A DNA stretch of 64,000 nucleotides from Brumimicrobium salinarum. GTDB taxonomy: Bacteria > Bacteroidota > Bacteroidia > Flavobacteriales_D > Crocinitomicaceae. Each line of letters begins with the position of its first letter. Position 1 is the first letter of the stretch. The notes beneath the pieces were generated by a model that did not search any database, was not told where the DNA came from, and saw only the letters and a list, made by a program, of their open reading frames with translations. The position numbers and the translations under genes were made by a program. This document shows, one piece after another, positions 1-64,000 of this stretch. The stretch spans positions 1-64,000 of the forward strand of contig NZ_PJNI01000010.1 in the NCBI RefSeq assembly GCF_002844555.1, written 5' to 3'.

Positions 1-62
1 AACGGTATGCAGGGTGGTGTGAGAGGACAGGTAGGGAATTAATCCCTATCTTCCTACTCGAT
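1..62 (+). mobile_element. 3' end of a group II intron (domains V/VI), partial
   Basis: The first 62 bases look like the last part of a bacterial group II intron. A TAGGGA/TCCCTA hairpin (32-37 with 43-48) caps a helix formed by GAG-A-GGA (21-27) and TCC-T-A-CTC (52-59). The unpaired A56 lies seven nucleotides from a proposed 3' splice site at 62, where the branch-point adenosine of domain VI belongs. The preceding GGTATGCAGGGTGGTGTGAG resembles the 3' strand of domain V and the V-VI linker. The intron-encoded reverse transcriptase would lie to the left, outside the window. The structure is seen directly; the assignment rests on remembered family consensus. Confidence 0.55.
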
Positions 63-78
63 TTAATTTGAATGGTTA

Positions 79-110
79 TTGTAAAAATTAAATCCAAATT
101 AGTATCTTTA
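79..110 (+). promoter_or_regulatory. Candidate promoter for the LemA/M48 operon
   Basis: A TTG at 79-81 is followed after 21 bases by TATCTTTA at 103-110, one base from the Bacteroidota -7 consensus TAnnTTTG. The 17-23 base spacing expected from the -33 TTG is met. The start codon lies 22 bases downstream. Confidence 0.35.
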
Positions 111-132
111 ACTCAAATATAAATTTAAGATT

Positions 133-696
133 ATGAGCGGAATGTGGATTGCTATAATAATTGTTGCTGTTATTGTAATTTGGGTAATATCCATTTACAA
201 TACATTGGTAAGGCTGAGAGAAAACAGAGAAAATGCTTTCGCAGATATTGATGTTCAACTAAAACAGAGACACGACTTAGTACCTCAATTAGTAAATGCC
301 GTAAAAGGTTATATGGAACACGAAGCTGGTACTTTACAAGCAGTAACTACTGCAAGACAAGCAGCAGTTGGAGCAAGCTCAGTGAATGAAAAAATCGCTG
401 CCGAAAAAGACCTAACTTCAGCTTTAAGCGGATTAAACATTCAAGTAGAGGCATATCCAGACCTTAAAGCAAGTAGTAACTTTATGCAACTACAAACGGA
501 ACTTTCAGATATTGAGAATAAATTAGCTGCGGTAAGAAGGTTTTTTAACTCCTCAACGAAAGAGTTAAATGTTTCTGTTCAGAAATTCCCAAATGTTATT
601 TTTGCTGGAATGTTTGGATTTAAACAAGAACCAATGTTTGATGTTGGTCAGGCAGAGCGAGTGGTACTTGACAAAGCACCCGAAGTTAAATTCTAA
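133..696 (+). CDS. lemA: LemA family membrane-anchored protein
   Basis: A 187-residue LemA-type protein. Residues 4-24 form one transmembrane helix, followed by the family signature of a long helical region with RENAFADIDVQLKQRHDLVPQLV near residues 32-54. The rest is predicted four-helix bundle. LemA proteins sit in the cytoplasmic membrane with a helical domain on one side; their biochemical role is not settled. The gene is followed after 18 bases by an M48 metallopeptidase, a pairing common in bacteria and suggestive of a shared membrane-quality or proteolysis role. The ATG at 133 gives the usual length. Confidence 0.9.
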   Translation: MSGMWIAIIIVAVIVIWVISIYNTLVRLRENRENAFADIDVQLKQRHDLVPQLVNAVKGYMEHEAGTLQAVTTARQAAVGASSVNEKIAAEKDLTSALSGLNIQVEAYPDLKASSNFMQLQTELSDIENKLAAVRRFFNSSTKELNVSVQKFPNVIFAGMFGFKQEPMFDVGQAERVVLDKAPEVKF

Positions 697-714
697 AATA
701 GTACATTTTGCTCC

Positions 715-1674
715 ATGAAATATGTAGGACTGCAACAGCAGATAACTTCTAATAATAGAAAATCTATTTTATTATTGATGGCATTTCCATTTTTGGTGCT
801 TGTGATGGTTTTTGCCTTTTTTGTAATCATTAATTATGCGCAAGAAGAGCAAAACCCATTTGACTTTGTTTTAGAACAATTCATAACTGCTATTCCTTAT
901 GTTTTCCTTGCTGTTGGGATATGGTTCTTAATTGCCTATTTTACTAACTCTACAATGATCAACAAGGCAGCGAAATCTCATTCCTTGTCGAGAAAGGATA
1001 ATATGAGGGTTTATAACCTAACTGAAAACTTATGTATGAGTGTTGGTATGCAAATGCCAAAATTACGTATTATTGAAACCTCTGCACTCAATGCATTTGC
1101 AAGCGGAATTAATAAAAAGAACTTTACTGTTACCCTAACAAGAGGAATTATTGATGAACTTAATGATGAAGAATTAGAAGGTGTTATCGCTCATGAATTA
1201 ATGCACATTAGAAATAATGATGTAAAACTTTTAATTGTTTCAATCGTTTTTGTAGGTATATTTTCTTTTATAATGCAGGTGGCTTTACGTTCTATGTTGT
1301 ATGGTAACTTACGCTCAAACAGAAGAAAAGACGATGGCAAAGGCGGTGCAATTGTTATGATTGTCATAGTTGTGCTTGCAGCGATTGCTTATTTTTTATC
1401 TATTTTGTTTAAACTTGCATTGAGTAGAAAAAGAGAATACTTAGCGGATTCAGGAGCAGCAGAAATGACTAAAAATCCATTAGGTTTAGCCAGTGCACTC
1501 GAGAAAATATCTGGAAATCATCATGTTGATAAGGTTAAGAGTGCAGATGTGCAACAAATGTTTATAGAGAATACACCAAAAGATACTGCCGTTGGATTAT
1601 CAAGTGCTTTTAAAGGTTTGTTTTCTACACATCCACCAATTGAAAAAAGAATTGAATTTTTGAGACAATTATAA
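715..1674 (+). CDS. M48 family (HtpX-like) membrane zinc metallopeptidase
   Basis: A 319-residue HtpX-like protease. The zinc site HELMH (His160, Glu161, His164) sits in VIAHELMHIRNN, and a downstream REYLADSGAAEMT supplies the third ligand glutamate. Four hydrophobic stretches are visible: two before the catalytic site (about 19-41 and 60-76) and two after it (about 172-192 and 212-233). HtpX-type enzymes degrade misfolded membrane proteins at the cytoplasmic face. It lies between lemA (18-base gap) and a WYL regulator (9-base gap), so the three genes are probably co-transcribed. It is larger than E. coli HtpX mainly through an N-terminal extension. Confidence 0.9.
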   Translation: MKYVGLQQQITSNNRKSILLLMAFPFLVLVMVFAFFVIINYAQEEQNPFDFVLEQFITAIPYVFLAVGIWFLIAYFTNSTMINKAAKSHSLSRKDNMRVYNLTENLCMSVGMQMPKLRIIETSALNAFASGINKKNFTVTLTRGIIDELNDEELEGVIAHELMHIRNNDVKLLIVSIVFVGIFSFIMQVALRSMLYGNLRSNRRKDDGKGGAIVMIVIVVLAAIAYFLSILFKLALSRKREYLADSGAAEMTKNPLGLASALEKISGNHHVDKVKSADVQQMFIENTPKDTAVGLSSAFKGLFSTHPPIEKRIEFLRQL

Positions 1675-1683
1675 CATCTTTTT

Positions 1684-2718
1684 ATGCCGCACATTAAAAA
1701 TGCGTTAATTCGATACCGTGTAATAGATAAAGCGCTTGGAAATAAATACAATCCATATCCGAATAAAATGGATCTTCGGCAAGCATGTGAGATGGAACTC
1801 TATGGAGATTCAAGTGGTAAACACATTTCAGACTCAACAATTGAAAAAGACCTCTTTGCTATGCGTCATGAAATGGATGCGCCAATTAAATATTCAAAAA
1901 AGTTTAAAGGATACTTTTATGAAAACCCTGATTTTACAATCAACGAGAAGCCTTTATCTGAAGATGATATTGCATCAATACAATTTGCGTTAAGCACGCT
2001 TTCTCAATTTAAAGATACAGAGATGTTTCAGAACTTTGGTTTTGCACTCAATAAAATTATTGATCGTGTAAATGTTGATGCCGACGCCAGAAAATCAGAA
2101 ACCACTAATATCGAGGAGTATATACAATTTGAGCAATCTCTAGCCATTCAAGGTAATGAATATTTGCAACCTCTTCTTTTGGCAATTCAAAACCAACATG
2201 TGGCTTATTTTACTTACGAAAGTTTTATTACGCAAATCAAAAAGCAAAGAAAAGTTACGCCCTTACTATTAAAAGAGTACAATAATAGATGGTATTTAAT
2301 AAGTTATGATTCAGTTAAAGAAGGTGTTATTACCTATGCATTAGACCGTATTTCAAACCTAGAAATTGTGGAACAAACAGGAGAGAAGCCAATAGACTTT
2401 CAAGCTGACAGGTTTTTTAAACATGCTATTGGTATTACTGCTTCAGCTAATTCAAGACCTGAAAAAATTGTGTTCATTGCTTCTAATATCGCAGGTAAGT
2501 ATATTAAGTCACAGCCCTTTCATGCTAGTCAGCAAGTAACTGAAGAAAATGATCTTGAAACGAAATTTGAATTGTTTGCGCTTGTTTCTGAAGAATTAAT
2601 TCGTGAATTGCTAAGTTATGGTGGTGATATTCAGGTTCTTCAACCAGAGGGGTTGAGAAATGAATTGATCAAAAGGATTCAAAAGATGAATGATAATTAT
2701 GGATTAAAAACTTCATAA
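1684..2718 (+). CDS. WYL domain transcriptional regulator
   Basis: A 344-residue regulator of the WYL class. The N-terminal ~90 residues resemble a winged helix (RYRVIDKAL...DSTIEKDLFAMR), followed by a helical linker and a WYL domain. The WYL domain has the LLKEYNNRWYLISYD segment near residue 200 and a C-terminal extension (WCX) ending near 340. These proteins bind DNA and sense nucleotide or nucleic-acid ligands through the WYL fold. It is paralogous to the regulator at 26256-27242: both share the EYNNRWY/QYNNRWF segment and ALDRI. Here it closes the lemA/M48 run. Its target is not evident. Confidence 0.85.
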   Translation: MPHIKNALIRYRVIDKALGNKYNPYPNKMDLRQACEMELYGDSSGKHISDSTIEKDLFAMRHEMDAPIKYSKKFKGYFYENPDFTINEKPLSEDDIASIQFALSTLSQFKDTEMFQNFGFALNKIIDRVNVDADARKSETTNIEEYIQFEQSLAIQGNEYLQPLLLAIQNQHVAYFTYESFITQIKKQRKVTPLLLKEYNNRWYLISYDSVKEGVITYALDRISNLEIVEQTGEKPIDFQADRFFKHAIGITASANSRPEKIVFIASNIAGKYIKSQPFHASQQVTEENDLETKFELFALVSEELIRELLSYGGDIQVLQPEGLRNELIKRIQKMNDNYGLKTS

Positions 2719-2725
2719 TTCAGAT

Positions 2726-3346
2726 CTAAATTCCGCTACTTAAACCAATGAGTAACGTGTGGTAAATTGATTTTCCAGTTTTATATTGTTCAGGATATCT
2801 TGCGTAAATTAATCCAACTGAGAACCATTTAGTTTGTAGTTTAATTTCTGGATATATAACACCTATATAGTTTATATAATCGCTCATAAAACCTGGCCCA
2901 ATTAGGGCTAGCCCTCCTGAAAGAGTCAAGTCTAAATTAACATCTTTAGACAGTTTAATGTTATCACCAAAACCAATATTTAAAGGTGCACTTGGAAAAA
3001 GTAAACCATCGGCCCAAACCAAACCTCCCATTATCCAATTGGTTCGAAAATACCACCTGTTTTTACTTCTAGGCGTAAAATACCAATTGCTTGAAAATCG
3101 AAAAGAAACACCAAAATGTCGATCATAAAAATCAATTTCGGTTTGCGTATAATTGTCAGATGATGGAGAGATAACAATATTTGTATTTTTTGTAATATGA
3201 AATCCACCAAGTATAAATAAGGTTTGGTTATTTCTTTTTAATCCGTATTCTTTTAATATGTCTTTTCTTTTTCTGGAATCTTTAACTTGTGAAAAGCTGA
3301 TATTGTAGATTAATGAGAGCAATAAGAGCAATATTATTTTTTTCAT
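2726..3346 (-). CDS. Putative outer-membrane beta-barrel protein
   Basis: A 206-residue protein with a clear signal peptide (MKKIILLLLLSLIYNISFSQ). It is rich in alternating aromatic/polar strands typical of small outer-membrane barrels (for example FGVSFRFSSNWYFTP and WYFRTNWIMGGL). No specific family was recognised. It converges on the WYL gene (7-base gap) and is divergent from the VWA protein gene, leaving about 70 bases for both promoters. Confidence 0.6.
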   Translation of the reverse strand: MKKIILLLLLSLIYNISFSQVKDSRKRKDILKEYGLKRNNQTLFILGGFHITKNTNIVISPSSDNYTQTEIDFYDRHFGVSFRFSSNWYFTPRSKNRWYFRTNWIMGGLVWADGLLFPSAPLNIGFGDNIKLSKDVNLDLTLSGGLALIGPGFMSDYINYIGVIYPEIKLQTKWFSVGLIYARYPEQYKTGKSIYHTLLIGLSSGI

Positions 3347-3416
3347 ATCCTAATATACTACTTTTTTGAACCGATTAAAATCTAGGCTGTACAAATCAGT
3401 ATTAAAACAAAATATC

Positions 3417-5228
3417 ATGAAGGATTTAAAACACATTTACATATTTATATTTCTGAATCTTCTTTCTTTTTCAATTTTTAGTCAATCCATCTCTGGAAAT
3501 ATGAATTCTGAACATTCAATGGCTCTAGGCTATGGAAATGTAAACATTTATAAAGGTAAAAAGATGGTTGCCTCAGTACTAACGGATGCCGAAGGAAACT
3601 TTAATGTTCAATTAGATACTGGAAGTTACAAAGTTGTTTTTCAATATGAAGGACATGAAGAATTGGTAAAGAATATTCATGTTATGGGAAATGAGAAAGG
3701 AAACTTCGCCTTGAACCATAAAGAAGATTACATTGCACCTTTTGAATTAGAAAGTAAGAAGGACATTCCCCCTCCTGACATATATGAAGAGAGCCATTCA
3801 TTTTCAGTTGTTGAAAGTAAAATCGACCATAGCCATAAATCCACACGTAGAGCTACGGAAAAATCTGCCTCTTCATTAGTTGATATTTCAAAAGGACATA
3901 CAAAACCTGGTCGTTTAACAGCTGGTGAGATTAATGATTTTACAAAATGGGAAATGTGGAAAGATATTGCAGCAAATGAACTTTCTAAATATCAACAAAA
4001 ATGGGATATGTTTTTTACCGATCGATATACAGTTCAAATAAAAAATGAAAATGGCTATCCAATGGTGGATGTGTTGGTTCAACTTGTTAATGAATCAAAT
4101 AAAGTATTTTATGAAAGTCGTACAGATAATACTGGAAAAGCAGAGCTTTGGGGTGGTTTGAGTCTACCCAATCAAAAGTTTATAAAACCATCTGCAGTTG
4201 TGCATTATCAAGAAGATATATTTACCATTAAGCGTTTAAAAAACTTTAAAGATGGTATAAATACTTTTACTCTTGATGCAAATTGTAAGCCTATTAGTGA
4301 TGTTGATATTGCATTTGTTGTAGATGCCACCGGCTCAATGGGAGATGAAATTAATTATCTAAAGGCTGAGTTAAATGATGTGATTTACAAGGCAAAAAAT
4401 GAGCATCCAAAGCTTACTTTTAATTTTGGAAATGTTTTTTATCGTGATCATGGTGATGACTATTTAACGCGTAGACACGATTTTACTACGGTTTTGTCAT
4501 CTTCAATTGGCTTTATTACCGCACAACATGCTAGTGGAGGTGGTGATTACGAAGAAGCAGTTGACGTAGCTCTAAACGAAGCCTTGGATAGTTTGAAATG
4601 GAGTCAGGAAGCTAGAGCAAGAATACTGTTTCTAATCTTAGATGCTCCGCCGCATAATACACCTGAAATACGTCAGAAACTGAAAGCTATCGCACAAAAA
4701 GCTGCTGCAAAAGGAGTCCGCATTGTTCCTTTGGCAGCTAGTGGAATTAAAAAAGATACCGAATATCTAATGCGTTGTTTTGCTTTGGGAACCAATGGAA
4801 GCTATGCTTTTTTAACCAATCATAGTGGAATTGGAAATACGCACATAGAGCCTTCAACCGATGAATACGAGGTCGAATTACTAAATGATTTACTAGTACG
4901 CATAATTGAAACGTATTCATTTATGCCTGAATGTGATAGAGCAATTACAATTGGAGAAGTTCAGGATCCAGAAATGAATGATTCATTGATTGAGTTAGAC
5001 TGGAATGTTTGGCCTAATCCAACTCAAGGAGATTTGAGTATTAAGGTAAGTGAAGATATTGACGAGATTTTTATTGCCGATATCACAGGTAAAATATTGA
5101 AGCGTTTTACGGATATAAAAAAGAACCGTGCGCTAAAAACGAACATCGCCCAATATGCAAGAGGGATTTATTTGGTGACATTTACGCATCGAGAAAAGAA
5201 GTATGTGAAGAAGATTGTTTTGCAATAA
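3417..5228 (+). CDS. Secreted VWA-domain protein with T9SS type A sorting domain
   Basis: A 603-residue exported protein. I choose the ATG at 3417 because it starts a good signal peptide (MKDLKHIYIFIFLNLLSFSIFSQ); an upstream TTG at 3366 would add a charged 17-residue tail before it. After a carboxypeptidase-regulatory-like beta domain (about residues 24-105) comes a linker. Then a von Willebrand A domain with an MIDAS-type DATGSMGDE starts near residue 303. The last ~75 residues (VWPNPTQGDLSIKV ... YARGIYLVTF ... KKIVLQ) are a T9SS type A sorting domain. It is expected at the cell surface or secreted, possibly as a metal-dependent adhesion protein. Confidence 0.8.
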   Translation: MKDLKHIYIFIFLNLLSFSIFSQSISGNMNSEHSMALGYGNVNIYKGKKMVASVLTDAEGNFNVQLDTGSYKVVFQYEGHEELVKNIHVMGNEKGNFALNHKEDYIAPFELESKKDIPPPDIYEESHSFSVVESKIDHSHKSTRRATEKSASSLVDISKGHTKPGRLTAGEINDFTKWEMWKDIAANELSKYQQKWDMFFTDRYTVQIKNENGYPMVDVLVQLVNESNKVFYESRTDNTGKAELWGGLSLPNQKFIKPSAVVHYQEDIFTIKRLKNFKDGINTFTLDANCKPISDVDIAFVVDATGSMGDEINYLKAELNDVIYKAKNEHPKLTFNFGNVFYRDHGDDYLTRRHDFTTVLSSSIGFITAQHASGGGDYEEAVDVALNEALDSLKWSQEARARILFLILDAPPHNTPEIRQKLKAIAQKAAAKGVRIVPLAASGIKKDTEYLMRCFALGTNGSYAFLTNHSGIGNTHIEPSTDEYEVELLNDLLVRIIETYSFMPECDRAITIGEVQDPEMNDSLIELDWNVWPNPTQGDLSIKVSEDIDEIFIADITGKILKRFTDIKKNRALKTNIAQYARGIYLVTFTHREKKYVKKIVLQ

Positions 5229-5234
5229 GGATAT

Positions 5235-5286
5235 AAAACCATACCGAAGAGGGAATCGAATAGCGCCTCAACGGTGTGGTTTTTTG
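5235..5286. terminator. Bidirectional terminator between convergent genes
   Basis: AAAACCATACCG (5235-5246) pairs with CGGTGTGGTTTT (5272-5283) with one G-U, flanked by A and T runs. It separates the converging VWA and acyltransferase genes. Confidence 0.7.
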
Positions 5287-5301
5287 GCTATATTATTATC
5301 C

Positions 5302-6246
5302 TTACTTATTCAAAATTGGCAAAATATGTCTTTCTTTTTTGTCTTCATAAATATCAGCAATTGTTACCACAATACCTGTTTCTTCAACGCCTCCAAAGTC
5401 TGGATTTACGGCTGTTCCAAACGAACGCATAGTAGGGGAGAGGTGCATATAGATATTCATTAATGGCGGAACATTCTCACCGTTTTCTCTAACGAAATGT
5501 GTTAAGACTTTAAATCCTTCTTTAAAATCTTTATTTGCTAACAGAGCTTTGAATTTTTCTGCATCATACGATTGATTTAATGGATACATTGAAGTGGCTA
5601 AACCGTCTTTGTCAGGAAAGTACTTTTGTAGAAAGAAAAGTAAAAAATCACGAGATTCCTCATGATAATCTGGATACATCGTAACTTTGCCAAAGAAATA
5701 CTTTAAATTCGGATAAACTACTGTTAAAACAGCTAAGCCATCCCATAAATTATCTAAAGCAAACAGTCCTTTTCTTGGATTCACACTAGGTTGATACATG
5801 GGTTGTACCCAACTTCTTCCTAATTCTATCGCATAGGGTAGAAACTCTTTTTTAAATTGTTCTGAAAACTTAAAGTAATGAGAAGTACTCATCGGAATAA
5901 ATTGATCTTTATCGTCTGAGATGATTTTAGCACAATTTATAAAACGTAAACCGCCTATTATTTCTTCATCTTCTGGACTCCAAACAATTAATTGCTGATA
6001 GCATAGTTCTGAAGTATCGTATTGATCAATGTCAATAGCCTTTTTTGTACCTCCTCCAGCAGAACGAAATGATAATTCACGTAAACGACCGATTTCACGC
6101 ATCGTATTCGGAGAGTTATGGGCGTTTATAATATAAATTTCATTTCCACCTTTTCTCGTAGTGCGCCCAAAACGCTCTTTTGTTAGCTCTTGTTTTATTA
6201 ACTCACGATCGACTGGATCTATAATTTTTTCTATTTTTTCAGCCAT
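5302..6246 (-). CDS. glsB: N-acyltransferase of amino-acid lipid synthesis (OlsB/GlsB-like GNAT)
   Basis: A 314-residue GNAT-fold protein of the OlsB/hemolysin-like group. It carries RELSFRSAGGGT, EEIIGGLRFI and ELGRSWVQPMYQP, all typical of acyl-ACP-dependent N-acyltransferases. In Bacteroides the orthologue GlsB N-acylates glycine as the first step of glycine-lipid synthesis; in other bacteria OlsB uses ornithine. The gene is one base downstream of a PlsC-type acyltransferase, the expected O-acyltransferase partner (GlsA/OlsA). The amino acid substrate cannot be told from sequence. In some relatives the two activities are fused (OlsF); here they are separate genes. Cytoplasmic, membrane-associated. 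Confidence 0.75.
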   Translation of the reverse strand: MAEKIEKIIDPVDRELIKQELTKERFGRTTRKGGNEIYIINAHNSPNTMREIGRLRELSFRSAGGGTKKAIDIDQYDTSELCYQQLIVWSPEDEEIIGGLRFINCAKIISDDKDQFIPMSTSHYFKFSEQFKKEFLPYAIELGRSWVQPMYQPSVNPRKGLFALDNLWDGLAVLTVVYPNLKYFFGKVTMYPDYHEESRDFLLFFLQKYFPDKDGLATSMYPLNQSYDAEKFKALLANKDFKEGFKVLTHFVRENGENVPPLMNIYMHLSPTMRSFGTAVNPDFGGVEETGIVVTIADIYEDKKERHILPILNK

Positions 6247-6247
6247 A

Positions 6248-7066
6248 CTAATCTTTTAATTCATAGACCTTTTCTTTTACATGCTGTGCCCATTCTTGGT
6301 GCGATTTTGATTTATCAAATTCCGCAGCATTTAAAGGTTCTCCAAATTTAATCTTTATTTTTTTATTGTGTTGTTTATACAATTCATTTACTAAGTATAA
6401 CATCTCAATATTGGCTTTTATACCCAGCTTTTTGCGAAAGCTGTATAGGTTATAGAAAAAATTAGTCAACGCTCCGTCTATATAAATTGGAACAATTGTT
6501 TTTTTGTATTTTATTGATCGGGTAACAAATGTTTTTTTCCATTTTAAATCCTCAACTTTTCCATTTGTTTTTCGACTGACTAATCCTGCCGGAAATATAC
6601 AAAGCAGTTCATCTCCAGCAAATGTTTCATCTACTTTACGAAGCGAGGCTGCTGCGTTTTTCGCATGTTTATTAACGCCTACAAAAATCGGTTGTAAATT
6701 TTCTAAATGCATTAGCACATCGTTAACGACAAATTTTAAATCAGACCTCTTTTTATGTAAAACAGCAACTAAGGCCATTGCATCCATTCCGCCTAAAGGA
6801 TGATTCATAGTTAAGATTGCGCCACCCTCTGTAGGTACATTTTCCAATCCTTCGTATTCTAGTTCAATATTGAACTTTTTCATTACGGATAAGCAGAATT
6901 CAATAGGTGAATCATTCTTATGTTCCTGAATAAAGTCATTAACATCATCCTCATGAAGTATTCGTTGAAGATAACGGACAACAAATCCAGGCATAAACCG
7001 TAATAAATTTGGGTTCTTGTCATGAATAACTTGTTTAACATCAATGATTTTAGATTGATCACTCAT
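6248..7066 (-). CDS. glsA: Lysophospholipid/amino-lipid O-acyltransferase (PlsC family, GlsA-like)
   Basis: A 272-residue acyltransferase of the PlsC/LPLAT superfamily. The catalytic block reads NHPLGGMD near residues 90-97, so the usual H-x4-D is spaced as H-x5-D, a variant I associate with the hemolysin-like subgroup. FPAGLVSR (around residue 158) is the glycerol-phosphate-binding-type motif. It probably adds the second, ester-linked fatty acid to the N-acyl amino acid made by the neighbouring GNAT protein, whose gene begins 1 base downstream. General phospholipid synthesis (lyso-PA acylation) is the alternative role. Confidence 0.75.
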   Translation of the reverse strand: MSDQSKIIDVKQVIHDKNPNLLRFMPGFVVRYLQRILHEDDVNDFIQEHKNDSPIEFCLSVMKKFNIELEYEGLENVPTEGGAILTMNHPLGGMDAMALVAVLHKKRSDLKFVVNDVLMHLENLQPIFVGVNKHAKNAAASLRKVDETFAGDELLCIFPAGLVSRKTNGKVEDLKWKKTFVTRSIKYKKTIVPIYIDGALTNFFYNLYSFRKKLGIKANIEMLYLVNELYKQHNKKIKIKFGEPLNAAEFDKSKSHQEWAQHVKEKVYELKD

Positions 7067-7101
7067 TTTAACATGAATTTACTCCTTATATCTTTAAAAG
7101 C

Positions 7102-8346
7102 TTAGTTATTAAACAACCATGCACCACTTTTAATGGAACGTACTTTTGATAAATTTGCTGATGCAGCATTTGCTGTTGGGTAGCTTTGCGCTGAAACGAA
7201 ATGTAAACCACCATATTGACCTATTATTTGAGCGTCAAATCCTTGTTGCTTGAACTCTTGAACCAATCTATTGGCGTTGCTCTTTTCACTGAAACAACCT
7301 ATAATTATATGATGGTTTCCAGAAGAAGAGTTATTTACTGGTGTTTCAACAACATCTTCAACAACATCCTCAGCAGCAGCTTCATTGTCTTCTCCAGCAT
7401 CAAGATCTTCTGTTTGTGATTCTTCTATTTCATCTTCAACTGCTGTTTCTGTTTCAGGTTTTAAAATTTCTTCCTCGCCTGCATTAGACTCTTCCTTTTC
7501 TAAATCCTTATCTGTTGTTTCACCTTCAAATTTATTCCAGCCCATATATTCTTCGACCTTTTCATAATTAAGTCCTACATATACGCTTCCAGCTGCTACT
7601 AAAACAAGTATGATTAAGATAATCCACAGAAAAGGACTCACTTTCCTTTTTTTCTTTTTTTCTTTCTTTTCTTCTTTTTTATTACCAGTCGATTTTTTCA
7701 AAGGTGTTGAAGTGCTAACATTTTCTTTCTTCTTCTTTTCTTTTTTAACTGGTTTAGATTTTGGGGGAGTGTCTTCTTTTGATTGCTTGTTTACTTTGTC
7801 GCTATCAGATTTTGGGAACTTATCTTTTTTCTCAACATAACTGTTCTTTTTCTTACGCGCACTTTTTGGTTCTGCTGCAGAGGGAGTTGGGTTTGGCGTT
7901 GATTTCACTTCTGAACTATTCGATTTCTTTGGTTCTTCCTTAACTACATCTTTTACCGGTTTTGGAGTAGACTTTTCATCTTTTAATGGAGTAGGAGGAA
8001 TTACTTTGTTAGTTTCTTTTGTTTTCGCGGACTTTAAATTCCCGATAAATTCAATTTCTCCATCATCGTTTTTATTAAACGTTCCCAATTGAAATATTTC
8101 ATAAGTTTCTCCTTTATCTAATTGAGCTTGTAACTCACGAACAAATTTAGCAACCATGTTCTTAGCTTCTTGCTCGTCTTTTTTAGACTCTTCTTGAATT
8201 AATGAAGACAGTTTACCATCATCGTAGGTCAAGTATTCATTAAACATTAATTCACCAGTTTCTTCATCTTCAATTACAATTGCTCCAAATTGTGGAAGAA
8301 TAATTTTAGAGTGTAATTCAAGTAGTTGTTTAATAAATTTATCCAT
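7102..8346 (-). CDS. HU-CCDC81 and SPOR domain membrane protein
   Basis: A 414-residue single-pass protein. Residues 1-~105 match the prokaryotic HU-CCDC81 tandem (LHSKIILPQFGAIVIED ... FQLGTFNKNDDGEIEF). A long Lys/Ser/Pro-rich linker runs from about 120 to 235. A transmembrane helix follows (PFLWIILIILVLVAAGSVYVG, near 240-260), then an acidic Glu-rich spacer. The C-terminal ~70 residues are a SPOR domain (IIIGCFSEKSNANRLVQEF ...), which binds denuded septal peptidoglycan. This domain order is a Bacteroidota family, likely linking a cytoplasmic HU-like domain to the division site. Its precise role is unknown. Confidence 0.85.
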   Translation of the reverse strand: MDKFIKQLLELHSKIILPQFGAIVIEDEETGELMFNEYLTYDDGKLSSLIQEESKKDEQEAKNMVAKFVRELQAQLDKGETYEIFQLGTFNKNDDGEIEFIGNLKSAKTKETNKVIPPTPLKDEKSTPKPVKDVVKEEPKKSNSSEVKSTPNPTPSAAEPKSARKKKNSYVEKKDKFPKSDSDKVNKQSKEDTPPKSKPVKKEKKKKENVSTSTPLKKSTGNKKEEKKEKKKKRKVSPFLWIILIILVLVAAGSVYVGLNYEKVEEYMGWNKFEGETTDKDLEKEESNAGEEEILKPETETAVEDEIEESQTEDLDAGEDNEAAAEDVVEDVVETPVNNSSSGNHHIIIGCFSEKSNANRLVQEFKQQGFDAQIIGQYGGLHFVSAQSYPTANAASANLSKVRSIKSGAWLFNN

Positions 8347-8381
8347 AATAGTGTTATTTGAATTTAAAGATAATAAAAATC

Positions 8382-9233
8382 TTAAAATAGTTCGTTAAAA
8401 CTAAATGTTTGGTCAAGTCGAATTCCTTTCTCGGTACGTTTTAAGGTACAGCATTCGTTGTTCACATCGTGTTCCAAAAACAAAACATATTCTTCATCAA
8501 CTGCTTTTTCAAGGAATTTTTCCTTTTCTGATAAAGTAAGCAGAGGACGCGTGTCGTATCCCATCACATAAGGCAAAGGAATATGACCAACCGAAGGCAG
8601 TAAATCAGCCATAAAAACCAAAGTCTTTCCTTTGTATCGAATATGTGGAATCATTTGACTCTCTGTATGTCCATCAACAAATAGTAAGTCGATATCTTTA
8701 AAAACTTCTTTTGTATAATCTCCGTTTCTTGAGACAAACTTCAACTGGCCAGATTCCTCCATCGGAAGAATGTTTTCAGATAAAAAAGAAGCTTTTTCTC
8801 TAGCATTTGGCTCTGTAGCCCATTTCCAATGTTTTTCTGTACTCCAAAAAGTAGCATTTTTAAATACCGGAGCATATTTATTATCTCCAATTCGCTCTAC
8901 AGCACCACCACAATGATCAAAATGTAAATGTGTTAGGAAAACATCTGTAATATCATCAGGTGAAAAGCCTAGTTTATCTAGATTTCCTTTTAAAGAATCA
9001 TCTCCAAATAAGTAATAATACGAAAAGAATTTCTCACTTTGTTTATCACCAATTCCTGTGTCTATTAACATTAAACGATCTCCATCTTCAATTAACATGC
9101 AGCGCATAGCCCAACTACACATGTTATTTTCGTCTGGTTCATTGGTTCTTGACCATAAAGTTTTAGGAACTACACCAAACATAGCTCCACCATCTAATTT
9201 AAAGTTTCCAGTATTTAGCGGATATATTTTCAT
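8382..9233 (-). CDS. MBL-fold metallo-hydrolase (lactonase-like)
   Basis: A 283-residue metallo-beta-lactamase-fold hydrolase. The metal motif HLHFDHCGG (HxHxDH) is near residue 107. A second-sphere LFVDGHTESQMI supplies the next His, FMADLLPS the bridging Asp, and FLEHDV near the C-terminus the last His. The order matches the N-acyl-homoserine-lactonase/AttM-like group, but substrates in this group vary widely. The ATG at 9233 (MKIYPLNTGNF) fits the family start; a longer frame back to 9326 adds unrelated residues. It reads the same way as citrate synthase upstream, separated from it by a convergent-type gap with a terminator. Confidence 0.8.
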   Translation of the reverse strand: MKIYPLNTGNFKLDGGAMFGVVPKTLWSRTNEPDENNMCSWAMRCMLIEDGDRLMLIDTGIGDKQSEKFFSYYYLFGDDSLKGNLDKLGFSPDDITDVFLTHLHFDHCGGAVERIGDNKYAPVFKNATFWSTEKHWKWATEPNAREKASFLSENILPMEESGQLKFVSRNGDYTKEVFKDIDLLFVDGHTESQMIPHIRYKGKTLVFMADLLPSVGHIPLPYVMGYDTRPLLTLSEKEKFLEKAVDEEYVLFLEHDVNNECCTLKRTEKGIRLDQTFSFNELF

Positions 9234-9370
9234 ATTATTCTTGACTTTTTTGTGAATATATAAAATTGCAATGAATTGATGAATGCAAAAACAGATTGAT
9301 CGTAAAGATTTATCAACATCAGCCACAAGCTAATTTTAATCAATCTTGTCTTAAAGTGAAAATTGATAAG

Positions 9371-9400
9371 AAAAAAGTCCAAACATTTCTGCTTGGACTT
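9371..9400 (-). terminator. Rho-independent terminator of citrate synthase
   Basis: AAGTCCAA (9375-9382) pairs with TTGGACTT (9393-9400). On the minus strand a U-run follows (A run at 9371-9376 on the plus strand). It lies directly after the gltA stop. Confidence 0.7.
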
Positions 9401-9423
9401 CTCTATATGATTGATTTTAAAAT

Positions 9424-10710
9424 CTATCTTTTTTCAATGGAAACGTAATCTCTTTCGTTTTCTCCAGTGTAAATCTGGCGTGGTCTTCCGATTGGTTCTT
9501 TATTTTCTTTCATTTCCTTCCATTGTGCAATCCAACCTGGTAATCTACCTAGGGCAAACATTACTGTAAACATTTCAGAAGGAATGTTTAGTGCTTTGTA
9601 GATAATTCCTGAATAGAAATCTACGTTTGGATATAAACCTCTATCAATAAAGTAAGGATCTTCTAACGCAATTTTTTCCATTTTTTTCGCCAAATCTAAA
9701 GCCGGATCGTCAACACCTAGTTGTTCTAGTACATCATCAGCAGCTTTCTTAATGATTTTAGCGCGTGGATCAAAGTTTTTATATACTCTATGTCCGAAGC
9801 CCATCAAACGGAATGGATCATTTTTGTCTTTCGCTTTTGCAATCCATTTGTCAAGGTCACCACCGTCTTCTTGAATCTTGTCTAACATTTCAATTACAGC
9901 TTGGTTGGCTCCACCGTGAAGCGGACCCCAAAGTGCAGAAATTCCTGCAGAAATTGAAGCGTAAAGATTAGCTTGAGATGAACCTACAATTCTTACTGTA
10001 GATGCTGAACAGTTTTGTTCGTGATCAGCGTGAAGAATTAATAGTTTATTCAATGCAGATGCAACGACTGGGTTTGGTTTATAATCTTCAGTTGGCATTG
10101 CAAACATCATATTTAAGAAGTTCTCAATGTAACCTAATTCGTTCTTTGGATAAATAAAAGGATGTCTAACTGCATTTTTATAAGACATGGCCGCTAAAGT
10201 TGGAAGTTTAGCTAATAAACGATGTATTGTAAGATCAACTGCCTCATCTGAACGGTTTGGATCTTGTGATTCCGGATAGAAAGTAGATAAACTCACAACC
10301 ATTGAAGCTAATACACCCATTGGATGTGCTTGAGAAGGGTATGCCTCGAAAAATTGTTTCATATCCTCGTGTACCAAGGTATGGTTGGTAATACTTTTCT
10401 TAAAATCTTTTAATTCTGATTCTTTTGGCAACTCACCGTAAATAAGTAGGTAGGCTACTTCTAAAAAAGTGGCTTTTTCTGCTAATTGTTCGATGGGATA
10501 TCCTCTATATCTCAAAATTCCATTTTCTCCATCAAGGTAGGTGATCGCACTGGTGGTACTTCCTGTATTTTTAAAGCCAGGATCTATAGTGATACAGTTT
10601 GTTGTACCTCTCAATTTTTTGATGTCTATAGCTTTCTCGTTTTCTGTACCAGTGATTACAGGAAATTCAAAGGTTTTCCCGTCAATTTCTATTTTTGCAG
10701 TTTCGCTCAT
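9424..10710 (-). CDS. gltA: Citrate synthase
   Basis: A 428-residue type II citrate synthase, the first step of the TCA cycle (oxaloacetate plus acetyl-CoA to citrate). The catalytic histidines are in LWGPLHGGANQAV and MGFGHRVYKNFDPRA, and the catalytic aspartate is in NVDFYSGI. The N-terminal beta domain (EFPVITGTENEKAIDIKKLR) is that of the hexameric Gram-negative form. Length is standard. The gene stands alone: a terminator follows, and 323 bases separate it from the upstream gene. Confidence 0.97.
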   Translation of the reverse strand: MSETAKIEIDGKTFEFPVITGTENEKAIDIKKLRGTTNCITIDPGFKNTGSTTSAITYLDGENGILRYRGYPIEQLAEKATFLEVAYLLIYGELPKESELKDFKKSITNHTLVHEDMKQFFEAYPSQAHPMGVLASMVVSLSTFYPESQDPNRSDEAVDLTIHRLLAKLPTLAAMSYKNAVRHPFIYPKNELGYIENFLNMMFAMPTEDYKPNPVVASALNKLLILHADHEQNCSASTVRIVGSSQANLYASISAGISALWGPLHGGANQAVIEMLDKIQEDGGDLDKWIAKAKDKNDPFRLMGFGHRVYKNFDPRAKIIKKAADDVLEQLGVDDPALDLAKKMEKIALEDPYFIDRGLYPNVDFYSGIIYKALNIPSEMFTVMFALGRLPGWIAQWKEMKENKEPIGRPRQIYTGENERDYVSIEKR

Positions 10711-11033
10711 TTGCTTACTCGTTTATTTATTTAACTATTAATTCGGCTGCCTAAGATAATAAATTCTTTCACTTTGAAGCCGTTTTTTTAACAAATTTTG
10801 CGCTAAAATAAATCTTTTTTTATGCTGGTTTGGACCTACGCTAATATTAGGTTTAAAATAATGAGCATTATGTAATTTCTAATCATTTTATTAGCTCTGA
10901 AATTCAGGGGTTCAACTAGCAATATGCTTCTTGTTTATTTTCAATATTTAATCATATAAAATAGATTTAGATTAAAATCAAAAGACGAAAGTTTATCCCT
11001 TTTTCTTTACGAATTATGAAATAAATGAGCCGT
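10711..11033. other. Intergenic region upstream of gltA
   Basis: A 323-base AT-rich gap between the 3' end of the S9 peptidase gene and gltA, both on the minus strand. It must hold the gltA promoter; the closest match on the minus strand is AAAATTTG near 10794-10801, two bases off TAnnTTTG. No gene, tRNA or clear repeat is seen. Confidence 0.5.
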
Positions 11034-13226
11034 CTAAAGGTTTTTCAAAGTAAAATTCAACATCATTCTATATAAATGATTTCTAGTATTACCACCATAA
11101 ATACCATGGTCTTTATTGGGGTAGATGAACTGTGTGAAATCTTTGTCCGCAGCTACCAAGGCATTAACCATTTCCATAGCATTTTGAACATGAACGTTGT
11201 CATCGCCCGAACCATGAATAATAAAGTAATTACCTTTTAATTTATCAACATGATAAATAGGAGAATTGTCATCGTAGCCTAAAGGGTTTTCTTGTGGTGT
11301 GCGCATAAATCGTTCTGTGTAGATATTGTCGTAATATCTCCAATTCGTAACGGGCGCAACAGCAATGCCCATTTTGAAATAATCAGCTCCTTTTGTTAAA
11401 GCTAAAGATGCCATATAGCCACCATAACTCCATCCCATTATTCCTATTCTTGATGCGTCTACAAACTTCCATTTACCAATTGTTTTGGCAACTGCTATTA
11501 AATCTTCTGTTTCTAGTTTACCTAATTGTAAATAGGTTGATTTCTTAAACTTTGCTCCTCGATACATCGTTCCTCGTGGATCTACACTCATCACAATGTA
11601 TCCATGTTTTGCCAATAGTTGATGATACGCTCCATTTCCACCGTTGTACTCGTCTTTAACCATGTTTGAACCTGGGCCGCCGTATACGTGGAGGTATACA
11701 GGGTATTGTTTGGTGCTGTCAAAGTTTGGAGGATACAAAATCCATGCATTTAATGGTTTGTCGGCGCCTTGTATTGATATGAACTTTTTTGGTTGAAAAT
11801 TGAAAGTTTTCAATCGGTCATTAAGTAAATCGTTACGCTCAAGGGTTTTAATAAGTTTGCCGTCTGATTGATGCAAAGTGTATTTATTGGGCGTGTTAAT
11901 GTTTGACCAATTATTAACATAATATTTCATTCCTTTGGCAAAGGTTACCTTGTTTTGGCCTTTATTGTCGCTAATTTTGACTTTCTGACTGCCATCCAAT
12001 TGAATAGAATATAGCGATTTAAAAGCTGCTCCTTCTTCAGCTGAAGTGTAATAGATCAAACCTTTTTCCTCATCTACACCCTTGAAATTAATGACGTCCC
12101 AGGCTCCTGAAGTGATTTGCTGACTTGAACCGTCTACACCAATTTTATATATGTGATTATAACCGTCTTTTTCACTCGTTCGCATAAAGTGTTTTCCATC
12201 AGATAAAAAATGGAGATTATCATCGATTTCTACATAAGCGTCATCGATTTCTTCATATATAACTGGGTTTGATTTCTTTTTGCGTTCAGCATCGATCCAA
12301 TGATACTTTAAATGATTTTGGTGTCTATTTAATGTCAATGCTAATAATTTGTTTGCTGTGCTGGAGAATTTAATACGCGGAATATATTCGTAATCGCCTA
12401 AATCAACTTTTTCAATTTTATTTGTATTGATCGTTGCAATGTTTAAAGTTACTTTTGAATTGTCTTCACCTGTTTTTGGATATTTAAAGGTGTAAGGGGA
12501 AGGATAAAGATCATAATAATACATCATTGTAAACTCCTTAACTTTACTTTCATCAAATCGTAGAAATGCTAAAAACTCACTGTTTGGTGACCAGTCAAAT
12601 GCTTTAACTAACGCAAACTCCTCTTCATATACCCAGTCTGTCGTTCCGTTAATGATTTCATTCCTTTTTCCATCTTTAGTAATTGCAATGATTTTATTGC
12701 TCGCAATTTCTTTTACGTATAAATTATTTTTGTGGATATACGCTATTTTTTTACCATCAGGAGAATAAGTAGCCAATGTCTGTGGTTTACGTTCAGGATC
12801 AAGTGGTGTAAGTGCTCTTTCTTTCAAATCAAAAAGGAAGTATTCGGCTGAAAAACTTCTACGGTATCTTTTTTTTCTATCTACAGTCAAAAGAATCTTG
12901 GTTTCGTCATCGTTGAAACTATAACCGTCTATATTTAACTTTTTGCCTTTATAAACAAGGTCTGATGCATCAATTATTACTTTACCCTCCGCTTCTAAGT
13001 CTTTAAAAGCGTATTTAATGATTGACTTTCTTCCGTTAATATTTTCGAATCGTGTAAAGTGTTCTCCATCTTTCATGGAGCGAAATCCATCAACACCTTT
13101 TGAGAAAAACTGGTACTTTTTCCAAATATGTTCCACATTTAGTGAGTCTTGAGGATTGGCAAGGAGTATTCCTGTTGAAAAAATAAAAAGGTATATTAAA
13201 AGTGTATTTTTCATATTTGAATTCAA
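11034..13226 (-). CDS. S9 family peptidase, dipeptidyl-peptidase IV-like
   Basis: A 730-residue prolyl-oligopeptidase-family serine protease with a signal peptide (LLIYLFIFSTGILLANPQ). The N-terminal ~470 residues form a DPP-IV-type beta-propeller (WVYEEEFALVKAFDWSPNSEFLAFLRFDE). The C-terminal alpha/beta hydrolase carries the nucleophile GWSYGGY, the Asp in IIHGSGDDNVH and the His in YPNKDHGIYG. It removes X-Pro dipeptides from peptides in the periplasm. The two consecutive Met codons at its start (MNSNMKN) leave a 4-residue uncertainty. Confidence 0.92.
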   Translation of the reverse strand: MNSNMKNTLLIYLFIFSTGILLANPQDSLNVEHIWKKYQFFSKGVDGFRSMKDGEHFTRFENINGRKSIIKYAFKDLEAEGKVIIDASDLVYKGKKLNIDGYSFNDDETKILLTVDRKKRYRRSFSAEYFLFDLKERALTPLDPERKPQTLATYSPDGKKIAYIHKNNLYVKEIASNKIIAITKDGKRNEIINGTTDWVYEEEFALVKAFDWSPNSEFLAFLRFDESKVKEFTMMYYYDLYPSPYTFKYPKTGEDNSKVTLNIATINTNKIEKVDLGDYEYIPRIKFSSTANKLLALTLNRHQNHLKYHWIDAERKKKSNPVIYEEIDDAYVEIDDNLHFLSDGKHFMRTSEKDGYNHIYKIGVDGSSQQITSGAWDVINFKGVDEEKGLIYYTSAEEGAAFKSLYSIQLDGSQKVKISDNKGQNKVTFAKGMKYYVNNWSNINTPNKYTLHQSDGKLIKTLERNDLLNDRLKTFNFQPKKFISIQGADKPLNAWILYPPNFDSTKQYPVYLHVYGGPGSNMVKDEYNGGNGAYHQLLAKHGYIVMSVDPRGTMYRGAKFKKSTYLQLGKLETEDLIAVAKTIGKWKFVDASRIGIMGWSYGGYMASLALTKGADYFKMGIAVAPVTNWRYYDNIYTERFMRTPQENPLGYDDNSPIYHVDKLKGNYFIIHGSGDDNVHVQNAMEMVNALVAADKDFTQFIYPNKDHGIYGGNTRNHLYRMMLNFTLKNL

Positions 13227-13764
13227 TTTTTCACGAAGATAAATAAAAAAAGTAAGCCTTGAATATTTGTGTATTTGTTCAGAGGAACGCTGAAATTATA
13301 ACAAAGTGTATTTTTTTAAACTTTTAGATGAGGGGTACACGTTGTTAAGGGATCTTTTTTTGTTAAAAAACAGAAGTTTTTCACATGTCATATATTTAAC
13401 GTTTAGCTTTCGAATATTTCACAGTTTGATTTTGTAAAGGTACGTTATAACTGAAACTGGGAGTTTTATTATTCCATTTTTTAGTTGTGTGGCATGATCA
13501 TTTTTCTATGATGTAGGATGTAAATTAACTAAAAATTAAAAATTGTTAATAATTACATAATATGAGGTTCAATAAAAAGCCTTAATTTTGTAATGAAAAT
13601 TGAAATGTGTTCTCCTTGATGCTAAAATTAGAACGCTGAAACCACATTTCAATAAGAACAAAAAAACGATGAAAAACAAGTTGTAATCTTCTTAATGTTT
13701 ATTCAAACAATCAACTGTTTTGTTTTTTTATATTCAGTAATCTATCAATAAAAATAAAATAATT
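13227..13764. other. Long intergenic region with structured leader
   Basis: A 538-base gap between divergent genes. An 11-base motif, GAACGCTGAAA, occurs twice (13285-13295 and 13631-13641). Each copy follows a small GTTC...GAAC hairpin. The right half holds a -7 box and an inverted-repeat leader described separately. No coding frame longer than a few codons is convincing. Confidence 0.5.
13583..13653 (+). promoter_or_regulatory. Promoter -7 box and stem-loop leader of the nucleic-acid scavenging operon
   Basis: TAATTTTG at 13583-13590 matches the -7 consensus exactly; no good -33 TTG at 17-23 bases was found. Just after the expected transcription start, ATTGAAATGTG (13599-13609) is repeated inverted as CACATTTCAAT (13643-13653), an 11-base perfect stem. 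A nested GTTCT/AGAAC pair lies at 13609-13613 and 13630-13634. The leader is about 165 bases long. It could be an attenuator or an mRNA-stability element; no known riboswitch was recognised. Confidence 0.45.
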
Positions 13765-14787
13765 ATGAAAAAAGTTTTACTTTCTTTAGGACTTCTTTTA
13801 AGCGCTTCAGTTAGTGCTCAAGATTGTTCAGATTTATTTATCTCAGAATATGTAGAAGGTTGGTCAAACAACAAAGCATTGGAAATTTACAATCCAACGC
13901 AAAGTACTATTGATTTAAGTGAATATATTATTGTTCGCTATTCAAACGGAGCATCATTTGCAGGTTCTGAAGCAGCTGTTCAGTTATCTGGTATGCTCCC
14001 TCCTTATGGTGCGTATGTGGCTGTACTCGATAAGAGAGACGAAAACGGAACGGGCCAAGAAGCTCCAATTTGGGATTCTTTACAAGTAAAAGCTGATGGT
14101 TTCTACTGTCCAGATTACAACGTGTCAAAAGCAATGTACTTCAACGGTAACGACGCTGTTACACTTGAAAAAGGAACTTTGGCTGATTTAGACGCTGGAA
14201 CAACTCAATTGATTGACTTATTTGGTAAAATAGGTGAAGATCCTTTTGGAACTTATGGAGGAGTAGAGATGAACGGATGGACAACAGAGGATCCTTACGT
14301 GGGTGTAGGTGTTGTTGTAACAGAAGATCATTCTTTAATCAGAAAATCAACTGTTAAATCTGGAGTAACTGCAAATCCTGCAAAATTCAATGCTTTAGCA
14401 GAATGGGATTCTATTCCAGCTGTAATTCCTATGCTGGATCAAAATGGAGACCCTATTTTAGATGGAAGCGGGGATCCGAGAATTAAAGGTAACTGGGCAA
14501 CATTGGGTGTACATACGTGTGAATGTAATCCATTATCAGTAGAGAATGAAGAGTTAATAAACTTAGCGATTTATCCAAATCCTTCTTCAAATGGTGTTTT
14601 TGAATTAAATGCAAACCAAAAAATTGTAAATGTAACTGTTTATAGTGCTGTTGGTCAAAAAGTGTTAGAACAAAAAAATACAGCAGGTATTCAATCAATC
14701 AACATTGGAAAACAAACAGGAATTTATCTTGTGAATATAAAAACAGCAAACGGTGTGGTTTCATCGCGTCGTTTAATTGTGAAATAA
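13765..14787 (+). CDS. Lamin-tail-domain protein with T9SS sorting domain
   Basis: A 340-residue secreted protein. The signal peptide MKKVLLSLGLLLSASVSAQ is followed by a lamin-tail domain (CSDLFISEYVEGWSNNKALEIYNPTQSTIDLSEYIIVRYSNG ...). The last ~75 residues (LAIYPNPSSNGVFELNANQKIVNVTVYSAVGQKV ... GIYLVNIKTANGVVSSRRLIVK) are a T9SS type A sorting domain. Bacterial lamin-tail domains often accompany extracellular nucleases and phosphatases, which fits the genes downstream. Probably at the cell surface. It is the first gene of a run to 21530, with a terminator-like hairpin after it that may lower downstream expression. Confidence 0.85.
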   Translation: MKKVLLSLGLLLSASVSAQDCSDLFISEYVEGWSNNKALEIYNPTQSTIDLSEYIIVRYSNGASFAGSEAAVQLSGMLPPYGAYVAVLDKRDENGTGQEAPIWDSLQVKADGFYCPDYNVSKAMYFNGNDAVTLEKGTLADLDAGTTQLIDLFGKIGEDPFGTYGGVEMNGWTTEDPYVGVGVVVTEDHSLIRKSTVKSGVTANPAKFNALAEWDSIPAVIPMLDQNGDPILDGSGDPRIKGNWATLGVHTCECNPLSVENEELINLAIYPNPSSNGVFELNANQKIVNVTVYSAVGQKVLEQKNTAGIQSINIGKQTGIYLVNIKTANGVVSSRRLIVK

Positions 14788-14796
14788 ATAAAATAG

Positions 14797-14830
14797 AAAA
14801 GGGGAGTGGATGAATTTACTCCCCTTTTTT
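14797..14830 (+). terminator. Rho-independent terminator or attenuator after the lamin-tail gene
   Basis: AAAAGGGGAGT (14797-14807) pairs perfectly with ACTCCCCTTTT (14818-14828), followed by further T. The stem can extend by G-U and A-U pairs to a TGAA loop. An ATG in the loop (14810) is therefore an unlikely start for the next gene. Confidence 0.8.
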
Positions 14831-14848
14831 CATTTCAATATATTAGTT

Positions 14849-17575
14849 GTGATAAATAAAATTTTACTCCTCGCTTTCCTAATTCCTACAATTGTTTTTG
14901 CACAGAATGGAACTTTAAAAGGAAAAATCACCGATCATTCTACTAGCGAACCCATTATTGGTGCTTATATTTTTATCTCCAAGGAATATCGAGCAAAAGC
15001 TCAATTAGACGGTTCTTATAAAATAAGTAATCTTCCTTATGGAACCTACGAAGTGAAAGTTTCCATGTTCTCTTACGATACTCTGGTAACAAAAGTAACG
15101 ATTAACGCTCCTGTTGTTACCAAAGATTTTGCAATGGGAGATACCCAAGAAATGGAAGAAGTCGAAGTAATTGGTCAGCTAGCTGTTGATAGGAAAACAC
15201 CAGTGGCTGTTAGTAGAATTTCAGCGAAACAAATTACTGAAGAGCTCGGTTCTCAAGATTTACCAATGGTTTTAAATTCCACTCCAGGTGTTCACGCAAC
15301 ACAACAAGGAGGTGGAGATGGTGATGCGAGAATTAGTATTCGAGGATTTAACCAACGTAATATTGGTGTTATGATTGACGGTGTTCCTGTTAATGACATG
15401 GAAAACGGTTGGGTGTATTGGAGTAATTGGTTTGGATTAGATCAAATTACTAATCAAATACAGGTTCAACGTGGATTAGGTGCTACTAAATTGGCGATGC
15501 CTTCTGTGGGAGGAACAATGAATATCATTACGCAGCCAACAGGAGGTAAGCGAATGATCAAAGTGAACCAAGAATATGGAACAGGAAATTTCTTAAGAAC
15601 ATCTCTTTCATATAAATCTGGAAAATTAAAAAATGGTTGGGGTGTTTTATTCTCAGGTTCATATAAACAAGGTGATGGTTGGGTTGATGGATTATCAACA
15701 CGAGGTGCTTTTTACTATTTAAAAATTCAAAAGCGTGTAGGTAAACACCTAATTTCATTAAGTGGATTCGGGGCGCCACAAGAGCATGGACAAAGATCTT
15801 ATACACAACCGATAGAATATTGGGACGCAGATTATGCACGCGGATTAGGGATAGATGTACCTGATGGAGCCCCAAAAACAGATTTGGGAATTCGCCACAA
15901 CCAGCATTTTGGATATTTTACAGATCAGAATGGAAATAGAGTAAAAAGATCTGAAAGAAGAAACTATTATCATAAACCGCAAATTACCCTTAAAGATTTC
16001 TGGAAAGTGAACGATAAACTTTCTATTTCAAATATGGCATATATTTCTTTAGGAAGAGGAGGTGGAGAACGCTTAAAAAACTCTAGTGGGATTGTTTACG
16101 ATGAAGAAGGCCATGTAGATTGGGACAGAATTATAACCAATAATCAAGAGGTTAAAAAGTGGGGGCAAACTTTACCAACAGTTGATCCTGCACACCATCC
16201 TTCTTTATTGAAATCTTCTCAAGTAGTAACCTCTGCTGTTAACAATCACATGTGGATTGGCGGAGTTTCTCAATTTGATTATGAAATTAATGAGTTCTGG
16301 AAAGTCTCTGGAGGTTTAGATTATCGTTATTATAAAGGAGAACATTACCAGGAATTAGCAGATTTACTAGGTGGAAACTACTGGATCAATACAAATGATC
16401 AGAACGCAATGTCAAATATGAAACAAGTGGGTGATAAAGTAGGATGGAAGCCTTATCATAACCACAGAGATGCGTTGGTTCAATGGGCCGGAGCATTTGG
16501 TCAAGTGGAATATTCAAAAGGAAGATGGTCTACTTTTGTTAACTTATCAACAGTAGTAAATGGATATAAAGGTATTGACTATCACAAGAAAAGAGAAATT
16601 CATTTATCAGACACTACACTTTATATCGGTGGTGAAGATGTGGTGAATTATGATGGGGAATACTACCACCCTAATCACCCAGATTTGAAATATAATCAAA
16701 CAGATTGGAAATGGTTGGCTGGATTTACAGCTAAAGCAGGAGCAAATTTCAACATTACAGAACGAATGAATGTTTTTGTAAATGCAGGTTACCTTTCTAG
16801 AACGCCGCAGTTTAGTAATGTTATTGACAATACGACAAATGAATACTTTGAAGAAATATTGAATGAGAATATCATGGCTTTTGAAGCGGGATATGGGTAC
16901 CGTTCAAAAAGATTTAGTGCCAATGTAAATGGATACTTCACTTATTGGGAAAATAAACCATTTCCTTTTGGAGTTTCTGTGCCTGACCCGAACGATCCAA
17001 CTGAGTTTGTGGTAGCTAATGTGAATGGAATGGATGCATTGCACATGGGAATTGAGTTTGATGGAGTTTATAAAATTCTCCCCAACTTAGCTATTGAAGG
17101 AATGGTTTCAATAGGAGATTGGACATGGCAATCTGCCGAAGAAATAGATGTTGTAGGGCAAGTTTTTGAATTTGATGCAAAAGGTGTTCACGTTGGTGAT
17201 GCTGCGCAAAGTACTTATGCTGGTGCAATACGCTATGAACCAATCCCTCGATTGTATGTAAAAGCAGGATATACTTATTTTGATCGCTATTATAGTGATT
17301 TTGATCCATTCTCTCTTAGTGTTGCTAACGGAAATGGGGGAACAGAATCTTGGCAAATACCCTCTTATGGAATATTATCTTTCCATACCGGATACCGTTT
17401 CAAATTTGAAAAGTCAAGTTTAGTTTTAAGAGGAAACGTATTTAATGCGCTTAATTCAATGTACATCTCAGATGCAAGAAATAATCAAAATGGAAGTACA
17501 TTTGATGCTCCTTCCGCTGCAGTGTTTTTTGGACAAGGGATCAGAGTAAACTTCTCTTTAGGGTTTGAGTTTTAA
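14849..17575 (+). CDS. TonB-dependent receptor with carboxypeptidase-like N-terminal domain
   Basis: A 908-residue outer-membrane receptor. A signal peptide precedes a carboxypeptidase-regulatory-like domain (GTLKGKITDHSTSEPIIGAYIFIS ...). A plug domain follows (LPMVLNSTPGVHATQQGGGDGDARISIRGFNQRNIGVMIDGVPVNDME), then a 22-strand-type barrel ending in FSLGFEF, a C-terminal aromatic as expected. I place the start at the GTG 14849 (MINKILLLAFLIPTIVFAQ); the upstream ATG at 14810 lies in the terminator loop and would spoil the signal peptide. No SusD partner is adjacent. Its neighbours are a secreted nuclease and nucleotidase, so its ligand may be a nucleic-acid product or a metal; that is inference. 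Confidence 0.88.
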   Translation: MINKILLLAFLIPTIVFAQNGTLKGKITDHSTSEPIIGAYIFISKEYRAKAQLDGSYKISNLPYGTYEVKVSMFSYDTLVTKVTINAPVVTKDFAMGDTQEMEEVEVIGQLAVDRKTPVAVSRISAKQITEELGSQDLPMVLNSTPGVHATQQGGGDGDARISIRGFNQRNIGVMIDGVPVNDMENGWVYWSNWFGLDQITNQIQVQRGLGATKLAMPSVGGTMNIITQPTGGKRMIKVNQEYGTGNFLRTSLSYKSGKLKNGWGVLFSGSYKQGDGWVDGLSTRGAFYYLKIQKRVGKHLISLSGFGAPQEHGQRSYTQPIEYWDADYARGLGIDVPDGAPKTDLGIRHNQHFGYFTDQNGNRVKRSERRNYYHKPQITLKDFWKVNDKLSISNMAYISLGRGGGERLKNSSGIVYDEEGHVDWDRIITNNQEVKKWGQTLPTVDPAHHPSLLKSSQVVTSAVNNHMWIGGVSQFDYEINEFWKVSGGLDYRYYKGEHYQELADLLGGNYWINTNDQNAMSNMKQVGDKVGWKPYHNHRDALVQWAGAFGQVEYSKGRWSTFVNLSTVVNGYKGIDYHKKREIHLSDTTLYIGGEDVVNYDGEYYHPNHPDLKYNQTDWKWLAGFTAKAGANFNITERMNVFVNAGYLSRTPQFSNVIDNTTNEYFEEILNENIMAFEAGYGYRSKRFSANVNGYFTYWENKPFPFGVSVPDPNDPTEFVVANVNGMDALHMGIEFDGVYKILPNLAIEGMVSIGDWTWQSAEEIDVVGQVFEFDAKGVHVGDAAQSTYAGAIRYEPIPRLYVKAGYTYFDRYYSDFDPFSLSVANGNGGTESWQIPSYGILSFHTGYRFKFEKSSLVLRGNVFNALNSMYISDARNNQNGSTFDAPSAAVFFGQGIRVNFSLGFEF

Positions 17576-17594
17576 TAATTGTAAAAAAAGAATA

Positions 17595-19889
17595 ATGAAA
17601 AATAAATTTTTAATTTTCGGAGCTTTGTTTTCATTGTCAACTGTGTTCGCACAAAATGACATTGAAGATGCTAGAAGCTTTCCTGTAGGTAATGAAGTAA
17701 CCATAACAGGTGTTGCTTCAGATGGTGGTGAACTTGGTAATGCTATTCGTTACATTCAAGATGAAACAGGTGGAATACCGATCTATGATTTTAACTTGAC
17801 AAATAGTGTTAATAGAGGAGATTCTGTCACTGTAACAGGAACGTTGAAAGACTTTAGTGGTCTTTTAGAAATCGACCCTATTTCAACATTGACAAACCAT
17901 GGTCCGGCAAACGAAGTAGATGCTTGGAACATCAATATTGTCGATCTTGGTGAAACTTACGAAGGTCGTTTGGTAAGAATAGACAATGTGACCTTCAATG
18001 ATGCGGGGAGCACTTTCTCAAATAGCACCAACTACGATTTTACAGACGGAACAAATACGGGAACAATCCGTATTAATTCTGGAACTTCCATGAATGGTCA
18101 AACTATTCCTTCTGGTGCACAAACAATCGTTGGTCTATTGAGTGAATACAATGGTTTATACCAATTGTTGCCACGCGGTATGAGCGATGTTTTTGGATAC
18201 ATTGCTCCAGATAAAAAGATAGAAGTTTCTGTCGATGGAGTACCTGTATTAGATGGTGCAACTGTTGAAATTGGAACAAGTGCTTCAACAGTTTTTGAAT
18301 TATCGAATCTAGGTGTGAATAACTTAACAGTTTCAGCTATAGACTTCGCAGGAAATGCAGCAGCAGATTTTTCAACTACATTAAGTCCTGGAGCAATCGG
18401 AGGAGGAAATACTGAGTCAGGTTCGATTAACTTCTCTACAACTTCAAATGGTTCAAGATTGTCAGTTTTAACTATAGATTCTGACGATCCAAATACGCCA
18501 ACATTTACACTTAATTTATATGGAATTGGAACGGACAACTTAGCGACAGAACCTACAAATGGTGCAACAAATTTGTCTTTTGGAAACATTGAAGCGTATA
18601 CTTTAAATGTAGATTATGACGCATCGGCTGATGCAGAAGGTTACTTGGTTGTGTGGAAAAAAGGAAGTGCACCAACAGGTGCGCCAGTTGATGGAACGGA
18701 ATACTTGAGAGGTGATGTTATTGGTGATGGTCAGGTAGCTTATGTCGGAGAAAGTAATTCATTTACGCCAAGAGGAATTCGAGCAAATATTGATTACCAT
18801 TTTACAGTTTATGCAATGAATGGTTTCGACAACTTTGTAAACTACAATCAAGTTGAAAAGCTCGAAGGAAATCAAATGTCAGGTGGTGAAGAAATTGGTA
18901 ATTATTATGCAGGTATATCTTCTACTAGTCCAAACTTGATTGGAGACCTTACTAATTTAATCAATCCACATACAAGAAGTTCTTACTTTATGTACAAAGG
19001 ATTAATGATGGATAATTTTGAGGTTATGGATACAACAGGTGGTGATAGTTATGTAATTTGTTGTTATTCTGCAGAAAGAAAAGTCTTCTCTGGGGCTTTT
19101 GATTGGACAAATACAGGGTTTTCACGTGAACACACTTATCCTCATTCTTGGTTTCCCACGCATCCTGCAAATTCAACTTATGGACAAGAAGAGATAGAAT
19201 ACGTAGATTATCATAATTTATACCCGATTAATCAACAGGAAGCCAATCAACCAAGAGGAAATTTACCATTGGGTGTGGTTGATGAGGTTATTTTTGAATA
19301 CTTAGAAGGAAAAAGAGGTAAAAACGCGAACGGTGCAATGGTTTACGAACCGTCGGATCGAAACAAAGGAAATGCAGCTAGAGCTAAGTTTTATATGGCG
19401 ACTGCTTATCACCAAAAGACGACTCCTGGCAATTGGGGATTACCTACGAACCAAGATCAAGAAATCTTAAAACAATGGCATTTTTCTGATTTACCTGATA
19501 GTTATGAAATTGCTAGAAATGAATTGATTTATAGCATCCAAGGAAATAGAAATCCTTATGTAGATAGTGTTGACTTTGCATGTTATGTTGACTTTAATGC
19601 TATGACTTATAACTCAAATGGATGTAATGGTTTAGGTTTGTCTACAGAATTTGTTGAAAGTAACTTAACTATTTTCCCAAACCCGAGTAACGAAATTGTT
19701 TATGTTCAGTTAAATGGAGTTGAAATTAATTCAATTGATGTGAGCGATATGACAGGCCGAAAAGTGGGTACATTTACTACTTCAAATCAGTATGTAGAAA
19801 TTGATGTTACCAATTTTAATGCAGGTGCTTATTTGCTTAATATTAATACTGAACACGGAAACTTATTAGAAAGAATTATTGTTCAATAA
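17595..19889 (+). CDS. Secreted endonuclease I family nuclease with T9SS sorting domain
   Basis: A 764-residue secreted nuclease. After the signal peptide (MKNKFLIFGALFSLSTVFAQ) comes an OB-fold-like domain (VGNEVTITGVASDGGELGNAIRYIQDETGGIPIYDF ...). Choice-of-anchor/Ig-like and fibronectin-like segments follow. The endonuclease I (EndA/NucM-type) domain is near residues 440-680, with the ββα-metal core SREHTYPHSWFPT and the EYVDYHNLYPINQQEANQPRGN block. The C-terminus (LTIFPNPSNEIVYVQLNGV ... LLERIIVQ) is a T9SS type A signal. It should cut DNA and perhaps RNA outside the cell. The ATG at 17595 is chosen over a longer frame because of the signal peptide. Two 5'-nucleotidase halves follow. 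Confidence 0.88.
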   Translation: MKNKFLIFGALFSLSTVFAQNDIEDARSFPVGNEVTITGVASDGGELGNAIRYIQDETGGIPIYDFNLTNSVNRGDSVTVTGTLKDFSGLLEIDPISTLTNHGPANEVDAWNINIVDLGETYEGRLVRIDNVTFNDAGSTFSNSTNYDFTDGTNTGTIRINSGTSMNGQTIPSGAQTIVGLLSEYNGLYQLLPRGMSDVFGYIAPDKKIEVSVDGVPVLDGATVEIGTSASTVFELSNLGVNNLTVSAIDFAGNAAADFSTTLSPGAIGGGNTESGSINFSTTSNGSRLSVLTIDSDDPNTPTFTLNLYGIGTDNLATEPTNGATNLSFGNIEAYTLNVDYDASADAEGYLVVWKKGSAPTGAPVDGTEYLRGDVIGDGQVAYVGESNSFTPRGIRANIDYHFTVYAMNGFDNFVNYNQVEKLEGNQMSGGEEIGNYYAGISSTSPNLIGDLTNLINPHTRSSYFMYKGLMMDNFEVMDTTGGDSYVICCYSAERKVFSGAFDWTNTGFSREHTYPHSWFPTHPANSTYGQEEIEYVDYHNLYPINQQEANQPRGNLPLGVVDEVIFEYLEGKRGKNANGAMVYEPSDRNKGNAARAKFYMATAYHQKTTPGNWGLPTNQDQEILKQWHFSDLPDSYEIARNELIYSIQGNRNPYVDSVDFACYVDFNAMTYNSNGCNGLGLSTEFVESNLTIFPNPSNEIVYVQLNGVEINSIDVSDMTGRKVGTFTTSNQYVEIDVTNFNAGAYLLNINTEHGNLLERIIVQ

Positions 19890-19904
19890 GCATATTATTT
19901 AAGC

Positions 19905-20615
19905 ATGAAAATTGTTCAGATTTTTTGGATGATAGTAATTGGAGCAGGTCTTTTGGCCTGCTCTTCTGCTTCCATATTTGTCCAAACCGATAAAGTAGAA
20001 ATCAATACCTCAGTTCCTGCAGATGATTCGCTTCAAGCGTTTATTGCGCCTTATAAAAAAGAATTAGCAGAGAATATGAACCGTGTAATAGGATACGCAA
20101 CTGAAGATCTTGTGCGCAATAGACCCGAAGGAACACTCGGGAACTTTGTGATTGACGAGACAGAAAATTATCTAGAAGAACACAATTGGCTAAAAGGTAA
20201 ACATTTTATCTCTGTTATGAATCATGGAGGATTAAGAGCACCGATTTCAAAAGGTGAGGTTACAGTAGGTGATATCTATCGATTAATGCCATTTGACAAT
20301 ACGGTTGTTTTGGCCAAATTGCCAGCAAGTGAGTTAGACTCTATTGTGGCTTATCTTCGGAATTCTGGAGGAGAGCCAATTGGCGGATTCCAAATAACTA
20401 ATGAAGATTTCAGTCTTCTTAAAGATGCCGAATTACAAGATACTTTGTATGTAATTACTACTGATTATCTTTCAGCAGGTGGCGACAATATGTCTTTCTT
20501 TAAACGCAGTTATGAAACCGTAGATACAGGAATTTTCTTGCGTGAAGCATTGATAAAAAGAGTTGAAAAAATAGATACCTTGCGTCCAATTATTGATGGT
20601 CGTATAAAACTTTAG
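19905..20615 (+). CDS. 5'-nucleotidase C-terminal domain lipoprotein (split UshA-like, substrate half)
   Basis: A 236-residue protein equal to the C-terminal, substrate-binding domain of UshA-type 5'-nucleotidases: RPEGTLGNFVIDE, VMNHGGLRAPISKGEVTVGDIYRLMPFDNTVVL, and TTDYLSAGGDNMSFF. Its signal ends in a lipobox (GAGLLACSS), so it should be a lipoprotein. The metallophosphoesterase half is the next gene, 6 bases downstream. The two polypeptides probably form one nucleotidase that dephosphorylates nucleotides released by the upstream nuclease. The different export signals of the two halves (lipoprotein versus twin-arginine) are notable. Confidence 0.87.
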   Translation: MKIVQIFWMIVIGAGLLACSSASIFVQTDKVEINTSVPADDSLQAFIAPYKKELAENMNRVIGYATEDLVRNRPEGTLGNFVIDETENYLEEHNWLKGKHFISVMNHGGLRAPISKGEVTVGDIYRLMPFDNTVVLAKLPASELDSIVAYLRNSGGEPIGGFQITNEDFSLLKDAELQDTLYVITTDYLSAGGDNMSFFKRSYETVDTGIFLREALIKRVEKIDTLRPIIDGRIKL

Positions 20616-20621
20616 GTAAAT

Positions 20622-21530
20622 ATGGAGCGTAGAATATTTTTACAGAAGAGTTTAGTTGTGGGATCAGGATTAGCCATTAGTCCAGGCTTATTAAGTTTTC
20701 CAAAAGTTCCTGAGTATGCTGATAAAATTACAATTCTTCATACCAACGATACACATTCTAATATTGAAACTTTTCCAGAGAATCATGCCAAATACCCAAA
20801 CCAAGGAGGAGTAGCTAGAAGACATGCTTTGCTGAAAAGGATACGAAAAGAAGAGAAAAATGTTTTGCTCTTTGATGCTGGAGATATTTTTCAAGGAACA
20901 CCTTACTTCAATAAATTCCATGGAGAATTAGAAATGAAATTAATGTCCCAAATGAGGTATGATTGCGCCACAATGGGAAATCATGATTTCGACATCGGAT
21001 TAGAAGGTTTTAAAAACGCTTATCAACACGGAGACTTTCCTTTTGTATGTTCCAATTATGATTTCACCAATACAGAATTGAAAGACGTAACAAAAGAATA
21101 CCAAATCTTTGAAAAAGGACCTTTTAAAGTAGGCGTTTTCGGCTTAGGCGTTGGACTTGAAGGATTGGTAGCCAAAACCAATTATGGAGACACCGTTTTT
21201 CAAGAACCTATTCCAATTGCTAATAGAATCGCTAAACATCTTCGCTTCGAAGAAGAGTGTGATTTAGTGATTTGTCTATCCCATTTGGGCTACAAACCCA
21301 AACAGTTCAAAGATAACGACCAAACCCTAGCTGCAGAAACAGAAAACATCGATTTAATCATCGGTGGTCATACGCATACCTTTTTGCCAAAGCCAGAAGT
21401 GCATCAAAACAAAATAGGCGAGAAGGTTTTGATTAACCAGGTTGGTTGGGCAGGACTAGCTTTGGGGAGGATTGATTTCTTTCTTGGAGAAAAGAAAAAA
21501 CACAAATGTCATGAGTTGGTTTTAGTGTAG
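20622..21530 (+). CDS. 5'-nucleotidase metallophosphoesterase domain, Tat-exported (split UshA-like)
   Basis: A 302-residue calcineurin-like phosphoesterase. Dimetal motifs appear in order: TNDTHSN (DxH), DAGDIFQG (GDxxxG), MGNHDFD (GNHD), LSHLGY and GGHTHTF (GHxH). The N-terminus MERRIFLQKSLVVGSGLAISPG has a twin-arginine pattern (RRIFLQ), so export through Tat with metals already loaded is likely. It lacks the C-terminal substrate domain, which is encoded by the preceding gene. Together they would act as a periplasmic 5'-nucleotidase or UDP-sugar hydrolase. It is the last gene of the run from 13765. Confidence 0.88.
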   Translation: MERRIFLQKSLVVGSGLAISPGLLSFPKVPEYADKITILHTNDTHSNIETFPENHAKYPNQGGVARRHALLKRIRKEEKNVLLFDAGDIFQGTPYFNKFHGELEMKLMSQMRYDCATMGNHDFDIGLEGFKNAYQHGDFPFVCSNYDFTNTELKDVTKEYQIFEKGPFKVGVFGLGVGLEGLVAKTNYGDTVFQEPIPIANRIAKHLRFEEECDLVICLSHLGYKPKQFKDNDQTLAAETENIDLIIGGHTHTFLPKPEVHQNKIGEKVLINQVGWAGLALGRIDFFLGEKKKHKCHELVLV

Positions 21531-21554
21531 TTTTTCAACTAAACAAACGCATTT

Positions 21555-21735
21555 TTCGGACGAGTTGGGGCGGACGGTTACAAACCGTCCATACCACTCT
21601 CACGACTTTCGCCAAAGCGCAAGGAGCAAAAACACTTCACCTAAATTGCATAAATGCAATTTCAATGAGCTTTGGTACGGACGGTTTGCAACCGTCCTCA
21701 AAGTTTGCAACCGTCCTCAAAGTTTGCAATCGCCT
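21555..21735. repeat. Composite of REP-like palindromes beside the RAYT transposase
   Basis: Three palindromes lie in this non-coding stretch. GGACGGTT-ACA-AACCGTCC is at 21572-21590. A 20-base palindrome, AAATTGCAT-AA-ATGCAATTT, is at 21643-21662. GGACGGTT-TGC-AACCGTCC is at 21679-21697. A 19-base tandem repeat starting GTTTGCAACCGTCC follows (21684-21702, 21703-21721, and a partial copy from 21722). The flank TTTGGTACGGACGG and its inverted form CCGTCCATACCA link the elements to copies at 28239 and 59096. Such elements beside a RAYT gene are expected to be its mobilised substrates. Confidence 0.8.
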
Positions 21736-21841
21736 TTTGCCAATGCTCATCTTAATTTTAATAACATCAATTTTTTTTAACCTAAAAACAAATTTCTAAT
21801 TTATATTTTTCACTATCTTAATATTTCTAAATCAAAATATT

Positions 21842-22339
21842 ATGAAAAAATCTAAATTACCAAATCGAAAAAGTCTTCGTTTAAAAGGCTATGATTACGC
21901 ATCAATTGGCTTTTACTTCATCACTATTGATGCACGAAAGCACCTTTGGCTTTTTGGCACTATCAAGGATGGAAAAATGTATCCAAATAAACTTGGGGAA
22001 ATCATTGCAGAGGAATGGGAGTTTACCCGAGAAATAAGGAAAAATGTTAAACTTCACGAATATGTTGTGATGCCTAATCATTTCCATGCACTTGTGGAAA
22101 TATGCTATTCTGAAAATAAAAGCAATGTTCCTGGAGAGTATAAAGCACCATCTCAAACCTTATCAGCAATAGTTAGAGGGTTTAAAGGTGCTGTTACAAG
22201 CAAAAATAAATCTTTAAAACTAGGTAATGAAAAGGGTGTTTGGCATAGCAGCTTCAATGACCAAGTAATAAGAGATGAGCAACACTATATCAACGTTAAG
22301 AACTATATTATTAACAATGTTAGAGACTGGAAGTATTGA
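21842..22339 (+). CDS. REP-associated tyrosine transposase (RAYT, IS200-like)
   Basis: A 165-residue single-domain Y1 transposase. RKSLRLKGYDYASIGFYFITIDA is the family opening. The HUH metal motif is in YVVMPNHFHALVEI near residues 76-89, and a Tyr in the NYIINNVRDW helix near the C-terminus is the candidate nucleophile. RAYTs are domesticated relatives of IS200/IS605 transposases that recognise and move palindromic REP elements. The gene stands alone between the palindromes at 21572-21697 and the hairpin array at 22351-22530. It has no flanking IS ends of its own. Confidence 0.88.
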   Translation: MKKSKLPNRKSLRLKGYDYASIGFYFITIDARKHLWLFGTIKDGKMYPNKLGEIIAEEWEFTREIRKNVKLHEYVVMPNHFHALVEICYSENKSNVPGEYKAPSQTLSAIVRGFKGAVTSKNKSLKLGNEKGVWHSSFNDQVIRDEQHYINVKNYIINNVRDWKY

Positions 22340-22346
22340 TAATGTA

Positions 22347-22530
22347 TTCTCTCCCTCACAACAGAAAACTTAAAGTTTTCTATTGTGCCTCTCCCTTATT
22401 CTTGAAAATTTTCAATTTTTAAGAATACCCTCTCTCTGCTTAAGAAAAATATAAATTTTTCTTAAGCGTCTCTCCCTACAAATCAAATGAGCAGTGAAAT
22501 TTCCCAAATTTCACCGCTCATTTGATTTGT
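22347..22530. repeat. Tandem array of four unlike hairpins separated by TCTCCCT-type spacers
   Basis: Four consecutive inverted repeats follow the RAYT gene: 22357-22387 (one mismatch), 22397-22427 (one G-T), 22438-22467 (13 bp, perfect, loop ATAA) and 22478-22530 (24 bp arms, one mismatch, loop about CCC). The arm sequences are unrelated to each other. Each hairpin is preceded by a pyrimidine box: CTCTCCCT, CTCTCCCT, CCTCTCTCT and TCTCTCCCT. The fourth runs up to the panB promoter. No open frame covers the array. Confidence 0.85.
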
Positions 22531-22535
22531 TCTCG

Positions 22536-22543
22536 TACATTTG
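22536..22543 (+). promoter_or_regulatory. -7 box of the panB promoter
   Basis: TACATTTG matches TAnnTTTG exactly, 19 bases before the panB start. The last hairpin of the preceding array covers the -33 position, and no TTG at standard spacing was found. Confidence 0.5.
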
Positions 22544-22562
22544 TATCTAAACAATTTTAATT

Positions 22563-23378
22563 ATGTCTGTACATAAGAATGTAAAACGTGTAACCACTCA
22601 TGTGTTACAAGAAATGAAGGATAACAACGAGAAGATTTCGATGTTAACTGGGTATGATTTTTCAATGGCAACGATTCTCGATTCTGCAGGAATTGATGTG
22701 ATTTTAGTAGGAGATTCTGCTTCTAATGTGATGGCAGGTCACGAAACTACATTGCCCATTACTTTGGATCAAATGATTTACCATGCTTCTTCAGTTGTGA
22801 GAGCAGTTGAGCGTGCTTTGGTTGTCGTAGATATGCCTTTTGGATCCTATCAAGGGAACTCTAAAGAAGCACTTTCTACTGCAATTCGAATTATGAAGGA
22901 ATCAGGTGGACATGCAGTGAAGTTGGAAGGTGGACAAGAAATTTTGGAATCGATTTCTAGAATCTTAACTGCTGGAATTCCTGTGATGGGACATCTTGGA
23001 TTAACGCCACAATCTATTTATAAGTTTGGAACTTACGTAGTAAGAGCGAAGCAAGATGAAGAAGCTAATCGTTTGATTGAAGATGCAAAAGCATTGGAAG
23101 CAGCGGGATGTTTTTCTATTGTTTTGGAGAAAATTCCTGCAGATTTGGCCGCACGAGTAGCCAAAGAAGTGAACATTCCAATTATTGGAATTGGCGCTGG
23201 TGGAGGTGTTGACGGTCAAGTTTTGGTGGTGCATGACATGTTGGGAATCAACAATGAGTTTAATCCACGTTTCTTGCGTAAATACCACAATTTATACGAA
23301 GAAATGACCAAAGCTGTTCAAAGTTATATCGGAGATGTCCGTTCTGGAGATTTTCCAAATGAAAACGAACAATACTAA
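22563..23378 (+). CDS. panB: 3-methyl-2-oxobutanoate hydroxymethyltransferase
   Basis: A 271-residue PanB. It adds a hydroxymethyl group from 5,10-methylene-THF to 2-oxoisovalerate, giving ketopantoate, the first committed step of pantothenate/CoA synthesis. Family motifs are present: [33 protein letters not shown] (Mg-binding DS), [22 protein letters not shown], and [21 protein letters not shown]. Length is typical. It is followed after 12 bases by an RluA-family gene, so the two are probably co-transcribed. Confidence 0.96.
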
Positions 23379-23390
23379 ATAGAAAATACA

Positions 23391-24089
23391 ATGGCTGTCA
23401 ACGTTGTTTATGAGGATAATCACCTTATTGCGGTAAATAAAGCTTCGGGTGACATCACGCAAGGCGATAAAACTGGAGATGAACCTTTACCAGAAAAAAT
23501 CAAACGTTGGTTGGCCAAAAAATATGATAAGAAGGGCAACGTCTTTTGCGGTGTGATTCATCGCTTAGACCGCCCTACTTCTGGATTAGTTATCTTTTCA
23601 AAAACAAGTAAGGCGCTTTCTAGAATGAATGAACTGTTCAAAAAACAGGAGGTTCAGAAAGTATATTGGGCCATCGTTGAATCGAAACCCAAAGAAGATA
23701 GCGGATGTTTGCTCGATTATTTGAAAAAGAATAAGAAGCAAAATAAAAGTTATTCCGTTAAAAAAGGAACTCCAGAAGCAAAAGAGTCTGTTTTAGACTA
23801 CAAACTGATTGCCCAAAGCGACAGGTATTATTTGTTAGAAGTACACCCAAAAACAGGTCGTCATCATCAAATCCGAACGCAACTTTCAAATATTGGTTGT
23901 ATTATCAAAGGTGATGTGAAATATGGTGCGAAACGTTCGAATAAAGACGGAAGTATTTCTTTGCACGCAAGAAGCGCAACATTCATTCATCCTGTGAAAA
24001 AAGAACCGATTGAAATTACTGCAAAGGTTCCGAATGACCCGTTGTGGAAGTGGTTTGAGAAGGAAGTGGAAAAGACTGTAGACATTTAG
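23391..24089 (+). CDS. RluA family pseudouridine synthase
   Basis: A 232-residue pseudouridine synthase of the RluA family without an S4 domain. The catalytic aspartate is in VIHRLDRPTSGLVIFSKT near residue 61. VHPKTGRHHQIRTQLSNIGCIIKGDVKYG is the second family block. It isomerises uridine in rRNA or tRNA; the target site cannot be assigned. It follows panB closely and is closed by a terminator. Confidence 0.92.
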   Translation: MAVNVVYEDNHLIAVNKASGDITQGDKTGDEPLPEKIKRWLAKKYDKKGNVFCGVIHRLDRPTSGLVIFSKTSKALSRMNELFKKQEVQKVYWAIVESKPKEDSGCLLDYLKKNKKQNKSYSVKKGTPEAKESVLDYKLIAQSDRYYLLEVHPKTGRHHQIRTQLSNIGCIIKGDVKYGAKRSNKDGSISLHARSATFIHPVKKEPIEITAKVPNDPLWKWFEKEVEKTVDI

Positions 24090-24128
24090 ATGTTAGTCAT
24101 TAGACTTTGTCTAACATCTAATTTTTTA
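24087..24128 (+). terminator. Rho-independent terminator after the RluA-type gene
   Basis: TTAGATGTTAG (24087-24097) pairs with CTAACATCTAA (24112-24122), followed by six T. Confidence 0.75.
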
Positions 24129-24476
24129 GACATGCCAGTCTTTACGGTGAATTAAAAATCCGTGATAATCCGTGTTGCTTTCATTTATTGACATTTAGGA
24201 TAAGAAAAAAGAGATTCCTCGTCGTTTCACTCTGTCGGAAAGACAGTTGTTATGGGGGAAGTAATAGAAAATGGGGCGGAAGCGTAGCTTTCGCCCCATT
24301 TTCTGTATCACCACAAACTAACTGTCATCCCGAACATCGAAGATGGAGGGATCTACTTTGACTATACTATATTTAAGGATAACAATATTCTCTTTTTATG
24401 CTGAAAAACTATAATTAATTAGATAATAATAGATTTTATAACTACACTCTATTTCATTTACTTCCTTTGAATTCCC
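24129..24476. repeat. Intergenic repeat cluster with an 18-bp hairpin
   Basis: About 350 non-coding bases before mnmE. An inverted repeat at 24266-24304 has an 18-bp stem (one G-T) with a GTA loop; its core reads GGGGCGGAAGC/GCTTTCGCCCC. On either side are segments (GAGATTCCTCGTCG... at 24211-24240 and GTCATCCCGAACATCGAAG at 24323-24341) that I recognise as common degenerate intergenic repeat text in Bacteroidota. The hairpin differs in core from the TTGCAA palindromes. Confidence 0.55.
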
Positions 24477-24484
24477 TATCTTTG
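24477..24484 (+). promoter_or_regulatory. -7 box of the mnmE promoter
   Basis: TATCTTTG matches TAnnTTTG, 27 bases before the mnmE start. No clear -33 TTG. Confidence 0.5.
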
Positions 24485-24511
24485 CAGAATTAAACAAACA
24501 GAACATTTACC

Positions 24512-25882
24512 ATGGCTTTATTGATTGAAAAAGATACAATTTGTGCATTATCAACTGCGAATGGAGTAGGAGCAATTGCTGTAATCCGTGTTTCTGGAGA
24601 CGAAGCATTGGCATTAACTTCTAAAATATTTTCTAAAGATTTAACGAAAGTTGATTCGCATACTGTGCATTTTGGAACTATTCGAGATGATGAAAATAAA
24701 GTCATTGATGAAGTTCTTGTAACCGTTTTAAAAGAAGGGAAAAGTTTTACTGGAGAAAATACCACAGAAATTGCTTGTCACGGTTCAACTTACATTCAAC
24801 AGCAAATTCTCAACTTGTTGTTTAAAGCAGGTTGTAGAATGGCAAAGCCAGGAGAATTCACCATGCGTGCCTATTTTAACGGCAGAATGGATTTATCTCA
24901 AGCCGAAGCCATCGCAGACTTAATTGCTTCCGATTCAAAAAAAGGACATGAAATCGCCATGAATCAGATGCGAGGTGGATATTCTGATAAAATTGCTCAT
25001 TTGCGTCAACGTTTGATGGATTTTGCTTCTTTAATCGAACTAGAACTTGACTTTTCAGAAGAAGATGTGGAATTCGCCAGCAGAACAGAATTGAATGATT
25101 TAGTTATCGAACTAAAAGAGAAACTGACTTTATTGACAGAATCTTTCGCTTATGGAAATGCCATAAAACACGGAATTAGCACCGTAATTGCGGGACGACC
25201 AAACGCAGGAAAATCGACTTTGCTTAACGCTTTGTTGAATGAAGAACGCGCAATCGTTTCTTCAATAGCCGGAACAACCCGAGATACCATTGAAGAAATA
25301 TTGACCATCGATGGTGTACTTTACAATTTCATTGATACTGCGGGAATTCGTGAAGCAACCGACGAAATCGAGAAAATAGGAGTGGAGCGTGCCATTTCTG
25401 AAGTGAGTAAGTCTAACATTTTACTCTATGTTTTTGATGTCAATGAACTGTCAAAAGAAGAGGTTCAAAATGACTTAAGTCGATTAGAGCGCGAAGGACT
25501 GTCAATAATCCTCCTCGCCAATAAGACAGAAGATATGGATGCTTCTGAATTCGCAGCTTACAGTGAGGAGTACCCTGTAATTGCCATTTCTGCGAAAAAC
25601 CACGAAGGTTTAGATGCTTTAAAGGCTGAGTTAGCAAAATCGGTCGAAGAGTTAGCAACAGAAAGCGATACGATTGTGATTAATGCAAGACATTATGAAG
25701 CTTTCTCCAACGCCCTTGCCGACATGAATCAAGTAGAACAAGCCTTGGAAATGCAAATTTCTGGTGATTTATTAGCCATGGATATTCGAAGTGCGATTCG
25801 TCATTTGTCGAGTATTACTGGAGAGATCAGTACAGATGATTTGTTGGGGAATATTTTTGCTAATTTCTGTATTGGGAAGTAA
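24512..25882 (+). CDS. mnmE: tRNA uridine-5-carboxymethylaminomethyl(34) synthesis GTPase
   Basis: A 456-residue MnmE, which with MnmG makes (c)mnm5U34 in tRNA. The N-terminal THF-binding domain is followed by a helical domain with an inserted G domain: G1 GRPNAGKST (near residue 230), G2 GTTRDT, G3 DTAGIRE. G4 reads NKTE where NKxD is usual. The C-terminus ends FCIGK, the conserved catalytic Cys motif. THF-domain markers GAIAVIRVSG and PGEFTMRAYFNGRMDLSQAEAIADLI are present. It marks the left edge of the accessory island. Confidence 0.96.
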   Translation: MALLIEKDTICALSTANGVGAIAVIRVSGDEALALTSKIFSKDLTKVDSHTVHFGTIRDDENKVIDEVLVTVLKEGKSFTGENTTEIACHGSTYIQQQILNLLFKAGCRMAKPGEFTMRAYFNGRMDLSQAEAIADLIASDSKKGHEIAMNQMRGGYSDKIAHLRQRLMDFASLIELELDFSEEDVEFASRTELNDLVIELKEKLTLLTESFAYGNAIKHGISTVIAGRPNAGKSTLLNALLNEERAIVSSIAGTTRDTIEEILTIDGVLYNFIDTAGIREATDEIEKIGVERAISEVSKSNILLYVFDVNELSKEEVQNDLSRLEREGLSIILLANKTEDMDASEFAAYSEEYPVIAISAKNHEGLDALKAELAKSVEELATESDTIVINARHYEAFSNALADMNQVEQALEMQISGDLLAMDIRSAIRHLSSITGEISTDDLLGNIFANFCIGK

Positions 25883-25887
25883 AAACT

Positions 25888-26019
25888 GATTCCGAAGATG
25901 AAAATGGAACAGTTGTTTTGATAAAAATTTCAGAAGAAAATGAGTCTCTTCATTTTGATTACTTTGCATTGACTACAAATGATAAGAAAGAAATTATAGA
26001 TCGTAAACCAAAAGTATAA
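25888..26019 (+). pseudogene. Short 5'-truncated coding remnant after mnmE
   Basis: Directly after the mnmE stop, a frame of 43 codons without a start reads DSEDENGTVVLIKISEENESLHFDYF... and ends in TAA at 26017-26019. Its composition looks protein-like. It may be the end of a lost gene at the island boundary. The remaining gap to 26255 shows no further structure. Confidence 0.3.
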
Positions 26020-26255
26020 GAAGCTAATAAGTGTAAGCTCAACAAAGTGAGCTAGAAAGCATAAAGAAGGATAAAATTAATGAAAAGTATGACTTTAAAA
26101 GCAGTCAAATCTTTACTCGTTATTTTTTAATGTGAATTTGAAGGTTTAAGTATCTAAGAAGGAGTACAAATAAATGCTAATTAGCCAAAGTAATTAATGC
26201 GCCTTTATCTATTAGATATTTAGCTAATTCATTATCTTCGCCAAAACACTAAATC

Positions 26256-27242
26256 ATGTCTACAAATAAACATGCCACAATTCGATATAACGCAATAGAT
26301 AAGTGCCTAAGTAATTCTGGGCGTAAATATTATATTGATGATCTCGTTGCCTTTTGTAATCAAGCTATTTATAATTTTTCAGGGTTAGATAACGGTGTAA
26401 AGAAGCGGCAAGTGTACGACGATTTACGTTTTATGAAAAGCGATGAAGGTTTTGCAGCGCCAATTGAAACGTATAAGGATGGAAGAAGAAGTTATCATCG
26501 GTATACAGATCCAGATTTTTCTATTAACAAAAAGGATGTGTCGCCAAAAGAGCAACATCATATTCAACAAGCATTAGAGATTCTTTCACGTTTTCAAGGC
26601 TTACCTAATTTTGAATGGGTGGATGAATTGAAAGTGCGCTTAAATGACCAATTACCAGGAATATCTAATCAAGATAAAAATCCACATATTTCATTTCAAG
26701 AGAACCCATATTTAAAAGGAATGGAATTTTTTACGCCCATATATAATGCGATTCGACATGAAAGAATGATTGCCGTTGAATACCAAAATTATAAAAGTGA
26801 AGTACTTCAGCATTTTGAAATTTCCCCTTATCATCTTAAGCAGTACAATAATCGGTGGTTTGTTTTTGGCCAATCTCCAGCCTATGATACCCTGACTAAT
26901 CTCGCTTTAGATAGAATTATCTCAATTAATGAAATTGCAACGCCTTTTTTGCCGACAAAGATTGATTTTGAAACCTATTTTGAAGATGTAATTGGGGTAA
27001 CGATTCCTGAAGATGCTCAACTTGAAAAGGTTGTTTTGAAAGTAACGCATAACTTATATCCTTACATTGCTTCAAAGCCTCTGCACGGTTCTCAAAAGGT
27101 AATAGCACGTGAGGAAGATCACATTAAACTTCAGTTAGAAGTGTATATCAATTATGAATTAAAATCTGTATTGTTAAGTTTTGGTAATGCCATTCAGGTT
27201 GAAAGCCCATTAACTTTAATTGAAAAGTTGAAAACGATTTAA
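26256..27242 (+). CDS. WYL domain transcriptional regulator of the defence island
   Basis: A 328-residue WYL protein with an N-terminal winged-helix-like part (ATIRYNAIDKCLSNSGRKYYIDDLV ... VKKRQVYDDLRFM), a linker and a WYL domain. The WYL segment YHLKQYNNRWFVFGQ is near residue 190, with LALDRI after it and a C-terminal WCX-like part. WYL proteins such as BrxR and CapW repress defence loci. This one lies at the left end of an island with type I restriction, AbiH and HicB genes, and its nearest downstream promoter carries a TGCA-N7-TGCA motif repeated three times in the island. Autoregulation or island control is inferred. Paralogue of the gene at 1684. Confidence 0.85.
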   Translation: MSTNKHATIRYNAIDKCLSNSGRKYYIDDLVAFCNQAIYNFSGLDNGVKKRQVYDDLRFMKSDEGFAAPIETYKDGRRSYHRYTDPDFSINKKDVSPKEQHHIQQALEILSRFQGLPNFEWVDELKVRLNDQLPGISNQDKNPHISFQENPYLKGMEFFTPIYNAIRHERMIAVEYQNYKSEVLQHFEISPYHLKQYNNRWFVFGQSPAYDTLTNLALDRIISINEIATPFLPTKIDFETYFEDVIGVTIPEDAQLEKVVLKVTHNLYPYIASKPLHGSQKVIAREEDHIKLQLEVYINYELKSVLLSFGNAIQVESPLTLIEKLKTI

Positions 27243-27267
27243 ATTTTGAATTAAGCTTTTTAACCTG

Positions 27268-27299
27268 TGCATTTCTATTGCATAGATCCCCTATATTTT
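27268..27299 (+). promoter_or_regulatory. TGCA-N7-TGCA operator and promoter, copy 1
   Basis: TGCATTTCTATTGCA (27268-27282) is followed after 9 bases by the -7-like TATATTTT (27292-27299). The motif sits where the -33 element should be, as expected for repressor competition. Similar segments occur at 27622 and 33832. Confidence 0.5.
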
Positions 27300-27324
27300 T
27301 AGCTTTCATTTTCAAATTAAAACT

Positions 27325-27564
27325 ATGAAAGTCGGAGATAAAGTAAAGTGTATAAATAACTTAAAAGGGAAGGTTAACAAACAAAATATTTGTCCCAATT
27401 GGATTGAAGAAGGAAGAATTTATACCATCAGAAAAATTGTTAGAGGATATGTACTGTTAGAAGAGGTGCACAACCCTTTATGGAAAACTTCAGAAAAAGG
27501 AGAGCTATTGGAACCTGGATTTGATCAGAGAAGATTTATTATTTATACGGAGAGAACTTCATGA
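27325..27564 (+). CDS. Small SH3-like hypothetical protein
   Basis: A 79-residue protein, MKVGDKVKCINN... with EEGRIYTIRKIVRGYVLLEEV and PGFDQRRFI. The pattern (VGDKVxCI, GxxYTV, GFDxxRF) resembles small SH3-like proteins found in phages and mobile regions of Bacteroidota. Its function is unknown. It is driven by the copy 1 operator/promoter 25 bases upstream, next to the WYL regulator, so it may be part of the island's regulated set. Confidence 0.6.
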   Translation: MKVGDKVKCINNLKGKVNKQNICPNWIEEGRIYTIRKIVRGYVLLEEVHNPLWKTSEKGELLEPGFDQRRFIIYTERTS

Positions 27565-27621
27565 TGATTAACGACTTCATTGGGGAATCCTATAAACATA
27601 AAACAAAACTTAATTCACCCG

Positions 27622-27655
27622 TGCACTTCTACTGCACAGGTCCCACTTACATTTG
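27622..27655 (+). promoter_or_regulatory. TGCA-N7-TGCA operator and promoter, copy 2
   Basis: TGCACTTCTACTGCA (27622-27636) is followed after 11 bases by a perfect -7 box, TACATTTG (27648-27655). The genes behind it look degenerate: an ATG at 27679 gives only five codons, and an ATG at 27741 gives 27 codons (MKLQELKYAPTVKRKSEIRI...). Confidence 0.55.
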
Positions 27656-27740
27656 AAATATCATTTAAAACGAGACCTATGAAATATACATTTTAGAACA
27701 ACTATTTACAAATTATACTTAGCTACCTAACAAGTATAAC

Positions 27741-27824
27741 ATGAAACTGCAGGAGCTGAAATATGCTCCTACAGTAAAACGTAAAAGCGAAATTAGAATA
27801 CGTGGAGTTCAGCAACCACTTTAA
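27741..27824 (+). pseudogene. 27-codon frame with internal hairpin, probable gene remnant
   Basis: ATG at 27741 opens a 27-codon frame (MKLQELKYAPTVKRKSEIRIRGVQQPL). The KSEIRIRG stretch is weakly like the SymE/type I toxin signature, but the expected GKWL continuation is absent. The DNA inside it forms an 11-bp hairpin with one mismatch (27746-27756 with 27765-27775). Best read as a decayed gene behind promoter copy 2. Confidence 0.25.
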
Positions 27825-27874
27825 ATAACGAGGCGAAACTGAAAAGCCATACGAGTAGGAATTTTAAAAACTTT

Positions 27875-28231
27875 ATGATGAAAAAATTAATTACAATCTG
27901 CATCTTAGCATTTGCAATCACAACTGCTCAATCTCAAACAGTTAATGATGTTCCTTTGAATGAAATTGATGTTGAATACATTCAGATTGTTGGAACTTCT
28001 AAGCTCTTTAAGAATGAAGTGACTATACAAATTGACTTTGGACAAGAGAATAAATTTTTTAGAGATAACACACGAGTTAAGGATGAAAATGGTAAACTTC
28101 TTTCGTTTAATTCGATGATTGATGCTTTGAATTTTATGAGCCACAATGGATATGAGTTTGTTCAAGCTTATGCATTGACAATTGGAAACCAGAACGTCTA
28201 TCATTATCTTATGAGAAAATCAGAAGATTAG
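27875..28231 (+). CDS. Small secreted protein of unknown function
   Basis: A 118-residue protein with a signal peptide (MMKKLITICILAFAITTAQS). The mature part begins QTVNDVPLNEIDVEYIQIVGTSKLFKNEVTIQIDFGQ and contains SMIDALNFMSHNGYEFVQAYALTIGN. I recognise this as a recurring small exported Bacteroidota family with no assigned function. The start is ATG 27875 or the next codon. It ends just before the 48-bp palindrome. Confidence 0.65.
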   Translation: MMKKLITICILAFAITTAQSQTVNDVPLNEIDVEYIQIVGTSKLFKNEVTIQIDFGQENKFFRDNTRVKDENGKLLSFNSMIDALNFMSHNGYEFVQAYALTIGNQNVYHYLMRKSED

Positions 28232-28238
28232 GCAGAGA

Positions 28239-28286
28239 TTTTTTTGGTGTACGGACGAATTGCAATTCGTCCGTACACCAAAAAAA
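28239..28286. repeat. Perfect 48-bp palindrome with TTGCAA centre
   Basis: The 24-base arms (28239-28262 and 28263-28286) match without error. Each has seven T/A outside and GGTGTACGGACGAATTG inside. With its flanking A/T tracts it can end transcription from either side, separating the small secreted gene from hsdM. Its core GGACGAATTGCAATTCGTCC belongs to the same family as the elements at 21679 and 59122. Confidence 0.9.
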
Positions 28287-28327
28287 AATCCTATCTTCAC
28301 ACCACCAATAAAACAAGAAAAAACAAA

Positions 28328-29863
28328 ATGATTACAGGAGAACTTAAATCTCAAATAGACCAAATATGGAATACCTTCTGGAATGGAGGAATCAGTAACA
28401 CCATTACCATTGTTGAGCAGTTAACTTATTTAATGTTTATCAAAGACCTTGATGAAACAGAAACCAGAAACGAACGCATGAAAAATCGTGGAATTGATGT
28501 TCAAATGATTTTTGGAGCAGACGAACAACAATTTAGATGGAAAAACCTGAAAGAATTAGACGTAGAGGCACGTCATAAAATCTTTAGTGATACGAATGAT
28601 GGTATTTTTCCGTTTTTGAGAAACTTGGGTAAAGATAAAAGTATGTTTGCTCAACACATGAAAGGTGCATCTTTTGGAATCAATAAACCTCAAGTTCTTG
28701 ATCAAGTCATTGAGAAATTGGAGCGCATCAACATGGATCAGCAAGATATTAAAGGAGATGTTTACGAATATTTGCTATCCAAATTAGAAGGTGGTGGAAC
28801 TTCTGGACAATTTAGAACACCACGACACATTATTAAATTAATGGTTGAATTGATGCAACCCCAATTGGATGATACCATTTGTGATCCTTCTGCAGGAACG
28901 GCTGGTTTTTTAGTTGCAGCTAAAGAATATATCGATACGCATTATAGTGTAATAGATCTCGATAAAAAGAGAAAACACATCAATGAAAACATGTTTAACG
29001 GAACAGAATTCGATGCGACAATGCTGAGAATTGCTTCCATGAATTTGTTCTTACATGGTGTAGAAGAACCAAATATTCGTGATGTTGATGCTGTTTCTAA
29101 AGACAATACAGTTGCCGAAGCTTATTCTTTGGTGCTCGCAAATCCTCCGTTTAAAGGTACAATTGACAAAGATAGTATTGCTACAGGATTAAAAAATGTA
29201 ACGAATACAAGTAAAACGGAATTGTTGTTTTTGGCTTTGATGCTCCGTGAATTAAAACTTGGAGGAAGAGCAGCTGTAATTGTTCCTGATGGAGTGTTGT
29301 TTGGAAGTAGTAAGGCCCACAAAAATATACGACAAGAAATTGTAGAAAACCAAAAGTTAGAGGCAGTGATTTCTATGCCGAGTGGAGTTTTTAAACCCTA
29401 TGCTGGAGTGAGTACTGCGATTCTTATTTTTACAAAAACCAACTCTGGAGGAACAGACAATGTTTGGTTCTACGATATGAAAGCCGATGGTAAATCATTA
29501 GACGACAAACGTTCTTTATTGGTGGATGCTGAATTATTTGAAAAATTCTCACGAGGAGAAGGAGCAGCTGAATTAACAGCAAAACAAAAAGAAGAACTCC
29601 ACGAGAACTTCAATTTACCCGATATTCTTGCGCGTTACCAAAAGAAGGACACTTCTGAAATGAAACGCGAACGTACAGACCAAAGTTTTACCGTTCCTTT
29701 CCAAGAAATTAAGGACAATGACTGGGATTTATCTATTAACCGCTATAAAGAAATTGTCTACGAAGAGGTGGAATATGATGAACCGAAGGTTATTTTGAAG
29801 AGGATAACGGAGTTGGATAAGAAGAGAGGTGAATTGTTGGAGAAACTTTCTAAATTGGATTAG
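28328..29863 (+). CDS. hsdM: Type I restriction-modification DNA methyltransferase subunit M
   Basis: A 511-residue N6-adenine methyltransferase. The N-terminal helical domain (SQIDQIWNTFWNGGISNTITIVEQLTYLMFIKDLDE) is typical of HsdM_N. Motif I is DPSAGTAGFLVAAKEY near residue 195 and motif IV is LANPPFKG near residue 275. It methylates the host DNA at the site chosen by HsdS and forms the core of the restriction complex. The start is ATG 28328 (MITGELKSQ); an earlier frame start at 28244 would lie inside the palindrome. Stop and hsdS start are 1 base apart. Confidence 0.95.
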   Translation: MITGELKSQIDQIWNTFWNGGISNTITIVEQLTYLMFIKDLDETETRNERMKNRGIDVQMIFGADEQQFRWKNLKELDVEARHKIFSDTNDGIFPFLRNLGKDKSMFAQHMKGASFGINKPQVLDQVIEKLERINMDQQDIKGDVYEYLLSKLEGGGTSGQFRTPRHIIKLMVELMQPQLDDTICDPSAGTAGFLVAAKEYIDTHYSVIDLDKKRKHINENMFNGTEFDATMLRIASMNLFLHGVEEPNIRDVDAVSKDNTVAEAYSLVLANPPFKGTIDKDSIATGLKNVTNTSKTELLFLALMLRELKLGGRAAVIVPDGVLFGSSKAHKNIRQEIVENQKLEAVISMPSGVFKPYAGVSTAILIFTKTNSGGTDNVWFYDMKADGKSLDDKRSLLVDAELFEKFSRGEGAAELTAKQKEELHENFNLPDILARYQKKDTSEMKRERTDQSFTVPFQEIKDNDWDLSINRYKEIVYEEVEYDEPKVILKRITELDKKRGELLEKLSKLD

Positions 29864-29864
29864 T

Positions 29865-31012
29865 ATGGATTGGAAGCTAATAAAATTAGGAGATGCGGCT
29901 ACTTTTATAAATGGTTTTGCATTTAAACCTAAAGATTGGTCAACTGAGGGAAAGGAAATTATTAGAATTGCTAATTTAACAGGTAGTAACTCTAATTTTA
30001 ACTATTTTAAAGGAAGTATAAATGAGAAATATTTAGTCAAAAAAGGAGATTTACTTATTTCTTGGTCTGCTACATTAGGTGTTTTTGAATGGGAGCATGA
30101 AACTGAAGGATGGTTAAATCAGCATATATTCAAAGTGGTATTTGATAAAATAGAATACGATAAAGGTTTTTTCAAGTATCAAATAGAGTCCGTTTTACAT
30201 GAATTAGAACGTGCAGTTCATGGTTCTACTATGAAACATATTACTAAAAAGAGGTTTGATGCGGTCGAAATCCCACTCCCTCCCCTCAAAACCCAACAAA
30301 AAATCGTAGAAATACTAGATGCAGCAGCAGCATTAAGAGATCATACTAAAATGCTTTTGGAGGAATATGATTTATTGGCGCAATCTATCTTTTTGGATAT
30401 GTTTGGGGATCCGACAGAAGGTGAAACGGTTGTATTAAAAGAATCATTAAAAATCCTAGGTGGTTATGCCTTTAAAAGTAAAGATTTTGTTGAATCAGGT
30501 GTTCCATTAATTAAGATAGGTTCTGTAAATAAAGGATATTTTGACTTAGAATCATTTTCTTTTCTCCCAGAAAACTATCTTTTAAAGTATAAAAAGTGGG
30601 TGATTAAACCAATGGATATGCTAATTTCCTTGACAGGAACAGTTGGTAAACAAGATTATGGAAACATTGAACTAGTAACATTTGATTATGATAAATACCT
30701 ACTTAATCAGCGTGTTGCAAAGCTTGAAGTAAATGATCAGTATAATAATACGTTTTTCTTTCATATGTTTTTACAAAAAAAGTAAAATATATACTTACAA
30801 AGTTAAGTCGTGGAGTTAGACAAGCAAACTTAAGCAATAATGATATTTTAAATTTAAAATTAATACGACCTAAAATCGCTCTCCAAAACGAATTCGCTAA
30901 AAAAATAGAAATCATAGAGCAGCAAAAGGAATTAGCGAAGCAAGAATTGCAAGAAAGTGAAGATTTGTTTCAGGCATTGTTGCAGAAGGCTTTTAAGGGG
31001 GAGTTGGTATAA
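29865..31012 (+). pseudogene. hsdS: Type I restriction specificity subunit S, frameshifted at an A7 tract
   Basis: HsdS with two target-recognition domains (TRD1 from MDWKLIKLGDAATFINGFAF; TRD2 from EGETVVLKESLKILGGYAFKSKDF) and the central PLPPLKTQQKIVEILDAAAALRDH spacer helix. The frame stops at 30785 after QKK (306 residues). After the seven-A run at 30775-30781, the next frame continues VKYILTKLSRGVRQANLSNNDIL ... KKIEIIEQQKELAKQELQESEDLFQALLQKAFKGELV to 31012, which is the expected C-terminal half. One added A restores a 382-residue protein. As read, the last part of TRD2 and the conserved C-terminal helix are lost. This could be phase variation, a mutation or a base-calling error. Confidence 0.9.
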
Positions 31013-31394
31013 TTATTCTTTGCAAGAAAGTTCCAAATACTGCGTTATGCTTGTTTTGAATTACAGTCATTTATAAGTATAAACTCCTGACAATTAAAAA
31101 CTGCACAAGCCTTGTCTTTGGAAATTTCTTATCAAAGACTTGAGCAGGCTAAGTTTCCTTGTGGACACTAAATAATTAGGGATTATGTAGATATTTTAAT
31201 GAGCACTCTACAGTTGAGGGAGTATCTTTTGATTCTTTAATAGGGTTTCAATGGGAATTTGCCATGGATTACGTTTTAGAGTTGCAATTTTATAGTTTTT
31301 TTATTTATCCTTTTTTTAGGACTATATGGAAGTTAGCAATGTATTTGGAGATTAAACTTGCTTAAATGAACAAAATAATTTTTTATACAACACT
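31013..31394. other. Intergenic region between hsdS and the coiled-coil gene
   Basis: 382 bases without a convincing gene. A weak hairpin, GTCTTTG (31114-31120) with CAAAGAC (31133-31139), is present. I find no TGCA-N7-TGCA copy and no exact TAnnTTTG box upstream of 31395, so the promoter of the next gene is not identified. Confidence 0.4.
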
Positions 31395-31967
31395 ATGAAT
31401 ATTATACAACACCAAGTAATAGATTTCGTAAGAACGACACCAGTTCCTCACTCTAATTATAGGCTTTATTTAGATAGCGTTAAAAGTTGGCTATATGAAA
31501 TTAATGAAGAGGGAACCAAATATGAATTGTTAAGTGAGTTGATCAAACACTTTAAGCAAGAAATGGATGAAAAAGTTGAAAATACACTTAGACCTGATAA
31601 ATCAATGGAAATCGATCAATATAAAGTTTTGATTTTTCGTTTAAATGATGAATTAAATGGAATTAGAGAATATGTTTCTAAAAAAAACTTTTTTGAAAAC
31701 GAAAAGAGCAAATTGGATGAAAAATTAGACGAAATTTTATGTCAGTTGCAAACTTTGAAAAATGGGCAAGAAATCATATACGAAGATCTTACTAAGGAAT
31801 TGAATGAAATGAAAGAATTTTACTTTCTCAATAAAAAAACATGGAAAGAACTTTTGATTGGAAAGTTGTTTTCCATGGTTAATTCAGGAGTAATTAGCCT
31901 GACAGTTAGTCAAAAGATTGTCAATATAATTAATGATGAATATGCCAATCTAATTGACCAAATATGA
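31395..31967 (+). CDS. Coiled-coil protein coupled to AbiH
   Basis: A 190-residue protein of unknown family. Residues 1-30 (MNIIQHQVIDFVRTTPVPHSNYRLYLDSVK) are followed by a long charged helical region, probably a coiled coil (about 85-150: EYVSKKNFFENEKSKLDEKLDEILCQLQTLKNGQEIIYEDLTKELNEMKEF). A short hydrophobic C-terminal stretch follows (LLIGKLFSMVNSGVISLTVS). Its stop overlaps the abiH start by 4 bases (ATGA), which implies translational coupling and a joint function. A truncated paralogue with the same N-terminus lies at 33894. Possibly the partner or antitoxin-like control of AbiH; that is inference. Confidence 0.75.
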   Translation: MNIIQHQVIDFVRTTPVPHSNYRLYLDSVKSWLYEINEEGTKYELLSELIKHFKQEMDEKVENTLRPDKSMEIDQYKVLIFRLNDELNGIREYVSKKNFFENEKSKLDEKLDEILCQLQTLKNGQEIIYEDLTKELNEMKEFYFLNKKTWKELLIGKLFSMVNSGVISLTVSQKIVNIINDEYANLIDQI

Positions 31968-33055
31968 ACAGACTAATAATAATTGGAAATGGCTTTGACT
32001 TAGCACATGGTTTAAAGACTAAATATGAGGACTTTTTGTTGTGGTATTTGAAGTCGAAGGTAGAAATATTAAGGGATGATGAGCCAGCAAAAGACAGGCT
32101 GTGTACATTAAAACTTAAGAATGAGAATTTAAGAGGACGCAGGTTAAATATTCTTGAGAATATAGATAAAGCAAAGGGACATAAAGATGTTATTAAATCA
32201 ATCACTAGTTCTAGCTATAATATTGTATATAATTCACTTTTCTTTAAGGATATCATCAATGAAGATAGATGGGTCGACATTGAAAATATATATTATTATT
32301 TTCTTAAAAACTCAATGGTTATAGGTAAAAGAACAAGAATCAATGAACCTTTTCCTAGCATTGAAGAGATAAATAGTGATTTGGATTTCCTACGTGATAA
32401 ATTTATTGAGTATTTGAAATCCGAATGCAATGACTTTGATTTTGATGTTTCAGAATCGCCCTATTTAAATTTGTTCAGTAGAAAAATGTATTATGAAAAT
32501 GATAATAGTGAAGTAATAGATGGAGTTGCAGATGCAATGTTACAATCTAAAACAATGATACTGAATTTCAATTACACTAACTTGATTAAGAAATATGCGG
32601 AAGTTAAAACTGGTTTATTTGAGACCGTTCAAATTCATGGTTCGTTAGATTACCCTGAGAAGATAGTTTTTGGCTTTGGAGATGAGCTAGACGAAACTTA
32701 TCAAGAGATTGAAAGGTTAAATGAGAATAAGTTTTTCGAACATATCAAATCGTTTAGATATTTTCAAGATGGGAATTATCAAAAATTAATGGCTTTTGTG
32801 GATAATGATCCTTTTGAGGTTCTGGTTTTAGGTCATTCACTCGGTCTTTCGGATAGAACCATGCTTTCACAAATATTTGAAAATGACAATTTAAAAAGAG
32901 TTCAATTGTATTATCATCAAGGTCAAAAAGATTTTACTGAGAAAACATATGAAATATCTCGCCACTTCACAAGTAAAGGTCGAATGAGGGAATTGATTGT
33001 TCCTTTTACTAGATCAGAGCCAATGCCGCAGGTGGAAATGAATTCTAAAGATTGA
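31964..33055 (+). CDS. abiH: AbiH family abortive infection protein
   Basis: A 363-residue protein with the AbiH signature at the start (NRLIIIGNGFDLAHGLKTKYEDFLLWYL). NFNYTNLI (near residue 200), QIHGSLD and VLGHSLGLSDRTML complete the family pattern, which looks like a nucleotide-binding fold. AbiH was first described as a lactococcal phage abortive-infection protein; its mechanism is unknown. Here it sits between hsdS and hsdR of a type I restriction system, a typical position for cargo defence genes, and overlaps the preceding coiled-coil gene. Expected to be cytoplasmic. Confidence 0.88.
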   Translation: MNRLIIIGNGFDLAHGLKTKYEDFLLWYLKSKVEILRDDEPAKDRLCTLKLKNENLRGRRLNILENIDKAKGHKDVIKSITSSSYNIVYNSLFFKDIINEDRWVDIENIYYYFLKNSMVIGKRTRINEPFPSIEEINSDLDFLRDKFIEYLKSECNDFDFDVSESPYLNLFSRKMYYENDNSEVIDGVADAMLQSKTMILNFNYTNLIKKYAEVKTGLFETVQIHGSLDYPEKIVFGFGDELDETYQEIERLNENKFFEHIKSFRYFQDGNYQKLMAFVDNDPFEVLVLGHSLGLSDRTMLSQIFENDNLKRVQLYYHQGQKDFTEKTYEISRHFTSKGRMRELIVPFTRSEPMPQVEMNSKD

Positions 33056-33106
33056 TTATTAAACACTTTCGTAAATGATAAGAATTATTAATTGTAATAA
33101 TATTTG

Positions 33107-33114
33107 TATTTTTG
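33107..33114 (+). promoter_or_regulatory. -7 box for the HicB gene
   Basis: TATTTTTG matches TAnnTTTG, 22 bases before the start codon. The nearest TTG (33092-33094) is only 12 bases upstream, so the -33 part is doubtful. Confidence 0.5.
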
Positions 33115-33135
33115 CAGTATAACTTGATTTAAAAC

Positions 33136-33504
33136 ATGGAAGAATTAATAGATTTCACAGAAACATTTCGTGTAAAGAAAGGTGTTGTCTCGGCACGCTT
33201 ATTAAGTGTAAGTGGCAAGGAGGATGATAGTTTCGTGATTTTTGCACCTACGTTTAATTTAAGTGGTTACGGTAACACAAGGGGGGAAGCAGAAGAAATG
33301 ATTAAAGAATCATTTGATGATTTTGTGCATTATTTTCTGACTTTAACTTCTAGCGAGAAAGAGTTGTATTTATTTCAACATGGCTTTTCAAAAGAGAAGT
33401 TTAAATCTAAAAACTTTTCAAAAGCTTATATTGATGAAAACGGTGAACTTCAAAATTTAAAATTGGAAAATCAATCTTATGAGTTAACAAATTTAGTGGC
33501 CTAG
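33136..33504 (+). CDS. hicB: HicB-like antitoxin
   Basis: A 122-residue HicB-type protein. The HicB fold is visible in VVSARLLSVSGKEDDSFVIFAPTFNLSGYGNTRGEAEEMIKESFDDFVHYF (about residues 17-67), with the pattern of aromatic strand, SGYGxT and helix. A C-terminal segment (EKFKSKNFSKAYIDENGELQNLKLE) may hold the DNA-binding or toxin-contacting part. In Bacteroidota this form is paired with a downstream HicA-like toxin that has a CPNC motif, and that partner lies 3 bases downstream but is interrupted. HicB presumably still represses its own promoter. Confidence 0.78.
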   Translation: MEELIDFTETFRVKKGVVSARLLSVSGKEDDSFVIFAPTFNLSGYGNTRGEAEEMIKESFDDFVHYFLTLTSSEKELYLFQHGFSKEKFKSKNFSKAYIDENGELQNLKLENQSYELTNLVA

Positions 33505-33507
33505 CCT

Positions 33508-33744
33508 ATGGGGAATAATCGACCTATAAAAACCAAATGTTTTATTAAGTACCTATTGTATTTAAATTGTATTAAAAAAGGAGTTAAAGCTTCACACCAT
33601 AAATACAAATGCCCCAACTGCCATCGTCCTATTATGATTAGAGAGGCAGATTAGGATGTTCCTCCGATGCATTTAAGAAGTTGTGCAAAGACCTTAGGAG
33701 TAACTGTTGATGAAATATACCTTTGGGTTGAAAAAAACTGCTAA
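33508..33744 (+). pseudogene. hicA: HicA-like toxin interrupted by an amber stop
   Basis: The frame from ATG 33508 encodes MGNNRPIKTKCFIKYLLYLNC... with ASHHKYKCPNC, the dsRBD-like HicA region with its His (SHH) and a CPNC pair. It meets TAG at 33652-33654 after 48 codons. The same frame then continues for 29 codons (DVPPMHLRSCAKTLGVTVDEIYLWVEKNC) to TAA at 33742-33744, matching the normal C-terminal part. A single change (AAG or CAG to TAG) explains it. The toxin is probably inactive, leaving hicB as an orphan. Suppression of the stop is a less likely alternative. Confidence 0.75.
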
Positions 33745-33831
33745 TCTTTTATTTATTTCGTTTCTGTCTTTTCTAATAAATTTTTGTTTGTTACCAAAAC
33801 AAGTGAATTTTCTGTGATGATTTCTAACCTG

Positions 33832-33865
33832 TGCATGTATACTGCACTCGTCTGTTCTATATTTA
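33832..33865 (+). promoter_or_regulatory. TGCA-N7-TGCA operator and promoter, copy 3
   Basis: TGCATGTATACTGCA (33832-33846) is followed after 11 bases by the -7-like TATATTTA (33858-33865). The preceding AACCTG also matches copy 1. It drives a truncated frame at 33894. Confidence 0.5.
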
Positions 33866-33893
33866 TTTCATATTCATTTGTAAAACAATTAAG

Positions 33894-33992
33894 ATGAACA
33901 TTATTCAAGAACAAGTAAATGACTTTTTAGTCCATACAAGGTATGTAAGTGGAAAGTACAATGACTATATAGACAAGACTTTAATCAATTAA
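33894..33992 (+). pseudogene. Truncated paralogue of the AbiH-linked coiled-coil protein
   Basis: A 32-codon frame, MNIIQEQVNDFLVHTRYVSG... ending KTLIN. It aligns with the first ~30 residues of the 190-residue protein at 31395 (MNIIQHQVIDFVRTTPVPHS...). It stops far short and no AbiH homologue follows, so it is a remnant of a second copy of that module. It lies behind operator copy 3. Confidence 0.55.
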
Positions 33993-34056
33993 ATTACTTT
34001 TTTTGCTCTAAAACCTACGCTCAACCCTAAAAATCTAACTTCAACTAAAAAAATAT

Positions 34057-34064
34057 TATATTTG
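34057..34064 (+). promoter_or_regulatory. -7 box for hsdR
   Basis: TATATTTG matches TAnnTTTG, 31 bases before the hsdR start, suggesting that hsdR is transcribed separately from hsdMS. Confidence 0.45.
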
Positions 34065-34095
34065 AGAAAACGATATTGCAATTACCCCTAGACCT

Positions 34096-37000
34096 ATGAA
34101 TACAAACTTTCATTTTCTTAAAAACGAATGGCCAACTTTCTTCGATAGAGCAAGTAGAGCTGAAGGTTTTGTAAGAACAGACCCAAGAGCATCACTGTCT
34201 TATGCAAGAATGGCTTTAGAAGTAGCGGTAAATTGGATGTACCGCAACGATGAAGAGTTGGAGATGCCTTATGATGATAATCTGAGTGCATTAATGGTCA
34301 ATAGAGATTTTAAAGATCAGTTCAACTATAAAATGCTGAATGAACTCCATTTAATTCGTAAAACGGGAAACCTTGCCATCCACAACAAGGCAGTCAGTGA
34401 TGTTGATTCTTGTACAATCATTGAAAATCTGTATTATTTTGGAAAATGGTTTGCTAAGTCATACCGCAAGGGAGAAATTGATGTTCCTGGACCTTTTGAT
34501 TGGGATTTAATTCCAGAAAGAAACACAGCATCTATCACCAAGCGACAACTTGAAGCGCTACAAAAGGAAATGGAAGAAAAGCTTGCTCGTTTTCAGGAAC
34601 AACAAAAAAAGCAACAAGAAGAACGAGAAGAGCTTTTAGCGAAAAATGAATTGTATAGACGTCAAATTGAGGAACGTACAAAAATTACCGAAGCTCAAAA
34701 AGCCGAAGCCAATCAAGAAGATGATTTACAACATCCAAGAAATGAGGCTGAAACCCGTAAATATTTTATTGATGTTTCTTTGCGTGAAGCAGGCTGGGAT
34801 TTAAGTGGCGCAAATGTAAAGGAATTTCCTGTGAAATTTATGCCGTCATCTACCAATAAGTCTACAACTGGAAATGTAGATTATGTGCTTTGGGATGACG
34901 ATGGAAAACCGCTGGCAGTTGTGGAAGCCAAAAGTACCATGGAAAATGCTTCAAAAGGAGAGAATCAAGCGCAATTGTATGCAGAAGCATTAGAAAAAAT
35001 GTTTGGAAAGCGACCAGTAATGTACTATACGAATGGATATGATACTTTTTTATGGGATGATCAGTTCTATAAAAAGGCGAGACTCGTTCATGGCTTCTAT
35101 ACTAAATCAGAATTACAAACCTTAATGTTCAGACGTGAAAACCGTAAGGATATTCGCAAAGCTGAAATTGATATAGATATTGCAGGAAGACCTTATCAAA
35201 TGCGTTCCATAAAAAGTATAGCAGAACACTTTGCAGGTACAGATAAGCGTACAGGTGAGTTGGTAGGAACGAACAGGGGAGCTTTACTTGTTTTAGCAAC
35301 AGGAACAGGGAAAACAAGGACTTCTATTGCCTTTTCTAAGATTATGTTGCAATCCAACTGGGCTAAGCGTATTTTATTCTTGGCTGACCGTGTCAGTTTG
35401 GTGAAACAAGCGAAAGCTAACTTTGTAAAATTACTTCCTGAACATGCATCAGTAAATTTAATTGAAGAAAAGGAAAACCCTGATGCTAGAATAGCATTTT
35501 CAACCTATCAAACCATGATGGGGTTAATTGATAAATCACGCGATGGCGATGCTCGTTTTTACGGTGTTGGACATTTTGACCTTATTATCGTTGATGAAGC
35601 TCACCGTTCAATTTATCAAAAGTTTCATGCTATTTTTGAATACTTCGATGCATTGTATTTAGGTTTAACCGCTACTCCAAAAGACAGTATTGATAAGAAT
35701 ACGTACAGTGTTTTTGATTTACCAGATAAAACACCAACAGACTCCTATGGTTTTGATGAAGCAGTAAAGGAAAAGCATTTGGTACCTTACCACAGCATTG
35801 ATATGCCAACAAAGTTTCACTCAGAAGGAATTCGTTACGAAGACTTGAGTGATGAGGAAAAAGAAGAGTTTGAGAATGAAATTTTAGATGGAGAAGAAGC
35901 TACGGGGAATGAATGGATTAAACCAGGTGAATTAAATGAATGGTTATTTAATAAGGATACTGCGGTTAAAGTCTTACAATATATACTACAAAATGGAATA
36001 AAGAAAAGAGGTGGTGAAGAGTTAGGAAAGACAATCATATTTGCGAAAAATCAAAAGCATGCACATTTTTTAAAAGATATGCTTTTAGATATGGATAAAG
36101 AGCAATTTGGAAATGATTATGTGAAAGTGATTACTCACAATGAACCTAAATCACAAGAATTTATTGAACGTTTTTGTGACGAAGAAAAAGACCGCTTACC
36201 ACAAATTGCAATCTCTGTTGATATGATGGATACTGGAATTGATGCGCCAAGCTGTGTTAACCTTGTTTTTTATAAGCCAGTAAGGTCATACGCTAAATTT
36301 TGGCAAATGATTGGTCGAGGTTCGCGATTAAGGCCGGATTTATTTGGTCCAGGAAAAGATAAAACCCATTTCTTGATTTTTGATTTGTTCGAAAACTTTG
36401 ATTTTTTCAAATTAAATCCAAAAGGTATAGAATCAAATGCTCAGCAGAGTTTAACAGCTCAGAATTTTATTTTAAGGTTACAACTCGCAAATTATCTTGG
36501 ATCAAATTCTTTTTTAAAGGATGAAGATTTGCAAGCGCATAGAAAATCACTTTTAGATGCTTTACATCATGAAGTTGCATCATTAGATTCTTCTCGATTT
36601 GATGTTAAAATGAAGTTTGAAATTGTTACAGAATTTGGAATTAATCAACGTTCTAAATGGGATAGTTTATCTAAAAAAGAGATCCGAACGATTGAAAATG
36701 AACTCGCAAATTTAATTCAACCACCAAAAGGAGACTCTGATTTGGCTCGCTATTATGATAAAAGACTTTATCTTTTAATGCTTAATCGTTTGGAAACTCC
36801 AGATTCAGATTTGTTCAAAAATAATTTTGCACTTCCTATTTCTAAAGTGGTAACTTTATCAAGGAAATTAGAAAGAAAGACAAGCATACCTATTGTTAAA
36901 GAAAATTTAGCATTGATTCAAGCGCCTCTTGATGATGCTTTCTGGGAGAAAAAAGGAATTGCTCATTTAGAGAAAATACGTTCTGGTATTCGAGACTTAT

Positions 37001-37581
37001 TGAAATATATTGACCGCGAAGACGAACGTTATGTAATGACTGATTACGAAGATAAACTTGGTGAAATTAGAGTGAATAATGCGCTAAGAGTAGGTGAAGA
37101 AGATATTGAATATGAAAATCCTTTTGCTTCAACAGCCAAAAGATTGGAGCAATTGATTAATGAAAATAAAGAAAATATCACCATCAGCAGAATTCGTAAA
37201 GGAGAAAAGATCACACAAGAGGAGCTCGCAGGTTTGGAAGATATTTTGTTTACAGATAAAATTCAAAAGGAGAAACTCATTCAAGAGGTTGGCGAAAATT
37301 TTAATCTTGTATCTTTCATTATTTCATTAATGGGAATTTCCAAAGAGAAGGTGGATCAGGCTTTTGCTGAATTCATTAATAAATACCATTTAAGTTCTAT
37401 TCAAATTGAATTTTTAAATACGATAAAAACCTTCCTAACAACAAATGGAAAGCTAGATCCCAAGAAACTGTTTGAAGAACCTTTTAGAAATTTCCATTCT
37501 CAAGGGGTTGAGGGAGTCTTTAATGATCAACAAACAGATGATTTGTTTAGGATTGTAGGAAAGATGAATGAGATTGGGTAG
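34096..37581 (+). CDS. hsdR: Type I restriction enzyme subunit R (endonuclease/translocase)
   Basis: An 1161-residue HsdR. Residues ~5-125 match a DUF4145-like helical domain (ASRAEGFVRTDPRASLSYARMALEVAVNWMY), followed by a Gln/Glu-rich coiled coil (~150-205). The nuclease core has VDYVLWDDDGKPLAVVEAKST near 260-280 (D...ExK). Helicase motifs follow: Walker A LATGTGKTRTS (~400), DEAH in IIVDEAHRS (~498), LGLTATP, and motif VI QMIGRGSRLRPD. The rest is the C-terminal domain that binds the methylase core. It translocates DNA and cuts unmethylated DNA remotely. It is separated from hsdMS by the AbiH and HicAB genes. Confidence 0.95.
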   Translation: MNTNFHFLKNEWPTFFDRASRAEGFVRTDPRASLSYARMALEVAVNWMYRNDEELEMPYDDNLSALMVNRDFKDQFNYKMLNELHLIRKTGNLAIHNKAVSDVDSCTIIENLYYFGKWFAKSYRKGEIDVPGPFDWDLIPERNTASITKRQLEALQKEMEEKLARFQEQQKKQQEEREELLAKNELYRRQIEERTKITEAQKAEANQEDDLQHPRNEAETRKYFIDVSLREAGWDLSGANVKEFPVKFMPSSTNKSTTGNVDYVLWDDDGKPLAVVEAKSTMENASKGENQAQLYAEALEKMFGKRPVMYYTNGYDTFLWDDQFYKKARLVHGFYTKSELQTLMFRRENRKDIRKAEIDIDIAGRPYQMRSIKSIAEHFAGTDKRTGELVGTNRGALLVLATGTGKTRTSIAFSKIMLQSNWAKRILFLADRVSLVKQAKANFVKLLPEHASVNLIEEKENPDARIAFSTYQTMMGLIDKSRDGDARFYGVGHFDLIIVDEAHRSIYQKFHAIFEYFDALYLGLTATPKDSIDKNTYSVFDLPDKTPTDSYGFDEAVKEKHLVPYHSIDMPTKFHSEGIRYEDLSDEEKEEFENEILDGEEATGNEWIKPGELNEWLFNKDTAVKVLQYILQNGIKKRGGEELGKTIIFAKNQKHAHFLKDMLLDMDKEQFGNDYVKVITHNEPKSQEFIERFCDEEKDRLPQIAISVDMMDTGIDAPSCVNLVFYKPVRSYAKFWQMIGRGSRLRPDLFGPGKDKTHFLIFDLFENFDFFKLNPKGIESNAQQSLTAQNFILRLQLANYLGSNSFLKDEDLQAHRKSLLDALHHEVASLDSSRFDVKMKFEIVTEFGINQRSKWDSLSKKEIRTIENELANLIQPPKGDSDLARYYDKRLYLLMLNRLETPDSDLFKNNFALPISKVVTLSRKLERKTSIPIVKENLALIQAPLDDAFWEKKGIAHLEKIRSGIRDLLKYIDREDERYVMTDYEDKLGEIRVNNALRVGEEDIEYENPFASTAKRLEQLINENKENITISRIRKGEKITQEELAGLEDILFTDKIQKEKLIQEVGENFNLVSFIISLMGISKEKVDQAFAEFINKYHLSSIQIEFLNTIKTFLTTNGKLDPKKLFEEPFRNFHSQGVEGVFNDQQTDDLFRIVGKMNEIG

Positions 37582-37691
37582 CATAAACCAATTGGTTCTA
37601 AAAGCAAAAAGCCTAGAACATATTATTGTTAACCCCCTTTCAAAATAACTTACACAGTTCTTAGGATACTCCCTCTTAAGTTGTGAAAAAC

Positions 37692-37729
37692 AAAAAAGCA
37701 AAAAAGCCAATTGACTTTTTTGCTTTTTT
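37692..37729. terminator. Bidirectional terminator at the right edge of the island
   Basis: A 15-bp stem, AAAAAAGCAAAAAAG (37692-37706) with CTTTTTTGCTTTTTT (37715-37729), has a CCAATTGA loop. It separates converging hsdR and the T9SS gene at 37756. Confidence 0.85.
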
Positions 37730-37755
37730 TGCCTTTGTTCAGTAAAAAATATTTT

Positions 37756-39624
37756 CTACTGCTTAACTATTCTTCTTCTAACAATTCCCTCTTTTGTTGT
37801 GATGTTTACGATATAAACACCAGGTGTTAAGTTTGAAATGTCAATTGAATGATTATTAGTAACTTTTAAGGCAATAGTTTGACCGTTAAGTGCAGTTAAA
37901 CTTATAGCTTCTATGTCTTGGTTGGTTTCAATGTTCAATTGATTATTTGCTGGGTTTGGATATAATTTAAAGTTTTTCAAATCATGATTCTCTAATCCAA
38001 CATTGTTTAGTACCATACAAGAAGAAGTGTCGATACAACCTAAATTATCAATAATTACAGCATAGCTTCCATTAGCTGTTGGGGTAAACGATTGGTTGGT
38101 TGCTCCCGAAATAGGGGCGAATCCGTTATTGCAATCTACCCATTGATAATCTACTCCGCTGGCATTTGCACTAAATGTTCCATGAACTGATAAGTTTATT
38201 GTCGTATCGATATCACAAAGCTCGAATAGTTCAATTCCATTTGTTCCATCATCACCTCTAAATAAAAGTCTACCTAAACCATAACGAATATTAGAAGGGT
38301 CACCGTTTGCCACTCCTGGATTAAGTTCTAACATCGTTAATGTATTTCCGTCATAAACAAATAATTCTCTACCATTTGCGTCAGTATTAGCAACGAGATA
38401 CATTTTATTATTAAAAACGGTAAATCTAGAAGGAGTAGAACTGTTTGGTCCTGCGTTAATATCCTCTACTAAAGAAGTCGTATTACCGTCATATTTGTGA
38501 AGTTCTACACCATCAGTACCAACTTCAGCCGAAAAGTACATTTCATTATTAAATAAAGTAAAGTTACTTGGGTATGAAGGATCTGTTCCAGGATTAACAT
38601 CAATTAATGTCAATGTTCCATTATCATATTCCCATAGTTCAGAACCATTTGTTCCATCATCAGCCTTGATGTAAACTTTGCCATTAAGCCCTTCAAAAGC
38701 TCTACCTACACTTGACCCCGATGTACCAGGATTAATGTCATGTGCTGTTAATGTTGTACCATCATAGGTATGTAGTTCAGGTCCTACAGAATTTTCTGTC
38801 GCACCCATAAAAAGAACACCTCCAATATCGGTTAACAAATACGCATAAGAATCATCAGTTCCTGGATTTATATCAATAACATCTACAGTTGTACCGTCAA
38901 AACTTCTCAATTCATTTCCATTTGTTGGGTCGTTGGCTGTAAAATATAATACACCATTTGAAACTGCTGGATTTGATGGATAAGAACTATCAGTACCCGG
39001 ATTTATATCTTCAACCAAAGTAACAGAAGAACCATCGAAAACATGTAGTTCACTACCTACAGAAGCTTCTTGAGCAGAAAAATAGAGTTTTCCATCATAT
39101 TCTTGGAACTTACTAGGAAATGAACCAGGTGCTCCAGCGTTAATGTCAATTAAGTTAAGGTTTGTTCCATCAAATTCATGTAATTCTACACCGTCAGTGC
39201 CATTGTCAGCAGAGAAGTATAGTTTGTTGTTAAACTCAAAGAAATTGGATGTAAATGAACCGATGTTTCCTGGGTTAATGTCAAAACTATTGACTGTTGT
39301 TCCATCGTATGTAAACAGTTCCTCTCCCGTAGTTCCATCGTTAGCGGTGAATACTAACAGTCCATTCAAATTATAAAGATTACTAGGGAAAGAACCAGTC
39401 GCTCCCGAGTTGATGTCAATTAAAGATGTATTCGTTCCATCGTATTCCCAGAGTTCACTTCCGTTAACACCATCGTCGGCTGAAAAATAATATTTATTAC
39501 CCACTTGTGTAATAAAGTTTGGAAAAGATCCGGAACTGCCTGGATTAATGTCCTCGACCAGCGTTTGCGAGTGTGCAAAAATTGTCGATGCAATTGTTGC
39601 AAGTGTAAAAATTGTTTTTTTCAT
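37756..39624 (-). CDS. T9SS-secreted protein with ten ELxxxDG propeller-like repeats
   Basis: A 622-residue secreted protein. The signal peptide starts at 39624 (MKKTIFTLATIASTIFAHSQ); a longer frame to 39648 only adds a hydrophilic tail. About ten ~45-residue repeats follow, each with GxELxxYDGTxxxLxDINPGxxxSxPSNF...YFxAxDGT, the ELWxxDGT repeat type, up to about residue 465. An Ig-like segment follows (THGTFSANASGVDYQWVDCNNGF), then a T9SS type A domain (NFKLYPNPANNQLNIETNQD ... GIVRRRIVKQ). Likely a cell-surface or secreted beta-propeller; the ligand is unknown. A block of 360 non-coding bases separates it from the next divergent gene. Confidence 0.85.
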   Translation of the reverse strand: MKKTIFTLATIASTIFAHSQTLVEDINPGSSGSFPNFITQVGNKYYFSADDGVNGSELWEYDGTNTSLIDINSGATGSFPSNLYNLNGLLVFTANDGTTGEELFTYDGTTVNSFDINPGNIGSFTSNFFEFNNKLYFSADNGTDGVELHEFDGTNLNLIDINAGAPGSFPSKFQEYDGKLYFSAQEASVGSELHVFDGSSVTLVEDINPGTDSSYPSNPAVSNGVLYFTANDPTNGNELRSFDGTTVDVIDINPGTDDSYAYLLTDIGGVLFMGATENSVGPELHTYDGTTLTAHDINPGTSGSSVGRAFEGLNGKVYIKADDGTNGSELWEYDNGTLTLIDVNPGTDPSYPSNFTLFNNEMYFSAEVGTDGVELHKYDGNTTSLVEDINAGPNSSTPSRFTVFNNKMYLVANTDANGRELFVYDGNTLTMLELNPGVANGDPSNIRYGLGRLLFRGDDGTNGIELFELCDIDTTINLSVHGTFSANASGVDYQWVDCNNGFAPISGATNQSFTPTANGSYAVIIDNLGCIDTSSCMVLNNVGLENHDLKNFKLYPNPANNQLNIETNQDIEAISLTALNGQTIALKVTNNHSIDISNLTPGVYIVNITTKEGIVRRRIVKQ

Positions 39625-39648
39625 AATAATATAATTAGATTTAATCAT

Positions 39649-40008
39649 AGCACGTTTTAAAATGAAATAGGGTTGGAAAAAAATGAATAGGATTTACAAA
39701 AATGTTCATATTCTTCATCTCCTAGATTTTAAATAATTGATTATGAGTAGTTTGAATTCTTTTAAGGTCAAGATGGGAAAACCTTAACAATTGTTAAATA
39801 AATGATTACTGAAAAGGAGTAAGATTGTTATAGAATAGCTCCTGTCTTAAAAAAAACACCTAATAATACTTATTTTAGCATCTATAGGTTATACGGGTAA
39901 TGAATATTTGTTTTGATTGAAGAATCAAGGCGTACAGCGTATTAATGATATATTTATAGAAAATATTTATGGAATTGTTCAAATGCTGACATCTTTAAGG
40001 CAAACGAT
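39649..40008. other. Divergent intergenic region
   Basis: A 360-base AT-rich gap between divergent secreted-protein genes. It must hold two promoters, but I found no exact TAnnTTTG box on either strand and no repeats. Confidence 0.4.
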
Positions 40009-41394
40009 ATGAAATATTTAAGTATAATTTTCTTTTTTTTGACGCTTTCAGTTCATAGTCAAACTGCTCTGGTGAAGTTGTCCGTTATAGATCAACAAAC
40101 TCAAAGTACCCTTGATTCTGTACAATTTATATTTTCCAATCAAGATGGACAATCCTTGGTGTCGGGCATGATTCTCAGCGACTCTGTACTTGAAATAGAG
40201 TTGAATAATGCTGAAAAACTACAAATTTCTTTAACAAAAGAAGGATTTTATGCTTTGGATACCTTAATTGATATATCTAGATACAAGCAGAAAATAAAAC
40301 GAAAAAAACTGATCCATTTGTCTTTGCCTATGGTTTTCGACGGACAGTACACAGCAGCTTTTGATATAAATGCACAGTATAAACCCGCAATTGAGTTTTC
40401 TTCTGATCGCATCAGTGTAACTGATTACGTTGTGCGAAATGAACAGGATATTTTATTATTGGCGTATCCAAAACGCTTAGAGAAATCAAGTGAACTCATT
40501 TGGTTTAAAAATGAGGTATTATATGCTAAAATAAAGGCGCCTGCTGGAACTTATCAATTGGATGTAGATTATCAGAATAAGATTTATTTGCGTACAAAAT
40601 ATTCAGATTACTTGGTGAATGTAAATGAGGATTTAACGATTTCACCGATAGAAAAAGGGTATTATCAACAATATTTGGCGCCTATTATAGATACAAATCG
40701 TGCGAATCAATTGTTTTTTGATAATTACCAATATCATTATCCAGCCTTTGATTTTTTTAAAGTGAATTTATTAGACACCCAGCATGTCTTGCTACATAGT
40801 GTTGTAGATGATGAAATGATGGAGCACTACAGGGCTGAATATAAATGGGCGGACGTACGCACGAAATTATGGGCTTGGGATAAAGAAAGTGAAACAGGAA
40901 TCGATCGTGAAATTTGGATTGGAGCGAATGTTTTTGCACATTCTATTTATTACGAAGACACTTATGGTGAGTTGTTTGTGCTTGATGATGAGGTTGTTGT
41001 GTTCGATTTCTACACAGATTATTTGTATTTTTATCATCAACGGACAGGAGAGGCTATAGACAGTGTTTTAATAAATTTTCATAAAAATTCGCGACAGCAT
41101 GAGTGGGAAAGGCGAGTGGTTCAAGATCCAATTACAAAAAAGATATATACTTTTTATGATGATGGTGGATATTTAGATGTTTTTGAAATCAATATGTCTA
41201 CTGGAGAACTGAAAACAGCATTTACTCTTTTTTATAGATACGCTGAGAATATTCAAATTTATAATGATAGAATTTATTACGTTTATAGACCTTTTGAAAG
41301 TCTTCAAAAGAAATATCTCTACAGTGAAGATTTAAGTAATGAAAATCGAGATCTTTCAGGTCAAAATAGGTTTGAAAACTCCTTTTCAAAGTGA
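40009..41394 (+). CDS. Secreted protein with carboxypeptidase-like N-terminal domain
   Basis: A 461-residue exported protein with signal peptide MKYLSIIFFFLTLSVHSQ. Residues ~20-105 (ALVKLSVIDQQTQSTLDSVQFIFSNQDGQSLVSGMILSDS ...) look like a carboxypeptidase-regulatory-like beta-sandwich. The remainder (VRNEQDILLLAYPKRLEKSSELIWF ... DGGYLDVFEINMSTGELKTAFTLFYRYAENIQIYNDRIYYVYRP) has propeller-like strand spacing. No T9SS sorting domain is visible. No specific family was recognised. It converges on the esterase gene. Confidence 0.6.
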   Translation: MKYLSIIFFFLTLSVHSQTALVKLSVIDQQTQSTLDSVQFIFSNQDGQSLVSGMILSDSVLEIELNNAEKLQISLTKEGFYALDTLIDISRYKQKIKRKKLIHLSLPMVFDGQYTAAFDINAQYKPAIEFSSDRISVTDYVVRNEQDILLLAYPKRLEKSSELIWFKNEVLYAKIKAPAGTYQLDVDYQNKIYLRTKYSDYLVNVNEDLTISPIEKGYYQQYLAPIIDTNRANQLFFDNYQYHYPAFDFFKVNLLDTQHVLLHSVVDDEMMEHYRAEYKWADVRTKLWAWDKESETGIDREIWIGANVFAHSIYYEDTYGELFVLDDEVVVFDFYTDYLYFYHQRTGEAIDSVLINFHKNSRQHEWERRVVQDPITKKIYTFYDDGGYLDVFEINMSTGELKTAFTLFYRYAENIQIYNDRIYYVYRPFESLQKKYLYSEDLSNENRDLSGQNRFENSFSK

Positions 41395-41431
41395 AAAACA
41401 TTGTATAATACAGATTAAGTTACAATTTCAC

Positions 41432-42076
41432 TTATTTAGTCTCACACTCCTGAGCAATTTCGTGTAGCATTTCAGTTTGAATATCATGTTTCCCGTCAAA
41501 CGTTTTTATTTGAATATTAAAGTTTTGAGCGGCAAAAACCTGTTGTACTTCATCGTGCTTTCCATCAAAAAAGGGATCTTCATTACCAACAACAAAGTAA
41601 TTATCAGAAACGTTTAATGTATTTTCATCTGCTTCAAAGGAGATGTCTTCAGGAAAAACACTTGCCCATAATATAAAGTGGTTTGCTTTAAAGTTACCCG
41701 AATTATGCCATCTAGAGGCTGTTGCTCCACCTTGTGAGAATCCCAACAAAAAACGTTTTTTATAACTTTTTTTATTTAACAAAGTAGTAGCTAATTGATT
41801 AAGAAAAGCATGATTATCTTGAATATCGTCTTCTCGTGCTTCTTTTGTCATCCACGATGCGCCAACACGACCACTTGTTCCTTTTATATATAAACGATGG
41901 ATTCCTTCAGGCGCTACGATGAAATTTTTTTCAGGATCCAAAGTATTAAATTTTCTAATAAAATAAGCTGGGAGTTGTGCATATCCATGAAGCACTATCC
42001 ATATATTTTCGGCTGTTTCCTGATTCCCAAAAGTAAAGAAACGTGCTGTTTTGTTGATGTTGATTTTGTGTTCCAA
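41432..42076 (-). CDS. Alpha/beta hydrolase, carboxylesterase/phospholipase type
   Basis: A 214-residue alpha/beta hydrolase. The oxyanion-hole region is WIVLHGYAQLPAYFIRKF. The nucleophile is in LLGFSQGGATASRW (Ser near residue 119), an Asp candidate in VVGNEDPFFDGK and the His in FDGKHDIQTEM. Similar small hydrolases act on esters or lysophospholipids; the substrate is unknown. The start is a TTG at 42076: an in-frame stop lies four codons upstream and no ATG gives the N-terminal strand. It begins one base after the stop of the repeat-protein gene, so the two are translationally coupled. Confidence 0.8.
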   Translation of the reverse strand: MEHKININKTARFFTFGNQETAENIWIVLHGYAQLPAYFIRKFNTLDPEKNFIVAPEGIHRLYIKGTSGRVGASWMTKEAREDDIQDNHAFLNQLATTLLNKKSYKKRFLLGFSQGGATASRWHNSGNFKANHFILWASVFPEDISFEADENTLNVSDNYFVVGNEDPFFDGKHDEVQQVFAAQNFNIQIKTFDGKHDIQTEMLHEIAQECETK

Positions 42077-42077
42077 T

Positions 42078-42476
42078 TCAAATTATGATTAAAAAAAACC
42101 ATGGAATATGACCTTCTATGGATTTTATGATGTTACTACTACTATTTGATCTTCCCTTGTACAGAAATTCAGTATCATAGGTGTAGAGTATGTTACTAGA
42201 ACTTGTTGATCTTTCCTTGAAAATATATGTGCCATCAAAAGTAAATAGTACGTTACTACTACTCGTTGATCGGCCTTTTAAAAGATAATCTCCGTCAAGC
42301 GAATAAAGAATGTTGCTGCTACTTTTCGATCGACCTTTATATACATATTCACCATCAAAAGTGAAAAGTACGTTACTCGAACTTACTGAGTTTCCCTTGT
42401 ATAAATAAAGACCATCCCATGTAAATAATATGTTACTACTGCTTGTCGTTCTTCCTTTTAAAATATGTGATTTCAT
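42078..42476 (-). CDS. Protein of six 20-residue KGRSTSSSN repeats
   Basis: A 132-residue protein almost wholly made of six repeats of exactly 20 residues, consensus KGRSTSSSNILFTFDGxYLY, with 6 residues before (MKSHIL) and 6 after (FFLIII). Every repeat keeps SSSN and most keep DG. The pattern suggests a beta-solenoid or a small beta-propeller. I do not recognise the family, and there is no signal peptide. The gene precedes an esterase with a 1-base gap. The 60-bp DNA period should allow copy-number change. The ATG at 42476 is preferred over a longer frame to 42512. Confidence 0.75.
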   Translation of the reverse strand: MKSHILKGRTTSSSNILFTWDGLYLYKGNSVSSSNVLFTFDGEYVYKGRSKSSSNILYSLDGDYLLKGRSTSSSNVLFTFDGTYIFKERSTSSSNILYTYDTEFLYKGRSNSSSNIIKSIEGHIPWFFLIII

Positions 42477-42532
42477 AATTACCTTTGTGTTTGAATTTCT
42501 GAAATATAACAAGTTTACAGTGCAACAACTTT

Positions 42533-43144
42533 TTATTTTATTCTTAATGAAAGAATATGCTCATCAGCTAAAAAGCCATTCAGTTGATCTCCTATTTTAA
42601 CTGGTCCTACTCCTTCTGGTGTTCCAGTAAATATTAAGTCTCCTATTTTTAAGGTCATAAATTGTGAAACATAAGCAATAATTTTATCGACAGTAAAAAT
42701 CATATCACTGCTGTTTGCTTGTTGAACAATTTCCCCATTTTTTTCCAATCGGAAATCTATATTTTGAATATTTTTATCTTTCAAGCTCAAAAATGTTTTA
42801 CTTAAAGGAGCACTGTGTTCAAAGGCTTTTGCTATTTCCCATGGATGACCTTTTTCTTTGCATATTTTTTGAATATCTCGTGCTGTAAAATCGATTCCTA
42901 ATCCTACTTCATCATAATATTGGCTAGCATATTTTTCGGCTATATTCTTCCCTAAACGATTAATTTTAATCACCAATTCGCATTCAAAGTGTAGATCTTT
43001 GGTAAAGTTTGGATAGAAAAAAGGATTATTTTTTGGCAAAATTGCTGTGTCTGGTTTTAAGAAAAAAAGCGGTACATCGGGTAGGGGAGCATTCATTTCT
43101 TTGGCATGATTAACGTAGTTTCTGCCTATACAAATAATCTTCAT
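42533..43144 (-). CDS. Fumarylacetoacetate hydrolase family protein (acylpyruvase-like)
   Basis: A 203-residue FAH-fold enzyme of the small FAHD1/acylpyruvase type. Family features: CIGRNYVNHAKEM at the start, the metal-binding FECELVIKI (ExE) near residue 54, GLGIDFTARDIQ with the third acid, and the end block DLIFTGTPEGVGPVKIGD. It would cleave acylpyruvates or decarboxylate oxaloacetate. It lies 6 bases after the exonuclease gene, and the two are likely co-transcribed. Cytoplasmic. Confidence 0.9.
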   Translation of the reverse strand: MKIICIGRNYVNHAKEMNAPLPDVPLFFLKPDTAILPKNNPFFYPNFTKDLHFECELVIKINRLGKNIAEKYASQYYDEVGLGIDFTARDIQKICKEKGHPWEIAKAFEHSAPLSKTFLSLKDKNIQNIDFRLEKNGEIVQQANSSDMIFTVDKIIAYVSQFMTLKIGDLIFTGTPEGVGPVKIGDQLNGFLADEHILSLRIK

Positions 43145-43150
43145 GATGTC

Positions 43151-44011
43151 TTAATTTCCAAATTTATTTTTAAGCGCTTCTAATTTATTTTCTAAACGTT
43201 GTGCTTCTCTTTCTTTTTTGATTTTTTTATCGGCTTGACGTTTGGCTTTTATTTTTTCCATTTCATTTTTTAATACAGCCTTCGTATATCTTGGAAAGTT
43301 ACCGTTCATCATCCAACCATAGTAGCCTGGTTCTTTTTGGTCAACTTCCTCAATTGTTTTTCCCTTGTGTTTTCCGAAATTGTATATGGCCTTACCTTCA
43401 TCATTTTCAGCTAATCTTCCTGCAAAATCAATGATTTTAAATTTATTTTGTGTTGAAAAATCAGCTAAAAAGTTTACATTGTTTTCCAAGTCTTCGTAGC
43501 GTTCAACTTGTGCTTTAAGAACCTCATAAGTTGCGATAACATCAGCTTCTGCACTATGCGCGTCAACGAGATCTTTATTACAATAAAACTTGTAGGCAGC
43601 AACCAATGTACGTTGCTCCATTTTGTGGAAAATATTTTGTACATCAACAAATTTTCTCTTACTTAAATCGAAAGGATGATTAACCCTTAGAAACTCTTCC
43701 GCCAACATTGGAATATCAAACTTGTTAGAGTTAAAGCCAGCTAGATCTGCATCTCCGATAAATGTACTGATTTGATCTGCAAGAGCTTTAAAAGTAGGCT
43801 CATCTTTAACATCCTCATTGGATATGCCATGAATTTCTGTACTTTCCTTAGATATTTCTATTTCTGGATTCACACGAAGGGTTAATTTTTTTTCTTCTCC
43901 GTTGGTGTTTATTTTAAGCATGCTCAATTCAACAATTCTGTCTTTTGAAACATCTAATCCTGTTGATTCGATATCAAATACACACAGGTCGTTCTGTAAA
44001 TTTAAATTCAT
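43151..44011 (-). CDS. DEDDh 3'-5' exonuclease (DNA polymerase III epsilon-like)
   Basis: A 286-residue exonuclease. DEDDh motifs: FDIESTGLD (Exo I, D and E near residue 13), GFNSNKFDIPML (Exo II, about residue 95), and AHSAEADVIATYEVL (Exo III with H and D, about residue 151). The C-terminal part has YNFGKHKGKTIEEVDQKEPGYYGWMM, a domain often added to Bacteroidota epsilon-like exonucleases (DUF3820-like), then a basic helix. Probably used in repair or RNA trimming rather than as the polymerase proofreader. 287 bases without a gene follow upstream. Confidence 0.87.
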   Translation of the reverse strand: MNLNLQNDLCVFDIESTGLDVSKDRIVELSMLKINTNGEEKKLTLRVNPEIEISKESTEIHGISNEDVKDEPTFKALADQISTFIGDADLAGFNSNKFDIPMLAEEFLRVNHPFDLSKRKFVDVQNIFHKMEQRTLVAAYKFYCNKDLVDAHSAEADVIATYEVLKAQVERYEDLENNVNFLADFSTQNKFKIIDFAGRLAENDEGKAIYNFGKHKGKTIEEVDQKEPGYYGWMMNGNFPRYTKAVLKNEMEKIKAKRQADKKIKKEREAQRLENKLEALKNKFGN

Positions 44012-44298
44012 AGTTATTTTTATATAAAGTGATTAAGTTTTCACCTTATTATTTGTGTATGGCAAATATCATGGCTTTAGATGTAAAAAACAAGTAGAAT
44101 TGACAACTTCCTGATAAACCTAAGTTTTAAACTTTAGAATCGACTCATAAACGTAACCTTTAGAAAGAAGTATCTATGGGAGTCGTGTTGCTTAAAGGTA
44201 AAACATATTGAATAATGTCTAAATTGGCTTTTATCAATTAAAGATTTTACTGAGATGTATTTCACTCAGGTAATTCTTCTTCACGAATAGCATTCTAA
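44012..44298. other. Intergenic region
   Basis: 287 bases between two minus-strand genes. I see no gene, hairpin or exact promoter box. Confidence 0.4.
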
Positions 44299-46461
44299 TT
44301 AATCAAGGGACGGCATATTTTTAAGTTCTTTATCTTTCGATTTAATAACTTTTGTTTTACCCTCTTTTTCACCTTGCAATTGAATGATTACATATTGATA
44401 GGGCGCATATCTTTCTTGCTGTAAATGCGTGCCATATTTATATGCAGGACCATTCACGCCAACTTCATTTATTTTTACAGTTATTTTATTTTTTAAGATT
44501 TCATGTTCTGCAATAAATTTTTGAAGCATTTTAGATACATTTTCAGCTCTTAAATTCGCCAAGTTCATATTGTTTTTATACGTTTTGGTAGGAACTTTGG
44601 AAGCAGATGAATTCACTGTAATTTCAAAAGTTTTACGACCTTTTTCTGCTTGTTCTAATATTTCATTAAACATAACTTTAAGTCCGTCTTTTTGCGGATC
44701 AAGTTTGTTATTATTATAACCAAAATAATGCTTAATCTCTAATGGTGCGTAAACAAATGGAAGTTCTTCTTTTGGTTCGTCTTCCTTGTTTTTTTCAACG
44801 GTCATGTTGTCTAAATTGATAACAATTGATTTTTCTGTTTTGTCAAAACCATTTTCACAATCTGTCTTAAATGTTTCTCTGTGGAATTGGTTGTTTCCGT
44901 CCTCGTTATGAAAAATCATTTCGTATTCCTTACATTTCTGTAAAGTAACAAAGAATCCGCCATCTGAAGGTCTTAAGTTGATATCTCTAGAGGATGCAAT
45001 TCCACAATTCAAACAGTTAATGGTAAATGAAATATCTTCTGGAAGTTTTTCGCCGTTTGATGCAATCACATTTCCAACTAATACAGTTGCATTTTCAATT
45101 CCTAAATAATCGTTTCTCACTTCATAAATGTCTTTTTCACCATAGCCATCTGGTCTAAAAGAAGTATAGTAACCTGTTAATCCATCTGCGGTTGTTGTAT
45201 AATAAATATCATCACCTGTTGAGTTTAATGGAACACCTAGATTTATTGGATCACTCCAACTTTGGTCTTCTGGATTTAAAACTGAAACAAAAACATCAAA
45301 TCCACCAATACTTTTTTCTCCATTATGAGAAAAGTATAGGGTTTTGTTATCTATCGAAATAAAAGGAGAATCTTCATCATAAGGTGTATTAATTGTTGGT
45401 CCTAAATTCATTGGTTGACTCCATTCACCATTGGGGAGTTTCGTTATTCTGTAGATGTCTCTTCCTCCAAATCCACCTTCTCTATCAGAGGAGAAATACT
45501 TATACCTTCCATCGGCACTTGATGTGATATGTGGTTCCCAAGCATCAGTATTTACTCCATTTAATTCAATAGGTTTTAGGTTTTCGAACTGCTGGTCTTT
45601 ATATTGTGTTTCAAATATATCTCCATTCCCCGCATCATCTTTGTAAATGTAAAAAGAACGTTCATCCGCACTAACAGCAACCGTTGCTTCATTTCTTTCA
45701 GGCAGAGAAAATTCCATAACTTCTGGTTCTTCCCATTTATCAATATCTTTTCGTATAGATCGATAAACATCTTCATTGTAAAGGTTGTTTACAGGTTCTT
45801 TAATGTGTTTGTTTGAACCATCTTTTCTTAATCTTCTAGAGGTGAAGTAAAGTACCGAACCATCTAGCGAAATTATAGGTGCATAATCTGGGTATTCCGT
45901 ATTTATTCCTTCCCCCAAATTAATTATTTCATATTTTCTGGGTGTTTCGAAAAAGGTTTCAGCGTTTTTACATTGTTTTAGCATCAAAGCTGTTCTAGCT
46001 TTCATTTCGTCATCTTTTGAATCTGAATCTAAATACTGCTGGTATAATTCTTTTGCTTTTTCTAATTTATTGGTAAGGTGGTATGATCTACCCAAATAAT
46101 GAAAAACTTCTAAAGGCGCCGAAGTTTCTTTGGCGGACATAACATCTGTATTGACATCAGTTTTTTGCTTCGCTTTTTCAAAGTATGGAATGGCTTTTTG
46201 GAAATCAGATGTTGAATTGAAAACTGCAAATCCCATCCGGTAATTGAAATTAGCATTATCGTTTTCTTGTTTAAGGAGTTCCTCTGCAATAACGATTGAT
46301 TGTTGGTAATAACCTTCTAACATTAAGAAGGTGTTTTTTTGAACGAGTTCCTTTTTATTGGCACTTTTGATAAAAGATTGAAGTTGCTCGTCAGTCATTT
46401 GTGCATTAACAGTTGTAACGCTCAAAACAAGAATTATAATAGTGTTAATTATAGTTTTCAT
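44299..46461 (-). CDS. TPR, PD40 propeller and OmpA-family envelope protein
   Basis: A 720-residue exported protein with signal peptide MKTIINTIIILVLSVTTVNAQ. TPR-like helices span about 40-150 (NANFNYRMGFAVFNSTSDFQKAIPYFEKA; GRSYHLTNKLEKAKELYQQYLD). PD40/WD40-like blades follow (APIISLDGSVLYFTSRR; PHITSSADGRYKYFSSDREGGFGGRDIY; PFISIDNKTLYFSHNGEKSIGGFDVF). A C-terminal OmpA-like region (NNKLDPQKDGLKVMFNEILEQAEKGRKTFEITVNSSASKVPTKTYKNNMNLANLRAENV) ends it. The order equals the PorE-type T9SS envelope proteins that bind peptidoglycan. It is a distant paralogue of the protein at 57158. No cargo or PorP gene is adjacent. Confidence 0.82.
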   Translation of the reverse strand: MKTIINTIIILVLSVTTVNAQMTDEQLQSFIKSANKKELVQKNTFLMLEGYYQQSIVIAEELLKQENDNANFNYRMGFAVFNSTSDFQKAIPYFEKAKQKTDVNTDVMSAKETSAPLEVFHYLGRSYHLTNKLEKAKELYQQYLDSDSKDDEMKARTALMLKQCKNAETFFETPRKYEIINLGEGINTEYPDYAPIISLDGSVLYFTSRRLRKDGSNKHIKEPVNNLYNEDVYRSIRKDIDKWEEPEVMEFSLPERNEATVAVSADERSFYIYKDDAGNGDIFETQYKDQQFENLKPIELNGVNTDAWEPHITSSADGRYKYFSSDREGGFGGRDIYRITKLPNGEWSQPMNLGPTINTPYDEDSPFISIDNKTLYFSHNGEKSIGGFDVFVSVLNPEDQSWSDPINLGVPLNSTGDDIYYTTTADGLTGYYTSFRPDGYGEKDIYEVRNDYLGIENATVLVGNVIASNGEKLPEDISFTINCLNCGIASSRDINLRPSDGGFFVTLQKCKEYEMIFHNEDGNNQFHRETFKTDCENGFDKTEKSIVINLDNMTVEKNKEDEPKEELPFVYAPLEIKHYFGYNNNKLDPQKDGLKVMFNEILEQAEKGRKTFEITVNSSASKVPTKTYKNNMNLANLRAENVSKMLQKFIAEHEILKNKITVKINEVGVNGPAYKYGTHLQQERYAPYQYVIIQLQGEKEGKTKVIKSKDKELKNMPSLD

Positions 46462-46476
46462 GCAGCAAAAATAATA

Positions 46477-46510
46477 AAAAAAACCGTTTAAAAAATTAAA
46501 CGGTTTTTTT
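46477..46510 (-). terminator. Terminator of the E2 gene
   Basis: A 14-bp perfect stem, AAAAAAACCGTTTA (46477-46490) with TAAACGGTTTTTTT (46497-46510), lies just past the stop of the minus-strand E2 gene and just before the 44299-46461 gene. Confidence 0.85.
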
Positions 46511-46529
46511 ATAGTAACGCTATTTCAGT

Positions 46530-47870
46530 TTATAATTTTGTATTCGGATCGAAGCTTTCTAAATACTCCGCCACACGTTTTACAAACATACCACCTAATG
46601 CACCATCTACAACTCTGTGATCATAAGAGTGAGAGAGGAACATTTTGTATCGAATGCCTATGAAATCACCTTCTGGAGTTTCAACTACAGCAGGAACTTT
46701 TCTAATTGCTCCAGTAGCCATAATTGCTACTTGTGGTTGATTAATAATAGGAGTTCCCATTACGTTTCCAAAGGTACCTACGTTCGTTAATGTGTAGGTT
46801 CCACCTTGAATTTCATCAGAAGTGAGTTTGTTATTTCGTGCTTTATTGGCTAATTCATTTACCTTTTTTGCTAAACCATAAAGGTTCATTCTGTCTGCTT
46901 GCTTTATAACAGGAACGATTAAATTTCCTGAAGGTAATGCAGCAGCCATTCCAATATTGATGTCTTTTCTCTTTATTATTTTATCTCCCTCAACACTAAT
47001 GTTAATTAATGGGAAGTCTTTTATAGCTTTAGCAACTGCTTCGATGAAAACTGGAGTAAAAGTAAAGTTTTCACCTTCACGTGCTTTAAAGTCACCTTTT
47101 ATTTTATTTCTCCATTTCCATATTTCAGTAACATCTGCTTCAACAAAAGATGTGACGTGCGGAGATGTGTGCTTTGAACGAACCATGTGCTCAGAAATGA
47201 GTTTTCTCATTCTGTCCATTTCAATAATTTCATCACCTTCCATTGGCGCAACAGGTGGCGCTTTTGGTGCTTCGGATTGAACTTGCTTTGCTTGTTTTAG
47301 TGCTGTTGATGTATTTGAAGTACTGGCAGCAGCTTGAGGTTGCTTTGCTCCATTTTCAATATATTCGAAAATATCTTTCTTGGTTACCCTTCCGTTTTGT
47401 CCAGAACCAGAAATGCTCTCTAATTCATCCATTCCAATACCTTCCTTTTCAGCTATACTGCGTACTAATGGAGAGTAAAACTTACCGCTCGGACCTGTTT
47501 TATCTAGGTCTGAAGAGGTTTGTACTGTTGAAACAGCATCAGTAACTGTTTTTTCAACAGCTTCTATTGAGCTTTCTTGTGAATTATTAGCTTCGTTTGC
47601 AGTCTCATTGGAAGTATTATCTACTTCACCATCAGTTGAGATGAGCGCAATAACATCTCCTACTTGTGCTACTTCGTCTACCTCAAATAATATTTTTGCT
47701 ACCGTACCAGAAACTTCTGAAGGTAGCTCATTATCAACTTTATCTGTTGCCACTTCAACAAGTGGTTCGTCCATTTCTATAGTGTCTCCTACATTTTTTA
47801 ACCAATTGGTAATGGTTGCTTCGGTAACACTTTCTCCCATTTTCGGGAGTCGAATTTCTACTTGTGACAT
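46530..47870 (-). CDS. 2-oxoacid dehydrogenase E2 (dihydrolipoamide acyltransferase)
   Basis: A 446-residue E2. The lipoyl domain (1-~77) carries the lipoyl-lysine in EVATDKVDNELPSE. An E3/E1-binding domain follows (FYSPLVRSIAEKEGIGMDELESISGSGQNGRVTKKDIFEYI, ~130-170). The catalytic domain ends with SHSYDHRVVDGALGGMFVKRVAEYLE, including the active-site His. The acyl group (branched-chain, pyruvate or 2-oxoglutarate) is not certain; the sequence resembles branched-chain E2 of Bacteroidota. The E1 and E3 genes are not in the window. The gene has its own good promoter and terminator. Confidence 0.93.
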   Translation of the reverse strand: MSQVEIRLPKMGESVTEATITNWLKNVGDTIEMDEPLVEVATDKVDNELPSEVSGTVAKILFEVDEVAQVGDVIALISTDGEVDNTSNETANEANNSQESSIEAVEKTVTDAVSTVQTSSDLDKTGPSGKFYSPLVRSIAEKEGIGMDELESISGSGQNGRVTKKDIFEYIENGAKQPQAAASTSNTSTALKQAKQVQSEAPKAPPVAPMEGDEIIEMDRMRKLISEHMVRSKHTSPHVTSFVEADVTEIWKWRNKIKGDFKAREGENFTFTPVFIEAVAKAIKDFPLINISVEGDKIIKRKDINIGMAAALPSGNLIVPVIKQADRMNLYGLAKKVNELANKARNNKLTSDEIQGGTYTLTNVGTFGNVMGTPIINQPQVAIMATGAIRKVPAVVETPEGDFIGIRYKMFLSHSYDHRVVDGALGGMFVKRVAEYLESFDPNTKL

Positions 47871-47907
47871 ATTTTTGTTTATGATATAATTATCTATAAG
47901 AGTTGCA

Positions 47908-47937
47908 CAAAAATAATTGAATTTTCGGTTTTATCAA
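47908..47937 (-). promoter_or_regulatory. Promoter of the E2 gene
   Basis: On the minus strand TTG (47937-47935) is followed after 19 bases by TATTTTTG (47915-47908). This is a full match to the Bacteroidota form TTG-N17-23-TAnnTTTG, 37 bases before the start codon. Confidence 0.6.
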
Positions 47938-47952
47938 ACCAAATGCCTTGAT

Positions 47953-49908
47953 TTATCGGTCTAAGTTTCTCCAAAACTTGCTTATAATCTTAAGATCTGT
48001 TAGGATGGAGTAATTTCTTGCGTAGATTAGATTGAGTTTAGAAAATGTTGATCGATCACCTTTTTCTTTCATTTCTTCTGCGGGTGTAAGAATCCCTTGT
48101 TTTAACCTGGGCAAACTCCTGTGGTTTTGCTCAGCTGCTAAAGCATATCCTATCCATGTTTTTTTTCCAATAAACACGTGCCATGTATTCTTTAAAAACT
48201 GAACTTTATCACTATAAAACCAGATTGATAGGGGAGCGCATAGGAGTAAGATAAAAGCAGATATAAAATCAAAAGTTCGTTTGTTCCTTCTGTTGGCAGT
48301 AGATGAAATGTTGTCAATTTCCATCAAATAAAGATCGCCTGCTGTATCAATTGAATTACTTCCAATTAAATACGTGCTGTTGGGTTGTGCAATTTTGAAT
48401 TCTATGCTACTGGCTGATGTTTTTGACATCCAATGAATAATTGTTTCGGCGCTTGTGTTTTTAGCACAAAATATTACTTCATCAATTTTATATATGTCTA
48501 TAATTTGATCCAATTGATTTATCGCTCCACTGTCTTCCTCAGATTTATGTTTGTATGGGGAGACGCTAAATATTTTATTTACCTTTTGTGGTGTGTTTTT
48601 TAAAATCATTTTAACACGTTCAATTTCATCTGTTTCCCCTACAACAGCGAAGTTTTTATTTTTTACTCCCCGTAAATCAAATTTTTGCCCTATTAAATAA
48701 TGTAAAGCGGTTCTGGAGAGTAAAAAGTAAACCAAAACGATTAATGCACTAATTAAAATGAAAAGCCTAGAAAACTGTAGATCTTTAGGGAGTAAAGCAT
48801 ATACGACTAGTATAATGATTGTTCCCACAAAGGTTCCTTTAAAAAAGGATTTTACTTTAATTGGAAAGTCATAAGAACCCGCATAGAAATTGGTGATTAA
48901 CCAAGTTAAAATATAACTTGGAAGGGCGTATTTAATTACTTCTATCGGAAAATTGATTTGTTCAAGTGACCAGAGCTTTTTTAAATAGTACAAACTGATC
49001 ATTAAAACGCTAAAATCTAAAACAGGAAGGAGAATACGTTTGATAAAACGACTCAAAATGGCAATCCCAGCACGAAAATAAATAGCTAAATTGATGAAAA
49101 ATGAAAATAACTTTGCGTTTTTCTGAGAAAAATGTTTTTCTGCAAAAATTACCATTGCACGGTAAAAAACAAAAACATAATTAATACTGCTTTTTTTTGT
49201 GCTTTCACCTTTGTAATGAATAATTTGTGTTTTTGGAAAGTAATAATTTTTATATCCTCCTTTTATGATTCTATATGAAAGGTCGATGTCTTCTCCGTAC
49301 ATGAAAAATGCTTCGTCAAGTAATCCCACTTTGTCGAGTGCTTCTTTTCTCATAAACATAAAAGCACCACTTAATATCTCCACTTCATTGGTTTCAAATT
49401 CATCTAAAAAGCCTAAATGATACTTACCAAATGTCTTATTTTTTGGGAATAAACGAGAAAAACCAAATATTTTGTAAAAAGCAACTGCCGGGGTTGGAAG
49501 TCCTCTTTTACTTTCAGGTAAAAAGTTTCCTTTTCCGTCAATCATGTGAACTCCCAATCCTCCACCTTCAGGGTGTTGATCCATAAAGTCAATACATTTT
49601 CTAAAGGTGTCTTCTTCTACAACGGTATCTGGGTTGAGTAAAAGAATGTACCTTCCTTTTGCGACTTCCATGGCTTGGTTATTGGCTTTTGAAAAGCCGA
49701 CATTGTCCTTGTTTTCTATTAACTTAACTTCCTTAAAACGTTCTTTTACCATGGCTACGGAGCCATCAATAGAATTGTTGTCAACCACGAAAACTTCTCC
49801 TTCGATGCCTTTCAATGCATCAAAAACAGAGTTTAAACATTGTTCCAGGAAGTATTCAACGTTATAATTAACGACAACAACCGATATGCTAATGTTTTTG
49901 TTTTCCAA
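47953..49908 (-). CDS. GT2 glycosyltransferase fused to a degenerate polyprenyl-phosphate sugar transferase
   Basis: A 651-residue fusion. Residues 1-~280 are a GT2 rhamnosyltransferase-type domain (VVVNYNVEYFLEQCLNSV; VVDNNSIDGS; LLLNPDTVVEED; GAFMFMRKEALDKVGLLDEAFFMYGEDIDLSYR). A membrane region of four or five helices follows (~285-410), then a nucleotide-binding-like domain (NFAVVGETDEIERVK ...). The end resembles WbaP/PglC-type transferases (RRNKRTFDFISAFILLLCAPLSIW; ARNYSILTDLKIISKFW), but the catalytic KFRSM/DE core between them is missing. It probably adds a sugar during envelope polysaccharide synthesis; whether the second half is active is doubtful. Confidence 0.8.
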   Translation of the reverse strand: MENKNISISVVVVNYNVEYFLEQCLNSVFDALKGIEGEVFVVDNNSIDGSVAMVKERFKEVKLIENKDNVGFSKANNQAMEVAKGRYILLLNPDTVVEEDTFRKCIDFMDQHPEGGGLGVHMIDGKGNFLPESKRGLPTPAVAFYKIFGFSRLFPKNKTFGKYHLGFLDEFETNEVEILSGAFMFMRKEALDKVGLLDEAFFMYGEDIDLSYRIIKGGYKNYYFPKTQIIHYKGESTKKSSINYVFVFYRAMVIFAEKHFSQKNAKLFSFFINLAIYFRAGIAILSRFIKRILLPVLDFSVLMISLYYLKKLWSLEQINFPIEVIKYALPSYILTWLITNFYAGSYDFPIKVKSFFKGTFVGTIIILVVYALLPKDLQFSRLFILISALIVLVYFLLSRTALHYLIGQKFDLRGVKNKNFAVVGETDEIERVKMILKNTPQKVNKIFSVSPYKHKSEEDSGAINQLDQIIDIYKIDEVIFCAKNTSAETIIHWMSKTSASSIEFKIAQPNSTYLIGSNSIDTAGDLYLMEIDNISSTANRRNKRTFDFISAFILLLCAPLSIWFYSDKVQFLKNTWHVFIGKKTWIGYALAAEQNHRSLPRLKQGILTPAEEMKEKGDRSTFSKLNLIYARNYSILTDLKIISKFWRNLDR

Positions 49909-49929
49909 TTCTTCTTATGTAAAATGAAA

Positions 49930-50307
49930 TCACTTTATGGCGATACATGAAATTTCAACTGAAACATCCATTGGAAGCTTCTTGACTTCTACCGTTTCTC
50001 TAGCGGGTGGTGCGGCATTAAAATATTGCGCATAAACTTCATTTACTTCTGTAAAATCGTTCATTGATTTTAAAAAAATACTACACTTTATAATGTCAGA
50101 CATTTCGAGCCCTGCTGTTTCAACTAAAGCTTTTATATTTTCCATTACCTGTTGTGTTGCCACTTTGATATTGTGATTTTGTAAAACACCTGTCTTTGGA
50201 TCAATTGGTATTTGACCGCTGACATATAAAGTATCATTTTTCAAAACTGCTTGACTGTATGGACCAATTGGTTGAGGTGCATTTGGAATGGTAATCACTT
50301 TTTTCAT
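49930..50307 (-). CDS. ridA: RidA family enamine/imine deaminase
   Basis: A 125-residue Rid protein. Motifs: NAPQPIGPYSQAVLKNDTLYVSGQIPIDPKTG (active-site region), VKCSIFLKSMNDFTEVNEVY-type block, and the C-terminal AAPPARETVEVKKLPMDVSVEISCIA with the conserved Arg. It hydrolyses reactive enamines released by PLP enzymes such as threonine dehydratase. It lies 21 bases upstream of the GT2 fusion gene and on the same strand, possibly one transcript. Confidence 0.93.
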   Translation of the reverse strand: MKKVITIPNAPQPIGPYSQAVLKNDTLYVSGQIPIDPKTGVLQNHNIKVATQQVMENIKALVETAGLEMSDIIKCSIFLKSMNDFTEVNEVYAQYFNAAPPARETVEVKKLPMDVSVEISCIAIK

Positions 50308-50396
50308 ATCAACAATTCATGGTTTTTCACAAGTTTAATAATTTTGATTGATTTTAGGTAGGCATATATGAAAATTATATGAATGTGATTCAATAA

Positions 50397-50428
50397 AAAA
50401 GCTGTTCTAGAATTCTAGAACAGCTTTT
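50397..50428 (-). terminator. dnaK terminator (32-bp perfect palindrome)
   Basis: AAAAGCTGTTCTAGAA (50397-50412) is followed by its exact reverse complement (50413-50428), centred on GAATTC, with a U-run on the minus strand. It lies 47 bases past the dnaK stop. Confidence 0.85.
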
Positions 50429-50474
50429 AAATTTAAGGATGTGTTTCGACGAATTAATTTTCGCCTAAGTCACA

Positions 50475-52391
50475 TTATTTTTTATCATCTTCTACTTCCT
50501 CAAAGTCTACATCTGTAACCTCGTCGTCAGCTGTGTTTTCTCCGCCAGCTGCTCCTTGGTCTGCTCCAGCTGCACCTCCTTGATTAGCACCTTCTTGTTG
50601 ATACATCTCTTGTGAAGCCGCTTGGAACACAGTGTTTAACTTTTCCGATGCAGTGTTGATTTTATCAATATCTTTTGCTTCATATGCTGATTTTAACTCA
50701 GCTAAGGCATCTTCGATTGGTTTTTTCTTCTCTGCTGGAATTTTATCTCCGTATTCTTTCAATTGACGCTCAGTTTGGAAAATTTGAGAATCTGCTTTGT
50801 TGATTGTTTCAATCTCTTCTCTCTTTTTCTTATCTGCTTCCTCGTTCGCCTCAGCTTCGTTTTTCATTCTTTCGATTTCTTCCTCGCTTAGACCTGAAGA
50901 CGCCTCAATCTTAATTGATTGCTCTTTTCCAGTTCCTTTATCTTTTGCAGAAATGTTCATGATTCCGTTTGCATCGATATCGAAAATCACCTCAATTTGA
51001 GGCTCTCCTCTTCGTGCTGGTGGAATATCTGTCAATTGGAAACGACCTAATGTCTTGTTGTCATTTGCCATTGAACGCTCACCTTGCAATACGTGGATGT
51101 CAACCGATGGTTGATTGTCTGCCGCTGTAGAGAATATCTGAGATTTTTTCGTTGGAATCGTTGTATTTGCATCGATTAATTTCGTCATTACTCCTCCCAT
51201 AGTTTCAATTCCTAATGAAAGTGGAATAACGTCAAGTAACAATACATCTTTAACTTCTCCAGTTAAAACTCCTCCTTGAATCGCTGCACCAATTGCAACT
51301 ACCTCATCTGGGTTAACTCCTTTTGAAGGATCTTTCTTGAACAAGTTCTTAACTGCATCCTGAATCATAGGAATACGTGTAGAACCTCCAACTAAAATCA
51401 CCTCGTCGATATCGTTTGTTGATAATCCAGCACTTTCTAAAGCTCTACGACATGGTGCTATAGTTGCTTCTACGATGTCTGAAATCAATTGTTCAAACTT
51501 AGAACGTTGTAATGTTCTTACCAAGTGTTTTGGTACACCATCTACTGGCATAATGTAAGGCAAGTTAATTTCTGTTGATGAAGCTGATGAAAGTTCAATT
51601 TTTGCTTTCTCTGCTGCTTCTTTCAAACGTTGAAGTGCCATTGGATCTTTTCTCAAGTCAATTCCTTCGTCGTTTTTAAATTCTTCAGCCAACCATTTAA
51701 TGATTACCTCATCTACGTCATCACCACCTAATTGTGTGTCTCCATCCGTAGCCAAAACCTCAAATACTCCATCTCCTAATTCAAGGATAGACATATCGAA
51801 AGTACCTCCACCAAAGTCAAATACTGCCACTTTTTGGTCAACATTCTTTTTATCTAATCCGTAAGCCAATGCTGCTGCTGTTGGCTCGTTGATAATTCTT
51901 TTAATCGTTAAACCAGCAATTTCACCAGCTTCTTTCGTTGCTTGACGTTGCGAGTCATTAAAGTAAGCAGGAACAGTAACTACTGCTTCTGTAACTTCTT
52001 GTCCTAAATAGTCTTCAGCAGTTTTCTTCATTTTCTGAAGTACCATTGCTGAAATTTCTTGTGGTGTATATGTACGGTCGTCGATCTTAACACGTGGCGT
52101 GTTATTGTCTCCTTTTACTACTTCGTAAGACATTCTTCCATCTTCGTTGTTCACTTCATCATAAGTTACCCCCATGAATCTTTTGATTGAAGAAACTGTC
52201 TTTTGTGGATTTGTAATGGCTTGACGTTTTGCTGGATCTCCAACTTTACGTTCACCTCCTTCCACAAATGCAACAATTGAAGGTGTCGTACGTTTTCCTT
52301 CTGCGTTTGTAATTACTACTGGCTCGTTACCTTCCATTACGGAAACGCAAGAGTTGGTAGTACCTAAGTCAATTCCAATTATTTTTCCCAT
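50475..52391 (-). CDS. dnaK: Molecular chaperone DnaK (Hsp70)
   Basis: A 638-residue Hsp70. The nucleotide-binding domain opens [16 protein letters not shown] and has [43 protein letters not shown] and [11 protein letters not shown]. The linker [19 protein letters not shown] leads to the substrate domain, and the tail ([34 protein letters not shown]) ends in the conserved acidic motif. It folds nascent and stress-damaged proteins with DnaJ and GrpE, neither of which is in the window. Upstream 168 bases are shared with the divergent cargo gene; no exact promoter box was found there. Confidence 0.98.
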
Positions 52392-52607
52392 ATCAGTTTT
52401 TGTTTTTTCTAATTTTAATTTTTAAACTCATTCTGCCTTAATCAATCCTTGTGCCACTAGCTTTTTCTACAATTTATGTTGCATTTTGTCATATTTAACG
52501 TATTAGTAATGAATTATAACTGACATCTTGTCTTAAAACTGTCAGGATTTAAAAACCTCTTGTTGACGTATAGCGTTTTTTCATTTGTTTTAATTATATT
52601 TAGGGTT

Positions 52608-55600
52608 ATGTTAAGGTATATGCTATTACTTATTATGTCGTTTGTCATCTTGAATTCGAAAAGTCAGGAGGTGACACATATTCATTCAGTTCATTATTCA
52701 TTCATTGAGAATAAAGGACAGTGGGGAGAGGAAGTTTTGTTCCAAAAGAAAATTAACGGAGGAAATATGTGGATCGAACAAGGTCGGGTTTTATTTCAAC
52801 TTCAAGATTATTCAAAATTACAAGCCGCTCATTTTTCTAATTCTAAATTTTCAGATGAATTAACTTTTCGTGAACAATTGGTGGAGTTAAAATTCAAAAA
52901 TGCTCTTAACGTTTCTCAAATTGAGACAAAAGGAAAAACAAACCATTATTATAATTACTTTTTAGGAAACAACAAAGCAAATTGGGCTTCTGATGTGCGC
53001 GGTTATAATGAGTTTACAATGAAGAACTTATACGCTGGTGTCGATTTGCGTTTTCTTGAACAAGAAAATGAAATAAAATACGAGTTTATATTATCTCCCA
53101 ATGCTGACCCAAATAAAATTCAATTAGAATATGGTAATCATACTGATTTAAAAATTGACAGAAAAGGCAATCTAATTATTAAAACAGAACTTGGAGAAAT
53201 TATTGAAAAAAAGCCATATACGTATCAAATAGTCAACGGAAAGATAGTTGAAGTTTCGTGTGCATTTCAATTAAATGATAATGTGGTTACTTTTGAATTA
53301 GGTGAATATAATCCAAGGGTCAAATTAATTATTGATCCCACTTTAGTATTTGCAACCTATAACGCAGCTATTTCTGATAATTTTGGAATGACAGCAACCT
53401 ATGGTTATGATGGCTCTGCATTTACGGGCGGAACAATTTATGGAAATTCGCATCCTATGCCTGACCCAAATGTATTTGATCCTAATTCAAATATGACTGT
53501 TGTCAATGTAAATATAGTTACTACAGATGCTTTTATTGTAAAATATAATGAAGATGGATCTACAATGCAGTGGGCAACATTTTATGGAGGAGGTGATAAT
53601 TCTAAAGGAACAGATGTTCCACATTCTCTAATTTGTGATCAGGATAATAATGTTTATGTTTTCGGATCAACTTCCTCGTTAGATTTTCCTACACAAAACG
53701 CAATTCAATCTTCTTTTGCTGGAGGAACACCTTTTACTGTTACCTACAATGGTATAAATTATGGAGCTGAGGGGACCGATATTTATGTTTCAAAATTTAG
53801 TGCAAATGGTCATAATTTATTGGGGTCAACCTATCTTGGAGGAAGTGAAAATGATGGTATAAATTACATTGTTAGTGCTGGGAATTATGGCGTAGCAAGT
53901 GCTTACGACAGTTTAACAATGAATTATGGGGATCAATTTAGGGGTGAGATCATGTTAGATTCTGTGAATAACATTCTTGTAGGTTCTGCAACAAGATCTG
54001 CTGATTTTCCAACCTTAAATCCTTTTCAACCTGCATTAGGAGGGCAACAAGATGGTGTGATATTCAAATTGAAGAATGACTTTTCGAGTCTTTTGTTTTC
54101 TAGTTTTTACGGTGGGTCAGAGGCTGATGCGATTTATTCAACCAAAATTGATTCGAGTCAGAATATTGTTTTTGCAGGAGGAACCGCCTCTAATGATTTG
54201 GATATTACTACAGGAGCGTATCAATCAACAAATCTTGGTGGAGTGGCAGAAGGCTTTATAGGTAAACTTTCAACTGATGGATTGAGCTTAATGCATTCCA
54301 CTTACATTGGAACCTCAGATTATGATCAGGTGTTTTTTGTTGAGATTGATCGATTAGATAATGTCTTTGTTCTAGGGCAGAGTAATGGCGGATTGTTCCC
54401 CGTCAATAATGCGAATTTTTCAAATCCAGGATCGAGTCAGTTTATAGCTAAATTAGATCCAAGCTTAGGAAGTATTTCGGGATCAACGGTCTTTGGAAGT
54501 GGAAGCCCTATTTTTGATTTGTCACCTTCTGCTTTTTTAGTTGATATTTGCGGAAATATGTATGTATCGGGTTGGGGAGGAAGTGTTCTTCAGGGAGCAC
54601 CACAAATGACCGGAATGGCCGTTACTCCAAATGCATTTCAAAGTAATCCGCAAAGTGGATATGATTTTTATTTAATGGTTGTTGAACGTGATTTTAACAG
54701 TTTACTTTACGGAACTTATTTGGGAAGTAGATCTTCTAGCGAACATGTAGATGGCGGAACAAGTAGATTCGATAAAAACGGTGTTGTTTATCAAGGAGTT
54801 TGTGGTGGTTGTGGAGGTTTTAGTGATTTTCCAACTACTCCTGGTGCTTGGTCAAATCAAAATTTAGCAAACAACTGTAATGCCCTAACTTTTAAATTTG
54901 ATTTTAATCTTATTCCGAATGCTGAATTTACGACAGATAATACAATCGGTTGCTCTCCATTTACTGTCAATTTTGAAAACTTCTCTTCAGATTCAGATCG
55001 TTATATATGGGATTTTGGCAATGGAAACTTAGATTCTACAACTTACGAACCACAAGTTACCTATACTACACCAGGAAGTTACGAGGTGATGCTTACGGTA
55101 ACGGATTCAATATGTTTGATTACTGACACTGCTTTTATAACTATTGAGGTTTATCCTGAACTTGAATTGGAAAGTATTGCAGATATTAGTCTTTGCGAAC
55201 CTCAAGTAATAACATTAACTGCAGATGCGAATGGAACAGCAAATACTTTTATTTGGTCATCAGATGCCAACTTTTCTGATACGCTGAATAACTCAATAGC
55301 AGACTCTACAGTCACAATTAATACACCAACTGAAGGGTATTATTATATTTCAGTGGCTAATAATGGCTGTGAAGTGATTGACAGTGTGGCGGTTAATTTT
55401 ACAAGTGCAAGTCTTGAGCTAACAGGTGAAACCAATTTATGTTTGAATGATGAAACCACCATTTCAGCAATGAGTAACAATCCATTGATAAGCTATACTA
55501 ATTTCGATTGGAGTCCAGATTCAGTAATTGTTTCCGGAGACGGAACCTCAACTGTAGTTGTTCGACCTACTTCTACGCAGTATCTGTATGTATATGCAAC

Positions 55601-56177
55601 TGCGAGTAATGGATGTAATTTTTTAGACTCAATTTTGATTTCTGTAAGTGATATCGATGAAACTTCCGTTATCGCTACCGCTTCAGAATCGAGTGTACCT
55701 GTTGGAGGAGAGGTGGAACTTTCTGCTGAACCGAGTGGTTATAACTATACTTGGATTCCAGATGAAAGTATTGAGCAACCATACAGTCAAGAAACAACAA
55801 CAACGATATACGAATCAACCGATTTTTTAGTTTTCGTTTCTGATGGGATATGTACAAAATCGGCTTCTGTATCCGTAAAAGCTTATCCTTATGTATGCGA
55901 TGAACCGTTTATTTTTGTTCCCAATGCTTTTTCACCTAATGGTGATGGAAAAAATGATGTATTGAGGTTAAGAAGTGCAGTTGTGGCAGATGTTATTTTT
56001 CGTATTTATGATCGATGGGGTGAGTTGGTATATGAGACCAATACCATGCATGGAGGTTGGGATGGAACTTTTAGAGGTAAACGATTAGATCCAGATGTTT
56101 ATGATTATTATTTGGAAGGGCACTGTATTGATGGTCAAGAATTTTTGAAAAAAGGTAATATTACGTTAATTAGATAA
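52608..56177 (+). CDS. T9SS cargo with type B (gliding-associated) C-terminal domain
   Basis: An 1189-residue secreted protein. I choose ATG 52608 (MLRYMLLLIMSFVILNSKSQ, a signal peptide) over a TTG at 52560. A DUF7948-like N-terminal region (FIENKGQWGEEVLFQKKINGGNMWIEQGRVLFQLQDY ... HYYNYFLGNNKANWASDVRGYNEFTMKNLY) is followed by SBBP-type propeller repeats (AFIVKYNEDGSTMQWATFYGGG...; STYLGGSENDG; SSFYGGSEAD). A PKD domain follows (CSPFTVNFENFSSDSDRYIWDFGNGN), then Ig-like parts. The last ~95 residues (IFVPNAFSPNGDGKNDVLRLRS ... FRIYDRWGELVYETN ... GWDGTFRGK ... GNITLIR) are the type B sorting domain. A SprF/PorP gene follows immediately. Confidence 0.9.
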   Translation: MLRYMLLLIMSFVILNSKSQEVTHIHSVHYSFIENKGQWGEEVLFQKKINGGNMWIEQGRVLFQLQDYSKLQAAHFSNSKFSDELTFREQLVELKFKNALNVSQIETKGKTNHYYNYFLGNNKANWASDVRGYNEFTMKNLYAGVDLRFLEQENEIKYEFILSPNADPNKIQLEYGNHTDLKIDRKGNLIIKTELGEIIEKKPYTYQIVNGKIVEVSCAFQLNDNVVTFELGEYNPRVKLIIDPTLVFATYNAAISDNFGMTATYGYDGSAFTGGTIYGNSHPMPDPNVFDPNSNMTVVNVNIVTTDAFIVKYNEDGSTMQWATFYGGGDNSKGTDVPHSLICDQDNNVYVFGSTSSLDFPTQNAIQSSFAGGTPFTVTYNGINYGAEGTDIYVSKFSANGHNLLGSTYLGGSENDGINYIVSAGNYGVASAYDSLTMNYGDQFRGEIMLDSVNNILVGSATRSADFPTLNPFQPALGGQQDGVIFKLKNDFSSLLFSSFYGGSEADAIYSTKIDSSQNIVFAGGTASNDLDITTGAYQSTNLGGVAEGFIGKLSTDGLSLMHSTYIGTSDYDQVFFVEIDRLDNVFVLGQSNGGLFPVNNANFSNPGSSQFIAKLDPSLGSISGSTVFGSGSPIFDLSPSAFLVDICGNMYVSGWGGSVLQGAPQMTGMAVTPNAFQSNPQSGYDFYLMVVERDFNSLLYGTYLGSRSSSEHVDGGTSRFDKNGVVYQGVCGGCGGFSDFPTTPGAWSNQNLANNCNALTFKFDFNLIPNAEFTTDNTIGCSPFTVNFENFSSDSDRYIWDFGNGNLDSTTYEPQVTYTTPGSYEVMLTVTDSICLITDTAFITIEVYPELELESIADISLCEPQVITLTADANGTANTFIWSSDANFSDTLNNSIADSTVTINTPTEGYYYISVANNGCEVIDSVAVNFTSASLELTGETNLCLNDETTISAMSNNPLISYTNFDWSPDSVIVSGDGTSTVVVRPTSTQYLYVYATASNGCNFLDSILISVSDIDETSVIATASESSVPVGGEVELSAEPSGYNYTWIPDESIEQPYSQETTTTIYESTDFLVFVSDGICTKSASVSVKAYPYVCDEPFIFVPNAFSPNGDGKNDVLRLRSAVVADVIFRIYDRWGELVYETNTMHGGWDGTFRGKRLDPDVYDYYLEGHCIDGQEFLKKGNITLIR

Positions 56178-57176
56178 TTGAAAGCAATTAAATACATATT
56201 GTTTTTTTTGATATGCGCCCATTTCACTTATGGTCAGGATATTCATTGGTCTCAGTTTGATCACAATCCAGTATTTCAAAACCCTGCCAATGTTGGTCGA
56301 TTTCAAGGAGATTATCGAATTCATGCCAATTATCGAGATCAATGGAGAAATGTAACGGTACCTTTCCAAACACTTTCCATTACTGGCGAGGCAAAACAGT
56401 TGTATAAAGATTTTAATTTAGGAGCTGTTTTCATGAATGATGTGGTTGGAGATGGATCTTTTCGAACGATTGAATTTATTCCTTCTGTTTCATATACTTA
56501 TCAATTAACAGCAGATTCTACCCATTTATTAAGGCCTGCACTGCAAGTTGGAGTTAATTTTCGTTCTTTAGATGCAACCGCATTTAATTTCGATAGTCAA
56601 TGGAATGGTCAGCAATTTGACCCTACTTTACCGACTAATGAAAGTTTTCAGACCCAAAAGAAGACAAATTTTACATGGGGAGTCGGTGCTGCTTATGAAT
56701 ATCAAAGAGGCAAACGTGAACGATTTATTGCAGGAATCGGGTTGTTTAATATTAATCGACCCAATCAAGGATTTTTTGGGGATAAAGTAAGGCGAGATAT
56801 GCGGTTCAACCTCTTTGCTCAAGCAGAATATAAAATTGGGTTTGATTGGGATATTTTACCAAGTATCCAACTTAATCTACAAGGAAAATATAGAGAATTT
56901 ATAATGGGATCACAGGTTCGCTATATTTTGATAGATCGCATGGGAGAGTATCGCGCAATTTTAGGAGGTTTATATATGAGGAGCAGTGATGCTTTTTATC
57001 TAACAGCAGGTATGGAATATCAAAACTGGTGGGCAGGATTATCATACGACATTAATTTTTCAAAATTGACACCAGCAAGTAGAGCGCGTGGTGGTTTAGA
57101 ACTCAGTATTCGCTATATTTTTACGCGTTTTAATCCAAAAAACATAAAACATAGGGTATGTCCAGACTATATTTAA
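56178..57176 (+). CDS. PorP/SprF family outer-membrane protein
   Basis: A 332-residue outer-membrane protein with signal peptide MKAIKYILFFLICAHFTYGQ and the family opening DIHWSQFDHNPVFQNPANVGRFQGDYRIHANYRDQW. The barrel strands end ARGGLELSIRYIFTRF. SprF-type proteins are needed, usually by adjacency, for secretion and anchoring of their own type B cargo; the cargo gene is immediately upstream. The start is TTG, directly after the cargo stop with no gap. It overlaps the next gene by 19 bases. Confidence 0.9.
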   Translation: MKAIKYILFFLICAHFTYGQDIHWSQFDHNPVFQNPANVGRFQGDYRIHANYRDQWRNVTVPFQTLSITGEAKQLYKDFNLGAVFMNDVVGDGSFRTIEFIPSVSYTYQLTADSTHLLRPALQVGVNFRSLDATAFNFDSQWNGQQFDPTLPTNESFQTQKKTNFTWGVGAAYEYQRGKRERFIAGIGLFNINRPNQGFFGDKVRRDMRFNLFAQAEYKIGFDWDILPSIQLNLQGKYREFIMGSQVRYILIDRMGEYRAILGGLYMRSSDAFYLTAGMEYQNWWAGLSYDINFSKLTPASRARGGLELSIRYIFTRFNPKNIKHRVCPDYI

Positions 57177-59095
57177 TTTTGTCATTTGTACTTATTGGTT
57201 GCTCTGTTAATGCCCAACAAGATTTAAAAAGGTATCTTACGTTTGCCCAAGAAAAATATCAAGATGGCGATTATGTATATGCACTTCAATATTACAAGAA
57301 AGCCCTGCAAATTGATTCAAATAGTATTGACATCCTTTGGCAGTATGCAGAAACCTTACGCGCCTACAAAGATTATCCTAAGGCTGCGTATTATTATGGA
57401 AAGGTATATGAGAGAGAAGGTGCAGAACTTTATCCATATAGTCTGCTGTATTATGGTTTAATGTTGAAGCAATGTGCTCGATATGATGAAGCATTAACTG
57501 TTTTTAAAAAAGCAAAAAAAACATACCGTAGAGATAGAAGAGGGTATCTTTATCGCAAAAGTAGAACAGAGGCACAATCATGTGTTTGGGCAAAGTCTAA
57601 CCAAGGAGACTCTACAGATCATATTTTTGAAGCGCTTCCGAGTCACATCAATACTCCTAATGCTGAATTTGGTCATCGTTTAATTAATAATCATTTATTT
57701 TTCTCCTCTTTACGAGCAGATTCAATAAGTGCTGAAGAAGAGGTATACGACCCAACATATAGCACACATCTTTACAAATCGAAATTACAAGATAGTACGT
57801 TTAAAGAAGAAGAAATCATTGAGGACCTAAATTGGACAGATGCACATTCTGGTAATGGAACCTTTAGTTTAGATAAAAAACGTTTTTATTTTAGTTATTG
57901 TTCAGATAATGGAAACAATTATAAATGTAGGATATTAGTAGCGTATGTAGAGGGGGATCGCTTTGTAGATATTGATACATTAGGGAACATTATTAATCAT
58001 GAAAATGCGAATACTACAATGCCATTTATTACAGAATGGGAGGGAGGTGAAGTACTGTTTTATGCTTCCGACCGTGAAGGTGGAAAGGGTGGAATGGATA
58101 TTTGGTATAGTTTTATTAAGGATGGGAATCAATTTAGAAAACCACGAAATGTGAAACGAATCAATACAATGGACAATGAGCTTTCTCCTTTTTTTGATGG
58201 TGAGTCACAAACACTTTACTTTAGTAGCTCTTGGTATGATGGATTTGGAGGATATGATATTTTTAAATCTAAATATAATAATTCATTCTCAGCTCCTGAA
58301 AACATGATGGAACCGATAAACTCACCTGCGAACGATTTATATTATTTCCAAACACCTTCCAAGGACACTGCTTTTTTTAGCTCTAATAGACTAGGAAGTA
58401 ACTTTAGTAAAAACCCAACTTGCTGCAGTGATATTTTTATGGTGAGAAAAGAATTAAATGATACGCCACCTACAATTACTGAAACCTTGGAAGATTTGAA
58501 TAGAAGATTACCTGTAACACTTTACTTTCATAATGATATTCCAAACCCGCGATCATGGGATACGACTTCACAAGTAGATTACATGGATAGTTATAATGAT
58601 TATACAGCAATGATTGAAAAATATAAAAAAGAATACGCTTCTGGCTTAAAAGGAGAGGAGGCAGCTGATGCTAAAGATGATATTGAAGACTTTTTTATGG
58701 AATATGTTGACCAAGGTGTTAGGGATTTGAAACATTTTATAGATTTATTATTGGTTGAATTAGAAAGAGGTAGGAAAATAGAGTTGACAGTGAAGGGTTT
58801 TGCGAGTCCATTGGCTAAAACAGATTACAATGTTAATTTAACCAAGCGTAGAATTGCCTCTATGGTCAATTACTTGAGTAATTATAATAATGGCATTTTT
58901 AGAAAATACTTGAATCAAACAGCCGAAAATGGTGGTGCGATAAAAATCGTGCAAGTACCTTTTGGAGAATACGAGGCTAATCAAATTGTAAGTGATAATC
59001 CGAACGATGTAAAAAACTCTGTGTATTCTAGAGCGGCAGCTATAGAGAGAAAAATTGAGATCCAAAGTGTGGATATTGATGCTGATGGTCGTTAG
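57158..59095 (+). CDS. PorE-like TPR/PD40/OmpA protein of the T9SS cassette
   Basis: A 645-residue envelope protein. A signal peptide of the lipoprotein/Sec type (LYLILSFVLIGCSVNAQ, with a possible lipobox IGCS) is followed by TPR repeats (DGDYVYALQYYKKALQIDSNSIDILWQYAETLRAYKDYPKAAYYYGKVYE). PD40 blades follow (GNGTFSLDKKRFYFSYCSDNGNNYKCRI; GGEVLFYASDREGGKGGMDIWYSF; SPFFDGESQTLYFSSSWYDGFGGYDIFKS). The C-terminus is OmpA-like and peptidoglycan-binding (ELERGRKIELTVKGFASPLAKTDYNVNLTKRRIASMVNYL). It would link the SprF/cargo complex to the cell wall. Paralogue of 44299-46461. Its stop abuts the palindrome at 59096. Confidence 0.85.
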   Translation: MSRLYLILSFVLIGCSVNAQQDLKRYLTFAQEKYQDGDYVYALQYYKKALQIDSNSIDILWQYAETLRAYKDYPKAAYYYGKVYEREGAELYPYSLLYYGLMLKQCARYDEALTVFKKAKKTYRRDRRGYLYRKSRTEAQSCVWAKSNQGDSTDHIFEALPSHINTPNAEFGHRLINNHLFFSSLRADSISAEEEVYDPTYSTHLYKSKLQDSTFKEEEIIEDLNWTDAHSGNGTFSLDKKRFYFSYCSDNGNNYKCRILVAYVEGDRFVDIDTLGNIINHENANTTMPFITEWEGGEVLFYASDREGGKGGMDIWYSFIKDGNQFRKPRNVKRINTMDNELSPFFDGESQTLYFSSSWYDGFGGYDIFKSKYNNSFSAPENMMEPINSPANDLYYFQTPSKDTAFFSSNRLGSNFSKNPTCCSDIFMVRKELNDTPPTITETLEDLNRRLPVTLYFHNDIPNPRSWDTTSQVDYMDSYNDYTAMIEKYKKEYASGLKGEEAADAKDDIEDFFMEYVDQGVRDLKHFIDLLLVELERGRKIELTVKGFASPLAKTDYNVNLTKRRIASMVNYLSNYNNGIFRKYLNQTAENGGAIKIVQVPFGEYEANQIVSDNPNDVKNSVYSRAAAIERKIEIQSVDIDADGR

Positions 59096-59153
59096 GGCGT
59101 TTGGTATGGGCGATTTGGTAAGGGCGATTTGCAAATCGCCCATACCAAACGCC
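59096..59153. repeat. REP-like palindrome, bidirectional terminator between convergent genes
   Basis: GGCGTTTGGTATGGGCGATTT (59096-59116) is repeated inverted at 59133-59153 (21 perfect bp, 16-base loop). A second, overlapping perfect palindrome lies at 59122-59141 (GGGCGATTTG and its complement), so two hairpins compete. The core belongs to the TTGCAA family seen at 21679 and 28239. It fills the gap between the stops of the PorE-like and the HMBD lipoprotein genes. Confidence 0.88.
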
Positions 59154-59161
59154 ACATTATC

Positions 59162-59380
59162 TTACGATTCAACCTTTTTTAAATCCATTTCACAAACGGG
59201 ACACTGTCCTGGCTCTTCGTATGTTTTACCTTCTTCACAATCCATTGGGCATTGGTAAACTTCACTGTTGGCTGTTTGTTCTTCAGCTTCAGTTGTAGCT
59301 GTTTCACTACCACATGCTGTAAACATCATTCCCGATAGGAAAAATGCTCCTGTAGCCATTAAAATTTTCACTTTTTTCAT
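59162..59380 (-). CDS. Small lipoprotein with heavy-metal-binding domain
   Basis: A 72-residue protein. The signal MKKVKILMATGAFFLSGMMFTACGSE has a lipobox (FTAC). After a Glu/Thr-rich linker comes YQCPMDCEEGKTYEEPGQCPVCEMDL, the heavy-metal-binding (YHS/HMBD-like) domain with CPxxC and CPVC pairs, which binds copper or zinc. I start at 59380 because the longer frame to 59431 overlaps paaD and adds no signal. Probably periplasmic metal binding; its link to the adjacent paa genes is unclear. Confidence 0.82.
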   Translation of the reverse strand: MKKVKILMATGAFFLSGMMFTACGSETATTEAEEQTANSEVYQCPMDCEEGKTYEEPGQCPVCEMDLKKVES

Positions 59381-59418
59381 AATCTTCACTTTTATTGTAT
59401 GGTTAATATGCTTTAAAT

Positions 59419-59901
59419 TTACTTTAAACATTTGAAATAATCAAATGGTTCCTGACAATCATTGCATTGGTAATGCGCTTTACATGCTGTAGAACCAAAT
59501 TGAGAAACTAGGCGTGTGTTTTTAGATTTACATCTTGGACAAGGAATTAATGGCTTTTCACCAAAAAGAACAGATTTGTCTCCTTCGTCTTGTGGTGGAG
59601 TAATTCCGTATTCTTCAAGTTTCTTTCTACCGTTTTCGCTCAACCAATCTGTGGTCCAAGCAGGAGAAAGTACGAGTTCAACTTCTGTTTCCAGTCCTTC
59701 TTTTGAAAGTCTCGCTTTGATATCATCTTCAATGACCTGCATCGCTGGACAACCAGTATAAGTTGGTGTAATGATAATTTTCCATTGCTTATCACCAAGC
59801 TGAACAACATCACGAACAACCCCAAGATCCACAACTGTTAAAACTGGAACCTCAGGATCTGTAACGTCCTCCAACATTTCCCAAATATCTTCTACTGTCA
59901 T
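59419..59901 (-). CDS. paaD: Phenylacetyl-CoA epoxidase subunit PaaD (PaaJ)
   Basis: A 160-residue MIP18/DUF59-type protein: EMLEDVTDPEVPVLTVVDLGVVRDV ... ITPTYTGCPAMQVIEDDI, with a C-terminal zinc ribbon (CPRCKSKNTRLVSQFGSTACKAHYQC NDC). PaaD is an Fe-S maturation factor needed for the diiron epoxidase PaaABCE. It is the last gene of the leftward paaABCD run, separated from paaC by a long hairpin. Confidence 0.92.
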   Translation of the reverse strand: MTVEDIWEMLEDVTDPEVPVLTVVDLGVVRDVVQLGDKQWKIIITPTYTGCPAMQVIEDDIKARLSKEGLETEVELVLSPAWTTDWLSENGRKKLEEYGITPPQDEGDKSVLFGEKPLIPCPRCKSKNTRLVSQFGSTACKAHYQCNDCQEPFDYFKCLK

Positions 59902-59911
59902 AATAATTACG

Positions 59912-59996
59912 AATTACGAATTACGAATGTTTGAATTACGAATTACGAATGGGTAAACTACATAATTCGTAATTCAAACATTCGTTATTCGTAATT
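59912..59996. repeat. 33-bp inverted repeat of GAATTAC heptamers between paaC and paaD
   Basis: The left arm 59912-59944 is repeated inverted at 59964-59996 with a single mismatch, leaving a 19-base loop. Each arm is built from GAATTAC/ATTCGTAA heptamers. As an RNA it would form a very long hairpin inside the paa transcript. The out-of-frame tail of paaC as read runs through it, which supports a frameshift upstream. Confidence 0.85.
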
Positions 59997-59999
59997 AAT

Positions 60000-60757
60000 T
60001 TACCATTCCATCCCTGGATATGTTCTCTGCATATATTGCAATTCGGCCAATAAATAACCCAAATGTTCAGAGTGAATTCCTTTTCTTCCGCCATCGAGTT
60101 GCCATCTTTTTCTGGAAGGACTAATGTCGCTTCTTCCAAAACAGCAGCTATACTTTTTTCGTAGGCTATTCTATAATCCTTTACGTTAGGAATAATTCCT
60201 TCTTTTATAAGAATTTCATCCACTTCGTCTTGGAAAAAAAGTTCTTCCGTAAATCGAGACAAGTCAGTTACAGATTCTTGAACACGTTCATGTGATTCTT
60301 CTGTACCATCTCCCAAACGAATCATCCATTCACTCGAATGTTTCAAATGGTATTTAATCTCCTTTAAAGTCTTAGTTGCAATTGCAGCAATCCTTTCATC
60401 TTTACTTTTGCTTAGACCTTCGTAAAGCAAGTGCTCAAAATGATCAAAGAAGAATTGACGTGTAATGGTTTTTCCGAAATCACCATTCGTTTGCTCTACT
60501 AAAAGAACATTTTTGTATTCTTTTTCTAATCTCAAGAAAGCCAAATCATCTTCGGTTCTTCCTTTTCCTTCAACCTCTGCTGCGTATTTATATAATTCTG
60601 TTGCCTGACCAATTAAGTCAAGCGAAATATTGGTTAACGCGATGTCTTCCTCTAAAATTGGACCGTGTCCACACCATTCAGATAAACGGTGACCTAGAAT
60701 TAAACTGTCATCGGCATTGCGCAATAAATATTCAAATAATGCTTCTTGTTTTGTCAT
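60000..60757 (-). pseudogene. paaC: Phenylacetyl-CoA epoxidase subunit PaaC, frameshifted
   Basis: PaaC, the structural ferritin-like partner of the catalytic PaaA. The frame from 60757 (MTKQEALFEYLLRNADDSLILGHRLSEWCGHGPILEEDIALTNISLDLIGQATELYKYAAE) matches through LVLPEKD, then goes out of phase at a five-T run on the plus strand (60107-60111). In the other frame the expected end appears: WQLDGGRKGIHSEHLGYLLAELQYMQRTYPGMEW, stopping at 60000. One added base restores it. As read the frame instead runs to 59936 through the hairpin with an unrelated tail. Mutation or base-calling error. Confidence 0.88.
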
Positions 60758-60766
60758 TTTTCTGGC

Positions 60767-61054
60767 TTACATGTGTTTTATTCCGTCTGGAACTTCGTAA
60801 AAAGTTGGGTGACGATATGCTTTTGAATTCGCTGGTTCAAATAAAGGTCCAGCCTCAGAAGGATCTGATGCAAATACATTTTTCGATTCTACAACCCAAA
60901 TACTAACACCTTCGCTTCGTCGTGTGTAAACGTCACGTGCATTGTTAATTGCCATTTCTTCGTCTGCAGCGCGCAAACTGCCTGCATGTTTGTGACTCAA
61001 CCCTTGTTTACTTCGGATAAATACTTCCCAAAGTGGCCATTCTTTTTTACTCAT
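60767..61054 (-). CDS. paaB: Phenylacetyl-CoA epoxidase subunit PaaB
   Basis: A 95-residue PaaB: KEWPLWEVFIRSKQGLSHKHAGSLRAADEEMAINNARDVYTRRSEGVSIWVVES is the family core. It contributes to the oligomeric epoxidase. Spacing is 9 bases to paaC and 23 bases from paaA, as in a normal operon. No defect was seen in it. Confidence 0.93.
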   Translation of the reverse strand: MSKKEWPLWEVFIRSKQGLSHKHAGSLRAADEEMAINNARDVYTRRSEGVSIWVVESKNVFASDPSEAGPLFEPANSKAYRHPTFYEVPDGIKHM

Positions 61055-61077
61055 AATTTCTTTCTTTATTCAATTTG

Positions 61078-62027
61078 TTAGGATACTTTCTTTTTGCGTT
61101 TTGCTCTTTTATCTGCATACGCGTTAGCTGCTTCTCTTACCCACATTCCATCTTCTTTGGCTTTCTTACGGGCAGCAACTCTTTCTTTATTACAAGGACC
61201 ATGACCTTTAACAACTTGCCAAAACTCATCCCAATCAATTTCTCCAAAGTCATAATGACCTGTTTCTTCATTGAACTTAAGGTCTTTATCTGGAATTGTT
61301 AATCCAATCAATTCTGCCTGCGGAACTGTAGCATCAACAAACATTTGACGCAATTCATCATTGGTGTGACGTTTAATTTTCCACTTCATGGATTGTGCCG
61401 TGTGTTTTGAATCAGCGTCGTTTGGACCAAACATCATTAATGAAGGCCACCACCATCTGTTCAATGCATCTTGCGCCATTTCTTTTTGCTCTGGCGTTCC
61501 TTGCGCTAGTTTTGTAATAATTTCAAAACCTTGACGCTGGTGAAAAGATTCCTCTTTACAAACACGTACCATTGCTCTTGCATAAGGTCCGTAAGAACAT
61601 CTACACAAAGGAACTTGATTCATAATTGCAGCACCGTCAACCAACCAATCGTTCCCATATCGGCCCATGTTAAAGATGGATAGTTGAAAATACTCGAATA
61701 TTTTGCTTTTCCTGAGTGCAAGTCATCAATCGTGTCTTCTCTATCTGCTCCTAAAGTTTCTACAGCGCTATAAAGATATAAACCGTGACCCGCTTCATCT
61801 TGAATTTTAGCCAATAAAACAGCTTTTCTTCTTAGGTTGGGAGCACGAGTAACCCAATTTGCTTCAGGTAATTGTCCTACAATCTCTGAATGAGCGTGTT
61901 GTGAAATTTGACGAATTAATGTTTTTCTGTATGCATCAGGCATGTAATCCTTTGGTTCAATTTTGATCTCATGATCAACTTTCTCTTGGAATTTTTTGTC
62001 TAACGCTTCTGTTGTATGTTCTTCCAT
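61078..62027 (-). pseudogene. paaA: Phenylacetyl-CoA epoxidase catalytic subunit PaaA, frameshifted
   Basis: PaaA, the diiron monooxygenase that epoxidises the ring of phenylacetyl-CoA. The first frame from 62027 gives [93 protein letters not shown], including the EAGH iron ligands, then [10 protein letters not shown] and a wrong tail ending at 61620. The second frame resumes [42 protein letters not shown] and runs to 61078. The expected IGWLVDG needs three GGTT units on the coding strand; the sequence has two (plus strand AACCAACC, 61639-61646). A four-base contraction explains the break. Restored length is 317 residues. Confidence 0.9.
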
Positions 62028-62376
62028 GTTTTCTAGTTTTTTGGCTTAGTCCTTATAAGGGAATCAGTCCTTCACAAATTTATAAATATTTTACGATTTT
62101 ATCACCTGATTTTTGTCACTACTTAATTTATGTCTTTCATTTCAAATTCAATTAACTAATAAATCCAAAATAATTTCTAATTTTTGCTTATTTCTTATCA
62201 GTTAAACATATTTCTAAAGCTTTTGTTTTGTCAACGAATTAACTGACAACAGCATTTGTTTTCTTCTCAAAAAAACAAATTTTCTTTCAGGTTAAATATA
62301 ACATACAAATTTTTAGCTCCGAATCCAAGAAATATGGCTTTAGTTGTTAATTTTGTAAATACAGAATTTGAAAATT
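62028..62376. promoter_or_regulatory. Divergent paaA/paaE promoter region
   Basis: 349 non-coding bases. For paaA on the minus strand the -7 box is TAAATTTG (plus-strand CAAATTTA, 62075-62082). For paaE on the plus strand it is TAATTTTG (62348-62355). Between them a perfect TTGTCA-N10-TGACAA inverted repeat lies at 62228-62249, a possible binding site for a phenylacetyl-CoA-responsive repressor. No regulator gene is visible in the window. Confidence 0.5.
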
Positions 62377-63450
62377 ATGAATCCAAGATTTCACACTTTA
62401 AAAATTAAAGATATTCGACAGGAAACCGAAGACGCAGTTTCAATTGCATTAACGGTTCCAGAAGAGTTAAAAGAAAATTATGTTTATGAGCCTGGTCAAT
62501 ATTTGACTTTCAGAACAAATATAGATGGCGAAGAGGTTAGAAGGTCTTACTCAATTTGCACAGGATTGCATGAAGATGAATTGCGGGTTGCTGTTAAGAA
62601 AATGCAGTATGGTAAATTCTCAACTTTTGCTAATGAAGATTTAAAGATAGATGACGAAATTGAGGTCATGACACCTATGGGGACTTTCACGACTGAAATC
62701 ACAGAAGATTCAGAAAAATCATTCCTTTTCTTCGCTGGTGGTAGTGGAATTACACCTGTAATGTCCTTGATTAAAACCATCTTGAATAAAGCAAAGAAGA
62801 GCAACGTAACTCTAGTTTATGGAAATAGAGGCTTTGATTACATTATTTTTAGAGATCAACTTGAAGACCTAAAAAATGTTTACATGGATCGTTTTAGTTT
62901 GATGCATGTTTTTAGTGCTGAGAAATTAGGAAATCAGCTGCAGGAAGGTTTATTGGATAAAACTCAAATTGAAAAAATTTATACTTCAATCCTTAAAGAG
63001 CAAGATATTGATGAGGTTTTTGTTTGTGGACCAGAACCCACAATTCATGCGGTAAAAGATGTTTTTACTGAAGTAGGATATGACGACAAGAAAATTCATT
63101 TTGAATTATTTACTTCACCTTCTCAGAAAAATAAATCTCCACTTCCAAAAGCTTCAAGTCACGCAAAAGTCGATGCTAATATTAAAGTTATTCTCGATGG
63201 AGAAGAAATTTTGTTGAATCTTGACAGCGAGGGAGAAAGCATTCTCGATGCAGCTTCAAAAGCAGGTGCAGACGTTCCTTATTCATGTAAGGGAGGAGTT
63301 TGTTGTACTTGTAAGGCAAAAGTTTTAGAAGGAAAAGCAAGAATGGATGTTAATTATGCTTTGGAAGAAGACGAGGTAGAGGCAGGATATATTTTAACAT
63401 GTCAGTCGCATCCAGTTAGTGACAAATTAGTGGTTTCATTTGATGATTAA
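62377..63450 (+). CDS. paaE: Phenylacetyl-CoA epoxidase reductase PaaE (PaaK)
   Basis: A 357-residue oxidoreductase: FAD domain (PGQYLTFRTNIDGEEVRRSYSIC), NAD(P) domain (FFAGGSGITPVMSLIKTIL; FVCGPEP), and a C-terminal plant-type 2Fe-2S domain (SCKGGVCCTCKAKV ... LTCQSH, with CX4CX2C and a distant Cys). It passes electrons from NADPH to PaaA. The ATG at 62377 is chosen; a TTG three codons earlier is less likely. It is divergent from paaABCD and followed 24 bases on by a second, similar reductase. Confidence 0.92.
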   Translation: MNPRFHTLKIKDIRQETEDAVSIALTVPEELKENYVYEPGQYLTFRTNIDGEEVRRSYSICTGLHEDELRVAVKKMQYGKFSTFANEDLKIDDEIEVMTPMGTFTTEITEDSEKSFLFFAGGSGITPVMSLIKTILNKAKKSNVTLVYGNRGFDYIIFRDQLEDLKNVYMDRFSLMHVFSAEKLGNQLQEGLLDKTQIEKIYTSILKEQDIDEVFVCGPEPTIHAVKDVFTEVGYDDKKIHFELFTSPSQKNKSPLPKASSHAKVDANIKVILDGEEILLNLDSEGESILDAASKAGADVPYSCKGGVCCTCKAKVLEGKARMDVNYALEEDEVEAGYILTCQSHPVSDKLVVSFDD

Positions 63451-63474
63451 AAAACAATAATAAAATATTAAAAT

Positions 63475-64000
63475 ATGGGTTTTTTTAAGAGTATTTTTGG
63501 GGGTAAAAAGCAAGAAAAAGTAAAATCACCAAACAAAAAAGAGCAAACAAGTGCAATGTTGTCAATTCAACAAATTGATCGTTTAACCGATGATGCAGTT
63601 AAAGTAGTTTTTGACGTTCCTGAAGAATTGAAGTCAAACTATGCTTACACACCAGGACAATATTTAAATATTATTTTAACGGTTAAAGGTGAACAACAAC
63701 ACCGTTCATACTCTATTTGTAGCGATGTTAAAGAACCTTTGGCTATTGGTATAAAGAAGGTAGAAAAAGGAATTGTTTCCACTTACTTTAATGAAACAGC
63801 TCAAGCAGGAGATAAGGTAGAGGTTAGTTTTCCACAAGGTAGCTTTACAATTTCAAAAGTAGAAGGAGATTACCTTGCCATTGCAGCAGGAAGTGGAATT
63901 ACCCCAGTTTTATCTATAGCCAAACTAATTAATGGAACAGCAACAGGTAAATTAAACCTACTGTATGGAAATCGCAACGATAAATCAATAATGTTTGAGG
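63475..64000 (+). CDS. Second PaaE-like ferredoxin reductase, cut by the window end
   Basis: From ATG 63475 an uninterrupted frame runs to the end of the window (MGFFKSIFGGKKQEKVKSPNKK..., 175 codons). It has PGQYLNIILTVKGEQQHRSYSIC (FAD) and YLAIAAGSGITPVLSIAKLI (NAD), clearly homologous to PaaE. A Lys-rich N-terminal extension of about 30 residues distinguishes it. The C-terminal Fe-S part would lie beyond 64000. Tandem duplication with divergence is likely. Confidence 0.85.
   Translation, partial: MGFFKSIFGGKKQEKVKSPNKKEQTSAMLSIQQIDRLTDDAVKVVFDVPEELKSNYAYTPGQYLNIILTVKGEQQHRSYSICSDVKEPLAIGIKKVEKGIVSTYFNETAQAGDKVEVSFPQGSFTISKVEGDYLAIAAGSGITPVLSIAKLINGTATGKLNLLYGNRNDKSIMFE

Follow-up and report, generated by a model that had tools for sequence, protein, structure and literature searches.

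Across the Bacteroidota phylum, a promoter type in which the dyad TGCA-N7-TGCA stands 11 bp upstream of a TAnnTTTG box is found next to the genes of one WYL regulator group. Three copies are present in a type I restriction-modification (R-M) island of Brumimicrobium salinarum, within the 64,000-nucleotide stretch of contig NZ_PJNI01000010.1 analysed here (the window). We suggest that the three sites are promoters of a WYL regulon, whose regulator would be encoded immediately before the first of them.

Operator-promoter copies and island genes

The proposed reader of the three sites is a WYL-WCX transcription regulator of 328 aa (26256..27242, + strand; Pfam WYL 3.7e-11, WCX 9.7e-08). Operator copy 1 (TGCA-N7-TGCA, 27268..27282, +) begins 26 bp beyond the end of its stop codon, and is followed by copy 2 (GTGCA-N7-TGCAC, 27622..27636, +) and copy 3 (GTGCATGTATACTGCAC, 33832..33846, +). 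All three sites of the original prediction are thus present where it placed them, and there is no other TGCA-N7-TGCA in the window. A -7 box had been expected 9-11 bases further on; in all three copies a -7-like box is found exactly 11 bp past the second TGCA. These boxes are TATTTTTA (27294..27301, +; 5/6 consensus letters), TACATTTG (27648..27655, +; 6/6) and TATATTTA (33858..33865, +; 5/6). The box earlier assigned to copy 1, TATATTTT, lies 2 bp upstream of TATTTTTA. The AACC prefix thought to be common to the copies holds for copies 1 and 3, where the hexamer 5' of the operator is AACCTG, but not for copy 2 (CACCCG).

The first gene past copy 1 is a 79-aa ORF (27325..27564, +) that begins 23 bp after the box and has no match in Pfam or PADLOC. 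Past copy 2 are very short ORFs, then a 118-aa ORF (27875..28231, +) resembling DUF6705 (E 0.00087, below the curated cut-off), and then the gene for the type I methyltransferase HsdM (28328..29863, +; PADLOC MTase_I 1.9e-173). A perfect inverted repeat with T and A runs at its flanks (about 28239-28286) lies between the latter two and is likely a terminator, so copy 2 may control hsdM only in part. The first open part of the gene for the specificity subunit HsdS follows (29865..30785, +; Pfam Methylase_S 4.3e-28); its reading frame is interrupted, the C-terminal part being in a different frame. Also present are an ORF of no assigned family at 31395, AbiH at 31964 and an ORF lacking a Pfam match at 33136. 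Past copy 3, a 33-codon ORF (33894-33992) precedes the next full gene, which encodes the type I restriction subunit HsdR (34096..37581, +; PADLOC REase_I 3.4e-179). The island cargo therefore includes HsdM, HsdS and HsdR of a type I R-M system. In our scheme, copy 1 would serve the small gene, copy 2 the hsdM side and copy 3 hsdR. In the 89 other loci, tblastn found no relatives of AbiH, the 79-aa ORF, the DUF6705-like ORF or the ORFs at 31395 and 33136, so synteny outside the R-M genes could not be used. It seems unusual for hsdR to have its own promoter of the TGCA class: blastp with the window's HsdR matched none of the 134 targets (first genes past a site) that lie outside the window, although other HsdR types could escape this search.

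The genome scan proposed with the original prediction identified four exact occurrences of TGCA-N7-TGCA-N11-TANNTTT in 3,413,539 bases, three in the window and one on a second contig, C17. All four are at the two TGCA-clade WYL islands of this genome, rather than in many copies at housekeeping genes. The C17 island encodes a WYL paralogue with 39% identity to the window protein and has an exact module just 5' of its start, with 17 bp separating the box from the aligned ATG. A further site with a box one letter off lies 5' of a small gene, and then come a second HsdM, two ORFs for parts of HsdS, and HsdR. C17 is thus a replicate in the same genome, with its own WYL protein and a second type I R-M island. 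Contig C23 has the extended dyad GTGCA-N7-TGCAC at two places, both outside the WYL islands; the one at C23:248630, like three other dyads in loci L052-L053, is inside an ORF and lacks a box at 11 bp. L055 has no exact dyad.

Association of the motif with one WYL clade

Relatives of the WYL protein were compared in the best 80 of 392 loci, and modules were sought in a separate set of 199 genomes, of which 183 have some WYL match. We ranked every dyad w-Nk-rc(w) with k from 0 to 16 (4352 in total) in the 250 bp upstream and 150 bp downstream of the 80 WYL genes, making no use of the finding. TGCA-N7-TGCA ranked first and was present in 61 of the 80 loci, followed by the overlapping GTGC-N9-GCAC (32 loci) and, as the best unrelated dyad, an AT-only sequence (22 loci). 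In 43 loci the site is 3' of the WYL gene and in 20 it is 5'; none was found inside the 80 WYL genes. Up to 200 bp from the gene, sites have a density of 2.24 per kb (70 sites in 31.3 kb), about 40-100 times that beyond (0.02-0.05 per kb). Across 1.37 Mb there are 117 such sites, compared with 18-43 for TGCA pairs at gaps of 4-6 and 8-11. No exact site is present in 19 loci, namely L015 and 18 of the 80. Ten of these have a dyad with one half-site mismatch and a box at 11 bp, a combination seen in 4/145 random windows and 0/19 core loci; the remaining nine do not.

The genes controlled from these sites would be varied. Among 118 scanned targets (119 distinct, minus an overlapping second start in L166), the first gene past the site encodes an N6_Mtase (Pfam) in 36, with HIRAN (8), DUF2130 (6), reverse transcriptase (5), AAA/PIF1, TIR, PD-(D/E)XK and others also represented, as tallied from the 25 commonest families in each half. 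A few single-member target families are not defence-specific (DnaB-like helicase, cold-shock, radical SAM). Genes resembling HsdM, HsdS or HsdR of the window were identified in 46/80 loci, many of which are on short contigs. The motif follows the TGCA WYL clade across genera with differing cargo.

A sister WYL group, with about 34% identity, has a different operator. CGCA-N7-TGCG, which differs from the TGCA operator by one base per half-site, was found in 16 of the 18 loci L021-L038, of which L035 belongs to the TGCA clade, and in 17 of 18 rows grouped together on the tree, the miss being L038. Spacing in this group would differ by about half a turn, and some of its WYL proteins are fused to a PhyH-like dioxygenase. 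Neither TGCA-N7-TGCA nor CGCA-N7-TGCG was found at any of 19 core WYL paralogues (about 30% identity). The tree puts the core rows in a single group with full support and joins the TGCA rows to their site-less kin in a second (93 rows, support 99); the CGCA rows fall between these groups and are not resolved as one clade.

The recognition helix of the window protein spans approximately residues 49-60 (KKRQVYDDLRFM). Residues 51-54 are RQ(I/V/L)(F/Y/R/L) in TGCA rows, L017 alone having T52, and R(T/S)xQ in CGCA rows. Residue 54 is F, Y, R or L in 74/74 TGCA rows and Q in 17/17 CGCA rows. As this reflects one evolutionary split, it is support for the WYL protein as reader, not proof.

Promoter geometry and known WYL regulators

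Of the 47 TAnnTTTG boxes within 40 bp of TGCA-N7-TGCA in the 80 loci, 39 stand at a distance of 11 bp and the other 8 at different distances. The former come from 30 loci and have 36 distinct spacer sequences. The looser TAnnTTT gives 62 boxes at 11 bp and no more than 10 at any one other distance. In the 199 genomes, 127 modules with spacings of 8-13 were identified, 33 at 11 and 94 at other spacings. Of those at 11, 20 have one or another of 13 TGCA-clade WYL genes no more than 15 kb away, compared with 0/94 of those at spacings 8-10 and 12-13; the 13 genes were chosen by recognition helix and clade when the motif results were partly known. Many of the non-11 matches are accounted for by another palindrome that recurs in this set, TGCAAC-N3-GTTGCA, for which spacings of 8-10 predominate.

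The consensus of 151 oriented site-box pairs, which represent 130 distinct dyads in 79 loci, is CTGTGCAGATnTACTGCACA; 21 dyads have a box on both sides. As the pairs were selected for at least 5/6 box letters, how often the box occurs in them does not bear on the spacing, for which the TAnnTTT count above is the evidence. By the T-12/A-11 numbering of Flavobacterium johnsoniae promoters (PMC6847099), the operator would occupy about -38 to -24, with its centre at -31, covering -33. A test of the -33 box was dropped as evidence, as it set 139 control against 11 operator promoters and the controls have little -33 signal.

The WYL protein belongs to the class of WYL regulators, with Pfam matches above cut-off and a predicted structure in which a winged HTH is followed by three helices, WYL and WCX. 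Its closest relative among the best 80 of 392 loci (64% identity) is on a Flavobacteriales contig. A phmmer search of the PDB with the single sequence gave no match, but a profile search against solved structures matched DriD (7tzv, 3.4e-6), BrxR (7qfz, 0.0012; 7t8k, 0.24) and CapW (0.02-0.16). Foldseek comparison of the predicted fold ranks DriD first (2.6e-14), then PafBC (1.2e-12), CapW (3.6e-9) and BrxR (2e-8). BrxR and CapW are closer by VIA-align, though behind DriD by profile and Foldseek.

DriD of Caulobacter crescentus shares the HTH, three-helix, WYL and WCX layout. According to PMC12340889, its sites, ATACGAC(X)7GTCGTAT, are at one distance from the -10 element and over -35, in promoters with poor -35 elements, one of them bidirectional. 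The modules described here have the same type of geometry: a dyad with a 7-bp centre, over -33, at a fixed distance from the -7 box, with bidirectional cases. There are also differences. The DriD half-site is CGAC rather than TGCA, identity in the Foldseek alignments is 13-16%, DriD acts at sigma-73 promoters rather than at TAnnTTTG promoters, and its reported targets are DNA-damage genes rather than a type I R-M island. DriD binds ssDNA through paired arginines of the WYL domain. In TGCA rows this pair does not appear to be kept: R220 is invariant, and the partner position is A217 in 67/74. K195, R200, H277 and Q280 are invariant in 74/74.

Mycobacterial PafBC is reported as a WYL-WCX activator lodged between sigma domain 4 and promoter DNA, where it reads a -26 motif (PMC11804915); it is a heterodimer, whereas the symmetric dyad here suggests a homodimer. 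SiwR, a mycobacterial WYL activator, is described as using a 19-bp imperfect palindrome across the -10 to -35 region (PMC10693628), and its targets are DinB-like, not defence genes. BrxR (of BREX) and CapW (of CBASS) are, as here, WYL regulators beside defence systems with palindromic promoter operators, and 34 of 210 BrxR relatives are reported beside type I restriction enzymes (PMC9122601, PMC9122588). Their operators are reported in differing positions (some over -10, some past it, some over -35), unlike the fixed spacing here, and the R-BOX is an 11-bp repeat with a 5-bp spacer rather than an N7 dyad. RptR, which represses type I R-M islands through short palindromes, was set aside as regulator of the three sites: its site is TAGCTA, and it is all-helical and distinguished from WYL repressors in PMC12255303, whereas the window regulator is a WYL protein.

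Reader, sign of control and meaning

The shared operator-promoter module over -33 of the original prediction is borne out by the fixed 11-bp box in all three copies and by the comparative counts. Its candidate reader, the WYL protein upstream of copy 1, likewise gains from the comparison. That the motif belongs to this protein is strongly supported by sequence evidence: the association with the clade despite varied cargo, the one-base variant of the sister group, the recognition helix and the C17 replicate. The proposed role as a silencing switch has fared less well, as the fixed 11-bp spacing, the N7 geometry, the place over -33 and the protein similarity fit the activator DriD more than BrxR or CapW. 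We therefore favour, as moderately probable, a DriD-like activator, with both binding and sign of control being predictions. A WYL homodimer would read TGCA-N7-TGCA, whose half-sites are 11 bp, or one helical turn, apart. Bound over -33 and 11 bp 5' of the -7 box, the dimer would anchor RNA polymerase where a -33 box is not evident and so switch the island on, in the manner of DriD. The trigger would probably be a nucleic-acid ligand in the WYL/WCX groove during infection or DNA damage.

A less probable, although serious, alternative is that the same protein represses from the same sites, the dimer over -33 blocking sigma until an infection-made ligand releases it. BrxR and CapW, the WYL regulators studied at defence systems, are repressors in the published accounts (PMC9122601, PMC9122588), and that of Acinetobacter BrxR places it over -35; the 14 of 151 site-box pairs that lie 5' of the WYL gene itself would fit negative autoregulation. 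However, overlap suffices for a steric block, and 39/47 boxes at 11 bp is tighter than this requires; the nearest solved relative by profile and Foldseek, moreover, is an activator. It is improbable that another regulator is responsible, or that a promoter-plus-operator cassette spreads with island cargo and is linked to WYL genes only indirectly. The sites are in islands and one near-copy pair was identified (L059:2761 and 4711), but 70/117 sites are within 200 bp of a WYL gene while the cargo varies, and the operator letters change with the WYL group. That a short palindrome simply recurs by chance in AT-rich sequence would be in keeping with the weak window count (3 matches versus a mean of 0.93 in 100 shuffles, 6 of which reached 3), but is effectively excluded by the comparative counts, namely the dyad ranking, gap comparison, clustering at spacing 11, 39/47 boxes, genome count and density.

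WYL regulators at defence systems, and WYL activators with fixed-distance sites, are already known. Our search of open-licence PMC papers found no WYL operator work in Bacteroidota, where control of defence islands seems little described. Within that literature, three things are new: the operator-promoter module described here for a WYL clade of Bacteroidota, the link between it and type I R-M in this phylum, and the one-base sister variant. Extending the activator reading to the phylum is tentative, its likelihood somewhat short of even: WYL-dependent promoters of the form TGCA-N7-TGCA-N11-TAnnTTTG would occur throughout Bacteroidota, a DriD-like activator supplying the contact at -33 in place of the divergent sigma factor, so that infection or DNA damage could induce type I restriction along with other defence genes, with a sister group using a CGCA-N7-TGCG code at a spacing about half a turn off.

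With a promoter pattern that fits on one line, and a likely reader for it, islands under common control can be found, and it can be tested whether infection switches on type I restriction. The TGCA/CGCA operator pair lends itself to a specificity swap that would test DNA reading by WYL HTH domains.

Interrupted frames and flanking features in the window

In the stretch 30774-31011 of the window, the hsdS gene reaches a stop at 30785, just past an A7 run, and its C-terminal part is encoded in a different frame. Because of this frame change after the A7 run, we consider the gene to be interrupted or possibly phase-variable. A perfect 34-bp inverted repeat (28239-28286), with T and A runs on its flanks, sits between the DUF6705-like ORF and hsdM, and looks like a bidirectional terminator.

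The ORF at 33508-33744, which we take to be HicA-like, has an in-frame TAG at 33652-33654. The adjoining ORF at 33136 is presumably HicB-like; it had no Pfam match. Downstream of the third operator copy is an ORF of 33 codons (33894-33992), which by eye looks like the N-terminal end of the ORF at 31395 (190 aa). The short ORF may be a duplication remnant from the time of insertion of the AbiH cargo.

Sites upstream of WYL genes in relatives

In four of the loci fetched for comparison (L134, L155, L164 and L182), the region upstream of the WYL gene contains a pair of sites separated by about 80 bp, and these lead to similar proteins of 64-65 aa encoded divergently from that gene. The one scanned, that of L134, had no Pfam match. 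The TGCA-clade WYL gene of L162 is on a contig labelled as an alphaproteobacterial MAG, and its tree position is nested among Bacteroidota; this reflects either misbinning or transfer.

Related and separate palindromes

A sister WYL group (L019, L021-L034 and L036-L038) has CGCA-N7-TGCG upstream of its own WYL genes, with -7 boxes near 17 bp. The L021 protein (L021:694-2460) carries a fused PhyH dioxygenase domain, and those of L023 and L025 are similar to it in length. A separate palindrome, TGCAAC-N3-GTTGCA, recurs in many genomes, mostly 8-10 bp upstream of TAnnTTTG boxes (examples, as genome:contig:position, are G195:C18:17398 and G165:C16:62977), and probably belongs to a different regulator.
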